In this document: piece after piece, positions 1-64,000 of the stretch
Numbering within the stretch: position 1 is the stretch's first letter
Layout of the letters: each line of letters begins with the position of its first letter
Assembly: GCA_013180625.2 (NCBI GenBank)
Contig: SNVD02013908.1
Coordinates: forward strand, 782,194 to 846,193
From: Boswellia sacra
Taxonomy: Eukaryota > Streptophyta > Magnoliopsida > Sapindales > Burseraceae
Direction: 5' to 3'
DNA: 64,000 nucleotides
Notes under the pieces: generated by a model
What the model was told of the DNA's origin: nothing
The model's database searches: none
What the model saw: the letters and a program-made list of their open reading frames with translations, nothing else
Program-made: the position numbers and the translations under genes

Positions 1-2323
1 AGTCTTCTTAGATAGAACTTCTCTATTTTGTTACTATCTAGTTGACGCCAACAAATTATAAAAGGTCTTCCACAAAAAATATCACACCAAATATGTGTGT
101 GTGTGTGTGTGTGTGTGTATGTACGTATATATGTATGTATTACAACAATATTCAAACAAATAGAATTATATATATTACAACAATATATATAATATTAGAT
201 TCTAATGTGTCACTTAAAAACCTTATATAAAGCAATAATCTGTTTTAAGTTTGCTAGAAAATTTACTCGCATTATATAAGGATAACATACAATAATAATT
301 TAATTTAATTTTAAATTAATTTTACCAATTGAAAGCTTGACTTAACAATAGAAATGATCCGCTGAGGCTTTTGTATAATTGTATCACATGATTTCCTTAA
401 AACATATTCGCCTTCTCTACTAAATGCTTAAGAATTCTACTGGTGTCTGTCTCCCAGGATACAAAAACGACTAGTAGTAAGAGAAGCACTACTTTTCTAC
501 TTAAGCGAATTGGAAACATTCCAAACTCTATCACTGTACAAGAAACTAAGAACTCAATAAAGCAAAAGAGAAACAAGCTAGAAAGAGAGATAACTTTTTG
601 GTGTCTTTCACAAATGAAGAAATGATCTCTTTATATAGGCCAAGAAAAAGGTAACCTCCAAATCCATTTAATTCAAAAATTAAATTTGTTACCACCATTT
701 CTATTCATTACAAATCAATTTTCATAAGTTACAAAAGAAATTTGTAAATCAATTCATAGGTTATAAAATAATTTCGTTCAAACCATATTGGATTACAAAA
801 TTAAATTTTGTAACTTCTAAAGAATTTGAAATATCTTCTTAATTTTTCAACAAGGGAAGCACAGAGGCTCCAAAGCCTCCAATAACGAAAGACATTGGAC
901 GGTGAGGGTCTCTGGTGGTGCCAATCCAAGTTAGGGTTTTTGAAACAATTTATGATCAGTGGACAAGACCTCTTATCTGTTGTTGATTTCCCGATGGCCC
1001 AACATTAATGCTGCGAGCTCAGCCTCGTGTAGCTAGCCTGCACCTCTCCACTGATACAAAACAATGCTTGTCCTGGCTTGAGCGCACCATGCGTGCAATT
1101 CAATAAAATTTCATGGACTTGTACGTGGGGTTGGGCCCCTACATTTTGTTTTGATCGAGGAAACCATCATAGATCAATAATTTGTGCAACCCACTCTTCA
1201 ACTCTTGTCCTCAACCCTAATATCCAAATTTTTTCTGTCACCAACAGCCATGCATTTATCATACCTAATTCTTCTTCGAGGTAATGGTCCACAGCCAACG
1301 ACGTTCGTCGGCGGCCTAATTGGCAACCTGATTGCATCCAGACACTTCTTCTAGCTGGCTTTTTATTTGCGTAAAAGTGACAGCAATGTCGTTTTCTATA
1401 TATGTGCTCATTACTCATCAGTTATGGTCACTCGTACTGGGCTAGTCAATGGTTACTATCAAGTAAGAAAATTAAAGCCAGCTTGTCATCAACTCGGACC
1501 TATATATGCTGCTATATATGGATCATCCTACAGCCAGACTAATGCTAGACACACACACACACATATACACGCGCGCTTGTGTGATTAATCAATTCATTAT
1601 AATGTATCGATAATATAGAGTTTAATTATAATTTATATAGCAATTGAGTCACACCTAATTATTTCCCGTTTTACATTTACAAAGAATATATGTATTATAT
1701 ATGTGATCCGAAATTGTGTTAATACTAGTTCTTACATTGAAAAAGGAATGAGGTCTCCCAACTTTTTGACTTCAATTTTAAATCCTATTTAATTATGTCA
1801 TTCAATTTAATGATTAATTTCAAAAGATAAAATGTGTATTTAATGATATATGTCAACTCTAGATGAATGATATTAGAAAATTGATTTTGAAAAAACTCAA
1901 TCTGTTAACAAATTGTTATTTATATTCATGAGTGCTATTTATGTATGGAGATACAAGTTTTGAACTCGAATTGATTAAAAAATTTTGCTTAGTTAGCTCG
2001 AAAACAAATTTGTTCACCAAACTTGAATTTAAGAACTGTGAATTTCAGTTTGAAATATAACTCCATGAAAATATGATAGCATAATCGAGCATTAATAGTT
2101 TGTGTGTGTTATTAAATATTAAGCCTATCACTTAAATTTTGATTTTGAATTTAATCGATCGAATCAAATGGAGGTCAAATCTCTTTTAATAGTATTCGGT
2201 ATTTGAATTTCGAAGTTCCATTATCCTCATATTTGAATTTAATATTTTCAATCACGACCTGAATTATACGTGTATGTATATATGATATTATTCAATTCTA
2301 ACATATTTAGTATAATGTGAATC
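1..2323. other. AT-rich intergenic DNA
   Basis: No gene is supported here. All open frames are short, lack recognisable domains and are interrupted by AT-rich spacers. A (TG)n run lies at 94-118 and an (AC)n run near 1549-1563. The stretch around 410-660 has an LTR-like look (it ends near a TTTATATAGGCC string) but no partner or terminal signal was found, so it stays unassigned. Confidence 0.6.
94..118. repeat. (TG)n microsatellite
   Basis: About 12 uninterrupted TG dinucleotides, followed by an imperfect GTATG/TATATG tract. Any Cys/Val-rich open frame across it is a product of the repeat. Confidence 0.95.
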
Positions 2324-2331
2324 TCTTCTAC

Positions 2332-3188
2332 TAGGTCTGGCAGATTCTATACGATCTGTTAACAGAATACAAATCCATGCAATAAAAACATGTTTTGGAT
2401 ATAATATTATCAAATCGGATCGTTAAGGGATTAACACGATAAAATCTATTTTATACTGGACCGGAGTTAGATTTATTGTATAAACATTCGTTTCACCTGT
2501 TTAACCTGTTAATAGTAAGAATAATTTAGTAAATTTATTTATGATACATAAAAAGTATATCAAAATATAGTAAATTATTACAAATACTAACTAATAGAAA
2601 CTTATAGAACTCAACTGTTACTTTTGATGATTAATAGGAGGTATTAACTTACCATAATTATTTTATGTTTTTAATTTTATGTACTTTTCAGTTAATAAAT
2701 TCTAAAGTTATAGTATTTTTTCTTAAATGTTTACGAGTATGACATTTTGATAGTGAATATAAGGAAGAAACTTATAGAAGTCCTATTTCATTTTCAGAAA
2801 TCGTCAATAGTTGGACATTTTTAATTGTTTAGCTTAAATAAGTTTTAGACGGACCTTTAAATGATGTTGGATACAAAACTTTGTTTATACTTTTGTACTA
2901 TATTAAATTTGGATATTTCAATAAATTTTCAAATATTTATTAGATATTAAATTTATAAACTTATATCTATGTTTAGAATTTATATAAATCTTGTTACACA
3001 TATTGTTGTATAACTTGAAAATAAAAAATGTGTTAAATAGATTGGATCCAGATAACCCGTTAAGTTAACAGTCGGGTTTAAGTTCTAAGATTTAGACCCA
3101 ATAAGTTAACGTGTCGATTTTACATTAACATAATTTACTACATACGAATATGAAATGACACAAAATCGTCGACCTGTTGTCACATCTA
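2332..3188. mobile_element. hAT-type MITE, 857 bp, with perfect 8-bp TSD
   Basis: The left end begins TAGGTCTGGCA and the right end, read on the other strand, begins TAGATGTGACA (8 of 11 match). The element is bracketed by a perfect 8-bp target-site duplication TCTTCTAC at 2324-2331 and 3189-3196. An 8-bp TSD with short TIRs beginning TAG is typical of non-autonomous hAT elements. There is no open frame for a transposase inside; the interior is AT-rich with degenerate GTTAA-rich subterminal sequence at both ends. Confidence 0.85.
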
Positions 3189-3196
3189 TCTTCTAC

Positions 3197-6100
3197 CCTC
3201 TCAATTCCTCACCTTCGAAAGTATGTAATTTTTTAATAGGGTTGGTTATTTGTAGCCAACGTTTTACGCTCAATATTTACCATAACCCACAATTGCAAAA
3301 TTTTTAAAACATATTTTTATTCAACTCATTTTTTTATCAGTAAACATAAATTCTATAATTTTAAAAACTTTATTGAATGAATAATACACTGAAAGTAAAT
3401 AAAAATTACAAAAAATGATACATTAATATAAAAAATTACAAAAATGTATTTACTAGTGATTTTGTAATCAAACTTTTGAAAAAAAAATATTGATTCATAT
3501 ATACTTTTATTAATTAAGGGTTGATCTAATCAAATTTATTGGTCAATAGTTATTATTTTCAAAATTATAAAGATAGATTTGATAAATATTTAAGTTTGAA
3601 AGTACCAATAAAGATTGTACTTAGTATAATGAGGAACAGAGACAATGCTGTTGGGTGCAAACAGTTCCACAATTTTTTTTTAACACTTAAAATACACACC
3701 ACTTGTTTTTTCATCATCAAGAAATAATAATAAAATGATTTTTTTTTTAAAAAAAGCCTTTTCTCCCTTTTTTTTATTTGATTAATTTCCAAGTTGTGAA
3801 GTGGGGAATCGATCCACTAAAGAGAGGTCTTTGGAATGGGAATAAGTCATGCAAAGTTTTTCGTGGGACACTTCGACACAAGCAGGAGCCTCACGAAAAT
3901 AACTTTAATTTGCAAGTAAACTCGGTGGTTGACATTGACGACCAAACTAAGCCATTGGGTGGTTGAATTTCTAGGTTAGGTGAATAGTTATAATTGAAAA
4001 CTTGTGACTTTTGAGACCCTGCAGCTGCAGCCTCGACGACGACGAAAATACTTGTGTAGGATGGATAAATTATCTTATTATCATGTCGAAATAATATGTC
4101 TAACTATTAATATTAAGACATATATTAAGACTAATAACTTATCATTATTCAATTAGATATAATTATTGAATTGTCTTCTCTTTATTAATTTTTTTTAATC
4201 CGCTCACGATAGTATATCAAAATATTATTGGATAGACTCATCAAATCAACAAAATAATACGTGTACTTGTCCAACCTAAGTCTACTCTCAATCACTCATT
4301 TTCATTTCCACTTCGTATTCACTGGTCGTATTTAAGAAAAATTGAAAATTAGTCTGAAATCATACGAGCTATAATGATTTATGATACAAAACCTGGTGGA
4401 CTGAATTCGCAGAGGAGTCAATGGTCAATGATATCTATTATAACTTTGTGTCACACATATTATATATATTAAGCTATGTATATGAACCCAATTATTAGTG
4501 AGGGACATCAAATCAACTCACAGACACGTAACATAGAGAGGATCAACTTTCACAGCATCTGTAGCCTAACTTGTGGGGTGAAGACTCTTAGACCCCAGAA
4601 TTGGTTAAACCTGCAGCATGCATTTGGCTTCTTACACTTGCTGTACATGTCCTTCATGAGAACCATCATAATTCAACGTTTTGTGTCTCATAAGTCATAA
4701 ACGTTATTAATAGTGGATTCCTCTGGCTTATTTTTCACCACTGAATGGACCTACTGTAAACGAAATTTGTTTATGTTAACTTTGCATATATATTTATGCT
4801 TCCAGATTATAGATACATCCATTTTTCGCACCATAATCGATATATATACGTTTCAATCGAATTAGGACCGTTGGTAATCAAACTAGAATCTTCATATATA
4901 ATTGTTTTGAAACTAAAACGTTAAGAACAGGATGTTGCTGAAAGACAAATGATCGATAATGAGACAATCTTGAGCCTAAAGCAGCTAGCCAGTAATTGGA
5001 TTCTTATATGATAAGATAAATAACAATAAGCTTCAAAGGCAATCTTTAAAAGATTTGTTCACTAAGCAACTTGATCAATCAAACTGAGACATCGATACAA
5101 AATAAAGGATTAGAAGTATCCTGGCAATTACCATATATATGCTTAGAAATCGTCGAAAGGCCAATGTATGTGCATTGTGATTTAAAATATATTATTGGTA
5201 GTGCTCATAAAATGATGTCATAAATTTTGGTGGGATGTCATGTCCCTGCACTGATCGATATACCAATAATACCATATTAATTGATTATAATACTAGATAT
5301 TGAACCAGCCAAATATGAAACTGGCTTGCTACTTTCTGAAAGGAAATATGTAGACTTTCTACGTTTAATTAATAACATCAATAGAGGTAATGACGAAAGC
5401 AATTATGATTAATAATATTTGCATTTACGAAGTAGCTAGCAGCCATTGTGGTGGATCTGAGGATGAAGGGTGGCAAATCAGGTTCGTGCTTGGTCGGCCA
5501 AAAGTGGCTGCCCCAACAAGAGTGAATCGATTGAGTCAATGACACAGCATACTCAATATGGTGGGATTAAAAAAACAAGAGTTATAATTATAAAAATAAA
5601 TAAAGAAAAAGGTATATTGATTGATCAAAGGTGATAAATAAGTGGGTAGATGGGAGTTAATTAGCGTCAGATTAAGACGGATGCCCACTTGCATAAGTTG
5701 GTGTTAATATTAATTATGATGCATTATATATAATAATGTTTTATGTAAGCAATTATGGAGAAGTAATTAACTTACCAAAAAAGTTTCTCTAAAAGAAGTG
5801 CTTTTTAATTTCCAAATTCTTGTGCCGTTTGTTTCCTGATTCTGAGCAAACAAAGAAGCTATACAGCGGCTTTGAAAGCAAATACTACACCAAACTCCAT
5901 GTCCCAACTAGTTTTGTCTTCACTTATTCGACAATTAATTGTAAAATATCATGGAGCGAGGTTTTACTCCCATCATCATCACCATCATTGTTATTATTAC
6001 ATATAAAATTCAATTCCCAACTATAAGTACACTTCGTATTAATTTTCTTCTTTGTCACACGCTACAATTGTATATACATTATAAAACACCATTTAGAGGA

Positions 6101-8400
6101 AGAAATTCAATGATGTTGGTGGATTGATTTTGGAAGAGCATCACTTTTATATTTAAAACGAAAAAAAAAACACCAAACTTTACATAAGTTACAACATAAA
6201 ATATATCAATCTAATGGAATCTATAAAATAAATTAAAGAAATCTAAGTTTTGTATCAATGTTCGTAATAATTAATGCAACACGAAGCTCTTCAATAATGT
6301 TCTATCGTAACTTTTCTGTACTTTCTATATATTTTATTAACTTTACATGCAAACGTACACGGCAAATTGCGAAGAGCTAGCATAATTGTAATGAGATTGT
6401 ACTGTACACGCACTGAGAGTTTCTATATACACTCACTCGGGTAGAAGATGATCATTCAAGTTAACAAGTGGGAAAATTTTAGCATTTAGTATAAATATTG
6501 ATTGTTCATTCGATGCGATTGATTCGATCTTTCAGTTGGCCAATTTGATAACCATCGAGTCATGTTATAAATTAATGACCCTTCAAAAGAACTTCAGCCA
6601 GATTCTTTTCTTGGCCTATAAATGTATTTTCGTTGTTGATGCCAGCTTTGGATTATCAACATTTATATGGATATATGATGGATTATATATTATATAAGAA
6701 ATTATTATTATTATTTTTTTGTTATTGAAATTTTATTTGTCGACTTAGATAGTTTCCAAAGTTGAGCATTTGACAGAAAATATCATCAAGGCCCTTGTAT
6801 ACATCAATGAAATTGAGAAGGGCTCATTTAATAAATTGTATATATTGTTTTTAAAGAGGTCAATCATTAATTGGTCCTGCAGCTTAAAAGATATTTTTTT
6901 TTACTTTGAAAATGAAATTTCTTCAAGACTTGGCATCGATAGATCAACACCTAACGCGTACATGGCAACTCATCAAATTCGACGCATCATCGTTAACTAT
7001 ATGATGGACTCCAATGAAAAATACAACTTACCTTGAAAATGAAATGATAAAATAAAAAGGGACTAGAACATTTATGTGTTGATTAAAGTCATTAAATAAG
7101 TGGAATTCAAGTACATATTAATTTCGAAGAGATCGAATATGTGCAGATGTACAAAGAATATAAGAACCGATGCAAATATACTCTTCTATATTTATATACA
7201 CATTTTTATATATTCGTGTGGATTCGTAAACGAGAATAAACATAAGAAAAGAATAGAAGAAATTAACCCAAATGAAATTAATCAAAAAAAAAATGATTAA
7301 ACTGGAGAATGGGTTGTGATGCGCTGTGTGGTGGCTGTAATTGCTCACAAGTTCAATGGGCCTAAAAGGGTGTTGATGAGGACAAGAATAATGGAATGGG
7401 TAGTTGTCACCAATCAGTCAATTTCTCCATCAATTAAATGTCTCCAGGAAAATTTTGAAAGAAAAAAGGAGGAAAATCAGCGGGCGATTAATTAAGATTT
7501 GATCTCCCCACTCACAAGGGGAGGGAGAGAAAATGATCAGAAATAATGTGGAGTCAATTGGATGGCCCCACCTGACAAAAATGTGTGGGGACAACTTTTT
7601 ATTCATTCCTAGTGGTCCCACCTCACTCAGTCTCAGCAGAATCAGTAAAAATGCTCCCATTTCCAATTGAATCTTCTTTTTCCCCATTTTAATTGTTCCT
7701 TGTATTGTGCAAAATGGGCCCCACTCCATGCAAAGCTGACTCGGCCAGATTCGTTAACTTGCATTTCAATCCTTTCATCGCCTCCACCACCACCTCCTCC
7801 TCCTCCACTATTCTAATATTATTATTGTTATTATTAAGATATTAATACATATTTGATTTATCCAAATTATCTCTCTAAAGGAAGTTTAGCAAATCATGAT
7901 GAACTAATAGAATCTTCCCAAATTTAAATATCAATATTTTTCTATGTAAATTAAGAACAATAATGGTCTCTCTGTATGAGGCGATGAGTCTGAGTCATGA
8001 GTGAGTTGTTTGGAAGGTATATATGGATTTATTATTCTACTATCAATTTGATCTAGTAAACAAAAAGAGTGATTCTTGGGAATAGATCTTCATAGATTTA
8101 AATTTGTAGACACATATAATATGGCGAATAATTCTTTTACAACTATATAGATATAATATATGAATTTCAATTTCTCTGTGGTGGGCTTCTAATGCATCAG
8201 ACAGAAAAGGGGGCAAGTGGTACCACAAGAAGCTGATGGGAATCTCTTCACTAACAATAAAACAATACCGTCCCAATCAATTTTACTTGATTAACCAGAA
8301 CCCATTGATTTTCCCACTTGAAGATGATTTGCGTGAATGTAACCACCATTCACAAATATAAAATCCAATTAAAACACAAACAAAATTAAATTGAACAAAT
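3197..8400. other. AT-rich intergenic DNA
   Basis: No gene, RNA gene or element with defined ends is recognised. Open frames of 60-99 codons (for example near 6770-7036 and 7430-7729) have no domain, intron-consistent extension or coding-like composition. A pyrimidine/trinucleotide-rich patch (CCACCACC/TCCTCC) occurs near 7782-7810, and a (TA)n run just downstream of this stretch at about 8506-8522. Confidence 0.55.
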
Positions 8401-8659
8401 TTAAAAAGAGTAACCCTAAACTGTGAATCTGCAATAATTTTCTATTGCTTCTGGTACTAGCAAAATCAGATCAAACAGAAACAAAAGGAAGAAGAAGTAC
8501 AGACTTCATATATATATATATATTAATTGAATGTGCTGCTCAGATTCACATAAAATAACAGCTTCAAAACTTGCCAATTTCCACGCATATAGTTTTTGGT
8601 GGCTGCAGGAGCCCCACATATACATATAAAAGTGGGTAGAAATTAATCATTTTTCCCAT

Positions 8660-9312
8660 CTACACGGCGGCCACTGTCTCACCTTTGGCGGAGACTTGGG
8701 ATCCGGTGGTGGAGGATGCAGCTTGTTTCTTTACTGAAGCAAATGCGCACTTCTCTTTTCTCTCGTCTTGGTTCATCTGATGTTGCCTGCATTCTAGACT
8801 ACAAAAAGCGCTATCACCCCTACAAAACACAAACAATTTTATATCGAAGTCTCAAAGTTTGATCTTTTATCTTAAAGTCTAAAACTTTCCAAGAAATATT
8901 CATAAAGGAAAAATTTTTAAGCCAAAAAATGAAACTCTAGATTGCAAATTATGAGAAAGTCTGTTGCTGTTCATGGAGCGTGGTAGCACCTGTACATGTA
9001 TATGTCACGACCAGGCACCAATCTACGCTTGCAGAGACAACAAGCTCTCAAGAAGTGAGAAGTGTCCGCAAAATCACCTGAATGTCTTCTGTGATTATTT
9101 CTAGGTGAGACCATGGACAAGAACCTTTGATCCAACCCCCCACCACCAGCACCACCAAAACCAGCCCCTTTCTGCCGGGTGGAACCATTGAAAGGGTTGT
9201 TCTGATGATGATGATTATTATCAGGCTGTTGAGTTTCACCTATATCAAAGATGATTTCACTCAAGCTCGTCGTTCTCTTCATTGGGGGACGAGGTCTCTT
9301 GCCCAACAACAT
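8660..9312 (-). CDS. FCS-like zinc finger (FLZ, DUF581) protein, two exons
   Basis: Minus-strand gene with exon 1 at 9312-8990 and exon 2 at 8819-8660. The split codon AG|G is joined across a GT-AG intron of 170 bp, giving 160 residues. The N-terminus MLLGKRPRPPMKRTTSLSEI is typical of the family. The FLZ domain spans about residues 87-122: FLRACCLCKRRL with Cys91 and Cys94, then DIYMYR, and after the intron GDSAFCSLECR with Cys114 and Cys118, then the HQM end of the motif. The intron falls exactly at MYR|GD, as is usual for FLZ genes. FLZ proteins are plant-specific adaptors that bind SnRK1 kinase subunits and act in stress and sugar signalling; that role is known for the family and is inferred here. 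The upstream half holds a low-complexity Asn/His/Gly-rich linker (about 28-65). Gene and splice sites look intact. Confidence 0.93.
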
Positions 9313-9460
9313 CTTCTATAATTTTTCTCTTGATAGGTTTTGCTATCAACGAGGAAGAGGAGGAGGAAGATGGTGGTGATGATGTTTTGAGGGAGAGAAA
9401 GGGAGAACTGAAGGTGAAGCGGAGGTTGGGAATATAAAAGAAGAGCCAGGATGGGAGAGT

Positions 9461-10913
9461 GAATCTGGGCCGTTAATTTTTTAACTTGGAGTGAATAGAA
9501 CAGAATGGAAAATCCCTGTCAGCTTTCCTACCCGTTATTGTTAAATGAATAAATTAATTTGCCCTTTTTGGCGTTAGAGGAGCTTAGGATACTCTCTCAA
9601 ACTCTCTGATGACATCAGTCAAATTTTCTGAGTTTCCGTGGCCACTCAAACTTTACCACGTCACTGTTCAATTAAACAAAACATTACCATCAAAGTGGGA
9701 AATGGGAATGTTCCTTCTGGGTCTGTATCTTTCATTTCGAAATATATATTTAAAAAATTAATAATTCCCGAATCACAATCTTAATTATCTTTAATCAAAT
9801 TTCCCTCGAATTATTACACAAAAAGCTGCTGTAAATTTCAAGGTCTGCAATCCGCATTGTCTTGTAACATGAATGAACATTTTAGTAGAAAAGCTGGAGG
9901 TAGGCAAAGGGCACTCTGATTGAGGGAGGACTTCGGCTGCCCCATTTCAACTACCAATGCTTTGCTAGGCTGCTCAGCGCTGCTGTGCAGTCCTCTATGG
10001 ACTCCACTCGTTTAGCCTTCTCATTCTTTAGGTTACAAACAGCAGCTATTTTGGATTGTAAATTCGCAAGAATCGCAACTTGGAGAGGATGATGCATCAC
10101 TGTCTTTTCATGCTTTACGTGAGAAGTTAAATTTGACCATTTTAACTTTGATCAACTTGTCAATTATTGAGTAAAACAATTACTAATGTTAATGCAGCCT
10201 ACCAACGTATAATCTTCAAATAATGGGGCAGTTACTATCCCATTCTCTCTGTTGTTATTCTTGAACACACATAGAAGTTTTAAAAGGCAACTTGCTAGCC
10301 AGCAACAAAGAGAAATTAGAGTGGCAATGGTGGTCGAATCTCTAGTACACGACCCGTTATGAACTTAAGCAGCTAACCACTCACTGTATCTGCCGGTGTG
10401 ATGAGTTATTTTCCAGAGCTATGGCGTGGCCTGGGCACCAATTATTTTGGGAACTGGGATGAGCCCCTGGTCTGCCCACTTGCTACAATCTACCCTTTAC
10501 CAAAATCCCAACTTGTTAGTACATTTAAATAACGATACCCTTTTGCATGTGCAATTGCCTGCTAATTCCTTTGCAGCCCAACTACTAATCACATAATTAA
10601 TCTCTTGTACATGCTTCATGGGTGTACCCATATATATTATTGTGTGTAATGTTCGATGGATTATGGTAAAAAATTTTGAGCGAATATTTGAATATGTTGG
10701 ATGATTGTTTATTTGTTTGTTTGTTAGTGTGTTGAAGAATTAAAAGTGGCAAGCCTCAGTATTATTGTTATTGTTCTGAAAATGAACTTCATTAGATTTA
10801 GATATACCATTACACAGTTGAGCCTAGATATTTTTGTACTGTAACATTAATTTGTGTGATTATATGAGTTTAGAACTTTATTAATAGATAAAATGATGTC
10901 TCTTAGTACACAA
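9461..10913. other. Intergenic, upstream side of the FLZ gene
   Basis: Contains the promoter side of the minus-strand FLZ gene. A purine-rich tract (GAGGAAGAGGAGGAGG) near 9350-9370 lies in its probable 5' UTR. No clear TATA box in the correct orientation, no second gene and no element with matched ends were found up to 10913. Confidence 0.5.
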
Positions 10914-11527
10914 TCAGTGACGAAGTCAGCTATTTGCTTTAATAAGGGTAAATTGAGATATCAAAAAAATTATTCACAAAAATCAAGAAAATCATATTCT
11001 TTATTAGATTTGTATATTTTCTTATAAAAAATTAGACAATTAAAAGCTCAAAAGGAAAAATATTTATACACTATAAAAAGTTGTAGTTCGAAAGCAACTT
11101 TATATTTATTTGTATGGTTCAATTAATATCAATAAAAGTACTTAAAAAAATTTGATATATAGGTTCTTGTTTAGCAAACATTTTTAATTATAAGTACTTC
11201 TGTAAAACATATTATAAAGAAAAACTTGGTAGAAAATTAGGTTATTGTAATTTAATTCTTCACTTGAATGTTTAACAAATTGATAAAATTAATATTGGAC
11301 CTCTGAACCAAAAATACATTATGATATTAATTAAAAATATATTAATATTTAATAGTTAATATGGATAACTATTGTTGAAGCTATTAAGAGTGAAGGTGGT
11401 TATAAGATAGATCAAAAATTTAAATTATTTAAAAGGATTTTTTGTGTTAAAATACAAACCGGAAGGGAATATATGAAATTTTGCAAATTCAGTGGGCCAA
11501 TTGTTCTCACCGGTCATTATGTGGCTC
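10914..11527. mobile_element. hAT relic related to the 16969-19327 element
   Basis: The left end reads CAGTGACGAAGTCAGC and the right end has GTGGCTC. Flanking octamers GTACACAA (10906-10913) and GTACACAG (11528-11535) match in 7 of 8 positions, fitting an old hAT TSD. The right 45 bp (about 11488-11527) resemble the right end of the larger hAT at 19285-19327, including the shared CAATTG and CTCACC blocks, so both are probably one family. There is no coding capacity. Confidence 0.6.
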
Positions 11528-11535
11528 GTACACAG

Positions 11536-12552
11536 TCATGTTGCTTTAGAAAATTCCCTTTTTTTCAATAATACCAAATCTCTCAAACCTTATATAGAAT
11601 ATTTTAATTAACAAGGGAAAACTTAATCCCTCTTTATTTTAGGTTAATCAGACAATCACTCACATCTAAGATTGTTAAGGGAGGAGCATGATAACGACAA
11701 GTGATACAAAAATGAAGTGGAAAGCCGAGTGTCTGAGTAAGCCCTCAATTATGTGGATTTAAGATATCAAATCTGAAGTTACATTTCTGTAAAGTATTTT
11801 GAATGGTCTTCCTGTTCCTGATATGGAGAAAATGCTTACAGGTAGTGTTCAAAAAGCCACATTCTTCAGCATATGTAACTTTATGAGATTCCTTTGAGTT
11901 TTCAGCACCAAAATCCTGGCATATTAGAGGAGTTAGCATCTAAAATTTTTTAGGAGATTCCATAAGATTTTGATTGCTTGGCTGGCTTCTAAAGTACAGT
12001 TGATATCTTGGCTAATCAATTTTTTAATTAGATATGATTCACTCTCTGACAAGCTTAATATATAAGACTAATTAGCCATTGCCACACAAGTTTTAGCAGA
12101 AGTACTGTTTCATTCTTAAAGCTTTCTTACTTTTAATGGATGCTGAGCTAAGACAGAGGCAAGAGGTCAGACCCAAAGAGAGAACTTTTTGGAGCACAAT
12201 GTAATTTAGGAGTGCAAGATGGTGATCCTGTTCTAAAAGTATTGTTTGTTGTTGTACTTTGAAAGCTTGTGATGCGAGGAACTTAATTTATTTATTTTGG
12301 TCACACCACACACTGGTAACTGCTCGCCAGGTCACCAATAGAATGTGATTGGGTAGGGCAGCAAGCAGGCTTAGCCACTAACTTTGTGAAACATCATGCC
12401 CATACTTATATATTTTGTGTTCGTATGCTTTGCTAAAGGGTAAACAAAGTTGGTATAAAGTAGGTCCTTCCAATGTGATTGACAATTTGACACTATAAAA
12501 CAATATAGACTGTCGAGGTATATAGCAACTCAACACAAGTGGATACGGTTTC
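11536..12552. other. Intergenic DNA before the GH5 tandem duplication
   Basis: No gene supported. A 64-codon frame on the minus strand (11745-11939) has no recognisable domain or splice partner. The block ends where sequence similarity between the two duplication copies begins. Confidence 0.5.
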
Positions 12553-15500
12553 AGGTTTTTGATTTAAGATTTACTTACTCTTATCATTTGGTGGTAAAAA
12601 TTGGAATTTTTTTTTTTAATCTTATCGTTTCATACCCTCCTTCTTGCTGATATTACAAATCATTAATTGTCTGATCTTTTTCTTGAAAATATAAAATTGT
12701 TCTTTCTTTTTCTGTTTAGGGAAGTGTCCCCATTGACTATAAATATCAAGCGATAATGATTGCCAGATACGGCAATTTCCTATTTGATTAATAGTCCCAT
12801 CACAGCCTTGGAGACCTTACACATGTGCCCAGCTCACATGACGTTGAGATGTCCACACTCTTGAAATTGCTTCTTCTCTTAATTATTTGCTTAGAATTTG
12901 TTAAGCAAAGTGTGCTTGCTTAGGAGGTACGTATGCATCTGCAAGTGGGAAATTAGCTGGGGTATGAGTTGCCTTACTGCAGCTAGGACTAGAAGCAGCA
13001 TGGCACCCACCATCACAAGCAAAATATCTCCGATTAATCTGATGATCGGTATGGCGCCAGTGAAGATAAATCATAACTTGGGTAACATTCTTTTTTTTGC
13101 TTGCAGTTAATGACAAAGCAGAAAACGATCTCAAAGGATACTAATTAATTCTCATTTTTGTTGTAATAATTAATGTTTCCCACTAACACAGGCATGGACA
13201 AAAGCTTATGATGGCTGCATAAAGGCTAGACTGTCAGTTCCTCCCTCTATTGGCTCCGCTTGGGTTTGTTTCTTTAGTCTTATCTGTGGGGTGAATGGGT
13301 TGATACCCACAAAACACGCCAGTTGTAGCATCTAAATTCTAAAATGAAAAATTCCCTCCATCGATATGATTCCTAGATATAATTACTTTCAACATAGACC
13401 TAGCAGTCAAAAGCACACCAGAATACATTGATTCTTTAAGGCTTTGATTTTTCTTCTGTTTCCATTCTCCTACGAAGGATTCCATGCCACATTTTAAGGC
13501 ATGCTATTGCTTTATGACTAGTGTCCAAAAGTCTCAACATTTTGACTAGTTTTACCTGATTACTTACATTATATGTAGTAAAACAGAGCTTATCAATAAT
13601 CATTTAAGTTGCATTAGGTTTTTGCACTCCATACTTACCAATAACATCGACATATCGTAGATGTGCAAGTTGAGAACAATGGTTTGATGCAACTTGGCAA
13701 TATTGTTTCCATCATTCATTCCCATCATTGAATTGACTGGCAAAGGACCACATTGGTGATTGGAAATTACTTTTTATTTTTGTTTAGGTTGAAAATGAAC
13801 TAGAAAAAAAGATGAAAACAATACAATCTATCTAAAGCTTGATATAACCTCTAATTGGGCATTGGCAAATCTTTGGTATTTTTGCCTTCTGAAACTTCCC
13901 TCTCGGCCACCCATTCACCTGAAGCCATAGAACTCGTATAAATAAACAAAAGATACTATAGGCAACAATGAATTCAAATTTGCAAATGAGAAGTCTAGGG
14001 ACTTTCCAACAAAAATGGGAGGTCCATTTGATGTGGTGATCGTATTCAACTCTGTGCTCCTATTTGTGTAGATGAAATCTATGTTTTGCTGCACAGTCGT
14101 GTTCCCAAATAAATCAACGCCCATATTGTAATAATGAACATCAATCACAGTTCCACTTAAGCCACTTGCTAGAGGTAATAGCTCTGTAGGATCCTTTGAT
14201 CCTAGCCAGTTTGACATCAACACATAAGCCGCGGAAGAGTGTCTGTGTACGGCATCATAACCAGCCTTGTAATACTTTTTCACGATATCAATAGATTCTC
14301 CTGGTGAAAGAGGCTCGTTAATAAGCCCAACGGCATAAAGGCTTGGACTCTTTGCTGCACACCCAAATGTGAGAATTCGTAGATTTAGAGGGACCCAGCT
14401 ACAGTTATTAGTTTGTACTTAAAATTATCTACAATTTCAGGGAATCAACATGCAATGCACTAGACTTGATAATTAAATTTAACCTTCCAGTCAAGAAGTC
14501 TCAAACAGCAAATGTCTCCTGTATGTTTTCATCTGTCAAGACCATTTTGTGAGCCAGGTGCTGCATGTAGATCAATTATGACCTTCACCCCGTACTTTCT
14601 GTAAGACAGAACACAACAAGATGTGATTTTTGTCTGTTATCGACCAAATTTGACGGTTTTGTGGAAGCGCTGGAAATTATATTTGTACTTACTGTGCCCA
14701 GTTGAAGGCATTAACCAACGCTTGCAAGGACCCCTCCAACATAAGGCAAAGGAGGTGTTGGATCTCAAGCTATCCACCAATCAACAGGAATTCTCACAGC
14801 ATTTAGTCCATGGTTTGCTATGAACTTGAGATCATTTTCAACTATGAATGTGCTCCAATGCTCCTGATATACATACCGATATATAAGTAACAAATTCGGA
14901 CGATGAAGCAAAAAGGAGTAACTTGGTTTTTATGGAAGTTTTGGAATTTAACAAAATCAAGAAAGGAGTCATGGCAAGATAGTACTATAAGGTGCCCCCA
15001 CTCTCATGACTTGTGGAGCTCTGTTTGGTCCGTAACCGTTTGTCACTTGAACCTCTCCTTGCATCCTTCCAGCAATGGACATCACAAATACTGACGGATC
15101 ATCATCACCCCATGCAGCGCCCCCGGCATGGTCTGCTGTCACCAATTCCTCAGTTTTGACCTGAAAATTTATGTTATCCGGAAGTTGCTTAACACCATTA
15201 ACTAAATAAGTGGCGCTATTTCTCCGTGTATTCTATGTAACAAGTAGCTTGACTCAAGAAATATCCTATCCTACATAAAGCGAATTGAGATTTACAAGGA
15301 AACATAAAACAAAGCATACCGTTTACATTTGAAATTTTTTGCCTGTATTTCTAGTAATACATAAGGACAAAAATTTTCAGAGATGGACACAAGAAAATTG
15401 TAAATCACCTATGCTTTGATTCGAACACGGTTCGAATCATCAGGGCTCCTGAGAATCTCGAACTTCTCCGAGCAACCGGTTGTGTTTGATACAGCTACTA

Positions 15501-16695
15501 CATCAATACTATTCCCATTGGTGTCGAGTCCCACAAATTGATTACTCTAAAATTGAAGGTGGTCTCATTGATCCTCCAAAGCTGCAATAAAAAATAAGGA
15601 CAAACGATAAATATGTATGAGTGAACTTGCATAGTTGCCTACGGTCAATATGACAAGTAAAAGCTTTATTATATTACGCTAAATGTTTCCCAGTCTTGAG
15701 GCAGATGTCCTGTTGGCAACTATGAGGGTACCTCCACCTGTCTTAGGGCTTAGATATTTCCCGGCTGTTACCGATTTAAACTGAAATTTTGTCCCATCCT
15801 GACAGACACAAACATAAACGTTAACAAAGTCTAATGAAAGAGTAATAGAACAGAACCAAGTTGAATATATCTAATAGCATTGAGCAAACCAGAAAGTCTT
15901 GTTGGGGATGCCATCAAAGACAGAAGGTTTAATCCATCCTTTTGTGACCAGCCAAGCCTCCAAGATTAACTGCTTTATTTTGAAAAGCTGGGTTTGTCCT
16001 CCCATAAGCAAAAGATACCATGAAAGATAAGAAAAAATTACTTAGTAGCTGCTTTGTTAAGCATGTAGCCGTTTTCATTTGTCTTTTTCCTTTCAATGCC
16101 GGCTTCTATATGGTTTATCACACTTTATACACGCGCAAGGAGTTGAAAGAGAGCTTGAGTGAGACATCGAAAATTAAAACCTTGACAATTAGAAGAGTTG
16201 AAAATTCGTTTCTAATACAACTTTTCTTGATAGAATCTTTAGAAATTAGTACCATATATTTTTCATTCACTTAATATATGTGTAGTAGATTAAGAGTTAG
16301 CTGTGAACTGTAGCTTATCTTCCGTTACTCCGGGATTCCAGAAGGAAACAGTCAATAGTTATCATATTTTATTGATTGAGTTTGTCGAATACCTAAGTGG
16401 CACATGATACTCATGCCCTTCTGCTCTCTTTATTTCTGTCTAAAAACGAAATGCCCATTATAAACTCACAAAATAAAAAAACTAGAGTATTTCCATATCT
16501 ATTTTGAGTTTGTCCTATATTAAAATAACACATGATACTCATGAACCTTTTGTTAATAATTTCTTTAAAGTATATACTAAGTATAACGGATAAACGAATA
16601 AAATTCAGGGCTATTTGTTTTATCATATTATCAGATTCTACGATATTTCAATCCAATCAATCATAATTTGATCTCTCTCTTGTAAATAGATCATA
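12553..16695. repeat. Tandem segmental duplication, copy A (compact)
   Basis: This ~4.1-kb unit matches, in the same order and orientation, sequence scattered from about 16700 to 44700 (copy B). Landmarks: 12580-12835 matches 16710-16968; 12821-13020 matches 19328-19519; 13190-13380 matches 37490-37680; 13390-13800 matches 40990-41500; the GH5 gene 13866-16078 matches 41647-44036; the promoter side 16080-16695 matches 44040-44690. Gaps between the matches in copy B are transposon insertions. Copy A carries no large insertion and so works as an empty-site reference for nearly every insertion in copy B. Confidence 0.88.
13866..16078 (-). pseudogene. GH5 glucan 1,3-beta-glucosidase pseudogene (copy A)
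   Basis: All eight exon regions of the copy-B gene can be found here, but the copy is broken many times. Exon 1 (start at 16078) has a one-base insertion near 15954, inside the NLGGWL motif. Exon 2 has a one-base insertion near 15693. Exon 3 lacks 7 bp near 15547 and an 18-bp block near 15410 that held the splice donor. Exon 5 has an in-frame stop (Arg to TGA) right after GWW-equivalent residues, then an extra G. Exon 6 lost about 41 bp. The acceptor of exon 7 changed from AG to GG. Exon 8 lost its central part, so the Trp-rich C-terminus is missing. Exon 4 and the 122-codon open piece of exon 7 still read well. A TATA-like TTTATA (16124-16129, TATAAA on the gene strand) remains upstream. It is dead as a full enzyme gene. 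Confidence 0.92.
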
Positions 16696-17374
16696 TATGA
16701 TTACTTGTTTTTATCATTTGGTAGTAAAAATTGGAATGGTATTTTTTTTCTTATCATTTCACGCTCTCCTCCTTCTTGCTGGTACATACAAGCCTGATAA
16801 CTTAATTGTCTGATCTTTTTCTTGGAAAATATAAAATTGTTCTTTCCTTTTCTGTTTAGGGAAGTGTCCCTATGGACTATAAATATCAAGCGACGATGAT
16901 TGCCAGATACTGTAATTTCCTATTTGATTAATGGTCCCATCGCAGGCTTGGAGACCATACGCTTGTGCAGTGATGGAGCCAGCAAATTAAATTAGCGAGA
17001 GCAATATCTTCCAACAGCAATATAAAAGTAAACAAGAGAAATCAATATATGAAAAAGCCTGACCTCATTTAATATTATATTTGTACCAAAACATAAGAAA
17101 GTTGAAGAAATTTACTGGGTATGTTAAACCACGAAAGGAGTTCATAGCTCATAAGATTAAAGAAGTGCAAGCGCACAAAAGAATTCTCATACACAATAGA
17201 TGTTCAAAGAGTTGCCTATTCATGAAATGACAAAATGTGCTTCAAAACCTAGATTAATATGAAGAAGAACTCAAGATGATTTTAAGAATAATTTGTTTTG
17301 AAAAAAATCTAAAGTTTAATTACGGTACTTGCGGAATCATTCATGAATAAATGAAAACAAATCTTACTAAAGTA

Positions 17375-18790
17375 ATGATATTGGTTTCTAAAAAAAGTAA
17401 TTAGATTTTATATTATGACTCATTAATTATTAGAAAATAAATGTATATATTCAACTATTTAATAAATAGATTATGTTTCTGAGCAAAAGCAATATGATGG
17501 TAGATTATGACTAATTAATTATCTAATGAATAAATGTACATATTTTCAACTAATTAATAAATAGATTATGTTTCTAAGAAAAAGTAGTTAAATTTTAAAT
17601 TATGACTCGTTAATTATCTAATAAATTAATGTATATAATCAACTAATTAATAATTAGATTATGTTCTAAGCAAAAGTAATAAAACCTTAGATTATCAATA
17701 ATTAATTATCAATTAAAATTATATATGTTATCAATCTTTAGCCTAATGAATACACGTATATACAGTGGCGGACCTAAGAAGGGACCAGGGGGCCCGAGCC
17801 CCTTCTGAAATTTTAAAATTTTATTTTGCTCCCTTAGTTCTAATCATTTACAGTTACACCCTTCTTAAAAAAATTAAAACTAATTTTTTTATTGTCTTTC
17901 TCTCTTTCTCTCTTTTATTTTTAAATCAATAGCCTATCAAACTTATATTTTTATAACTATATTATATATAATATTTGAACAATATCTTTCTCTTTATAAT
18001 TTGTATGTATCAAATAGCGTGAAATTAGTAAACTTTATATTTAAAAAAAATTATGCTTGAGTCTTCTTATTATTTTTATACATTTATAGCCTTTTTGGAT
18101 AAAGTGTAATGGTTATTGTAAATTAATAATTTGTAAAAAAATATGGAGACATATTTTAAAAGAAAAAAATTATTTTTAAGTTGACATCATCATGTCTAAA
18201 AAAAATATTAACAATTCAATAGAAAGTTATCTTGAAATAAGTAGAAAATATTTGCTTGTGAATTTTAAATATAGAAGCCGAAAATTGGATTATAATGTTA
18301 ATCTATGAATATAAATAAAAATATTTTTTTATATATAACAATAATTTAATTCTGCTACGTTTTTTAAATATAAATACTCGTCAATGATAATAATTGTTAT
18401 GTATTTATGGAATAAATTATTAAGTATTAGCATTTTATACTTTGATTATTGTATTAGGATTATTTAATTTAGAAATATAAGATTCATTATGTCTATTATT
18501 TATATTTTTTTAATAAATTCTTATGTACGATTGAGGTTTAAAAAAATATTAATTTTAAAATATAATGGTGCCCTCTCTAAGCTAAAATCCTTGGTCCGTT
18601 ACTGCATATATATTAAACTAATTAATAAACAAATTATGTTTCTAAACATTATATTATTGCTAATTAACTATATTTAAATATTATATATACTATTAAAATA
18701 ATGGATAATTGTAGATATTATCTAATTAACATATAGATTATTTTTCTAAGCAAAAAATACTAAAAATTTAGATTATCATTAATTAACATC
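17375..18790. repeat. ~110-bp AT-rich tandem repeats inside the hAT element
   Basis: The phrase TAGATTATGTTTCTAAGCAA, followed by TTAGATTATGACTAATTAAT-type sequence, recurs at least five times with roughly 105-115-bp spacing (for example near 17467, 17562, 17655 and, after the nested hAT, 18634 and 18735). The array continues on both sides of the 17763-18604 element, so the repeats predate that insertion. Confidence 0.6.
17763..18604. mobile_element. Nested hAT-type element, 842 bp
   Basis: TIRs CAGTGGCGGACC (left) and CAGTAACGGACC (right, other strand). Flanks CGTATATA (17755-17762) and CATATATA (18605-18612) match 7 of 8. It sits inside the AT-rich repeats of the larger hAT element. No open frame is long enough for a transposase. 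Confidence 0.78.
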
Positions 18791-19519
18791 ATTTAAATAT
18801 TAGATATTTATTCAATATTGCAAATTTCACAAAGTAATAATACTATCAAAAATCAAGTAAATAAGTAAAAATAAGTTTCCCATGTAACAATAAAAGAATC
18901 AGGAGAATGGAAAAATTATTAATTTACCTCAAATTTGAAGTGTGGAAGGAGGAAAGTAGGAATCAAATGCTCCAGGCTCAATGACTTCCTTCCCAGTGAG
19001 AGTTGAGAGGGTGAGAGAGATGTGATCTGAAAATCTAGGAATGCAAGAGAAAGTTAGGAGATTAAATTATATCTAAATTGAGAAGTAATAAAATATTTGA
19101 ATTAAGCGGACCAAGTTTTAAACAAATGAATTGTTAAATCCAAAAACATGAGACAATTTCAAATTTTTTGGAAATTGGCAGGTCACGGGCTAAGGCATAA
19201 GGCATTCACAATCCCACTCCCAGACATATACGTATAGAATGATAGGAACTTATATAGAAAATTGGGACTTTTCTCAAAGTCAGTGGGGACAATTGCCCTC
19301 ACCCGTCCCCATGCGGCTCCGTCCTTCGCGTGTGCCCAGCTAACATGACGTTGAGATGGTCCTCACTCTTGAAATTGCTTCTTCTCTTAATTATTTGCTT
19401 ATGATTTGTTAAACATCTTGCTTGGGAGCTATCTTTGCATCTGCAAGTGGGAAATTACCTGGGGTATGAGTTGCCTTCTACATCTAGGACTAGAGGCAGC
19501 AGGGCACCATCATCGCAAG

Positions 19520-20021
19520 TAGGGGTGGCAATTTTTGACACGATTCGTGAACACGACACAAATACGTTACACGATTAATAAATGGGTCGGGTTAGTATTG
19601 AAGGTGTTCAACACGCCAACCCGTTTAATGACACGAATAGTTAAATATATTTTGTACATTCTTAATATGTAAATTTATTCAATGATATAAATTATTACCT
19701 ACTTACAATATATATATTATAAAATTGAAATTTTTATACTGTAAAATAAATTAATTTATAAAATAATAAATGATGATGATTTTAATAATATTTTATACTA
19801 ACAATGGTTTATATTCTAAAAATAATTTTAATTGATTTAAATATAGAGAATATAATATATTATGTATAACTAAGTTAAATAATTAAGTAAATTATGCGAA
19901 TTAAATATGACACGATTACGACACGTGGGTAACACGTTTAATAATTGGGTGGGTTTGGGTTTCATATTTTGACACGAATAATTAAATGGGTCGACACGAC
20001 ACGACACGATTACCACCCCTA
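19520..20021. mobile_element. hAT-type MITE, 502 bp, perfect 8-bp TSD
   Basis: TIRs TAGGGGTGGCAAT and TAGGGGTGGTAAT. Perfect TSD ATCGCAAG at 19512-19519 and 20022-20029. The interior is rich in ACACGAC/ACACGAT words near both ends, a common feature of this plant hAT MITE type. It interrupts copy B of the duplication just before the copia element. Confidence 0.92.
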
Positions 20022-20064
20022 ATCGCAAGTCAAATATGTGTCATATATAGATCAAGTGGGAGAA

Positions 20065-20509
20065 TGTAAGAAGTATTTGACCCATCATGCATCGCAAGCC
20101 AAATATGTGTCATATATAGATCAAGTGGTCCACATGATAATATATTTATTAGGTTTAATATATAATTAATTGGATAAATCTTTTTGTAATTAGTTATTAT
20201 TAATTAGAGTTTTAATCAAGTAAACTACTTATTGGAGAAGTTATCATATTTTGATGGAAACCAGGAATTATAGTTAGATTAAAAAACTGGTCCTCTCTGC
20301 CTATAAGAATTTAGAGTCAAGACATAATTATGAATGTTCTATCTATCTATTAAAAGTTAAATACAAAATTAAGGCTAAGAGGAAGAAATAATTTACCCTA
20401 AAAATTCAGTAATTCACAGATAATAGATGTTATTTAAGTCATATGTCAGATAATGTATTCATATAATTATTGAATTATTTGTATTCATATAATTATTGAA
20501 TTATTAACA
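20065..20509 (+). repeat. 5' LTR of the copia element
   Basis: Starts TGTAAGAAG and ends ATTATTAACA. It aligns throughout with 37062-37483 apart from indels. It carries an extra ~40 bp near 20086-20130 belonging to a 69-bp tandem duplication (ATCGCAAG-led units at 20022 and 20091), and a 26-bp tandem duplication close to its end (about 20458-20508). Confidence 0.82.
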
Positions 20510-20511
20510 TG

Positions 20512-20523
20512 TGGTATCAGAGC
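20512..20523 (+). promoter_or_regulatory. Primer-binding site for initiator tRNA-Met
   Basis: TGGTATCAGAGC lies two bases after the 5' LTR. It is complementary to the 3' end of plant initiator tRNA-Met, the usual primer of Ty1/copia reverse transcription. Confidence 0.88.
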
Positions 20524-21027
20524 TTGGTACATGAATATGATATTTTGATTAGTAATGTTGATATTATAATTGTGGTGATGATGTTTTGTTTCGGTTTTGA
20601 TCATATGTTTTGTGTTAATATAATCCGCAAGTTTAAATAAGATTTTGATTGATCAAACCGTATGTCATAAAGCCGTTTAATATATTTTGAACAATTGATA
20701 ACCGAATTGTATATAAAATTCATGCGAGTCTTATGTCCTTATTCTTGCTCCTATAATAACATGGCATTATCATTTCAAGTCATTAGGGGTGTTGAAAATC
20801 CAAATCCATCCACACAAACTGATCGGTGCAATCCAAACCAATCTAATTTTGATTGGATTTAGTTAATTAGTGAATTAGATTGGATTACGATTTTTAAAAA
20901 CCTAATTAATTGATTGTATGATGGATCCTATTAAAAAAATTTGTCATAAAACAATCCAATAAAATATAATAAAAGTAAAATGTAATATCTAGAAAATAAA
21001 AGTGAGGGTTGCCCATTATAATTTTAA

Positions 21028-23014
21028 TTGGGATAACTTTTAAAGGACCCCGAGATTTGCCCGAATATATGTGACCCCCAGTTTTCAGATTTAGCCTCAA
21101 ATGACCCTGCTGTTTTCTAATTTCTGTTAGAATGGATGACTTATGTCACAAAGGCTGTTATACCTTCTCAACTGCCCTCTTCTTTTTCCTTCCTCTTTTT
21201 CTTTTTATTTTTTTTTCTTCCTCCATCAAATACTACCACCATCTTTTTCTTTTTTATTTTTTTTCTTCCTCCATCAAATACTACCACCATTGCATTTCTG
21301 AGAGCAACCATTGCATTTCTGAGTAGGGATGGCAACTTTCCCCAGTTGGGCCAGGGACCCGGATTTCCCCCGCATGGGTCGGCCGGGGAAAAGCCCGGAA
21401 ATCCGGGGATTGGGCCCGGGGGCGGGGATTACTAAGGGAACACAAGTTTGGGTGCGGTGCGGGGCCAGTATTACTAAGGAACCTCGGTCCCCAACCCACC
21501 GCACAGCCCAATCTTTTTTTTTTTTAATTTTGTAATGCAAAATGTGTATAAGGAGGCTTGAACCCATGACCTGCACCTTGAATTTTTGGTGGTTGACCAC
21601 CAAGCTACTCACCTTTTGACGTTATTTTTTGTATACAATTTTATAATATCAATTTCCTTTTATATATTTAATTAAAAGTAGTAAACTGAGGCAACTGGGA
21701 TTTGAACCTTGGCCACCAAAAGTCATTCCCGCTTTGCTAGTAGTGCTAGCCGCGTCCTTCGTCCAAATTGCGCAACATTACACTATTTTACTCTATCCAA
21801 AGTGTAGAAAAATTAAAAAAAATAAAAGCGGGGATAATCTGGGGTTTTTTTCCAGGTGCAGGTGCATCATCCCAGCACCCGCAAATACCTGCACCTGAAA
21901 AAACCTGAAAAAATCTGGGAATTTTGCGTGGACCGGGGATGAATTTTTTGATCCAGTGTGGGTGCGAAAATGCAAACCTGCACCCACACCCGCACCCGGA
22001 TTTTGCCATCCCTATTTTCGAGAGCTTTTGGTGATGATAGTTGGCCTTTCAACATCAAACGTGCGATTAAGATGCGTAGGTTTTGTTGGATGGTGATTGA
22101 TGAAGCCATTGAGAGTGGCAGTGAAGACCAACGCGTGACGAAAATGGGTGGTTGTTTTAGTGGCTATTGGATCTTTTTTTTTTTTGGGATTTAGGGCTAT
22201 TTTCTGTGGGCTTTTAGGAATGGTGATGAAGGAAAGTCTCTTTGGGAGGACCTGATCTATGGTTTAGTGAGAGTGGTGGATAAAGACTCGTCACGGCGAT
22301 GGTGTGTGGCGGCAGTGGTTGGGCATGGACGGTTGTTGTGCTAGATTTTTTTTTTTTTTGTAGTAGGTATTTAATTGGTGGTGACTGGGTGGCAGTGGTG
22401 GCTATTTTAGGTTGTTGGTTTTTTTTTTCAAAGTTTTTTAACAATGGGTTTAGTATTGATTTTGAAAATTGGGTGATTTTGTTAATGGCTTGTAATTGGA
22501 TTTTTATGAGTGATTTTGTTACGCACTTGTGTTAAGAATGTGATGGCAATGGTGATGGCAATGAACCACTGTCAATGGTGATGGTGATGAGCCACTGTTT
22601 GCATTGGTGGCTAATGAGTTGAGGAATCCAGAAAAAGCTTTGACAGAGTGGAATTATGATTTTTTTTCAATAGATTTGTTTGTAAAAATTGACAAAAAAG
22701 AGGAAGAAAATTTGTTGGGCTCACTGGAAGAAAGAAAGAGGAAGAAGAAAGATAAAAAAAGGAAACGAAAGGAAGTGAAAAAAAGGGAAAAGGAAGGAGG
22801 GAAAAAAAGAAAAAAATAATATAAGTAAACTGTCAATTTCTTAATGTTTTACACATGTTTTCCAATCAAATGTATCCATTAATTTACAATTATACACCTC
22901 TTTTTCTTGACAAAAACGAAACAGCATAAACAGTAGGGTCATTTGAGGCTAAATGCAAAAATTGGGGGTTACAATAGTAGGAAAAATCTCTGGGTTATTC
23001 ATGAAATTTTCCAA
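21028..23014. mobile_element. MULE-like element with ~100-bp terminal inverted repeats
   Basis: The left 90 bp and right 90 bp are inverted repeats. The best block is TTTAGCCTCAAATGACCCT (left, about 21084-21102), facing AGGGTCATTTGAGGCTAAAT on the right (about 22937-22956). TIRs of this length point to a Mutator-like element. The subterminal parts mirror each other too: pyrimidine-rich CTTC/TTTTC on the left, purine-rich GAAGAAAG on the right (22727-22816). Interior 22015-22620 may be captured host sequence but no source gene is recognised. No convincing 9-bp TSD is visible. It is interrupted by the hAT at 21324-22014. Confidence 0.65.
21324..22014. mobile_element. hAT-type MITE, 691 bp, GC-rich, with tRNA-like modules
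   Basis: TIRs TAGGGATGGCAA at both ends. Flanks TTTCTGAG (21316-21323) and TTTTCGAG (22015-22022) match 6 of 8. Ends are GC-rich (GGGGCGGGG, CCCGCACCC types). On the minus strand two segments resemble tRNA genes or tRNA-derived SINEs: about 21614-21555 (box-A-like TAGCTTGGTGG, box-B-like GGGTTCAAGCC) and about 21755-21690 (AGCACTACTAGC, then GGTTCAAATCC). No transposase frame is present. Confidence 0.8.
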
Positions 23015-23550
23015 TGTTAATTTAGTAAAATATATTTAGCCCTAAATTAATAATAAAAAAATACAAGATTTCTATAATATGCATGGATATTGAAGTTAAT
23101 GCAAGAAATAAATTGTTCCATATTATGTATGGTTTGTTAGAGTCCTATGAATTTATTTAAAATTATAATCTGTGAATTGAGATGATTTAAATGTTCGTTG
23201 TTATTTCTATTTAGGCACTTTAATTAATTTAAAAATGAATTTTTATGTTTTATACTATGAGCTACTACTCATATTTAAATTTTTATCAATATATTTTATG
23301 TCATTTCAAGTTAAATTATGTTTTTTGATTGGATCATATTGGTTTTTTTTTTAAAGAAAAGTTTATTAAGTTTGGATTGGATCAGATTGAATTAGATCGG
23401 ATTGGATGATGTTTCTATAAAATCATATTGGATTTCATTCTTTGATTAAATTGGATTGGATTGAAAAATCACTAAACCGATCAATATCGGATTAGATTGG
23501 TTATTTGTTAAATCCATTGATTCAAATCGGTGAACACCCTTACAAGTCAT

Positions 23551-26299
23551 CTGATATTTCCAGGTTTTTATCTTAACTTAGGGCATTAATTTTGTTCCCT
23601 CGGCTGGATTAATGTTCAAGCCGTGTGATATTACCGGATTTTATATTAATAATATTTTTACCGGGTAAGGAAGGTGTACATCTAATCAACCAACTCCAAT
23701 TAGAGACCTTAAATAAGGGAAGGGTAAAGACCCTTTATTTATCCTTTCTTTTAAAACTCTTGTGATTATTTAATCTTTCAATCAAGGCTTAACAAATTTG
23801 TTAGAATGATTTTTTTCTCATGTCTGAAACATGGCATCATGTTCTTTTCCAAGCCATGTAATCAAGTTAAATTTGCGAGATATTGCAGAATTTGCCTTAC
23901 GATAACTTGGCAGGCTTAAAAAACTTTATGGCATGATTGATTATTATTGTTGTAAGCTTAGAACGTCTTGTTTTGGATTATTTATTTCCAGATGTTAGCA
24001 TATAATATTATTAATGTCAAATCATGCATGTTTAAATACTAATTTAAAGTTCTGAAAGTATGCAGTTATAAGAAATATAACAGTAAACTGTAAAGTAAAT
24101 CAGCACAAGAGGATTTTTACGTGGTTCAGTTATAAAACTTACATCCACGGACAACTATAGAGCTGTAATTTACTAAGTTCTTGTTTGTACAATCTTTAGG
24201 ACCTTTTAAAGTGCTGACTCACTTTCACACACTGACCTAATCTTTGACAAACAAAATCTTGTCAAGATCTTAAACTCTAGTGACACTGCCTACTCTTTGT
24301 CGCAGATAACTTAACAACACACTTTTAAGTTATACATAACAAACGACGTCTGACGCTGAATTACATAAACACTTAACCTGCAAGTTATCTCAAGTGTCTA
24401 CTAACTCACACAGACTTAATCAACAACTAATGTACGATTTCTATTTCTCATACATGAATCAAAGACTCATAAAATCAAAACAATAAAGACAATATTCCTC
24501 TTTGGTTTGAATCTTTCTTTCTTTATTGTTGGAATGCCGAAACAAAAACTCACACAACACACCACATAATTAGTATATACCGTTATGTAGAAATAACTTT
24601 GTATATATAGTGTTATGCCTGGACAAAATCTCCTAGAAATCCTGTAAAAATTCTAATCAAAATCATATTAGGATTAGGAGAAATAAAATAGAAAGTGATT
24701 AATTAAACTCCTAAAGAAATTAGGATAAATAAATATTCTTCTATTCTAATTAGGATACAAGATACTATATCCTGATCTAACGAGATATTATTATAAATCA
24801 AATACTTCCTAAAATATACTTCTAGAAACAGTAAAATAAGAAACAAAATAATATTCTTGTTTTATCACAAGTTGAACAAAATTCATCATGTGCATGGCAC
24901 ATACACGTTGACACCAATAGTATTTAACATATCAGATTTATGAAATTATATAATTATGAATCCATATTATGTATTGTTTTGTTAGTCACCAAAGTGACCA
25001 AAACAAGTAAGTTTATTTGGATTTTAAAATTGTATAATTTATTATTTAGTCAATTATCCAAAATCTTTAAGTCTTATCCATTGAGTAACAAGTTTACATA
25101 AATACCATTCATAGAATACCAACAATTGGAGCTAGGTATAATTTACGTTTTACCCTTCCAATTGCATCTTGATTCCTTGATATCAATTTTAAACCATTTA
25201 AATATGTTAAGATTTATTAAATAAATCTTAGTTTAATGAACATCCTTGTTAAACACTTAGCCAAGATTTTAACCTTGTAAAATCATCAAGGTGGTACTCT
25301 GCAATCCTTTCAGAGTCATAAATTCTATACCTATGTTATAATATATACTAGCATACAAATCTTACAATCCCAACTAGTCAAGGTATTAATATATCTCTTT
25401 TAGATCTCACTTTCTCATTCTTGTCAAAGACTATAGCCCATATTCTAGAGATACATTACCCACTCAGGATTAAGATAAGAATGCTTTTAGTGCTCAGTTG
25501 CGATAATTTACATTTAGTTACGGCATTTTCATCAAATGATATAATTTCATGTGGTTCATGTTCAATGCGTTTATTAATGTACTAGTGTCTTTGTCCTGAA
25601 GTCTCAGTTTTAAATGGTTAGAGACTTGCCATTTCCCCGTTGAAGACAAACAACACTATAACCTTGTCCAAACAAATCGTCTAGCTTTTGTTTATAGGTT
25701 GTGAACTAGTTTTGAGCTATGAATAAGTTCTATGTCTCATAAATATCTCATACGTACAAAACTTTATCAGTGTACAAGCTCTGGAGCCTTTAATCATTGA
25801 TACAATCATATTTGAGCACAAATAAATAATAATAACTTTATTTATTACTAATGTATAAATTATAGAAAAATATGTATACTCTTAGGGTATATTCCGAACA
25901 AATAAGAGTTACTATTTTGGGGTGTTCTGAAAGATATGCTGATTACCTCTTTTAAGAATTTTTTTTTTTGGTGATTTGTTTTCTTGAAAGGCCTCTTGTA
26001 GGGATCTTGTGCGAACAAAGTTGAATGTTGCTTTTCTTAAGGCATATATTAATAATCTAGCTAAGGCCTTTTATGTCCTACATCACAAAAGTGATAAGCT
26101 TTATCAAGTGGCTTCTCAACTATGCTTTGCCCCGATTTGATCTCGTTATTCTCCAAGCGCATTATGCGGATTTGTAGAAGCAAATAGAGATTCTGCAAAA
26201 GAAGATTTTTGATTTGGAGTAGGAAAAGACTTCTCTGGTAGCTCATCTGCTCCCAATGCTTTGATAACTACTACTGAGGCTTGGAAGGGGTGTCATGCT
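23551..26299. other. Copia interior and LTR-like debris, no intact gene
   Basis: No coding region supported. About 23994-24930 has an LTR-like character: it begins TGTTAGCA, ends near TTTAACA, and contains TACGTGG...CATCCACGG sequence also found in the LTR-like insertion at 62180-62210. Its flanking pentamers do not match well. 25100-25900 resembles non-coding parts of another old LTR element (TACTCTTAGGGTATATTCC near its end) but cannot be placed. Confidence 0.4.
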
Positions 26300-29200
26300 A
26301 CTGATGGACTATTCTGAATGTTTGTCTAGTGATCGCAGGGATATTTTTGCTTTTTTTTGGTACTATTGGTGTTTTTTGCACTAATTTTGCAACTGTTTCA
26401 ATTTTTGTTTCTTTGTTTTGGAACTATATTATGTTTGATAGCTAGAAATCAAATATTTTGCAAGAGTTTTTGACTTTATTTCTTTCTCATTATTTGTATG
26501 AATGATGACAATGAAAAAGTGTGAAATCACTTATTGATGTAAGACAATTTCAAGAGAAATAAAGTTTAAGCCACTTGCCATTGATAGGGCCTACTAAGTT
26601 CTTTCCTCCCATATCTAATAGGAGAAAATACTCACTTGCATAAACTCTTCTGACAATGAAGGGGCCAATCCAAGAAGGAGATAATTTTGAAGACGGTGCC
26701 ATTTTCTTTCTAGCATAATCTGCTGTTTTAAGAATTAATCTTTCTTCAATGATGTTTCTTTCTTTCACTGTTGTTGCATAAGCTAAGGCTACCCTTTTCT
26801 GATATACTTGCATTCTGTCTTGAGCTTTTTTTCTTTCCTCTTTAACTATTTCTAATTGCTTCCTTCTGATCTGTTCATTATTTTTTACATCATCAGACAT
26901 TAAAGTCTTCGCTATAGGAATCTCCATTTTCATAGGTGAGACTACCTTCTCCCTTACACCAATAGGTAAAGTGACCCAGTTGGTGTTCTTGGTGCCGTTT
27001 GGTATGCCCATAAAGTATCATGCAAGTGAATATCCCAACCCTCAATGTACTCATGAATCATTTTGTTGAGTATTTTGAGTAGTGTTTTGTTTGTTACCTC
27101 AACTTGACATTCCCTTAAGGATAGTAGAGGGTAGGTCACACATGTTTTATCTTATATTCGTCCAGAGTGGAATGTACTTGTTTGTTGACAAATGGAATGT
27201 CATTATATGAAATGATTCTATATGGGACCTCATATCTATATATGACATTTTCCCTTATAATGTTTGCAACTACAGCTCCAGAAGCGCTCTTCAAGGCCTT
27301 TGCCTCCACCCATTTGGTAAAATATTCTGTAGTTGTGAGGATCCATATGTGACCATGTGAAAGTGGATGGATGGTATGATTAAGTCAAATCGCCAAGTGT
27401 GAAAAGGCAAAGAGGTCTTTATATCTTACAGAGATGTAGGATGCAGATGAAGTACATTACCATGTATCTAACATATGTGGCAATTTTTTCACAAATTCTT
27501 TTGCTTGTTACTTCATTCCTTCCTAGATATAGAGTTTGTCTAAGAGTTGTCTTATTGTCTCTTTCCTCGTTGGTGTTCTTTGTAATCTCTAGCATGTCTT
27601 TCTTGTAGGGCTTTCTTGGCTTCTGATGGAGTTAGACACCTTAAAAGCTCCTCGATAAGCCTTTTTCTGAACAGTATATTTTTGTGGATGAAATGTCACT
27701 TTGTTGTTCTTTTCACTTGATATGCTTCCTTTTTATTGATTGGTTATTCCTTTTGGATTAGGAACTTGAGGATTTGTTATCGCCAATCTTCTTCATATGG
27801 ATTCGTTAATACCTCTTCTAGCATTTATTCTACACAACATTTGAGCAAGCAGCTTTAATCTTTTCAGCTTGCTTTTTCATTTTTAGATAGAAAAAGCCTA
27901 CTCTTTGTATTTTTCTGTATAGACTGACTTTTTCTTTTGTCCCACAATTCTCTTGATGAATCTGCTGGAGTTTTTGAGTTACTTCCACTTGACCTAAACA
28001 TCTGGTCATGACTCTTTTTGGAAGTTGTTTGTACAAACCTCCTAGAATTATCACATAATCCTTCAATAGTTTTAGATTGCTCATGATGTTCCTTCTTTTA
28101 AGGCCTGATAAATGAGAAACCTCCATATTCTGCTGAAAATAACGATTCAAAACCGTAATCTGAGTTGAGAATAGAAATAGTTTTCTACACAGTGTTTACA
28201 GTTACTTTCCTTCATTTGGTACAAAGTTTCAATCTGATTGTAGCAAATGCATTTGCTGTTCTATTGCTCGTTTATCTTGCATGTTTTATTTTCACCACTT
28301 TGAACCTTTTGATAAGCTTTGAGCCATGGTTCTGTATGGTGCCATAGTTGGTTCTTTCACTATGAAACTTCCTTGTAACTTACTTATTACCAAGTTTGGA
28401 TCCCCAATAAGTCTGACGTATTCAGCCCCTAGCTTAGAAGCCATTATAAGTCCAGTGACTGCTCCTTTGTATTCTATCATATTATTCGTTATTGCAAACA
28501 TCAATTTTATTGCCTACTCTGTAGAATTTCCTTCTGGATCTATTAAAACAACCCTAGCTACTACTTCAATAATTGTTGTTGCTTCATCAAAATAACAAGT
28601 CCAGAAGTCTTTCATTGCTTTTGCTTTCGCACTTTCCTTCAGTAAACCTCTAGGTATTTCCTTAGACAATACAAAATCATCACCGTTTGAAAATGCAATA
28701 ATTAAATCTATCACAGCTTGGCTTTTGATGGTTTAAGATGTGACACAAGTAATATCATGTTCCATTAATTGTAACAACCATCCTGCTGATCTCCCAGATA
28801 TAATTGGTTTAGTAAGCAATTACCTGAGTGGATTTGTTTTAACCATAAGTTCTAAGTTTTTGTGCAACATAGATTAGTGCTAGGCACAAATGTCCAATAT
28901 TTGCATACTTCCTTTCATTTTTGGCCATCTGTCTACTCATATAATAAACTAGAGTAGAGCTTTAATTGCAGTTGGTGTACTCATCATGGCAAATGCATAA
29001 TGAATTCTTGAATTTTTTTGTAATAGTTGACTGTATTCCTTCTTCTAATAAAACTCTATTTTTTTTCTTGAGTAATGGAGTAAAAGCTAAGATTAAGGTA
29101 GCTAATCTAGGGATGAATCTGCATATGAATGAGAGGTCACCTGATAAACTTTTTAACTCTTTCTTGGATGTTAGAGCTGTAATAGAAGAAATACTCTAAA

Positions 29201-31095
29201 CTTTGGTAAGATCAACATTTATTCCTCTCTAATGAAAAAAAAAACACAAAGATTTGCCTAATGAAATACCAAAAGCACATTTATTTAGGTTCATTATGGC
29301 ACCTCTCGAATACTTTCTATAGGATTTTTAGACAACCTTTCCTTAGTTTTTACTTCATGTTTTTACTTCACTACCAAGTTATCAACATAATCTTCAACCT
29401 CTTCTCGATCATGTCATGAAAAATGGCAGTCATTGCCTATTGATAAGTAGCTCCTGCTCTTTTTAACCCAAATGGCATCACCGTGTAGTAAAAGTTGCCA
29501 AATGGCGTACAAAAGGTTGTTTTGTGATCATCCTTTAGAGATATTTTGATCTAATGGTACGCACTGAATCCATCCTATCTAATCAACCAAAGACTTGAAT
29601 TTTGGATTATGATACAAAGATCAAATTATAGGACTTGGTTGCTATTACAGTACTTCATTCTCCCCATCATTTATTTGTAAAATGATTATAGAGTGTGCCT
29701 TTTCTTCCGATGCAATGTTGGCTACAATAACTTTCCTCTGCTTAAGATACGACAAAAGATTCTCTTCAATGATATGTTTGTGTTCTAGCAACTCCAAAGT
29801 ACCATCAACAATCTTTTCTTGGACTGTTTTCCACATTACTTGACAAGCAGCTATTGAATATCATATTCTCCAGTGGAACTTACAATATATTGGATGTTAT
29901 TTTTTTTTTGTTGGTAATCGTACACCAAAAAGTAATCTAATCAATCCATCTCCGATCCATTGATCCAGAATGTTGTCTAACTCCTCTACTATACGTAGGA
30001 TTGCAGGATAAGTTATAGACGTTTTGTGCTTCTCTTGATCACCAAATTTCGACCTTTTTCCTATAAACAAGTTGCATGAACCTTACTCTTTCCTGTCAAG
30101 TTTGATACTCTTCTGAATAATCTTAACTGACGCAGCTTTTTTTTTTTGTTGACTCTAATTGCTTAGCAAACCGAGAGATGTTTGCATTTTCTAGAAAACT
30201 TCTATACTATGGAACAATATTGTTGATACTAGTTTTTATTAACTCAGATTCATCATGTTCTATATCTCTAATGCTAAATCTCTAAACCTTTTGACAAAAT
30301 CCACTAAAGACTCTGTAGCTTCTTGCTTAGTATTATTGAGTTACACCATGGTCACCTTTTCCGCGTGTTGAAAATAGTTTTTGCAGAATTTTCTAGCTAA
30401 TTCACCTCAAGAGTGAATTAATCTAGGAGCAAGAGAGGTGTACTAGGCATAAGCTTTTTCTATGAAGGACTTAGAAAATTCTCTAACCTCAAATCTGGAT
30501 CTCTAGCAAATAACTCCAACATTTCCAAAAGATGGGCAATGTACTCTCTTGGATTTCCTTTCCTCCCATTAAACAGAGAAAATTGAGGCAACCCATATCT
30601 TAAGAGGTATGGTTTAAGGATGACTTCTTTTGAGTAAGGCGAATAAGGAACATACTTTGAATCTGAATCATTCTTACTAAGGTCTTTCTGAACTACTGTC
30701 ATAATTATGCTCATATGAGAGAATGTTGGAATCTGTTAGCTTTTTATTCGCTGATACACTAACCTCATTGTCTTTCGCCCCACCACTACTCTTCTTCGGT
30801 TGGACATCTTCACGAATCTGTTTAAGTGTCTCTATGATAATTTTTTGAGTGTTTTGCATGTTCTAAATGGTTGATTTCAAACCTTATACTTTTTCTCTAG
30901 GTCTTTAATATGTCCATAAGAAATTTTCTATCGTTCCTCTGATTCTCCCATGTATTTCCTCCTAGTCTCTGGCATTTTCTCAAAACTGTTATTTCTTTTG
31001 TTTCACCGTGCAACATATCTAACTAATTCCCTAGTGAAGTAGCGTAATGTTGAGTCTCGTTTTTACTGCAAACTAAAAAGAAAATATTGACCTTG
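26300..31095 (-). pseudogene. Decayed Ty3/gypsy retrotransposon polyprotein
   Basis: Read on the minus strand, the order is gag, reverse transcriptase, RNase H, integrase. Gag matter is at 30859-30460, with FNGRKGNPREYIAHLLEML and RDPDLRLENF. RT remnants at about 29560-29330 include TPFGNFYYTVMPFGLKRAGA, followed by an in-frame stop. RNase H pieces are at 28714-28292 (YFDEAT...VLIDPEGNS; NNMIEYKGAVTGL). The integrase end and C-terminal domain are at 27139-26550 (LWAYQTAPRTPTG; SPSWIGPFIV). The arrangement and RT wording fit the Tat-like side of Ty3/gypsy; that lineage call is inference. Frames are broken by many stops, and no LTR pair was found, so the copy is truncated as well as dead. It lies inside the plus-strand copia element in the opposite orientation. 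Confidence 0.82.
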
Positions 31096-31103
31096 TTAGA
31101 AAC

Positions 31104-32007
31104 TAGGGATGGCAAAACCTAAGGCCGGGATCGGGATCAGGGAGTGCCGACCCCTAATTTCTAAATCCAGCACCAGAAAATTCCCCAAAATTTTTTTCCC
31201 AGAGATGGGGCTGTGGCCTCGGTACCCTTGGCGGGGCCATGTTTTTTAATAACTTGAGATTAAAATCCGGGTTGTATTTTTTTTTTTTAATTCTGATATA
31301 TTTACAAACTATATATATTTTTGACATTTAGTAGTAACAGTGAAATGGGTTGCAGCCTAATGGTGGCATGTTGTACTCTGTTGTGTTGTTTCAATGCATA
31401 AGGGAATGGTTCAAGTCGTGGCAGCTTTATTTCATTTTATTTTTTTTAATTAAGCTATATATGTTTTTTACGTTCATTAGTCATAGCCAAATGGGCTGTA
31501 GCCCGGGGGTAGCTTGTGTACTATGTTTTGCCATTACAATGCGTAAGGGACTTTAATTAAGCTATATATGTTTTTTACGTTCATTAGTCATAGCCAAATG
31601 GGCTGTAGCCCGGGGGTAGCTTGTGTACTATGTTTTGCCATTACAATGCGTAAGGGACTAGGTTTGAGCATGCATGGCAGCTTTCTTTTCATTTATTTTT
31701 TTAAATTTTCGGATGGGCTGGGCTTGGGACCTTGGGTTGCTAGGCTAAAAGAAGTAGGATATGGGCTTGAATTTAAATAAGGGCTTATAAATAAGTATTA
31801 TAAACTAAGGGATGTAAAATGAATTCAATATATATCCAAATTTCAATTACTACCTCAGGTTCAATTCCGGGTCACTGGTCCCAGCACCCCCACCCCGTGC
31901 CCAGCCCCAGCCCCAGCCAGGCAGAAAATTTGTACTCCAACCCTGGCCAATTTCTCTAATTTTTTAGGTAATTCCCTAGCCCCGACTGGATCATTTTGGT
32001 ACTCTTA
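31104..32007. mobile_element. hAT-type MITE, 904 bp, perfect 8-bp TSD, internal tandem repeats
   Basis: Perfect TSD TTAGAAAC at 31096-31103 and 32008-32015. The left TIR TAGGGATGGCAAAA faces a decayed right end, TAAGAGTACCAAAA on the other strand. Ends are GC-rich like the 21324-22014 element, so the two are probably one family. The interior is dominated by tRNA-like repeat modules (see 31283-31680). No transposase is encoded. Confidence 0.85.
31283..31680 (+). repeat. tRNA/SINE-like modules in tandem (107-bp exact-type duplication)
   Basis: Units at 31451-31557 and 31558-31664 are nearly identical (period 107). A more diverged unit lies upstream at about 31290-31420. Each carries a GTAGCC..GGTGGCATGT or GTAGCCCGGGGGTAGC block resembling a pol III A box and, further on, a GGTTCAAGTC- or GGTTTGAGC-type B-box-like block. 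No cloverleaf folds convincingly, so these are not tRNA genes. Confidence 0.6.
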
Positions 32008-32015
32008 TTAGAAAC

Positions 32016-33504
32016 AAAGGAATTATAGAAAATTCCCTTCACGAGAAAATGTTCAAAATATCCTTGCTGCCACAAGACTTTTGCCTATATTCTAAGAGTC
32101 AGTCCATATCACCTTGAAATCTCTATTTGACTGGGAAGTGTCATGTTGCAGATATGTAATGGCAAATTTCTATAAGGAAATAGGCCAAGGATTCCTGGAG
32201 AAAATGTAGTGGTGCAAGCAAGCAAAAAATATGAGTGATGATAAACAAAAGGTTAACACTATTGTGACAAGATGTAAGCATTTATAATTCAAAATATGGA
32301 TAAAGCGGGATGCATGACCAATCAAAAATGGTTCTTTTTTACTACAGACAGCTTAAGGATGAACAAATGAATGAGAAAATAATTCTAAATGCCCATTTAG
32401 TTTAGACCCTAGAAGGAATGATTACATAACAATTTTAACTGTAACAACACCAAAAAATAGCTTAATCGTGATTGAATGACTAATGGACGTATTTAGGATG
32501 AGGAGGAATGACTATAAACACTTCAATGATTAAGTATCTGAGTTTCAAGGACTGGTTTTGATATAGATAACTCTGTTGAGGCTTGAATTGGTCATGGAAA
32601 CAACTTCAATTTATAGGAAATTTGATTAGGCAACGTGTTTTGATAGTGTTTTAGTAAAAGGAAGTGAGTTTCAATGCTATGCAATAAACTCCAGGGCCAA
32701 TGTGTACAATCGGCTAGGCTTTAATTCTAAACAGTCTGTTTTGTTGGATCTTGGCATGATTCTTAAATATGACAACTAGACCTCTTTTATAATTGGGGTA
32801 TGAGTGTTTTAGATGATATGAACTAGGTCGGGATAAGGATAATGAGTGATAATAATATAATTATCACTAATTATATAAGTGATAATGTTATGAGATAAAA
32901 GTTAAGACTAATTAGATTAGAAATAAAACACTGTAAGATAAAAATAATGGATAAAGGAACCTAATCTAACAACCCTTTTACCATGTTACCCTTTTATCCT
33001 CAATTACTAGTGACCAAAGTCCCTCCAAGTGGGCTTTGGCTTTAACAGCTTGGGTTAAGTGGGTCTCATATCTCTTGTTGTGCTAACCAAACCATAACCC
33101 ATCTAAGAGCCTCATGGGTGGCTTGTGTCCACTTGGCCTGAGAGAAAGGTTTGGATCAAATACAAATTGTATATAGATTGGATACAGATTGAGTTTACCA
33201 GTATTTGGCCTTGAGCTTCAAGATACCAGAAGCTAAGCCCAAAGTGTTAGACTGAATTTCTTACAAATAGAATTTGCGTGCTTACAGAGAGATGCTAGCT
33301 AGACTTTACATGTTAGGCTATCAAATTCAGAGTTCAAAGTCTTTTTACTATTTGTGCCGATTATATTGAAGTGCCATAGACTATTTGTATCAAATATCAT
33401 ATTCAGATTTTATTAGGCCTCTATTATTGACCTAATAGGCTTGTACAAAATGAAGCATCAACATTATATTTCGATTCAAATTTAACTGAAGTTCCTTATA
33501 TACT
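32016..33504 (+). other. Copia interior without readable coding sequence
   Basis: This sits between the hAT element and the first recognisable copia protease residues. Gag should lie here or upstream, but no gag motif is readable in any frame. Confidence 0.45.
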
Positions 33505-36500
33505 TGGTGGCTTGATTCTAATATAACCACTCATGTTTCAAATTTGATGTAGGGATTCCTTATTATCCAAATGACAAATCCAATTGAAAGTTTTCCTTTT
33601 ATGGGAAATCAAGTCAAAGCACCCATTTAAGGCGCTGGGATTTATCATATAGTTTTGGATTCTATTATCAATTGGATTGGTTAGAAACTCTTTGTATTCC
33701 TTCAATTTCTTGCAACTTAATGTCGTTATCAAAACTTGATATTATTAGCTACAACTTTAAATTTAGGAATAGAAATTTTAGCTTATTTAAAAATTTATAT
33801 TTTGTTGGTTCTAGGATTTTATATGATGGTTTATAAAAATTAAATCTTGACAACTTTTTTTGTTGAGACACTTTTAACCTTGCATCAAAATATTGGAACT
33901 AAGAGAGGCTTACTTAATGAAAGTTCAACCTTCTTATGGAATAAACGTTTGGGTAACATATCCAAAAAAAAGAATAGAAAGATTGGTAATGAATGAAATT
34001 CTTCCAAATTTAGATTTTACTAATCTCAGTGGATTTGTTGACTACATTAAAGGAAAAAAATAGAACATACAAAGAAAAGACCCCACAAGGAGTACGCAGC
34101 TACTTGAAATCATTCACGCTCATATATGTGGATATTTTGATACTTTATCTTTCAATGGAGAAAAATATTTTATCACCTTTATTGATGAATTTTCACATTA
34201 TGGTTATATCCATTTATTGCATGAAAAATCTCAAGCTTTAAATGCCTTTAAGGTATACATTAATGAGGTTGAAAGGCAATTAGCTAGAAAAGTGAAAATT
34301 ATAAGATCTTATAGAGGTCATGAATATTATGAAAAGTATGACGAATCAAGATAATGTCTAGGTCCATTTGCCACATCTCTAGAAACGTGTGTCGTATGTG
34401 CTTCATACACAATGCTAGGCATGCCATAAAAAAATTGTATGGTTGAAAGGTAACCATGCACTAACGGATATGGTTAGGAGTCTATTAAGTAATTCGACTT
34501 TACCCGTGTCGTTGTGGATGCATGCACTTAAAACTATCATGTATTTATTAAATCAAGTTCGTAGTAAGGCAATTCCAAAGGCTCCTTTTGGACTTTACGC
34601 TATAAGGAAACCTAATTTAAGATACCTAAATATTTGGAGTTGTCTGACAGAAGTGAGAATTTATAGTTCACATAAAAAGAAATTTTATTCTTGAACAGTG
34701 AGCAGTTACTTTATTGGTTACCCAAGAAATCCAAAGGGTGTAGGTTTTTACTGTTCTAGTCATAATCCAAGAATTGTTGAAACTGATAATGTTAGGTTTG
34801 TTAAAAATGGTAATGTTAGTAGGAGCGATAAACTGCGAGATGTGATTATTCAAGTTAGGGTGGAAATCACATTACTTTTAACTTCTCGAAATTATATTAC
34901 TCTAATTGTTGAACACCATGAAAACATTGAACAATAAACTAATGACAATCCCCTTCCCAATTAAACTATCATTGATGAACCTTATATGGATGAACCATAA
35001 GGAATACCATTAAGAAGGTCCCAAAGGGAAAGAAAAAGTTTTATTCTTGATGATTATGAGGTATATCTACAAGAGTCAAATTTTGGCATTAGACTTAATA
35101 AGGATCCAATAACATTTTCATAAGTTATAGAAAGAAGTGATTCTACTAAATAGATTGAAGCCATGAATGGCTAGTTAAAATCTATGGGTCAAAATAAAGT
35201 CTTGGATATTGCTGAATTACTAGAACGTTGTAAAAAGGTTGGGTCTAAATAGGTCTTTAAGACTAAACTTGACTCTAATGGTAATATTGAATGATATAAA
35301 GTTAGACTTGTTGTCAAATGTGTCATTTAGAAAGAAGGCATTGACTATAAAGAGAAATTCTTGCCAGTCTCTAAAAAAGATTCATTTAGAATTATCATGG
35401 CATTAGTAGGTTATTTTAACTTAGAGTTACAACAAATGGATGTGAAAACTGCCTTTTTTGAAGGGGAATTTGGAAGAAGAAGTTTATATGGAACAACCTG
35501 AAGGCTTCTCAATTAAGGGAATGGACCACATGGTGTGTAAACTTAAAAAGTCAATATATAGACTTAAAAAAGCTTTTAGATAATGGTATCTTAAGTTTAA
35601 TGATACTACTACATCTTTTAGCTTTAAAAAAAATACTGTTGATTGGTGTATATATCTAAAGATCAATGGGAGAAAGTTTATATTTTTTTAATTCTATATG
35701 TTGATGATATTTTGCTTGCGAGTAATGATCTTAGGATATTGCATGATATTAAGAAATTTCTTTCAAAGAACTTTGAAATGAAAGATATCGGAGAGGCAAC
35801 CTATGTGATACATTTTGAAATATTTCATATCACAAGGATTATTAGGTTTGTCTCAAAAAGTATACATCAATAGAGTTCTTGAAAGATTTGGGATGGAATG
35901 TTGTTCATCAGGTGTTGTCCCAATTCAGAAAGGAGATAAATTTAGTCTCATGCAATGTCTAAACAATGAACTAAAACGTAAGCAAATAGAAAAAATTCCT
36001 TATGCATCAGTCATTGGAAGTTTAATGTCTGTCCAAACTTGTACTAGACTAGACATTAGTTTTGTTGTTGGAATGTTAGGTAGATATCAAAGTAATCTTA
36101 GAATGGATCATTGGAAAGCTACGAAGAAGTCTTACAATATTTGCAAGGAACAAAAGATTACATGCTCACATAGAAAAGATCCGATCATTTAGAAGTGATT
36201 GGTTATTTAGATTCAGATTTTGTTGGATGCCTTGATAATAGGAAATTCACATTTTGTTACCTGTTCCCATTTACTAGTAGAGAATTTCATGGAAAAGTGG
36301 TAAACAATCTATTTTAGTATCATCTACTATAGAAGCAAAGTTTCTAGCATTTTTTTAGGCTACAATTCAAGCTTTGTATGGTTGCAAAACTTTATTTCAG
36401 GACTTGGGGTTATCGACTTTATTGCCATGCTACTGAAAATTTATGTGATAATTCTATAGTTGTGTTCTTCTCTAAGACCGACAAGTATTTTAACAGTGAT

Positions 36501-36656
36501 AAACACATGGAGTTAAAAGACTTTTCTATTAAAGAAGAAGTTAAAAAACAGACAATGTCAATAGATCGCATAAGTACTGGACTTATGATTGCAAATCCAT
36601 TAAGAAAAGGCTATCACCTAAGATTTCCCAAAGGATGTTGGAAAAATAAGTCTTAA
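33505..36656 (+). pseudogene. Ty1/copia pol remnant (protease-integrase-RT-RNase H)
   Basis: Broken copia polyprotein on the plus strand. Protease appears as WWLDSNITTHVSN near 33505-33545; the usual DSG is changed to DSN. The GAG pre-integrase region follows (LWNKRLGNISKKRIERLV, about 33940-33990), then integrase (SLWMHALKTIMYLLNQV, 34510-34560), then RT with ILYVDDILLASNDL at 35690-35735 and KVYINRVLERFGM. RNase H reads through CDNSIVVFFSKTDKYFNSDKH and ISTGLMIANPL, ending at about 36656. Many frameshifts and stops separate the pieces, so it cannot make a functional polyprotein. Confidence 0.88.
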
Positions 36657-37050
36657 GAAGTAGTCGCTCATAGTTTATTTATGGATTTTGCATAACGTTT
36701 ATTATTATTATTTGACATTTTGAGCTCAATAATATTTCTGTTTCTAATTTGTCCTTATTTGCCATTATGTTATGTACATGAATGTTGTTTGGCAAATAAT
36801 AACACGATTTGTCTAAAAACATTATTGTTGGACCTTATGAAACTTCTCATTAATAGACCAAGTTAAGTTAATTGCTAGTATTTGTAGTATTTGAAAGAAA
36901 GTATGTCGAGTTAATGGTGTAAAACTGCCAAGATTTGCATTGGTATCTTGCTTCATTTGGGTGTTTATGTGACTAATTTTAGATTTTCTTGTATTGCTTG
37001 CCTAATGTTTTATTTGGTAAACCCTAAAGTAAATATTTTTCATATGGACC

Positions 37051-37060
37051 AAGCGGGAGA
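37051..37060 (+). promoter_or_regulatory. Polypurine tract of the copia element
   Basis: AAGCGGGAGA lies immediately before the 3' LTR, in the position of the second-strand primer. A similar AAGTGGGAGA also precedes the 5' LTR at 20054-20063, which is not expected (see findings). Confidence 0.7.
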
Positions 37061-37061
37061 A

Positions 37062-37483
37062 TGTAAGAATTATTTGGCCCACAAGACCATTAGGTCCATA
37101 TGATGATGTATTTATTAGGTTTAATACATGATTAATTAGATAAATCTTTATGTAATTATTTATTATTAATTAGAGTTTATAGTCAAGTAAACTACTTATT
37201 GAAGAAGTTATCCTATTTTGATGAAAAATAGAAATTACAATTAGATTAGAAAACCGGTCCTCTCTCTGTCGATAAAAGTTTAGAGTCATCACATAATTGT
37301 TTAAAGTTCTATCTATCTATTAAAAGTTAGATACAAAATTAAGGCTAAAAGGCAAAACTAATTTACCCTGGAAATCTAGCAATTCACTAATGGATCAAGG
37401 TACGCACAAATCATACAATATAGTATATGTTATTTAATTCATATATCAGATCATATATTTATATAATTATTGAATTATTAACA
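37062..37483 (+). repeat. 3' LTR of the copia element
   Basis: Starts TGTAAGAAT and ends ATTATTAACA. It aligns with 20065-20509. Native copy-B sequence resumes straight after it (GGCATGGAC at about 37488, matching 13192 in copy A). Confidence 0.83.
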
Positions 37484-38525
37484 ACATAGGCATGGACAAA
37501 AACTTATGATGGCTGTATAAAGGTTAGACTATCAATTCCTTCCTCTATTGATTCCACTTGAGTTTGTTTCTTAAGTCTCATTTATGGGGTGAATGGGTTG
37601 GTACCCATAACACACGTCATTTGTAGCATCTAAATTCTAAAATATAAAATCCCTTCCATCAATATGATTCCTAGATATAGGGTGTGTTTGGTGATGTTGT
37701 GCTGTAGAAAATTACTATAGAAAAGAACTGTAGAAAAAAACTGCTATTAGTTATGCTATCTAAAAAAAGTTTAGGGTGTTTGATAAATTAATATTTCAAA
37801 ATTACTGTGATGTTCAAAAGTTATGGTTATGTGTTTGATAAATTTGATTTTCAAATGCTAATTTTTAGTGCAACTATAAAAGTATACAAATTTTTTTAAA
37901 AGAAAATGTTATTAAAAATTAAATTTTAATTTACAATATTAAATATAAATACTAAATTATTATAAAAATAATTTTAAAATAAATATTTATTTATAAAAAT
38001 AAAATTAAAAATGCCTCGCCGAACTTCAGCCACTATTGGCAACTAGAAAATATTGAAGCAACGCGTTGGAGACACAGCCACTGCCTTTGAACTCGCCATT
38101 GATTGCCCTCCATGAATCTAGCAATATCTCATCCTTTTTAGCCGTCGTTCGATGGGATCAAACTGTTAAAATTTCGATGCTGAAACTTTAGCTATTCGAT
38201 CCTGTTAGTCGACGATTGGAAATGTTGAGATGTTGCTAGGGAGGGTTTAAGGGGTTGCGATTCAGGGGAGGAGAGAAAATTTTTCTCTCAATTAGGGTCA
38301 CCGGAGTTACTGTTTACTCCGGCCAATTTGCGAATCAGCCTTTCAAATCTATATATGTTGTAGATCGGGATATCCTGAGACAAATTTTCTTCTGGGTCGC
38401 CCTCAGTTTCCGGCAGAAAAACGGTTAAAATTGTAAAAAAAAAGGTTTCGGATTTCACTATTCATCGTCGACGGTGGGCGAGTGGGACGCCACCTTTGCC
38501 ATCATCGTGTTGGTCTTGACTCGAT

Positions 38526-38762
38526 CTACAAGTTTTCCTTCATCAGTACCATCAGATTCGCGCCGCAACACCTCCGTTCAAGGCTACAAAGTTTCGGATT
38601 TTTCACTATTCACCGCCGCCTGCCGCTGTCACCGGCGAGTGGCATCTCACCTCCATCAAATTCTTGTAGATCAGGCAACGTTCTACAAGTTTTCCTTCAT
38701 CAGCACCACCAGATTCGCGCCGCAATACCTCCGTTCAAGGCCTCAAAGTTTCGGATTTACTA
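38526..38762 (+). repeat. ~155-bp repeated module in the LINE 5' UTR
   Basis: About 81 bp at 38526-38606 recur at 38681-38761 with few changes. The block runs from CTACAAGTTTTCCTTCATCA through CAGATTCGCGCCGCAA to CAAAGTTTCGGATTT. A third, weaker relative lies near 38836-38920. Repeated 5'-UTR modules are common in plant L1-type LINEs. Confidence 0.75.
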
Positions 38763-39156
38763 TTCACCGTCACATCTCAACGAAAAACAGCGAGTTGTAT
38801 CTCACCTTTGCCACCATCTAGTAGATCGGGCAACACTGACCAACTTTTTCTTCTTGGCCGTCATCTGATTCCAACCAGAAACCCCTCAAATCGCCGCTTC
38901 TTCAATTCGGATTTTACTGTTCACCGCGGTGGTTACTATTCATTAACCGGAGACACTGTTCATAAGCCCCACCCAGATTGTTCTTCAGGTTATTTCATGC
39001 AGCTTTGCCTCTTGGTCGATTTCCTGATTCCTTGTGGATTATCGTTTTTAAAGAGGTGACGACGACTTTGGAAGCCAAGCCGCTTCGGTGCCTGGTTTGC
39101 TTTCGTTTTTCCATCTCTTTTTTATGAGTTTGCATTGTATTTGATTTGTAATTCAC

Positions 39157-40296
39157 TTGATGGATCCATCCAAGACAACTGCTGGCTCTTGGGCTGATAA
39201 AATCAAGATCACTGATTCGAGTACCCGATGCAAATTGAGTCCGGTTACTCCTAAGAAACCGGGTACAATCCTTGAGATTCCAGATGAGATTGTCGACGAG
39301 AATTTAGTCGAATGGCGTAGATGTCTTGTTGGTTTCTTTCCGGGATATGTGATGCCCTTCCATGCTGCACATTCGATGGCGATGCGTGCATGGAAATCTA
39401 GTGGTCTTGAGGACGTCCGTTCCACGGATAAGGGATTTCTTATCTTCCGTTTTAGAACTGAGGATGAGGTACATGCAATCATTGCTCGCGGTCCTTGGAT
39501 GTTTGGAGGTAAATTCATTTACCTGCAGCCATGGCATCCGCATCTGGATTTCAATCTTACAGCATTCTGGACACTACCAGTTTGGATCCGTTTGTATGGC
39601 CTGCCGTTTCCTTTGTGGACAGCCAAAGGCCTTAGTATTATCTCCAGCATGGTTGGAGAACCTCAATCTTGTAATAAGGCGACTTCTAATCTATCTAGAT
39701 TGGAGTATGCGAGGGTTTGTGTTCTTATTGATGCAAGACGCCCTCGAGTTAAGAACTTTGAGTTCAGGTGCAAACTCTCTCCAAAGCCCATTGAAATTCA
39801 AGTTGAATATGAGTGGACTCCAAAATATTGCCCCAAATGTTGCCAGTTTGGTCATCGTTGTCCAGAACCGGTAAAGACTTCAAGTCCAGATAAGAATGAG
39901 GCTAGCACCTCTAATAGTGCCCATTTGAGAAAAGAAAATGATGTGACCAAGGTCACTGATTGCACCAAAATAGTTACTATTTCAGAAATTTCTGCAGTGC
40001 AAGTTGAGCCTCCGAAGGCTACTACAGTTCCGAGTGCAGAGTCAGTTTCAGATTCTGATTCTCCATCTCCTTTTACGACTGACGAGGGTAGACTTTTGAG
40101 CACTATCAAGTGTTCTACAAATCGTGAGGCATCTATTTCCTCAGGGTGGATACCTCCTGAGTCTTCTCCCACTCGTTTTGAGCCTTTAAATGGGCTTAGT
40201 GAGGATGATCAATCTGATAGGATTGACCATACTCATTCGGACACCCCAGCTACCCCGGTAAAGAAGGGTAAGAAGAAGAAAAACAAGAAGGGTTAA
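39157..40296 (+). CDS. LINE ORF1-like protein: DUF4283 and degenerate zinc knuckle
   Basis: Single uninterrupted frame of 379 residues. Residues about 45-180 carry the DUF4283 pattern (WRRCLVGFFPGYVMPFHAA; GFLIFRFRTEDEVHAIIARGPW; PVWIRLYGLPFPLW). This is followed by the usual partner, a zf-CCHC_4 knuckle at about 228-237: CPKCCQFGHRC has only one residue between His and the last Cys instead of about four, so it is probably unable to bind zinc normally. The C-terminal third is Ser/Glu/Pro-rich and ends in a lysine tract (KKGKKKKNKKG), plausible for nucleic-acid binding. DUF4283 proteins are the nucleic-acid-binding ORF1 of plant LINEs. The start at 39157 is chosen because the DUF-N-terminal MDPSKTTAGSWADKIK pattern begins there. 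Whether it is expressed is unknown. Confidence 0.8.
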   Translation: MMDPSKTTAGSWADKIKITDSSTRCKLSPVTPKKPGTILEIPDEIVDENLVEWRRCLVGFFPGYVMPFHAAHSMAMRAWKSSGLEDVRSTDKGFLIFRFRTEDEVHAIIARGPWMFGGKFIYLQPWHPHLDFNLTAFWTLPVWIRLYGLPFPLWTAKGLSIISSMVGEPQSCNKATSNLSRLEYARVCVLIDARRPRVKNFEFRCKLSPKPIEIQVEYEWTPKYCPKCCQFGHRCPEPVKTSSPDKNEASTSNSAHLRKENDVTKVTDCTKIVTISEISAVQVEPPKATTVPSAESVSDSDSPSPFTTDEGRLLSTIKCSTNREASISSGWIPPESSPTRFEPLNGLSEDDQSDRIDHTHSDTPATPVKKGKKKKNKKG

Positions 40297-41646
40297 AGCT
40301 CTTGTATTTTTATGTTTTAGACCGTTTGTGATCATTTCTCTTCTATGTTGTTAAGGCCGTTTGTGGCTTTTTTACTTTGTTTTAGACTGCTTGTGGCCTT
40401 CATTTTCTATCTTTTTGTTGGATTATATGTTTGGACTTTACGTCCTTTTGTAATTCTTGGGGTATGCCCCTCGGATTTTTGTACATTATAACTTTTTTGG
40501 ATTTATATTACTAAGTAACTTTTCCAAAAAAAATGCTAGATTCAGGGAGGGCTGCTGACGACGAGTCCAGAGATGATGGAGGTATCATTGGATGCATCAT
40601 AATTCCAGTGCCAGTGACGATGATGTGAAATTCTGGCAACTAAGCTGCTGACTGACGTCTGACAAATTTTTATTTTGTAAAAAATTATTTCAAAAAATTA
40701 TTTTAAATAAGTTAGATTTTTTAATTTATTAAATAAATATTTAAATTTTTAATAAATAATGATATTTTTTGATTTATATTATTTTATAGGAATAAATTTA
40801 ATATGTTGCTTAATTCAAATTTTAACTTTTTTAAAGCAATTTTAAAAAGTTGCTATTTACTTATGGTTGGCAACTTTAGTTACTTGTAAAAGCTATTTTT
40901 GATGATGTTACTAAACACTAAAACTGCTGTGACTATGAAAAAAAGTGGGTTTTAGTCGTTGAACCGCGGGCCCAACGAGCTCATAATTATAGTCAACTTA
41001 GACCAGGCAGTTAAAAGCACGCTAGAATACCATATTGATTCTTTTAAGGCTTTGCTTTTTCTTCTGTTTCCATTCTCCTATAAAGATTCCATGCCACATT
41101 TCGAGGCATATTATTGCTTTATGACTTGGTGCAAAGTTCTCAATATTTTGACTATTTTACCTGATTACTCGCATTATATGTAGTGTAACCGATCTTATCA
41201 GTCATCGTATAAATTGCATTAGGTTTCTACGATCTATACTTGCCACGTGGTGACTCCAAGACCAAGTAGTGAAAGACATGAGAAAATCTATTGTCGAACA
41301 AATATATGTCCAATCGTGAGATCTCATTGTAGGATAGTTTTTTCCTTGAAGACAATGATAGCAGATGTGCAAGTTGAGAACAATGGCTTGATGCTACTTG
41401 GCAATATTGTTTCAATTGTTGATTCCCATCATTGAATGAATAATTAAGAACCACATTGGTGATTGGAAATGACTTTTTATTTTTGTTCAGGTTGAAAAGG
41501 TACTAGAAAAAAGATGAAAATATTATGGGTCAACAGTATTGGTACTGTAGACTTGGTACAACGGCAAGTCAACTGGAATCCAGAGGAGGCCAGTCTCGAC
41601 TGATGATATTACAATCTATGTCTCGACTAATGATATTACAATCTAT

Positions 41647-44036
41647 CTAAAGTTTGATATAGCCATTGTTGATCATCCACTCAAGACTCCAATGATTGTT
41701 TACATTCCTAAGAGTCCAATAAGCCCAACCAAAAGTTGCTCTTCCATACACCTCTAATTGGGCCTTGGCAAATCTTCTGTAATCCTCTTTTGTTGCTCCT
41801 GAAACTTGCCACTCGGCCACCCATTCCCCTGAAATCATAGAACTCGTCTAAATAAGCAGAGATACTATAGGTAACAATGAATTCATATTTGCAAATGAGA
41901 AGGCTAGGGACTTACCAACAAAAGTGAGAGGTCCATTTGATGTGGTGATCGTATTCAACTGTGCGCTCCTATTTGTGTAGATGAAATCTATGTTTTGTTG
42001 CACAGTCATGCTATCAAATAAATCAACGAACAGATTGTAATAATGAACATCAATCACAGTTCCGCTTAAGCCACTTGTTAGAGGGAATAGCTCTGTAGGA
42101 TCCATTGGTCCCAGCCGGTTTGACATCACCACGTAAGCCGTGGAAGAGTGTTTGCGGACGGCATCATAACCAGCCTTATAATACTTTTTCACGATATCAA
42201 GAGACACTCCTGGTGAAAGGGGCTCGTTGATAAGCTCAACTGCATAAAGGCTTGGACTCTTTGCATACCTAAATGCGAGAATTGGTAAATTTGGAAGGAG
42301 CCAGTTACAGTTAGTAGTTTGTACTTAAAATTATTTACAATTTCAGGGAATCAACATGCAATGCAATAGACTTGATAATTAAATTTAACCTTGCAGTCAA
42401 GAAGTCTATAACAGCAACTGTCTCTTGTATATTTTCATCTGTCAAGCCCCACTGTTGAGAGCCATCTCTGGAAGAGCTATGTTCCCAACCATTTTGTGAG
42501 CCAGGTGCTGCATGTAGATCAATTATGACCTTCACCCCGTACTTTCTGTAAGACAGAACACAAGAAGATATGATTTTTGTCTGTTATTGACCAAATTTGA
42601 CGCTTTTGGGAAGCGGTAGAAATTATTTTTTGTACTTACTGTGCCCAGGTGAAGGCATTGTCTAACGCTTGCAAGGACCCTCCAACATAAGGCAAAGGAG
42701 GTGTTGGATCTCTTGCTATCCACCAACCAACAGGAATTCTCACAGCATTTAGTCCATGGTTTGCTATGAACTTGAAATCATTTTCCACTATGAATGTGCT
42801 CCAATGCTCCTGATATACATACCAATATTTAAGCAACAACTTCGGATGATGAAGCAAAAAGGAGTAACTTGTTTTTTTTGTGGAAGTTTTGGCATTTAAG
42901 AAAATAAAAAAGGGAGTCATGGCATGATAGTACTGTAAGGTGTCCTTACTCTCATGACTTGTGGAGCTCTGTTTGGTCCATAACCATTGGTCACTTGAAA
43001 CTCTCCTTGCATCCTTCCAGAAACAGACATCACAAATACTGACGGATCATCATCACCCCATCCATTGCCCCCGGCATGGTCTGCTGTCACCAGTTCCTCT
43101 GTTTTGACCTGAAAATTTATGTTATCCGGAAGTTGCTTGACACCATTAACTAAATAAGTGGCGCTATTTATCTGTATATTCTATGTAACAAGTAGCTTGA
43201 CTCGAGAAAAATCCTGGCCCAATTGAGATTTACAAGGAAACATAAAACAAAGTATATACTTTACCATTTGAAATATTTTGTCTGCATCTCTAGTACTACA
43301 AAGGACAAAAATTTTCAGAGATGAACACAAGAAAATTGTAAATCACCTGTAAGAAGAGTCCATTAGGTGCTTTGATTCGAATCTTGTTCGAATCATCAGG
43401 GTTCCTGACTATCTCAAACTTCTCCGAGCTACCGGGTGTGCTCGATACAGCTAACACATCAATCCCATTCCCATTGGTGTCAAGTCCCACGAATTGATTG
43501 TTAAAGACTCTAAAATTGAAAGTGGTCTCATTGATCCTCCAAAGCTACAATAAAAAATAAGAACAAACGATAAATATGTATCAGTGAACTTGCGTAGTTA
43601 CCTACTGTTACATATAACAAGTAAAAGCATGTTAAACATATTACTCTAAATGTTTCCCAGCCTGAGGCGGATGTCCTGTTCGCAACTATGATGGTACCTC
43701 CACCTGTCTCAGCGCATAGATATTTCCCAACTGTTACCGATTTAAACTGAAGTTGTGTCCCATCCTGACAGGCAAAAACATGAAAGTTAACTGCTTAATG
43801 AAAGAATGATAGAAAGGAACTAAGTTGAATATATCTAATAGCATTAGGCAAACCAGAAAGTCCTTGTTGGTGATGCCATCAAAGAGAGAAGGTTTAATCC
43901 ATCCTTCTGTGACCAGCCAGCCTCCAAGATTAACTGCTTTAATTTTAAAAGTTGGGTTTGTCCTGCCATAAGCAAATGATAACATAAATGATAAGAAACA
44001 TATACTTAGTAGCTGCCTTGTTAAGTATGTAGACAT
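41647..44036 (-). CDS. GH5 glucan 1,3-beta-glucosidase (plant type), eight exons, intact
   Basis: Exons on the minus strand: 44036-43854, 43764-43645, 43544-43347, 43108-42950, 42809-42640, 42545-42390, 42268-41916, 41828-41647. All introns are GT-AG and phases join, giving 506 residues. A signal peptide (MSTYLTRQLLSICFLSFM..) is followed by NLGGWLVTEGWIKPSLFDG, an N-terminal fascin/beta-trefoil-like region (about 60-190), then the GH5 barrel with NHGLNAVRIPVGWW and DLHAAPGSQNGWEHS. Likely acid/base is Glu344 in ELINEP; likely nucleophile is Glu448 in FVGEW, whose codon context crosses the last intron. The family hydrolyses beta-1,3 (or beta-1,4) glucosidic bonds in the cell wall or apoplast; exact substrate is not readable. 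An in-frame ATG at 44060 exists, but the TATA box at 44086-44095 makes 44036 the better start. The broken tandem partner is at 13866-16078. Confidence 0.93.
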
Positions 44037-44085
44037 TTTGATTTGTATTTTTGTTTCCAATGCCGGCTTCTGTATGTTTTATCAC

Positions 44086-44095
44086 AATTTATATG
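44086..44095 (-). promoter_or_regulatory. TATA box of the intact GH5 gene
   Basis: Reads CATATAAATT on the gene strand, 50-60 bp upstream of the ATG at 44036. The dead copy keeps a TATA-like string at the matching place (16124-16129). Confidence 0.55.
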
Positions 44096-44700
44096 CATGC
44101 AAGGAGTTGAAAGAAAGCTCGAGTCAGACGTCGAAAATTAACAACTTTGACCAATTAGAAGCGTTGAAAATTCGTTTCTAAATAGATCTTGTCTTGATAG
44201 AATCTCTAGAAATTAGCACCATATATTTTTCATTCATTTAATATATGTGTAGGCTAGATTAAGAGTTAGCTGTCAACTGTAGCTTAATCTTTGATTATTC
44301 CGCGATGCCAGTGGGAGACAGTCAATAGTTATCAGCTCTAATTAATTGAGTTTGTCCAATACCCTAGGAGCACATGATACTTACGCCCTTCTCTTCGTTT
44401 TATTTCTGTCTAGAACAAAAATGCCCATCATAAACTCCAAAACAAAATGACTAGAGCACATCCAAGTCTACTTTGGGTTTGTCCTATTTTTTAAGTAACA
44501 CACGGTAGCCATAAACGTTTCTGTTAATAATTTCTTTAAAGAGTATACTCAATATATAGTATAAAAGAAGAAAATTTAGGATACATTCGTTATATTATAT
44601 TATCATATTATATGGTATTTCAATCCAGTCAATCATAATTTAACATCTCCTATATATAGGTCATGTAATTTACTGTCATAACTGACCTGCGTGGGAGTGA

Positions 44701-46213
44701 AAACCTTGGGCGATGGTTGCCACCCAGTTTCAGTGTCATAAGTTTCTAACCTTATCAACAAAATAGCAAGCAAGCCGCAATACCTGAAGATTACTTGGTA
44801 GTTAAAGACCATAGACAAATAAGAAGTGGAAGTACACAAACTTTGAAGGAAATGGAACATTCTAAGAATAATATATTGATGAAAGCTGGTGTAATTGTTC
44901 ATGAGCTTAATTTGTCATGGTTTGTATTCTATGGACTTCGTCAAATGCTGAAATTCATCACAACTCATAAATACTGCCGGCGGATACGCTCAATAGGTAG
45001 AACAATATATATGTAGAAATGCATACAGAAATATGAGGCTTAGTTGACCATAACACAAGATAGGAGTTGTAACAACTTTGTTTTAAAATATATAAGAAAA
45101 GAAATCACTAACAAGACAATGGATATGTAACTAGACACTCAAAAAGGGGAAAACTCAAATGGATGGGATGGAGTCCTGGTGCTAATTAGTGGAGAATTCC
45201 CAGTGGCAACACCACTTTGTTTATTGTGGGATAAGATAAACTCTCCGCGGCCGCGGCTGCGCCTAGTGGAGTAGATGATCATCAATTACCATTTTCGCTT
45301 TGATGCTAACTAGACTATTATTTATTTCAGTCAATTGGGTGTGGGAAGAGTAGAAATTTTTTTTTAATATGAGAATATATTGTTTGAAAGTAATTAAAAT
45401 GTTTTTTAAAGAGTAGTGATAAACTTATAACATTTATACAATCCAAACCCTATAGATGCGATAATTTATATAGCAAAAATTCACTGGAGGAAAGAACAAA
45501 AGTTATATTTCTAATAGGATTTTATCACGTAAATTATCACATTATGTTGTAAAGTTTTTAAATTGTATAAAAATTGTAAATCTAATATTAGCACTATTCC
45601 TTAAAATGCTTTAACTTTATACAGATACGAAATAGAACGTGCAAAAAATATATTATTAGACTTTTTTAGGTTGACATTAGCATTCAACCAGTAATTGAGA
45701 CGTTTTGTGTGTCAGAGTAGACTTGATAAATGCTGCCGTGAAAACGCAAAAGGCAAATGGTTGACTGGAAAGGCGAGTTGACAAAAAATTTGGGGAAGTT
45801 CCGCCTTCGAATGCGGTTGACACCGACGGTCTTCACTTCCCTGTACATCACCGCCAGCAATGAATGAAACTGTCCACTGATGACAATGTAGAGTAGAATA
45901 AGCTCGTTAATACTTATCAATAGGGTAGCCATTTAAATCCTAATACATAACACAGTCTACCATATATATATTCTACACTTAGCGATGACAGAAGGTCCTG
46001 CCTCTATTGGAGCAGAGACGATATTTTTTTCGTGGTAGCGTGAGGACAAGGCATAAATTATATCCCCACATTAGAGTTTCGAGTTGATAGGTTTAATACT
46101 AATATCTGCACATACCATGTTACAGACGACTGTCCATCTATTCAAATCCAAGGATTAATCAAAAGAGGTTAAAAGGTGATTTTATTTGCCTAACTTAGCA
46201 ATTCTTCACACCC
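44701..46213. other. Intergenic DNA after the duplication
   Basis: Similarity to copy A ends near 44690. No gene is supported; short frames lack domains. A near-perfect GC palindrome (CCGCGGCCGCGG) sits at about 45245-45256 in an AT-rich setting. Confidence 0.5.
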
Positions 46214-46216
46214 TTA

Positions 46217-47303
46217 GGCTGTGTTCAGTTGGGTATCAAAGGAAAGTTTTGCATTGTTCGGTTTGAGTAAAAGAGGATGGAAAAATTATTCTCAACAATC
46301 TTATTTTATTAAACTTTGCTAATCTAGTTTCCACTCAAGATTGGGAGGAAAGTTGGCTTCCTGAGGAAAAGCTATATTACGTTACTGAATTAACGTTACA
46401 TATTTTTCTAAGTTCTAAAATAACCTTACTCAAATAATTTATTAAATAATTTTACAATTAATTATAAATAGCTATAATAGTTATATAATATTTTATTTAA
46501 ATTATTTTTATTGAAATTTTCTTATATAAATAATTACTTAAACTAATTAGTAAATTATAAACAATAAAAAATCAAAATCAAAATAATTACAGATCACCAT
46601 CTCCTTCCGGTGCTGTCATTGTCTGCGCGTTGTTGTCCCCATCGGCACTGTGAAGATCATAAAGTGGCGATCTATCAGGTCCAGTAGGTTTCATCGGCTT
46701 TATGTCCGTCGTTTTCCAAGTAGACAACTCGATTTGCAGCGAGTTGGAGAAGGATTAGTCGCGTGCAGCAATTTCGCTCCTCCTACATCGACGATATTTG
46801 CAGGGAAAGATAGATCATCAAACGGAGATATCCATGGCATCCGCGGTGACGATATAGGGGAACTTCATAATTGGTCGTTGGCGATGAACAACTATCGACT
46901 AACTATTTTCAAATTTTTTATTTTTAATAAAAAATTATTTATTTTAGAAAAATCTATATTATTTTTTATATCATCTATTTATTGAAAAATATAATTTTTA
47001 AGTATTTTTAAAAATATTTATATTAATTTAATAAATAAATTATCAAATTATTTTAATAGATATTTGACTTTTATCATAAAAATAGATTAAGTTACAAAAT
47101 TTTATTCTATAATAAATATCAAATTTTTAAATATAGGGATATTTTTATCTAATTAATTTATAAATTATTCCTTTCTCTAATGATTCCTAAGTAAAACCAA
47201 ACAAAGGAAAAATTTTACACATCTCTTCTTTTTCCCCACTTTTGTCCTCTCGCCCCACTTTTCCTTTCCTACCTTCCTTCCTTTCCACAAACCCAACATC
47301 CTC
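46217..47303. mobile_element. Tourist/Harbinger-like TIR element, 1.09 kb, TTA target site
   Basis: Bounded by TTA at 46214-46216 and 47304-47306, the target preference of PIF/Harbinger elements. The left end GGCTGTGTTCAGTTGGGT and the right end, on the other strand, GAGGATGTTGGGTTTGT are imperfect inverted repeats, followed by AAAGGAAAG and GGAAAGGAAGG respectively. AT-rich arms enclose a GC-richer core (about 46595-46890) that looks like captured sequence but is not recognised. No transposase. Confidence 0.65.
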
Positions 47304-47306
47304 TTA

Positions 47307-50290
47307 GATTAATTAAATGAGTAACAATTAATTGTTTCATAATTTTAAATTAATAAATAATATATTAATTATTGTAATAACATAAAATAATTTTTTAAAA
47401 TATAATAGTATCTTATTTTGTTAAAGACACTAACTAATTTTTAAATTGATCATTTTCAATTTATGTTCCGGCTATTATTTGTTTAATTATTATAAACCGC
47501 TTTTTACCATGACTTGATTAAATGTGTTGTTTTATATTTTGAAAATACTACAATATAGTTGTTAATGGTTTTCGTTTAAATATTATTATCTACTATTCCA
47601 TGATGATTGATTTTTTTTTTTTTGTGATATGTTAATCATTATTTTATGAATTAATATAATACACTCGTATGGAACAAAAAGTAGGGTTGAGAAAGAATTT
47701 CCTTAGCAGGGATCAAAGTTCCCAACCCCATTCTACCTAAAATAACATAACGAATGGCAAAAAATAGGTGAGATTAGAAGGTAAGTCCTCCCTATCACGC
47801 AATGCCCATTGTCATCTCTGCACATCTCTTTTATGCCCTTTCAAACATCACATTCACATATGCCTTTACCTTTCCTATAAACTAAGAAAACTAAGCGAAA
47901 ACAAATTAATTAATTGTGTAATGCATAAGCGGCCTTTTTTTTCCTTAAAAAATTAAGATTCCCAACTCAAAACCATTTGTAAAATTATTTTGTGCGATCT
48001 ACCTCTCGGATTTTAGATTTCATTTGTTTTAAGAAATCTTTCTCTCGTTCTCTTTCTCAATCTCTACTAGATTTACTTTATTGATCAAAATTTGCAGATA
48101 GAAAGAAAAAATTGAGGAGTTCTTTTCAGTTGGGTAGTTTTATATTTATTTAAAAATTGATTTCCAAACAGAAATAGCTTTTGCTTTTCAATGACTTTAG
48201 ATGTGCAAGATTATATAACATAGTATGTGACAAAAAATAAGAAATTAGAGTTTATAACATAAGAAAACATATTATTTGTATTTAAATTAATTGTATTTTA
48301 ATAAAATTATTGTTATTATGTCTTTAATAATAATTTGATTAATATTTATGCTTTTTCATGTTTTTATTAAAATTAGAGTATAAAAAGCACTTTTGATATA
48401 GCCTTATAGTTATTTATATTCTATTTCTGTAATTCTAAAGTGTGCTACTACACTTATAACTCATCTATAATCAATATCAATTCTTATATAACATAAGTTG
48501 ATAAAATATCACTGGATAAAAAAATAAATAAATAATATTAAATTTTATGACATAGTAATTATTTATTTAATAATATATTGAGAACTTGTTATATAAAGAT
48601 TTGATTATAAATGTTTAGTAATTGTATCATTATTCAATTCAAAAAAATAAAATTAACCCTTAAGGTATGATGGGCCGGGTCCAAGTCCTACCCAGAGTTT
48701 GTCGGCCCTGTTGATGTTAGTCCAAACTCACGATGACGATTTGACAGCCTGCATTGTCAAATGTCAATGGAGCTGGGCTGGCCACCATAGGATCTCATTC
48801 TCACCACCACAATTCAACTCCATGTATATTAATATTACAGCGAAAATCTTGAAACACGATTAGCATTGGCACATTCAAGAAAATTTTTTTTTTAATTTAT
48901 TTTCTGTTTTATTTATTTATATTAGGAAGAACTCTGTATAATAAGCACATAAGTGCAGTATTAGATTTTAACTGATTGTCTATTAATTTTCTAAAATAGA
49001 GAGTGAAAAGATCCAAAAATATTTCACAATGATTTATAAAGGAGAGCGGGTTGCGTGACTTGTATGAATTGGCTTGTTGGGAGAGGAAAGGAGAGGAGAA
49101 GAAGGATTTCTTTTGCTTGTTTCGTGAAATTAAAGATTTCTGCGTGGGAGTTAATAAAGTTGGACGTGTTTCTTTACGAATAGAAGCTGGATAGGTGGCT
49201 TGTTTTCCGCGTTCTACTTATTAACCCATACAATTTTTATTTTTCTATACGAGATGTGCAGGTCCACCGCCACTACTGTCTCATCTCTTCAATTATTACA
49301 TTACCAAACAGTGTAAACTGTCATAAATTCATAATTCATTTAAGCGGTGATGCACAGCCTTCTAAAATTAGTTACTCTATGAATTATATATGCAAAGTCG
49401 GCTATTGAATCTAATGAGAATATATTTTTTAAAAATAATTAAATATTATATTTATAAAATCTATATAAAAAATTAATGTAACGTATGTAATGAATAAAAA
49501 ATTAATAAAATTCATTAATATAATAAATATTAATAAATTATGTGATATTAAATTAAAGATATGGCATCAATTTTACTATCTAGACTTTATAAGTATAATA
49601 TTTTTTTATATAATTAGTATAAATAATTAATAAATAATGAAATTTAATGTGAGTTAGTTATTTTATTAGTGAATAAAAAATGTTGATAAGATTTTATCAA
49701 CTTATTATTATTAAAATTAGCATTGTTAATCACTACACTACGTAAAATAGCGATTCAACAACATTCATTTTTGCCTTAAAGAGTAACTGATGATGATCTC
49801 TATACACGCTAACATAACACGCAATTGCTGTTAGTCAAAATATATAAGTTGTCTCACAGGCATCGCATCGCATTAGTGGCCTGTGGCCGCAAATTCACAC
49901 TCATATGGGCTGGACCACAGCTGATCTTCACTTTACTTGCTTCAAATTCAATCATATGTCTCTCTCACTTCCCATGTGAGCACCGACAGCGCCAGCTGCA
50001 TCTCATCATTCTCTCTCTGTCACTCATCATCACCTACATTCCCACTCCTCCTCCACTTCCCTCATCTCCCGTCACCATCCCATCAAATTCTGCCACATCA
50101 CCCAAACATCAACCTAAACCACCCACCACCCGACACGTTCTCTTTTAACGAAAAATTCCAATACTCTCACCCACACAAGAACATATATTCACGCGGTTCT
50201 TTCATTTATCTTTTCCTTAATTTTAATTTAATTAATATTTTTGTTATTATTTCTGCCACTTTACTGATTGCCTTATATCACTGCGTTTTG
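47307..50290. other. AT-rich intergenic DNA upstream of the Ole e 1-type gene
   Basis: No gene supported from 47307 to about 50290. The last few hundred bases (49860-50290) become pyrimidine- and CA-rich and are probably promoter and 5'-UTR sequence of the next gene; open frames across them are non-coding read-through. Confidence 0.5.
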
Positions 50291-50294
50291 TATG

Positions 50295-50318
50295 CTCTCT
50301 CTCTCTCTCTCTCTCTCT
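50295..50318 (+). repeat. (CT)12 microsatellite in the promoter/5' UTR
   Basis: Twelve CT units, 63 bp before the start codon of the Ole e 1-type gene. CT tracts near plant transcription starts often act as promoter elements; that role is inference here. Confidence 0.85.
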
Positions 50319-50323
50319 GTGCG

Positions 50324-50331
50324 TTTAAATA
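50324..50331 (+). promoter_or_regulatory. TATA-like element of the Ole e 1-type gene
   Basis: TTTAAATA lies 50-57 bp upstream of the ATG, just after the (CT)12 tract. Confidence 0.35.
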
Positions 50332-50380
50332 CACAAACTCGCATTTTCGCCTCCCAAATCCGAATCGATCGACGAAGACA

Positions 50381-51726
50381 ATGGCTAGAACATTCTTGCT
50401 CATCGCTCTCTGCGTGCTTCCGGCTGTCGTGAGCGCCATTCGTCCTGCCAGTGACCCCTACTACGTTCAAGGATGCGTCTACTGTGACAGGTGCCAGGCC
50501 GGTTTCGAGACCTCCAAGATTGACTACATTGCGGGTACTTTCACCTTTCTTCTCTTACTATTTTTTCCTTTCTGTACTAAACGATCTGGGAATGGTATCA
50601 ATTGCTACTCCTGGATCTACTCAATGTCGTTCTTCTCTACCTGAATCTAGGGTTTTCCTCAGTGTTCAATGCGGATAAATGTAGCAACTTTACTATCACA
50701 CAACCTAAATAACCCTAGAACTGGCCTTAGCCGTCTGTTTGTGAACGACTAATAGGAACCTCAAAAAGAAATAGCCAAAGTTTCGACGGGTTTTCCAAAA
50801 ATAACCAATTTTTTAAAACGTCAGATGTGATAGCCAGTAGCCACACAGTATATATATATATATATAAGCTCCAATGTTATACGACTCTAGAGCTTTTCTG
50901 GACTGTAGAGCTGCAGAGCGAGTATATGAAATCTATTTTTTATAAAAAAAAATTGTCGTTATTTTTCAAAATGCTTTGCATAATTTGATTTATTTATTTT
51001 TTCAAAGACACCTATTATTTTTGAGGCGAAAATTGGAGTTTGAAGATTGAGGTCGAGTTGATTGGATCTAGCTACGGTCGTCTAGTTGTGTTGTATGTTT
51101 CCAAATTTGTGAGATAGTCGAAATTACTTATATGATTAATATTTGTTATAATGTCGCTTTCTTGTTCGAATATATTTGAGAAATTATTAAACCAAAAATT
51201 AGAATTTGTAAAGTGTTCCAGACTGTGGTTTACAGACCCATTGCCATTGGAGGATTGGATTGTAGATAGCCTTTAGCAGTAGGTACCATGTTTGGTCAAA
51301 TTTGATCCGAGGATTAAAACTCTAGGATTCTGTTGGGATCTAGGATTCTTTTGGGAATAATCAATTAATAACTAATTTGTTATTATTCATACAGGTGCCA
51401 AAGTCAGAATTGAATGCAAAGACAGGAAGTCAATGGAACTCGTTTACACCAAGGAAGGAACAACAGACTCAGAAGGCAAATACAGGATTCCTGTCAATGA
51501 AGATCATGAGGACCAGATTTGTGATTGTAAGCTTGTTCACAGCCCCCGCCCTGACTGCAAAGCACTCACCCCTGGTCGCGAATCTGCCCGTGTGATCCTC
51601 ACCAGTACCAATGGGATGGTCTCACGCGAACGTTATGCTAATGCAATGGGCTATATGGCTGATAAACCTGATGCAGGCTGTACCGAGGTTCTCAAGCAAT
51701 ACGAGGAAGAAGAATCCAATGACTAG
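50381..51726 (+). CDS. Pollen Ole e 1 / LAT52-type secreted protein, two exons
   Basis: Exon 1 50381-50534 and exon 2 51395-51726, joined G|GT across an 860-bp GT-AG intron, give 161 residues. A hydrophobic signal peptide (MARTFLLIALCVLPAVVSA) precedes a Cys-rich mature part: VQGCVYCDRCQAGFET, then AKVRIECKDR, DHEDQICDCKLV, PDCKAL and DAGCTEVL. That spread matches the Pollen_Ole_e_1 family, which is secreted and held by disulfides. The VYTKEGTTDSEGKYRIPV stretch is the typical extensin-like beta-rich core. The C-terminus is acidic (YEEEESND). Members include tomato LAT52 and broader non-pollen homologues, so pollen specificity cannot be assumed. A TATA-like TTTAAATA is at 50324-50331, and a candidate AATAAA polyadenylation signal at 51954-51959. 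The gene is intact. Confidence 0.93.
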
Positions 51727-52130
51727 AGAAATAGGGCGGGGCTTTTGTTAATGTGTCTTCTAATGGATTAATCTCTGTTCTGTTTGCCCCATGATCATTA
51801 TATCATATCTAGTATTATTTGTTATTAATGTTTGGATTGTTCTGTTATGTCTATGTTTAGAGGATTGTTTATTTATTCTTGTTAATGAACTCTTACAATT
51901 AAGTTACATGCAGTGACTCACTTTTGTTGTTGCCCATATCGGTATATGCCTTCAATAAATCAATCTTTGCATTCTTTGAATCAGTGTAAACCGGCATGCG
52001 TTGAGTTTTGATAGCTTAATGGGTTGATATGTGTAGCAACTGCGTAATTGGACATTTGCTGGAAGCTAGTCAGCGTAGGCAGCTGGAATGGGGTGTGTGC
52101 GCTAAATGATGTTGAGCTGTTTAAATAAGG

Positions 52131-52250
52131 GAAAATTGAAAAAATGGACAAATTTAGGGGGCTGGTTTGAAAAATGGACATGTTCTGAAATATTTTCATC
52201 CCATAGACACTTTTGTGTCTAAAAGACAAAAACACCCCTGTCCTAAAATA
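52131..52250. other. Possible terminal repeat of the mudrA-bearing MULE
   Basis: The segment GGGAAAATTGAAAAAATGGA through about AAAACACCCCTGTCC has the style of plant MULE terminal repeats (AT-rich start, then TGGACA phrases and a run of C). No inverted partner was found to the right, up to 61400, so the boundary is only suggestive. Confidence 0.3.
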
Positions 52251-52614
52251 AATTCCCAAAACCTTGTTATTTCATATCCTTCGGACAAATTTTTTTAAGA
52301 AAGACAGTAAAGCAAGACACAGAACAACGGAAACCAGTAACAGCTCGAATCACTTAACTTCACTGTCCCGAAACAACCTCAATATCTGAAGCAGTAAGCA
52401 AAACGCGTAAGAGCAACTTTTCCTTAATCTCTCTGTAAATGGCATGAAAATTTAATGTATGTGTAGTGTTTTCGTCATTGCTCGCATTGGTAACTGACAA
52501 CCGCATTATATAGCTTAAAAATGGTTTATGTATGTGAACTAAGGGTAGAGATAGTGCCGTCTGTGTGAAAAAATGCTGGAAATTGGCTGTCGGTGTGCAA
52601 AAATGGGTTTTCGC

Positions 52615-53066
52615 AGTCGAAGGTCGAAGAAGACGACTGTCTTCGAGTGTCTTCGAGTGTAGTCGAGTGTAGTCGAGTGTCGTCGAGTGTCGTCGAGTGT
52701 CGTCGAGAAGTTCTGTCGGGACCGAATCACGACAATTCGGATGGTGGTTTCGAGTGTCTAGCCATTGCCTCGATTCTAGGTTCGAGTGTTGCGTGTTCGA
52801 GTTCCGTCGAGGGTCTTGTGGATTGTCAAAAGTTCGTGTGTCGCGTGTCGAGAGTCGAGTGTAGGACGCGTGGAACCGACCTGTAGATGTCTCGAACCAT
52901 TCATGTCGAGTGTTTCGAGAGTCGTGGACACCATTTTGTCGAGCTTTCGAGTAAGAGAGTCGAGTGTACAAGTTGACGAGTGTTGGACGACGAAGTTAGT
53001 CGAGTTCGAGTGTCGTGTCACATATGTCGAGTGTCGAGTGTTTTTGTCGAGTCTCGTCGAGCGTTT
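52615..53066 (+). repeat. CGAGTGT-rich array, left of the transposase gene
   Basis: Six to seven 10-bp units of the type GTCGAGTGTC/A occur almost perfectly at about 52640-52705. Looser copies follow over 350 bp (TCGAGTGT, TCGAGAGTCGAG, GTCGAGTT). It ends with the junction motif TCGAGCGTTTTGGCAGAAC at 53057-53075, about 90 bp before the transposase start. The reverse strand is open for over 200 codons purely because of the repeat. Confidence 0.85.
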
Positions 53067-53164
53067 TGGCAGAACGCTCTTTTTTCCCACTTTTGCAAGC
53101 TATTTCATAATTATTTTTTGTCCACGGATCTTATATGATATGATATATCTCAATCATGCAGGAA

Positions 53165-55954
53165 ATGGAAACTTTACGCGTACTCATTGCATATAATGGT
53201 TCATGGATTGTGCAAGAGAACGGTAGTTATTTGTATGCCGATGGGACGGGGAAGCCATTGATAATTCGTAGATGTGCTACTTATAACGAGTTGGTTGACT
53301 GTATTAGTACTAAAATGGGTTGGGATCTTCGTAAGAAAAGAATGAGTTTAGAGGTTCAATTTTCTTGTAAGGGTGTTCTTCCAATGCCGATTCGTATTGA
53401 GACTGACGACGATGTTTCTTTTTTCATACAACATTGTTTGGAGGACCAACAATCATATACACCGTTAGTTGTTAAAGTTGAAGATAGGGAGAAGCAAAGA
53501 CAGAGGTCAGGGTCAGGATCCGATGCAATCCGTTGGCGAGAAGGATGTTCTCATCCCTCATTCTTTCGTTCAGCAAGTGGGAGCAACCAATTAAGTGAGT
53601 CTACTCCTGTTTGTGGACAACCAGAATTGAATGACGATGTTGGCGTTGAATTTGAGCAGTGTTTAGGGCATGCGGGGCATGAGTCATTTGGGGTAGGGGT
53701 GTTATTTCAAAATGAAGAAGGAGTGCCTCCATCGATGCCATCGAGATTGGTACGTCATCTTGACAGCATTAGAGAGTTTGAGAGTGTAGGTAATATTGAT
53801 GATGTTAATGATGACGATGGTGGGAATGAATATTGCGAAGATACTGACGATGGTGGTGATGATGTTCGTGTGCATGTTGACGATGACAATAATGATTACA
53901 CGGTTCATATTGAGAATGATGTTGAGGGATTGGATGATTTTGTTGTTGATGGGCACAATGTAGCCGGTTCACATTTCGATAATGAGGGAGAACGGGAGAT
54001 CTTGAATGATGTGAACCAGGATGAGCCGTTTACCGTGCCTTATCCAATTCACTCCACACCTACCGTGCCTCCTCCAATTCACTCCACACCTACTCGTCCA
54101 GTATATGGCCATCAGGAAGATCCGATGTCGAATAATGACAGCTCTCAGGCTAACACATTCAGGTGGATGCCGCCTATCGTCCATCCACCCTCCACAGATG
54201 CCGATGATGCCTCATCATTTGTAGTTGACGAGATTGAGGTTGGGGTTGGACAGATGTTTAACAGCAAAACGGAGCTTCGAGAGAAGTTAGCGATGTTGGC
54301 ATTAAGACGAAACTTTCAATTCAAGGTGAGGAACTCCAACGCCACAAGGTTTGAGGTTGTATGTCGTGCTGAATCTTGTAAATGGCGTTTACGTGCCATA
54401 AAGGTGGCCGATTCACATTTCTTCCAAGTGAAAACGTATAAGAACCACCACACGTGCTCCGGAGCCGGACTTCACCCAGTTCACAAACAGGCAACTGCAC
54501 ATGTCATTGGCAAACATATTAAGAGCAAATTCGTTGAGGCATCGAGAATATATCGTCCAAAGGATATTATGTCCGATGTTCAGGAGTCATTGGGTGTTAA
54601 CATCACGTACAATAAGGCATGGAGGGCAAAGGAGGTAGCTTTGCAAGAACTTCACGGATCTCATGATGAATCATTCACACTACTCCCTCAGTACATGTAC
54701 ATGATTGAGAAAGCAAACCCGGGGACCAAAACGTCGTTAGAAACTGATGAGGATAACCATTTCAGATACTTTTTCATGAGTATGGGGGCCTCGATTGCTG
54801 GATTTGCATCGTCAATTAGGCCAGTTATTGCAGTTGATGGTTCCTTTTTAAAAGGGAAATATAGGGGTACAATGTTTTTGGCTTCTTGTATGGATGGTAA
54901 TAAACAAATATACCCCTTGGCATTTGGAATTGGGCATTCTGAAAATGATGACTCCTGGAACTGGTTCATGAGACAGTTGCGTGATCATGTTGTACAAAAT
55001 GTCCGAGATCTTGTCTTCATTTCTGACCGTCATCGTAGTATTGAACGTGCTGTGGTTGCAGTTTTTCCTAATGCACTGCATGGATTGTGCACTCATCATC
55101 TCAAGGGTAACTTGAAGGCAACGTTCAAGGACAAGACTTTGTTGGAATTGTACTACCGCGCTGCAAGGACATATCATTGTGCTGATTTCAACTATCATAT
55201 GCGACAAATTGAATCGCATATGCCAGCAGCAGCAACTTATCTTCGAGAGATCGGAGTCGAGAAATGGGCACGTTCACAGTTTCATGGTCGGCGGTATAAC
55301 ATAATGACAACAAATATAGCTGAGTCGATGAACAGCTGTTTGCGACACCATCGATTCCTCCCGGTGACGTTGTTAGCTGATTATTTTCGGGCCAACTTGC
55401 AGAAATGGTTCTATGAGCGTCGACAGCTATTTGCTAACTCAGAATCACATCTCTCACCCTGGGCAAACAAGTTGATGAATGAGCGTTTAAAAGAAGGAGA
55501 TCGTATGAGGGTTAGTGGTATATCTCTTACTATGTATGAGGTTAGAGGCAACGACCGTGTTTGCATAGTTGACATGCACGCGCGTACATGCACGTGCCGT
55601 GTGTTTGATCTTGACCAGCTTCCGTGTGCACATGTATTAGCGGTATGCAAACGTATGAATCTCCTTACATGCCATGATTACTGTGCCCATTGGTATACCA
55701 CCGAAACATTGTTACATGCATATGCTCTCCCAGTAGTTCCTGTTGGAGTTAGTGAGGATTGGGTGGTTCCTGAGGAGGTTCGCAGTAGAGTGGTTCTCCC
55801 GCCAGTGATGAGGAGACCAGCCGGTCGTCCTCGGAGGAATCGAATCCCTTCTGTCGGTGAGTCTAGCTCCTCTCGATCTTGCGGGCGTTGTGGAAGTTCC
55901 GGGCACAATCGTCAAACATGCCGAAACCCAGTTCCGCTGCATGACAGGGGATGA
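53165..55954 (+). CDS. Mutator-like transposase (mudrA/MURA type), full length
   Basis: One uninterrupted exon. The frame opens at 53156, but TGCAG|GAA at 53155 looks like a 5'-UTR splice acceptor, so METLRVLIAYNG at 53165 is preferred; residue numbers below count from 53156. Order: N-terminal PB1-like domain (about 4-100); acidic Asp-rich spacer (about 210-275); an IHSTPT duplication; MuDR DNA-binding domain (about 360-450, with CRAESCKWRLRA and HHTCSG); MULE catalytic domain with Asp561 (AVDGSFLKG), Asp624 (FISDRH) and candidate Glu723 (NIAES); SWIM zinc finger CTC...PCAH at 812-826; CCHC knuckle CGRCGSSGHNRQTC at 909-922. All expected parts are present and no stop is seen, so the element could encode an active enzyme. 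It cuts and integrates MULE DNA in the nucleus; activity is not shown by sequence. Confidence 0.93.
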   Translation: METLRVLIAYNGSWIVQENGSYLYADGTGKPLIIRRCATYNELVDCISTKMGWDLRKKRMSLEVQFSCKGVLPMPIRIETDDDVSFFIQHCLEDQQSYTPLVVKVEDREKQRQRSGSGSDAIRWREGCSHPSFFRSASGSNQLSESTPVCGQPELNDDVGVEFEQCLGHAGHESFGVGVLFQNEEGVPPSMPSRLVRHLDSIREFESVGNIDDVNDDDGGNEYCEDTDDGGDDVRVHVDDDNNDYTVHIENDVEGLDDFVVDGHNVAGSHFDNEGEREILNDVNQDEPFTVPYPIHSTPTVPPPIHSTPTRPVYGHQEDPMSNNDSSQANTFRWMPPIVHPPSTDADDASSFVVDEIEVGVGQMFNSKTELREKLAMLALRRNFQFKVRNSNATRFEVVCRAESCKWRLRAIKVADSHFFQVKTYKNHHTCSGAGLHPVHKQATAHVIGKHIKSKFVEASRIYRPKDIMSDVQESLGVNITYNKAWRAKEVALQELHGSHDESFTLLPQYMYMIEKANPGTKTSLETDEDNHFRYFFMSMGASIAGFASSIRPVIAVDGSFLKGKYRGTMFLASCMDGNKQIYPLAFGIGHSENDDSWNWFMRQLRDHVVQNVRDLVFISDRHRSIERAVVAVFPNALHGLCTHHLKGNLKATFKDKTLLELYYRAARTYHCADFNYHMRQIESHMPAAATYLREIGVEKWARSQFHGRRYNIMTTNIAESMNSCLRHHRFLPVTLLADYFRANLQKWFYERRQLFANSESHLSPWANKLMNERLKEGDRMRVSGISLTMYEVRGNDRVCIVDMHARTCTCRVFDLDQLPCAHVLAVCKRMNLLTCHDYCAHWYTTETLLHAYALPVVPVGVSEDWVVPEEVRSRVVLPPVMRRPAGRPRRNRIPSVGESSSSRSCGRCGSSGHNRQTCRNPVPLHDRG

Positions 55955-56194
55955 TGTATACCAAATGTGTAAACCAAATGTTGATGTTTGCAACATTGTC
56001 TCTTTTTTTTTTTTTTTAAACAAATCCTAAGCTTTTGAAAATAATATATTTTGGGTGTTGGATTTTGGCACTGTAAAGCAGTATTATTGTATTAAACACA
56101 TCTTTATGGGCGTTGTTGTTAAACAAAATAATCTTACCTGACGCCCAACCGAAAAATAATTTGGTATCTGATTCGAAATCTATAAGAAACAAGT

Positions 56195-56680
56195 GTTCTG
56201 TCCAATCGCTCGACGACACTCGACGGTAGAAACTCGACGCTCGACTTAATTAGCGGAACAGAAAATGAAATGAAATGAAGGGAATGAAAATGAAAAAAAC
56301 GAATGTTCGGTCTAAACGCTCGACGCAACTCGAAGGTATAACTCGACGCTCGATCTACACGACACACAGCCCCTCGAAGCTCGATCATATTGAACACGAA
56401 CACGCGAAGCTCGATCAACATGTCACACGAACACTCGAAGCCCGACCAACACGTCACACGAACACTCGAAGCGCGACCACCACGTCACACGAACACTCGA
56501 AGCGTGATCAACCGGTCAGACAAACACTCGAAGCGCGGTTCACTTCGTCACACCAACACTCGAAGCTCGAGCACACGTCAGACAAACACTCGAAGAACGA
56601 CTAAACCTGTCACACGACCACTCGACGCTCGAGCTCACGGCACACGAAGACTCGAACCTCGACTCTCGAACTCCGGAGGG
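56195..56680 (-). repeat. CGAGTGT-rich array, inverted orientation, right of the transposase gene
   Basis: Written on the plus strand as ACACTCGA. About nine units with 31-bp spacing (core ACACTCGAAGC.CGACCA, then CACGTCACACGA) occupy 56375-56650. The outer side carries the junction motif inverted, twice: 56195-56214 and 56305-56324 (on the minus strand TCGAGCGATTGGACAGAAC and TCGAGCGTTTAGACCGAAC). It mirrors the left array, so the transposase gene is flanked by inverted repeats of this type. Confidence 0.82.
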
Positions 56681-57107
56681 TCTATAATGTAATTTGCCTC
56701 GTCTCGACCCTCGACCCGCGACTCGCGATGACTGACACGTGGGGAGCTCGAACTTTGGGGTTTAAAAAGTTCTAGTTCTACCGTCACTTCCCGCTTCACT
56801 GCCATTTACTCCTACAAACCGTTTCAACTCTCCAAACTCACAGTTACGCACAGACAACGGTTGGGACGCAAACAGACGCGCAGCGACAATCATCTCAACT
56901 CCCGGCGACCACAGCACCGATCGGCATTCAGGTACGGCGTTTATTTACCGGCCATGCATGTTGTTTTCACTAGTTCAGTGGATTTAGGGCTGTTTAATAA
57001 TGTTTAGGCCGTTTATGTTTGTATATGTGATTTGAAAATGTATTGTATGTGGTTGGTTTCGGCTGTCGTTGCCGGAAATTTACAAAGGAGTTATGTTGTG
57101 GTAGTGA

Positions 57108-57245
57108 CACACTCGACACTCGGCAAATGAGTTTTGTCGAGTGTTGTCGAGATATGTCTAGTGTTGTCGAGACATGTCGAGTGTAGTCGTGTTATGTCGA
57201 GTCTTGTCGAGTTTGTCGTGTTTCGTCGAGCTTTATCGAGCGTTT
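57108..57245 (+). repeat. CGAGTGT-rich array upstream of the protease gene
   Basis: About ten GTCGAG words (GTCGAGTGTTGTCGAG, GTCGAGACATGTCGAG and others), ending in the junction motif TCGAGCGTTTAGGCAGAATG at 57236-57255. Orientation is the same as the array before the transposase. It lies about 100 bp before the protease start codon, probably inside a 5'-UTR intron. Confidence 0.8.
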
Positions 57246-57342
57246 AGGCAGAATGCATGCTTTGTGGCTGTTTTTGGCTGTTTTTTTGCCTTTTTGTTTC
57301 ATATTGAACTATAATGGACTTCTTTTTGCCAATTTGAAGCAA

Positions 57343-60300
57343 ATGGCTGGTGAATTTGGACTGTCCTTCACGCTTAAGACACCGGATACGGAACACTACC
57401 AGGCCGTGGTCACAAACATGGCAGGTTGGGACTGTATACAATGGATCCGGGCGAGCTTCAGTGCGAGGCAGAAGGAGATGTTTCGTGCAACATGTTTCGG
57501 ATTTCTCCTAGACATCCGTCGGCTCTCCTTTCCGTCTCAGTTGGCGCACCACGTGCTTCAGTGGGAGGTTAACACCGTGGGGTACGACCGGGAGATGTGG
57601 TTCCTTGTTGAAGGTAAAAAATTGGTTTTCATGTACAATGTTGTTACAAAGTCATAGTTTTGCACGTATGATATTTTTAGTTATTTAACTGTAACATCGT
57701 TGTCATCTTATGTAATTTTTTTCCTTATTTGCAGGACGACTCATTCGTTTTTCTGCGCACGAGTTCGGTTTGATAACCGGCTTACGATTTGCTTCCACGG
57801 TGCCACCAATACCGACGATGTTGCATCCGTGCCGATTGTTGGATACATACTTCGATGGCATGGACTTGGATCTCATCGCTTTGTATGAAAATCTTAAGAA
57901 TATGAATGTGTCTCGTATGCCAGACGAGGATGTCGTGAAGCTAGGCGTGTACTACGTGCTTGAGCGTTTCTTCATGGCCCGGGATAGACGCCGACACGTG
58001 TCTAGGACATGGTTGAATTTTGTAGACAGACTGGATGAATTTAATACGTATCCATGGGGTTCGTTGTCCTACGAAAAGACATTGGGCTCGATGAAGAGGG
58101 CTTTGGTTGGGAGGTTAGAAAATTACAAGAGGCGAGCCCAAGCGAAGACGAGGCAGGTGGAGCGCTATAACTTGGAGGGGTGCCCGTACGCCTTTCAGGT
58201 ACGTTCTGCTATCCATGAGTGTGACCGTGTTGATTTCTGTTTGATGTAATTTTAGTCCATGTCACTAACTAACCTGTTCGATGTAATTAAGGTTTGGTTG
58301 TACGAGGCCGTGCCTTACTTTGGCACACATTTTGGTACAGTGCCACAGGAATGCGCGGCGAGGATACCACGGTTGTTGAAGTGGGAGACAGTTAAGACCC
58401 CGTCCCAGAACGCTACCTACACTGATATACTGAGGGTTAGGAGGCGGGTTAGTACGAATCCTGTGTTACATCGAATTGTCTTGTTTTTTGTTCAACCAAA
58501 AACTGATAACAGTTTCGCGTGATCTGATTATATGTTGACGCAGGCTAGGCCGCTCGTCGTTTTAGAGCCGTCCGTTGTGGAGCAGCAGACGGAGTGGTAT
58601 GCACGGCTCAATGAAGTAGTTGGCATCCGTAGAGGTGCACATGTGGCTTGGGCAACAGCTACGGATGCTCCTTTACTGGCGGCGGAGAGCATTGAGCCAC
58701 TTCCTGCTGAGGCGGCTGCAGCTCCACCTCCGGAGGGACCAGCAGCTCCACCTCCGGAAGGCCCATTAGGTCCACATCCAGAGGGTCCAGCAGGACCACC
58801 CCCTGAGGGACCGGGACCAGCAGCTCCACCTCCGGAGGGTCCATCAGCACCACCTCCGGAGGGTCTGCCAGCTCCACCTCCTGAGGGACCGGGACCAGCA
58901 GCTCCACCTCCGGAGGGTCCATCAGCACCACCTCCGGAGGGTCCGCCAGCTCCACCTCCGGAGGGTCCATCAGCACCACCTCCGGAGGGTCTGCCAGCTC
59001 CACCTCCTGAGGGACCGTCAGCTCCACCTCCTGAGCTCTCATCCGCTTCACCTCCTGCTGGCATCAGTTCCCCTGTTGACCCGGATGTGGTTGCAGCAAC
59101 AGACACGGACAGTCCTGACATGGACGTAGGGCCTGGCAGTCCACCGCTGGAGCCTTTAAGTCCACTGCCAGAGCCGTTCCATAGTTCCGGAGCTCCAGGA
59201 GCATCGACGACGGCGTCGGGTCGGCAGGTAAGAAATGCCAGTCGGCATTAATATTCTTGTACGTATACATTTGCTGCTCTGTTGGTTAATGAAGACCCTT
59301 GTTACAATTCTCATGCAGGTGCCGCCGGTCCATGACGACTTCCAGCGCACAGTTTTGCGTGAACTTGCTCTGTTACGGGCGGAGAACAGGGAAATGCGTG
59401 AGGAGATAGCTCGTCTCCGCGAGGCCGTTCTGGACCTCGGTGCGAACTTCGGAAACGATGACACGGTACTTTCCAATATTTACATACTGGATTTTGACCT
59501 GTTCCACACACGCTTAAGCTGATGGTTATGTTTGTCTGATTTCAGGATTCAGATGCTGATTCCGACGGAGGTCCGGGTGATGACGGTGATGGTCCGCCGC
59601 CCGCGATTCCTGATTCCGTTAACCGGAATGTTCCTGCAGCCGATGCTCCTCCGGCAGCCTTAGTTTCACGCAGGGGTCGCCGCCTCCTACCAGCAAAGCA
59701 TAAGCGAAGCCCCTTTGTCAGTCCACCAGGTAGGAAGAGGCCGAGGGTTCAGCAGCAGGAGGAAGCCACTGACCAGCAGCAGCCACAGCCCTCGGAGGAA
59801 GCCGCAGACCAGCAGCAGCCACAGTCAGAGGCCCCTTTACAATCCGAGGCGCCTATTGCTCAGTCGGAAGACAATCGATCTCAGTGGCCATCAGCAGATG
59901 TAGGAACTGGTCTCATTTTGTGACCTCCGGTTCCACTTTTCGACCCACGTGCCCTGATAGCAGAAGTTGACATGAAGGGATTCCACGCGTGGCTGGCGAA
60001 CGACACCAGAACAGATCGCGCTGAGTTGGCAGTCTTCAGCGCAGATCGTAAGTTCTTCACGACGCTGATCAGCCCATCAGAATGGCTTGAAGCTGAGGTA
60101 CTTTCATATCATCTCTGGCTGTCGAATATTGCTATATACAATTGGATTCCTTATTGATAGCAATTGTTGTTTTCAGCACATAGACAGCTACTTGTGGGTT
60201 CTACGGTGCAGAGCTCGCGCCGTGACCAGACCTGGTGTACAGAGGTCTGCTTTCCTCGACACCACTTTTTGGGTACGTAAATCGTAGACATCTTACATTA

Positions 60301-61172
60301 ACAATTTGTCACTTGAAATTTATGATTCCTTCAATGCGCTAACTGAACTCATGAACTTGCAGTTGAAATTGAAGTCGTTGTGGGCGCTATACTCGAAAAG
60401 ATTGGACGACATTACCTGGGCAAATGAGGAGGACATGGTCCAGTATATCCTAGGACAGGTGCCCCTCGCTGGAACACCATGGGTCGACGTTGATAGGGTG
60501 AGAACATTTATATTCACTGAATTAGCATGTGCCATCTTATTTAAAATGTTGTGATTCATTTCCATTTCCGTGTTGTCAATTCGTTTTCAGCTCTATCTCC
60601 CAGTACACCTCACCGATGATCATTGGGTGGCAGCAGAGGTGCATTTGAATCGCCGTCAGATTTCCATATACGACTCATCTATTGGGCATACTTCTACGGA
60701 CATAGTCATGCAGACAGTCCGGTGCCTCGCTGAGCTACTACCCCGTATGGTGTCAATGGAGGTTTACGGTATTCCTGACTATCCCACAACCCCATTTGAC
60801 ATTATGCGAATCGAGGACGTGGAGCAGGTGCCACAGCAGGAGCCTGGGGGAGGGGCATGCGGCGTGTACTGTTTGAAGTACATCGAGTTCCTAGCGGGGG
60901 GCGTTCCACTGACCGAGATTAAGGCATTCCAGGACGACGAATGCCGGGAGAGAATGGCATTACATCTTTGGATCAGCCGCGAAAACCCACAAGAGGCGGC
61001 CCCGCCCATCCTGGTGCCCTACGACATCAAGGCGCTGTTGCCTCAACCGGTAGTGCCTGCTGATGTTGCAGCTGCTGATGTTGCAGTCACTACCGCGACT
61101 GGACATGATGTGTCAGGAGATGTTATGACCACTATTGCCCATGACGACGTTGATTCAGCGAAGGTCAAGTAG
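57343..61172 (+). CDS. MULE-associated DUF1985 + ULP1/C48 protease gene, nine exons, one in-frame TGA
   Basis: Exons: 57343-57613, 57735-58198, 58292-58447, 58544-59227, 59319-59465, 59546-60097, 60177-60272, 60363-60497, 60591-61172. All introns are GT-AG and phases fit, giving 1028 codons. Residues about 1-110 hold a DUF1985 domain (MFRATCFGFLLDIRRL; MWFLVEGRLIRFSAHEFGLI). Exon 4 encodes about 14 PPPEGP repeats; exon 5 a short Leu/Glu/Arg coiled coil; exon 6 a Gln/Pro-rich linker with a basic patch. The C-terminus is a ULP1-like cysteine protease with His846 (DDHW), Asp863 (IYDSS) and Cys925 (GGGACGVY), plus Gln917/918. This family deconjugates SUMO-like modifiers; here it belongs to the type carried by Kaonashi-like MULEs. 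A TGA at 59921-59923 (codon 700) would cut off the protease unless it is read through or spliced out. The start follows a probable 5'-UTR splice acceptor at 57339-57340. Confidence 0.82.
58714..59037 (+). repeat. 24-bp coding minisatellite (PPPEGP repeats)
   Basis: About 14 tandem units of CCACCTCCGGAGGGTCCAGC type, some extended by GGACCGGGACCAGCAGCT. They keep the frame of exon 4. The minus strand is also open (Gly/Ser/Pro-rich) as a by-product. Confidence 0.9.
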
Positions 61173-61423
61173 CAGCCGAGCACGTTGGGACCATGAGATC
61201 ACCTATTTTTTTTGTATATATTATGTTTAGTTAAACAAAATTGTTTTTTTTTTTTGTTTTTGGACACTAACACATTATTGTATAGTACATGTTTTTTATA
61301 GTAGCACATGGTTACGATATATAGTTGTACGAAAACTTGTAAATACACAATATTCTATAGTGACATTATTTAATGGACTAATCACACATACCTCCCCTGG
61401 GCTTTTGCTTAATTTCATTCATA
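61173..61423. other. 3' flank of the protease gene
   Basis: T-rich, non-coding. It probably includes the 3' UTR of the protease gene. No CGAGTGT array and no inverted partner of 52131-52250 was found here. Confidence 0.45.
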
Positions 61424-61921
61424 AACACTGTTTACCATTTTCCATTATACGATACCCCTTACTTTTTTGAAATTAATCATCGAAACCCCTTCCGTCAGTT
61501 TTGCCGTTAATTGTATGAAAATAAATGTAATGAATATGGAAAAAAAAAAGTAAACCCATCTAATTAGTTCTGCTGACCAGTCTCACGGAAGCTGCTCACA
61601 GAACCCAAGTGCTCTTCGCTGCCTCCCCTGCACTGCGCACGCTGATAGCAAGAGTTCAGTTGAGTTGAGTTGATGCAAAATGAAGTTTAACATAGCAAAC
61701 CCAACCACTGGTTGCCACAACAAGCTTGAGATAGATGACGATCAGAAGCCCGAGTCTTTTTAGATAGGAGGAGCTCCCAAGAATTTAGTACAGATGTTCT
61801 GGGGTCTACAATTCATGGATATGTTTTTAAGATCATGGGAGGCTGCGACAAGCAAGGATTCCCAATGGAACTGGGAGTTCTGACTCCTGGTCGTGTTCAT
61901 CTTTTGCTTCAAAGAGGAACC

Positions 61922-63607
61922 TGTTGACCCAGGTATGGCAACCCAAGAGGGGGGGGGGGGTGATTTGGGTTTTTATTTATCAAAATGGATTTGTAAAACT
62001 TTTCTTGAATAACCAAAATTAGTTTACTCTATCTTTATTAGTTTACTCTTTCTTTAGGAATAAAGGTGAAGAATATGAAATTAGAAGTTATGAAAGATGC
62101 AAAGAGAATAACAATAACGAACAATCACAAGAGCAAGTAAATATAAAGAGATAGCGATAGAGAGAGTGCAAACTCAATTTACGTGGTTCGGCAAATCTTG
62201 CCTACGTCCACGGGCTCCTAGCTCCAAGCTAGGCTTTCCACTGAGTTGTAAAAATCTTTACAACTTGCTTGATGAACAACAACACCAAGACTTTTTCTTC
62301 AACTCTTGACAACACTACACCAAGAGTTCTTCTTGATGAACAACCTCACCGAGGTAACTTTCTTCAACTCTTCATAACACCAAACCAAGAGTTCTCTCAA
62401 GGATAACTTTTATCCTTTACAAGGAGATCTCACTCTCACCACAGTACAAGAACGAATAAAAAAACATCAGCCACAAAAGCACAACTCTATTCAAAGAGTA
62501 GATAAAGAATATAAAAGTTCTGTAGACTTGATATTTCTCTTGTTTTTTGCTTGCTAGATGCCTCTCTTGCTCTGTTTGAATCCATGGGAGAAGGGCTCCT
62601 TTTATAGGCAATTTGATTGAACTTAATCAAGTTAAGACACCAACTCCAAATTTTCTTCCCACCATAAAAAACGTAATCTTGTCTGCCACTTTTTTCAATG
62701 TTCTGTTTGAAATTTGAAAATCTGCAACAACCAAGTCATTTGGATATTTGTAGCTCAAGATATGGCCAAAACACCATTCGGCGCTCATGTGAATTGATTT
62801 TTCTTTCATATGTCAGTCCACCGATTTGCATGTGTATTATGTCGGCCTTCCGTTTCAAATTTGAATTTCTTCAAAGAATATAAAATGTGATCCATTGAAT
62901 CATCTTTCCAATGCCACAAGAATCAAGTCATTTGGATATCTCTAGCTCAAGATATGGATAACACATCATTCGGTACTCATATGAGTTGATTTTTCTTCTC
63001 TGTGTCAGTCCAACAAATTGCATGTCAATTATGTCGGCCTTCCATTTGAAATTTGAATTTCTTCTAAACATATAAAATGTGCCCCATTAAGTCCTTTTTT
63101 CAATGCCACAATAATCAAGTCATTTTTATATTTCTATCTCAAGATATGTCCAAAAGAGTATTCGGTGCTCATGTCAGTTGCTTCCGTTTGTCTTTCAAAT
63201 TGCATAAAAATTTGGACAACCTTACACTTGAAATTTGAATTTCTTTAAAACGTATGAAATGTTATAAATTGAGTAAACTTTCCAAAGGGTCAAGAATCAC
63301 TTCATTTGGACATCTGTAGAAAAATATATGACCAATTGATTGAACATTGCTCATGTAACGCATTCCTTGAATCAAATCTTGTTCTTCAACTTTTGTGCCT
63401 TTAACATGTAGTATTCTCCTTTGGCTTCAACACTACTTTTGTGCCTTAACATGTAGTATTCTCCTTTGGCTTCAACACTTCATTTTAATAAGCACCATCT
63501 TGATTTTGCAATTATTTCAATAATCTTATTCTTGCGCATAAATATAATCTCAATGAATCAATGTGTATTGTTATCATCAAAATTATCATGTAGCCTTAGG
63601 GCTAACA
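61922..63607. mobile_element. LTR-like insertion within the captured S6 gene
   Basis: S6 coding sequence breaks at the codon ACC (61921) and picks up at CCT TGC (63614). The inserted block starts TGTTGACC and ends GGCTAACA, as LTRs do. It contains ACGTGGTTCGGC...CCTACGTCCACGGG (62180-62211), a phrase shared with the LTR-like block near 24120. A solo LTR is the simplest reading. The flanking pentamers do not clearly match, and no coding region is seen. A run of 12 G occurs at 61949-61960. Confidence 0.55.
62690..63330. repeat. ~190-bp tandem repeats in the LTR-like insertion
   Basis: Four diverged units, each with AAGTCATTTGGATATCTCTA and CTCAAGATATGG, then CATTCGG.GCTCATGT and GAAATTTGAATTTCTTC. 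Unit anchors lie at about 62732, 62926, 63117 and 63297. A separate ~45-bp direct repeat (TGTGCCTTTAACATGTAGTA type) follows at about 63390-63479. Confidence 0.75.
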
Positions 63608-64000
63608 ATCTCCCCTTGCTTCAGAGGTTATGGAAGGCGCAATGGAGAGCGAACGAGGAAATCTGTTCGTGGATGCATTGTTAATCAAGATCTGTTTGTA
63701 TTGAACTTGGTTATAGTTAAGAAGGATGAGAACGATCTACCTGGGTTGACAGACAGTGGAAACCCAACGATGAGCGGTCCAAAAAGGGTATCCCAAATTA
63801 GGAAGCTTTTTAGCCTCTCAAAGGAGGATGATGTTCGGAAGTATGTGAACACCTACCACAAAACATTCACAACAATATCTGGCAAGAAAGTTAGGGGTAC
63901 CGTATGATGTCACTTAACGGCAAAACTGACAGAAGGGGTGCCCATGATGAATTTCGAAAAAGTCAGGGCTACCGTATGATGAAATGTAACAAACAGTGTT

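Follow-up and report, generated by a model that had tools for sequence, protein, structure and literature searches.

In Boswellia sacra (Burseraceae), dense arrays of a short CpG-bearing word occupy noncoding parts of a Mutator-like element (MULE) that measures about 12.7-12.9 kb. The element has long terminal inverted repeats (TIRs) and 9-bp target site duplications (TSDs). We consider it probable that these arrays are clusters of putative target sites for a DUF1985 (VANC-like) protein that the element itself encodes and that they serve sequence-specific anti-silencing, in which the protein would bind the arrays and favor their demethylation. The window, that is, the whole stretch of DNA analyzed, comprises 64,000 nt of the forward strand of contig SNVD02013908.1 (positions 782,194-846,193; assembly GCA_013180625.2). 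Its features are collected in Table 1.

Table 1. Features of the element within the window (window coordinates).
Feature	Positions	Strand	Description
Outer left TIR	52129..52351	+	starts GGGAAAATTGAAAAAATGGAC; repeated in inverted, near-identical form at the right end of other copies
Candidate mudrA 5'-UTR intron	52394..53161	+	GT donor 52394, AG acceptor ending 53161; holds array A
Array A	52615..53066	+	TCGAG 24 (+) / 2 (-); 14 exact TCGAGTGT; part of left TIR
mudrA-type transposase	53156..55954	+	932-aa open frame; first ATG 53156
Array B	56195..56735	-	TCGAG 25 (-) / 2 (+); between mudrA and VANC-like gene
Candidate 5'-UTR intron of VANC-like gene	56932..57339	+	GT donor 56932, AG acceptor ending 57339; holds array C
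Array C	57108..57245	+	TCGAG 8 (+) / 1 (-); 10- and 20-bp periods
VANC-like gene	57343..61173	+	DUF1985, then Ulp1/C48 protease; downstream of mudrA
Inferred exons 1-3	57343-57613, 57735-58198, 58292 to ~58435	+	open frame, GT/AG borders
Inferred exons 4-6	58544-59227, 59319-59465, 59546-60097	+	open frame, GT/AG borders
Inferred exons 7-9	60177-60272, 60363-60497, 60591-61173	+	open frame, GT/AG borders
Internal segment	61424..64000		contains ribosomal protein S6 gene fragments and a 90-nt inverted repeat of its own (81%); reaches window end

An earlier note, made from the sequence alone, had described three CG-rich arrays of TCGAGTGT, two of them facing each other around a transposase and the third preceding a protease gene, and this description was borne out. 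The window holds 24 exact copies of the word, all confined to 52643-57184, against 0.73 expected (largest count in 100 dinucleotide shuffles, 3); those of array A lie on the plus strand at 52643-53041, seven on the minus strand at 56216-56593, and two plus and one minus at 57109-57184. The strand bias of TCGAG is opposite in A and B, and array C is situated just upstream of the DUF1985 and Ulp1-protease gene. The spacings of 10 bp in A (a run at 52634-52707) and 31 bp in B (10.4 copies at 56341-56662) were likewise recovered, with the periods of C located within 57129-57240. The CpG observed/expected ratio reached 1.83-2.01 in the arrays, compared with 0.44-0.85 in four other measured stretches of the element and 0.58 in positions 1-52128.

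Comparison with other copies placed the left end of the element at 52129, with the start exact in 27 of 30 loci, one difference in two more, and not found in one. The right end is situated outside the window, beyond 64000, where the contig stops, which is why a TIR search restricted to the window detected no element ends. In three internally deleted copies (L032-L034), the right ends were 99.1-100% identical to the left ends over the outermost ~223 bp, the inner TIR with the arrays showed 84-89% identity between ends, and the whole TIR, array part included, measured ~0.8-1.07 kb. The right TIR of these copies, outside the window, contains a fourth array, A', an inverted relative of A, so that all three inspected copies retain both terminal arrays, and the arrays belong to the transposon. 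Since the element begins at 52129 and its right TIR is situated beyond 64000, array B is internal, as is C; the notion of A and B as inverted terminal repeats thus holds for A, whereas the partner of A is A'. The inverted repeat at 61424-64000 was considered as an independent neighbor and rejected, since the segment is internal to the family, complete in L031 and partial in L032-L034.

A strict three-in-a-row search for the array pattern across the genome yielded 332 places, of which 100 were listed, comprising 57 arrays. Among these listed matches, there were 10 pairs of neighboring arrays on one contig less than 20 kb apart, and all 10 ran plus then minus, spaced 2.4-12.0 kb, which upholds inverted pairing for arrays of the A and A' type. 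Among the best 40 mudrA copies, 24 had one of the best 40 array matches 672-685 bp upstream, two more (C677 and C2466) had an array in the listed genome-wide pattern matches, and four more, on contigs without a listed strict pattern, had an array with 9-11 exact words each; the check covered these 24 + 2 + 4 of the 40 copies, and within its range, the array-free mudrA copies that would have spoken against the association were not encountered. Ten of the best 40 mudrA matches, the window's own among them, tied at the top score over 1001 bp, and the TSDs were intact in two of three copies (9/9 and 9/9; 8/9 in the third), from which the family looks young. Decay of CpG among 29 near-identical copies amounted to 3/2868 cells in the array versus 5/2678 in mudrA, too few changes to be informative.

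The transposase is full length, as had been proposed, its uninterrupted frame encoding the Pfam domains DBD_Tnp_Mut, MULE, Transposase_mut, and SWIM; an alternative start (ATG 53165) would apply if splicing removes the candidate intron that precedes it. Splice-like sequences read directly from the DNA suggest 5'-UTR introns around arrays A and C. The second gene encodes DUF1985 (PF09331, E=3.9e-17) and Peptidase_C48 (PF02902, E=2.4e-24), as found in separate searches of the segments on either side of one in-frame TGA of the window copy (near 59922, within exon 59546-60097). It also has a sub-threshold plant-mobile-domain match and tandem peptide repeats rich in proline (DNA 58718-59035). Of the PDB sequences, VANC21 (9lnj/9lnk) alone was matched, a weak sequence match with E=0.0048 for the single sequence and 0.0024 with a 12-row profile. 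The protein database search returned nothing for DUF1985 and, for the transposase, a single distant relative from Momordica (39% across 41% of the query), and the single-sequence structure prediction of the DUF1985 exon had a mean pLDDT of 46.5, which is too low for a fold search. Judged by its domains and this match, the gene is a relative of VANC, the anti-silencing protein of Arabidopsis VANDAL elements.

The element combines traits of several known systems. Maize MuDR-type MULEs have long TIRs, mudrA, mudrB, and a 9-bp TSD; the window's element shares the TIRs, the transposase type, and the TSD, but has motif arrays and a DUF1985/Ulp1 gene where MuDR has mudrB. The CACTA elements (En/Spm) have CACTA termini, a 3-bp TSD, and subterminal TNPA sites, which are likewise short and clustered near both ends, whereas the window's element, from another superfamily with other proteins, has the termini GGGAAAATTG, a 9-bp TSD, and internal arrays as well. 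TnpA has also been linked to DNA demethylation (PMC10398659). As regards the kind of feature, the earlier statement that such a CGAGTGT platform is unknown in MULEs is incorrect: in Arabidopsis VANDAL MULEs, a DUF1985 protein encoded by the transposon binds short motifs that occur in clusters, and the VANC21 sites lie in the introns of VANB21/VANC21 and upstream of VANA21 (PMC5735166). The VANC21 word is YAGTATTAY, and that of VANC6 is AGTTGTCC/AC (PMC5735166, PMC10398659). Like VANDALs, the window's element pairs a MULE transposase with a DUF1985 protein bearing tandem peptide repeats and repeats one short word in tandem within its noncoding parts. It differs in that its word contains CpG, its anti-silencing activity is putative, and its array-containing TIRs are long, whereas VANDALs, as non-TIR MULEs, have degenerate or absent TIRs (PMC10398659, PMC6446971); the latter paper also mentions TIR-containing members of the VANDAL clade and gives 8-11 bp as the TSD of the MULE superfamily, to which the MULE transposase and 9-bp TSD assign the element. 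KI-MULE/KIU (Kaonashi) elements, as portrayed in PMC13317346 and PMC2528002, similarly have a VANC-type gene with an Ulp1 domain, but are described there as non-TIR; their Ulp1 gene is reverse to mudrA, unlike the two plus-strand genes here, while ULP-bearing MULEs of other plants occur in both orientations (PMC2528002). The window's element is most likely a version of the VANC-like system with its own DNA word and arrays built into long TIRs. Sasaki et al. (EMBO J, 2022) reportedly address anti-silencing in eudicots.

As in VANDALs, related families differ in word, and the array words vary by DUF1985 clade. Of the eight loci in the clade to which the window belongs (tree support 1.0), six had a significant k-mer upstream, with GTCGA or GTCGG as its basis: CGAGTGT/GTCGAGT in the window, TGTCGAG in L075, L077, and L079, TGTCGAG plus TGTCGGA in L078, and TGTCGAA in L076, whose DUF1985 is only 32-35% identical. 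L074, among the closest (72-74% in DUF1985), had no significant upstream word, only a weak 10-bp repeat, and L080 had none either; L081, where the left end of the L076 element was expected, displayed no array and no match to the window's element. In a distant clade, a significant upstream word was found in 9 of 38 tested loci, six of the nine with GCACGAC and/or AGATTGC words, while 29 had none; a subset of this clade thus has a word unrelated to that of the window (GCACGACC), and CGAGTGT was present in 0 of 30 loci (L035-L064). The positive loci of the distant clade are close relatives rather than independent events. This variation bears on two alternatives. Promoter or intron enhancers for host transcription factors would suit the location of A and C just upstream of both genes, inside the candidate introns, but B is directed away from the VANC-like gene, and different words in related families of one genome are not predicted by a single shared host factor, making this explanation quite improbable. 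Platforms of the mudrA transposase serving excision, like the sites of TNPA or of the Ac transposase, would account for the inverted arrays near both ends and their retention in all internally deleted copies inspected; we nevertheless regard this as unlikely, given the clade-specific words, the position of B and C, which are separated from the left end by >4 kb and from the right end by an estimated >7 kb, and an array-free outermost TIR that suffices as a candidate transposase site.

Comparison of A with A' (L034) revealed changes at 2/70 TCGAG positions versus 28/220 elsewhere (Fisher p=0.010, uncorrected, in a small test with several words tried and one long gap in the aligned part), and at 6/35 CpGs outside TCGAG. 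Since A and A' are also TIR, this conservation could serve transposition. Same-strand TCGAG pairs favored a 10.5-bp phase relative to random placement in A (p=0.02), B (0.008), and C (0.04), and less so in A' (0.09), values that take no account of tandem duplication. Functionless tandem duplication of a short sequence seems very improbable: tandem arrays arise easily, and the 10-bp run length varies between A and A' and among copies, but the same core recurs in four separate arrays with strand bias, TCGAG appears constrained, and a related word recurs across most of the window's clade.

A protein-binding platform, as the earlier note had supposed, is still the best reading of the arrays. The VANC-like version is supported by the gene of VANC kind beside them (DUF1985 plus Ulp1, with VANC21 as the sole PDB match), by their noncoding location, as for VANC21, by the clade-dependent words, by the conserved and phased TCGAG sites, and by the retained terminal arrays in a young-looking family. 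Counting against it are the loci without a significant word in both clades, the in-frame TGA, the weak VANC21 match, and the L031 copy, which lacks the middle of the gene. Under the VANC-like reading, the product of the gene that follows mudrA would recognize a core sequence close to GTCGAG/TCGAGTGT in the noncoding parts, namely the two TIRs, of which the left lies toward the mudrA promoter, the intergenic gap, and the leader of the VANC-like gene. Sites that are densely packed on one strand and in part helically phased would promote strong binding to its own family and weak binding to the remaining genome; the bound protein may then counteract DNA methylation at the arrays, so that transposase and VANC-like protein remain expressed. 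Internally deleted copies keeping both terminal arrays could be freed and mobilized in trans, with splicing and the helper role of the element being presumed.

A further possibility, somewhat unlikely in our estimation, is that the binder of this VANC-type system, with CpG in its recognition word, itself reads methylation state (binding TCGAG only when it is unmethylated, or with a preference for the methylated form), and that both TIRs hold copies of the platforms that also include the leader and start codon of mudrA. If so, the TIR would combine the roles of transposase end, promoter, and anti-silencing switch, each internally deleted copy would inherit the complete switch, and the linked Ulp1 protease might target SUMO-dependent silencing factors at the bound site. 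VANC systems have been put forward as tools for sequence-specific epigenome editing (PMC5735166). The findings would bring a recently expanded MULE family of the TIR type, whose word contains CpG, within the range of sequence-specific transposon anti-silencing. With several DUF1985 families in one genome having different words, the natural series of TGTCGAG, TGTCGAA, TGTCGGA, and GCACGACC may allow one to ask how changes in the protein go along with changes in its target, and whether methylation is sensed by the factor itself.

All 24 copies of TCGAGTGT in the 64-kb window lay within one span (expectation, 0.73). Repeat and word counts bore out the three arrays (A, B, and C), in the orientations and with the 10- and 31-bp spacings given in the earlier note, and the transposase gene, mudrA, was full-length and of the MULE type, with MULE domains present. 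The arrays were also CG-rich, as had been noticed, with CpG observed/expected ratios of 1.83–2.01 versus 0.44–0.85 in the other element stretches measured. Helical phasing of array sites relative to random placement was modest (p 0.008–0.09); motif density and helical periodicity are reportedly stressed in a 2022 eudicot paper cited in the review discussed below. An end block, TCGAGCGWTT, was common to the three arrays; it closes A and C on the right and stands on the left (mudrA) side of B, and a GAAYRY-like stretch follows it within a few bases.

Features of the element and its surroundings (window positions)
Feature	Position	Strand	Detail
Tandem duplication	31445–31659		107 bp, perfect (2.0 copies, 100%)
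ORF with DUF4283	39157–40296		6.7e-29; presumably part of an unrelated retroelement
Left end of element	52129		
Array A	52615–53066	+	
All TCGAGTGT copies	52643–57184		
End block	53057, 57236	+	
mudrA frame	53156–55954		932 aa
Array B	56195–56735	-	
End block	56213, 56323	-	
Array C	57108–57245	+	
VANC-like gene, exons	57343–61173		Splicing predicted
Tandem peptide repeats	58718–59035		Encoded in VANC-like gene
Ribosomal protein S6 fragments	61424–64000		PF01092, 3.1e-13; 90-nt inverted repeats at 81%

In the 638.6-Mb assembly searched, where the window end is the contig end, the best 40 of 724 candidate copies of array A showed 95–100% identity. The element's start, GGGAAAATTGAAAAAATGGAC, was exact in 27 of 30 fetched loci, carried one difference in 2 more, and was not found in one (L008). 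Among 29 left flanks compared, the only identical pair (L009/L011) looks like a duplicate contig; copy counts rest on the best-scoring matches listed and possibly include such duplicates. Of four longer stretches, L031 held a long copy that lacked window 58183–60149 and stopped before the right end, and L032–L034 carried internal deletions and reached it. In these three, the right end was the left end inverted over ~223 bp (99.1–100%), with target site duplications of 9/9, 9/9, and 8/9; further inward, the right-end array (A′) and leader matched the left at 84–89%. This similarity extended to the first mudrA codons in L032 and L034 and was shorter in L033. Because the right terminal inverted repeat (TIR) of L032/L034 includes these codons and the mudrA leader, it looks like a right end remade on the left one. 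The S6-bearing segment, which either lies nested within the MULE or was captured by it, was complete in L031 and partial in L032–L034.

Three motifs at 10-bp spacing occurred at 332 places genome-wide (reversed control, 0), and the 100 listed formed 57 arrays with 10 neighboring pairs (one contig, within 20 kb). All 10 ran + then -, in agreement with the proposed inverted pairing, and four were spaced 11.8–12.03 kb, a spacing that, with the measured end distances, gives an estimated full length of ~12.7–12.9 kb. Because of the left end, the inverted right ends, and the + then - pairs, the terminal pair is A and A′, and B and C are internal; the earlier suggestion that A and B form the ends did not hold.

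Among the best 40 of 1107 candidate mudrA copies, 24 had one of the 40 best array matches 672–685 bp upstream, and the genome-wide pattern listing gave an array for two more (C677, C2466). Four others (C3087, C3726, C1740, C1616) were without a strict three-in-a-row match in that listing, yet all four had an array, each with 9–11 exact words and 20–23 TCGAG, its 10-bp run interrupted by changes; this confirms the element's anatomy only. Array-less mudrA copies, which the earlier note had raised as a counterexample, were absent among the 30 examined of these 40. A and A′ (L034, also L032) differed at 48 of 500 aligned sites. After the 10-bp run, in an alignment holding one long gap, TCGAG positions changed at 2/70 versus 28/220 elsewhere (p=0.010; sites set in A) or 3/70 versus 27/220 (p=0.039; set in A′), and TCGAGTGT positions at 1/47 versus 29/243 (p=0.028) or 2/56 versus 28/234 (p=0.044), respectively; random 8-mer placements were equally conserved in 86 of 5000. 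Of the CpGs lying outside the word, 6/35 had changed, and word conservation is therefore no general CpG effect.

The second gene, drawn from open frame and GT/AG borders, is split by an in-frame TGA: the part before it encodes DUF1985 (3.9e-17), with a plant mobile domain match that stays below threshold, and the part after it encodes Peptidase_C48 (2.4e-24). Against all PDB sequences, its N-terminal part matched a single molecule, VANC21 (9lnj, 9lnk; E=0.0048); with a 12-row profile built on the main DUF1985 exon, E was 0.0024. A same-strand DUF1985 match lay 5064–5299 bp downstream in 21 of 40 array-A copies (51 of 150 hits compared; window, 5104). The genome search scored the best 150 of 1158 DUF1985 candidates, all over the cut-off, and 46 loci besides the window were examined (30 best, 16 spanning lower scores). 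A one-exon tree gave two clades, the window's comprising eight members (support 1.0). Upstream k-mers were compared with 100 dinucleotide shuffles (L051 offered too little sequence, and L035 just 302 bp), and 6/8 of the window clade had a significant word: CGAGTGT/GTCGAGT in the window, TGTCGAG in L075, L077, and L079, TGTCGAG plus TGTCGGA in L078, and TGTCGAA in L076; none was found against these shuffles in L074 and L080. Adjoining mudrA ends appeared in this clade in the window and L077 only, and other stretches may start too late. Nine of 38 tested in the other clade were positive, being close relatives that count as few events: GCACGAC and/or AGATTGC, mostly in 22-, 52-, or 74-bp units (L037, L038, L040, L043, L044, L061), CAATCTG (L055), and other words (L048, L057). 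Upstream of DUF1985 in the first five of these, the palindrome GCACGACCGGGTCGTGC alternates with TGCAATCT words in 22/52/74-bp units.

In Arabidopsis, YAGTATTAY is the word bound by VANC21, both in vivo and in vitro, and its sites form tandem repeats in noncoding regions; VANC6 has a different word, and target elements lose methylation along their length when VANC is expressed (PMC5735166, PMC10398659). Tandem peptide repeats, reported in VANC proteins (PMC5735166), are also encoded by the window's second gene. A review citing eudicot work describes Ulp1-bearing VANC genes (KIU) as acting alike on elements of their own kind (PMC13317346). The window element agrees with Arabidopsis VANC systems in sequence-testable features, except for its long TIRs with arrays inside, and its gene orientation is unlike that of KI-MULEs. 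Binding, demethylation, splicing, and expression are inferred for this element. Because its features fit apart from these two, we read it as a variant distinct from VANDAL elements, and the arrays would probably be platforms for the VANC-like protein that the element itself encodes.
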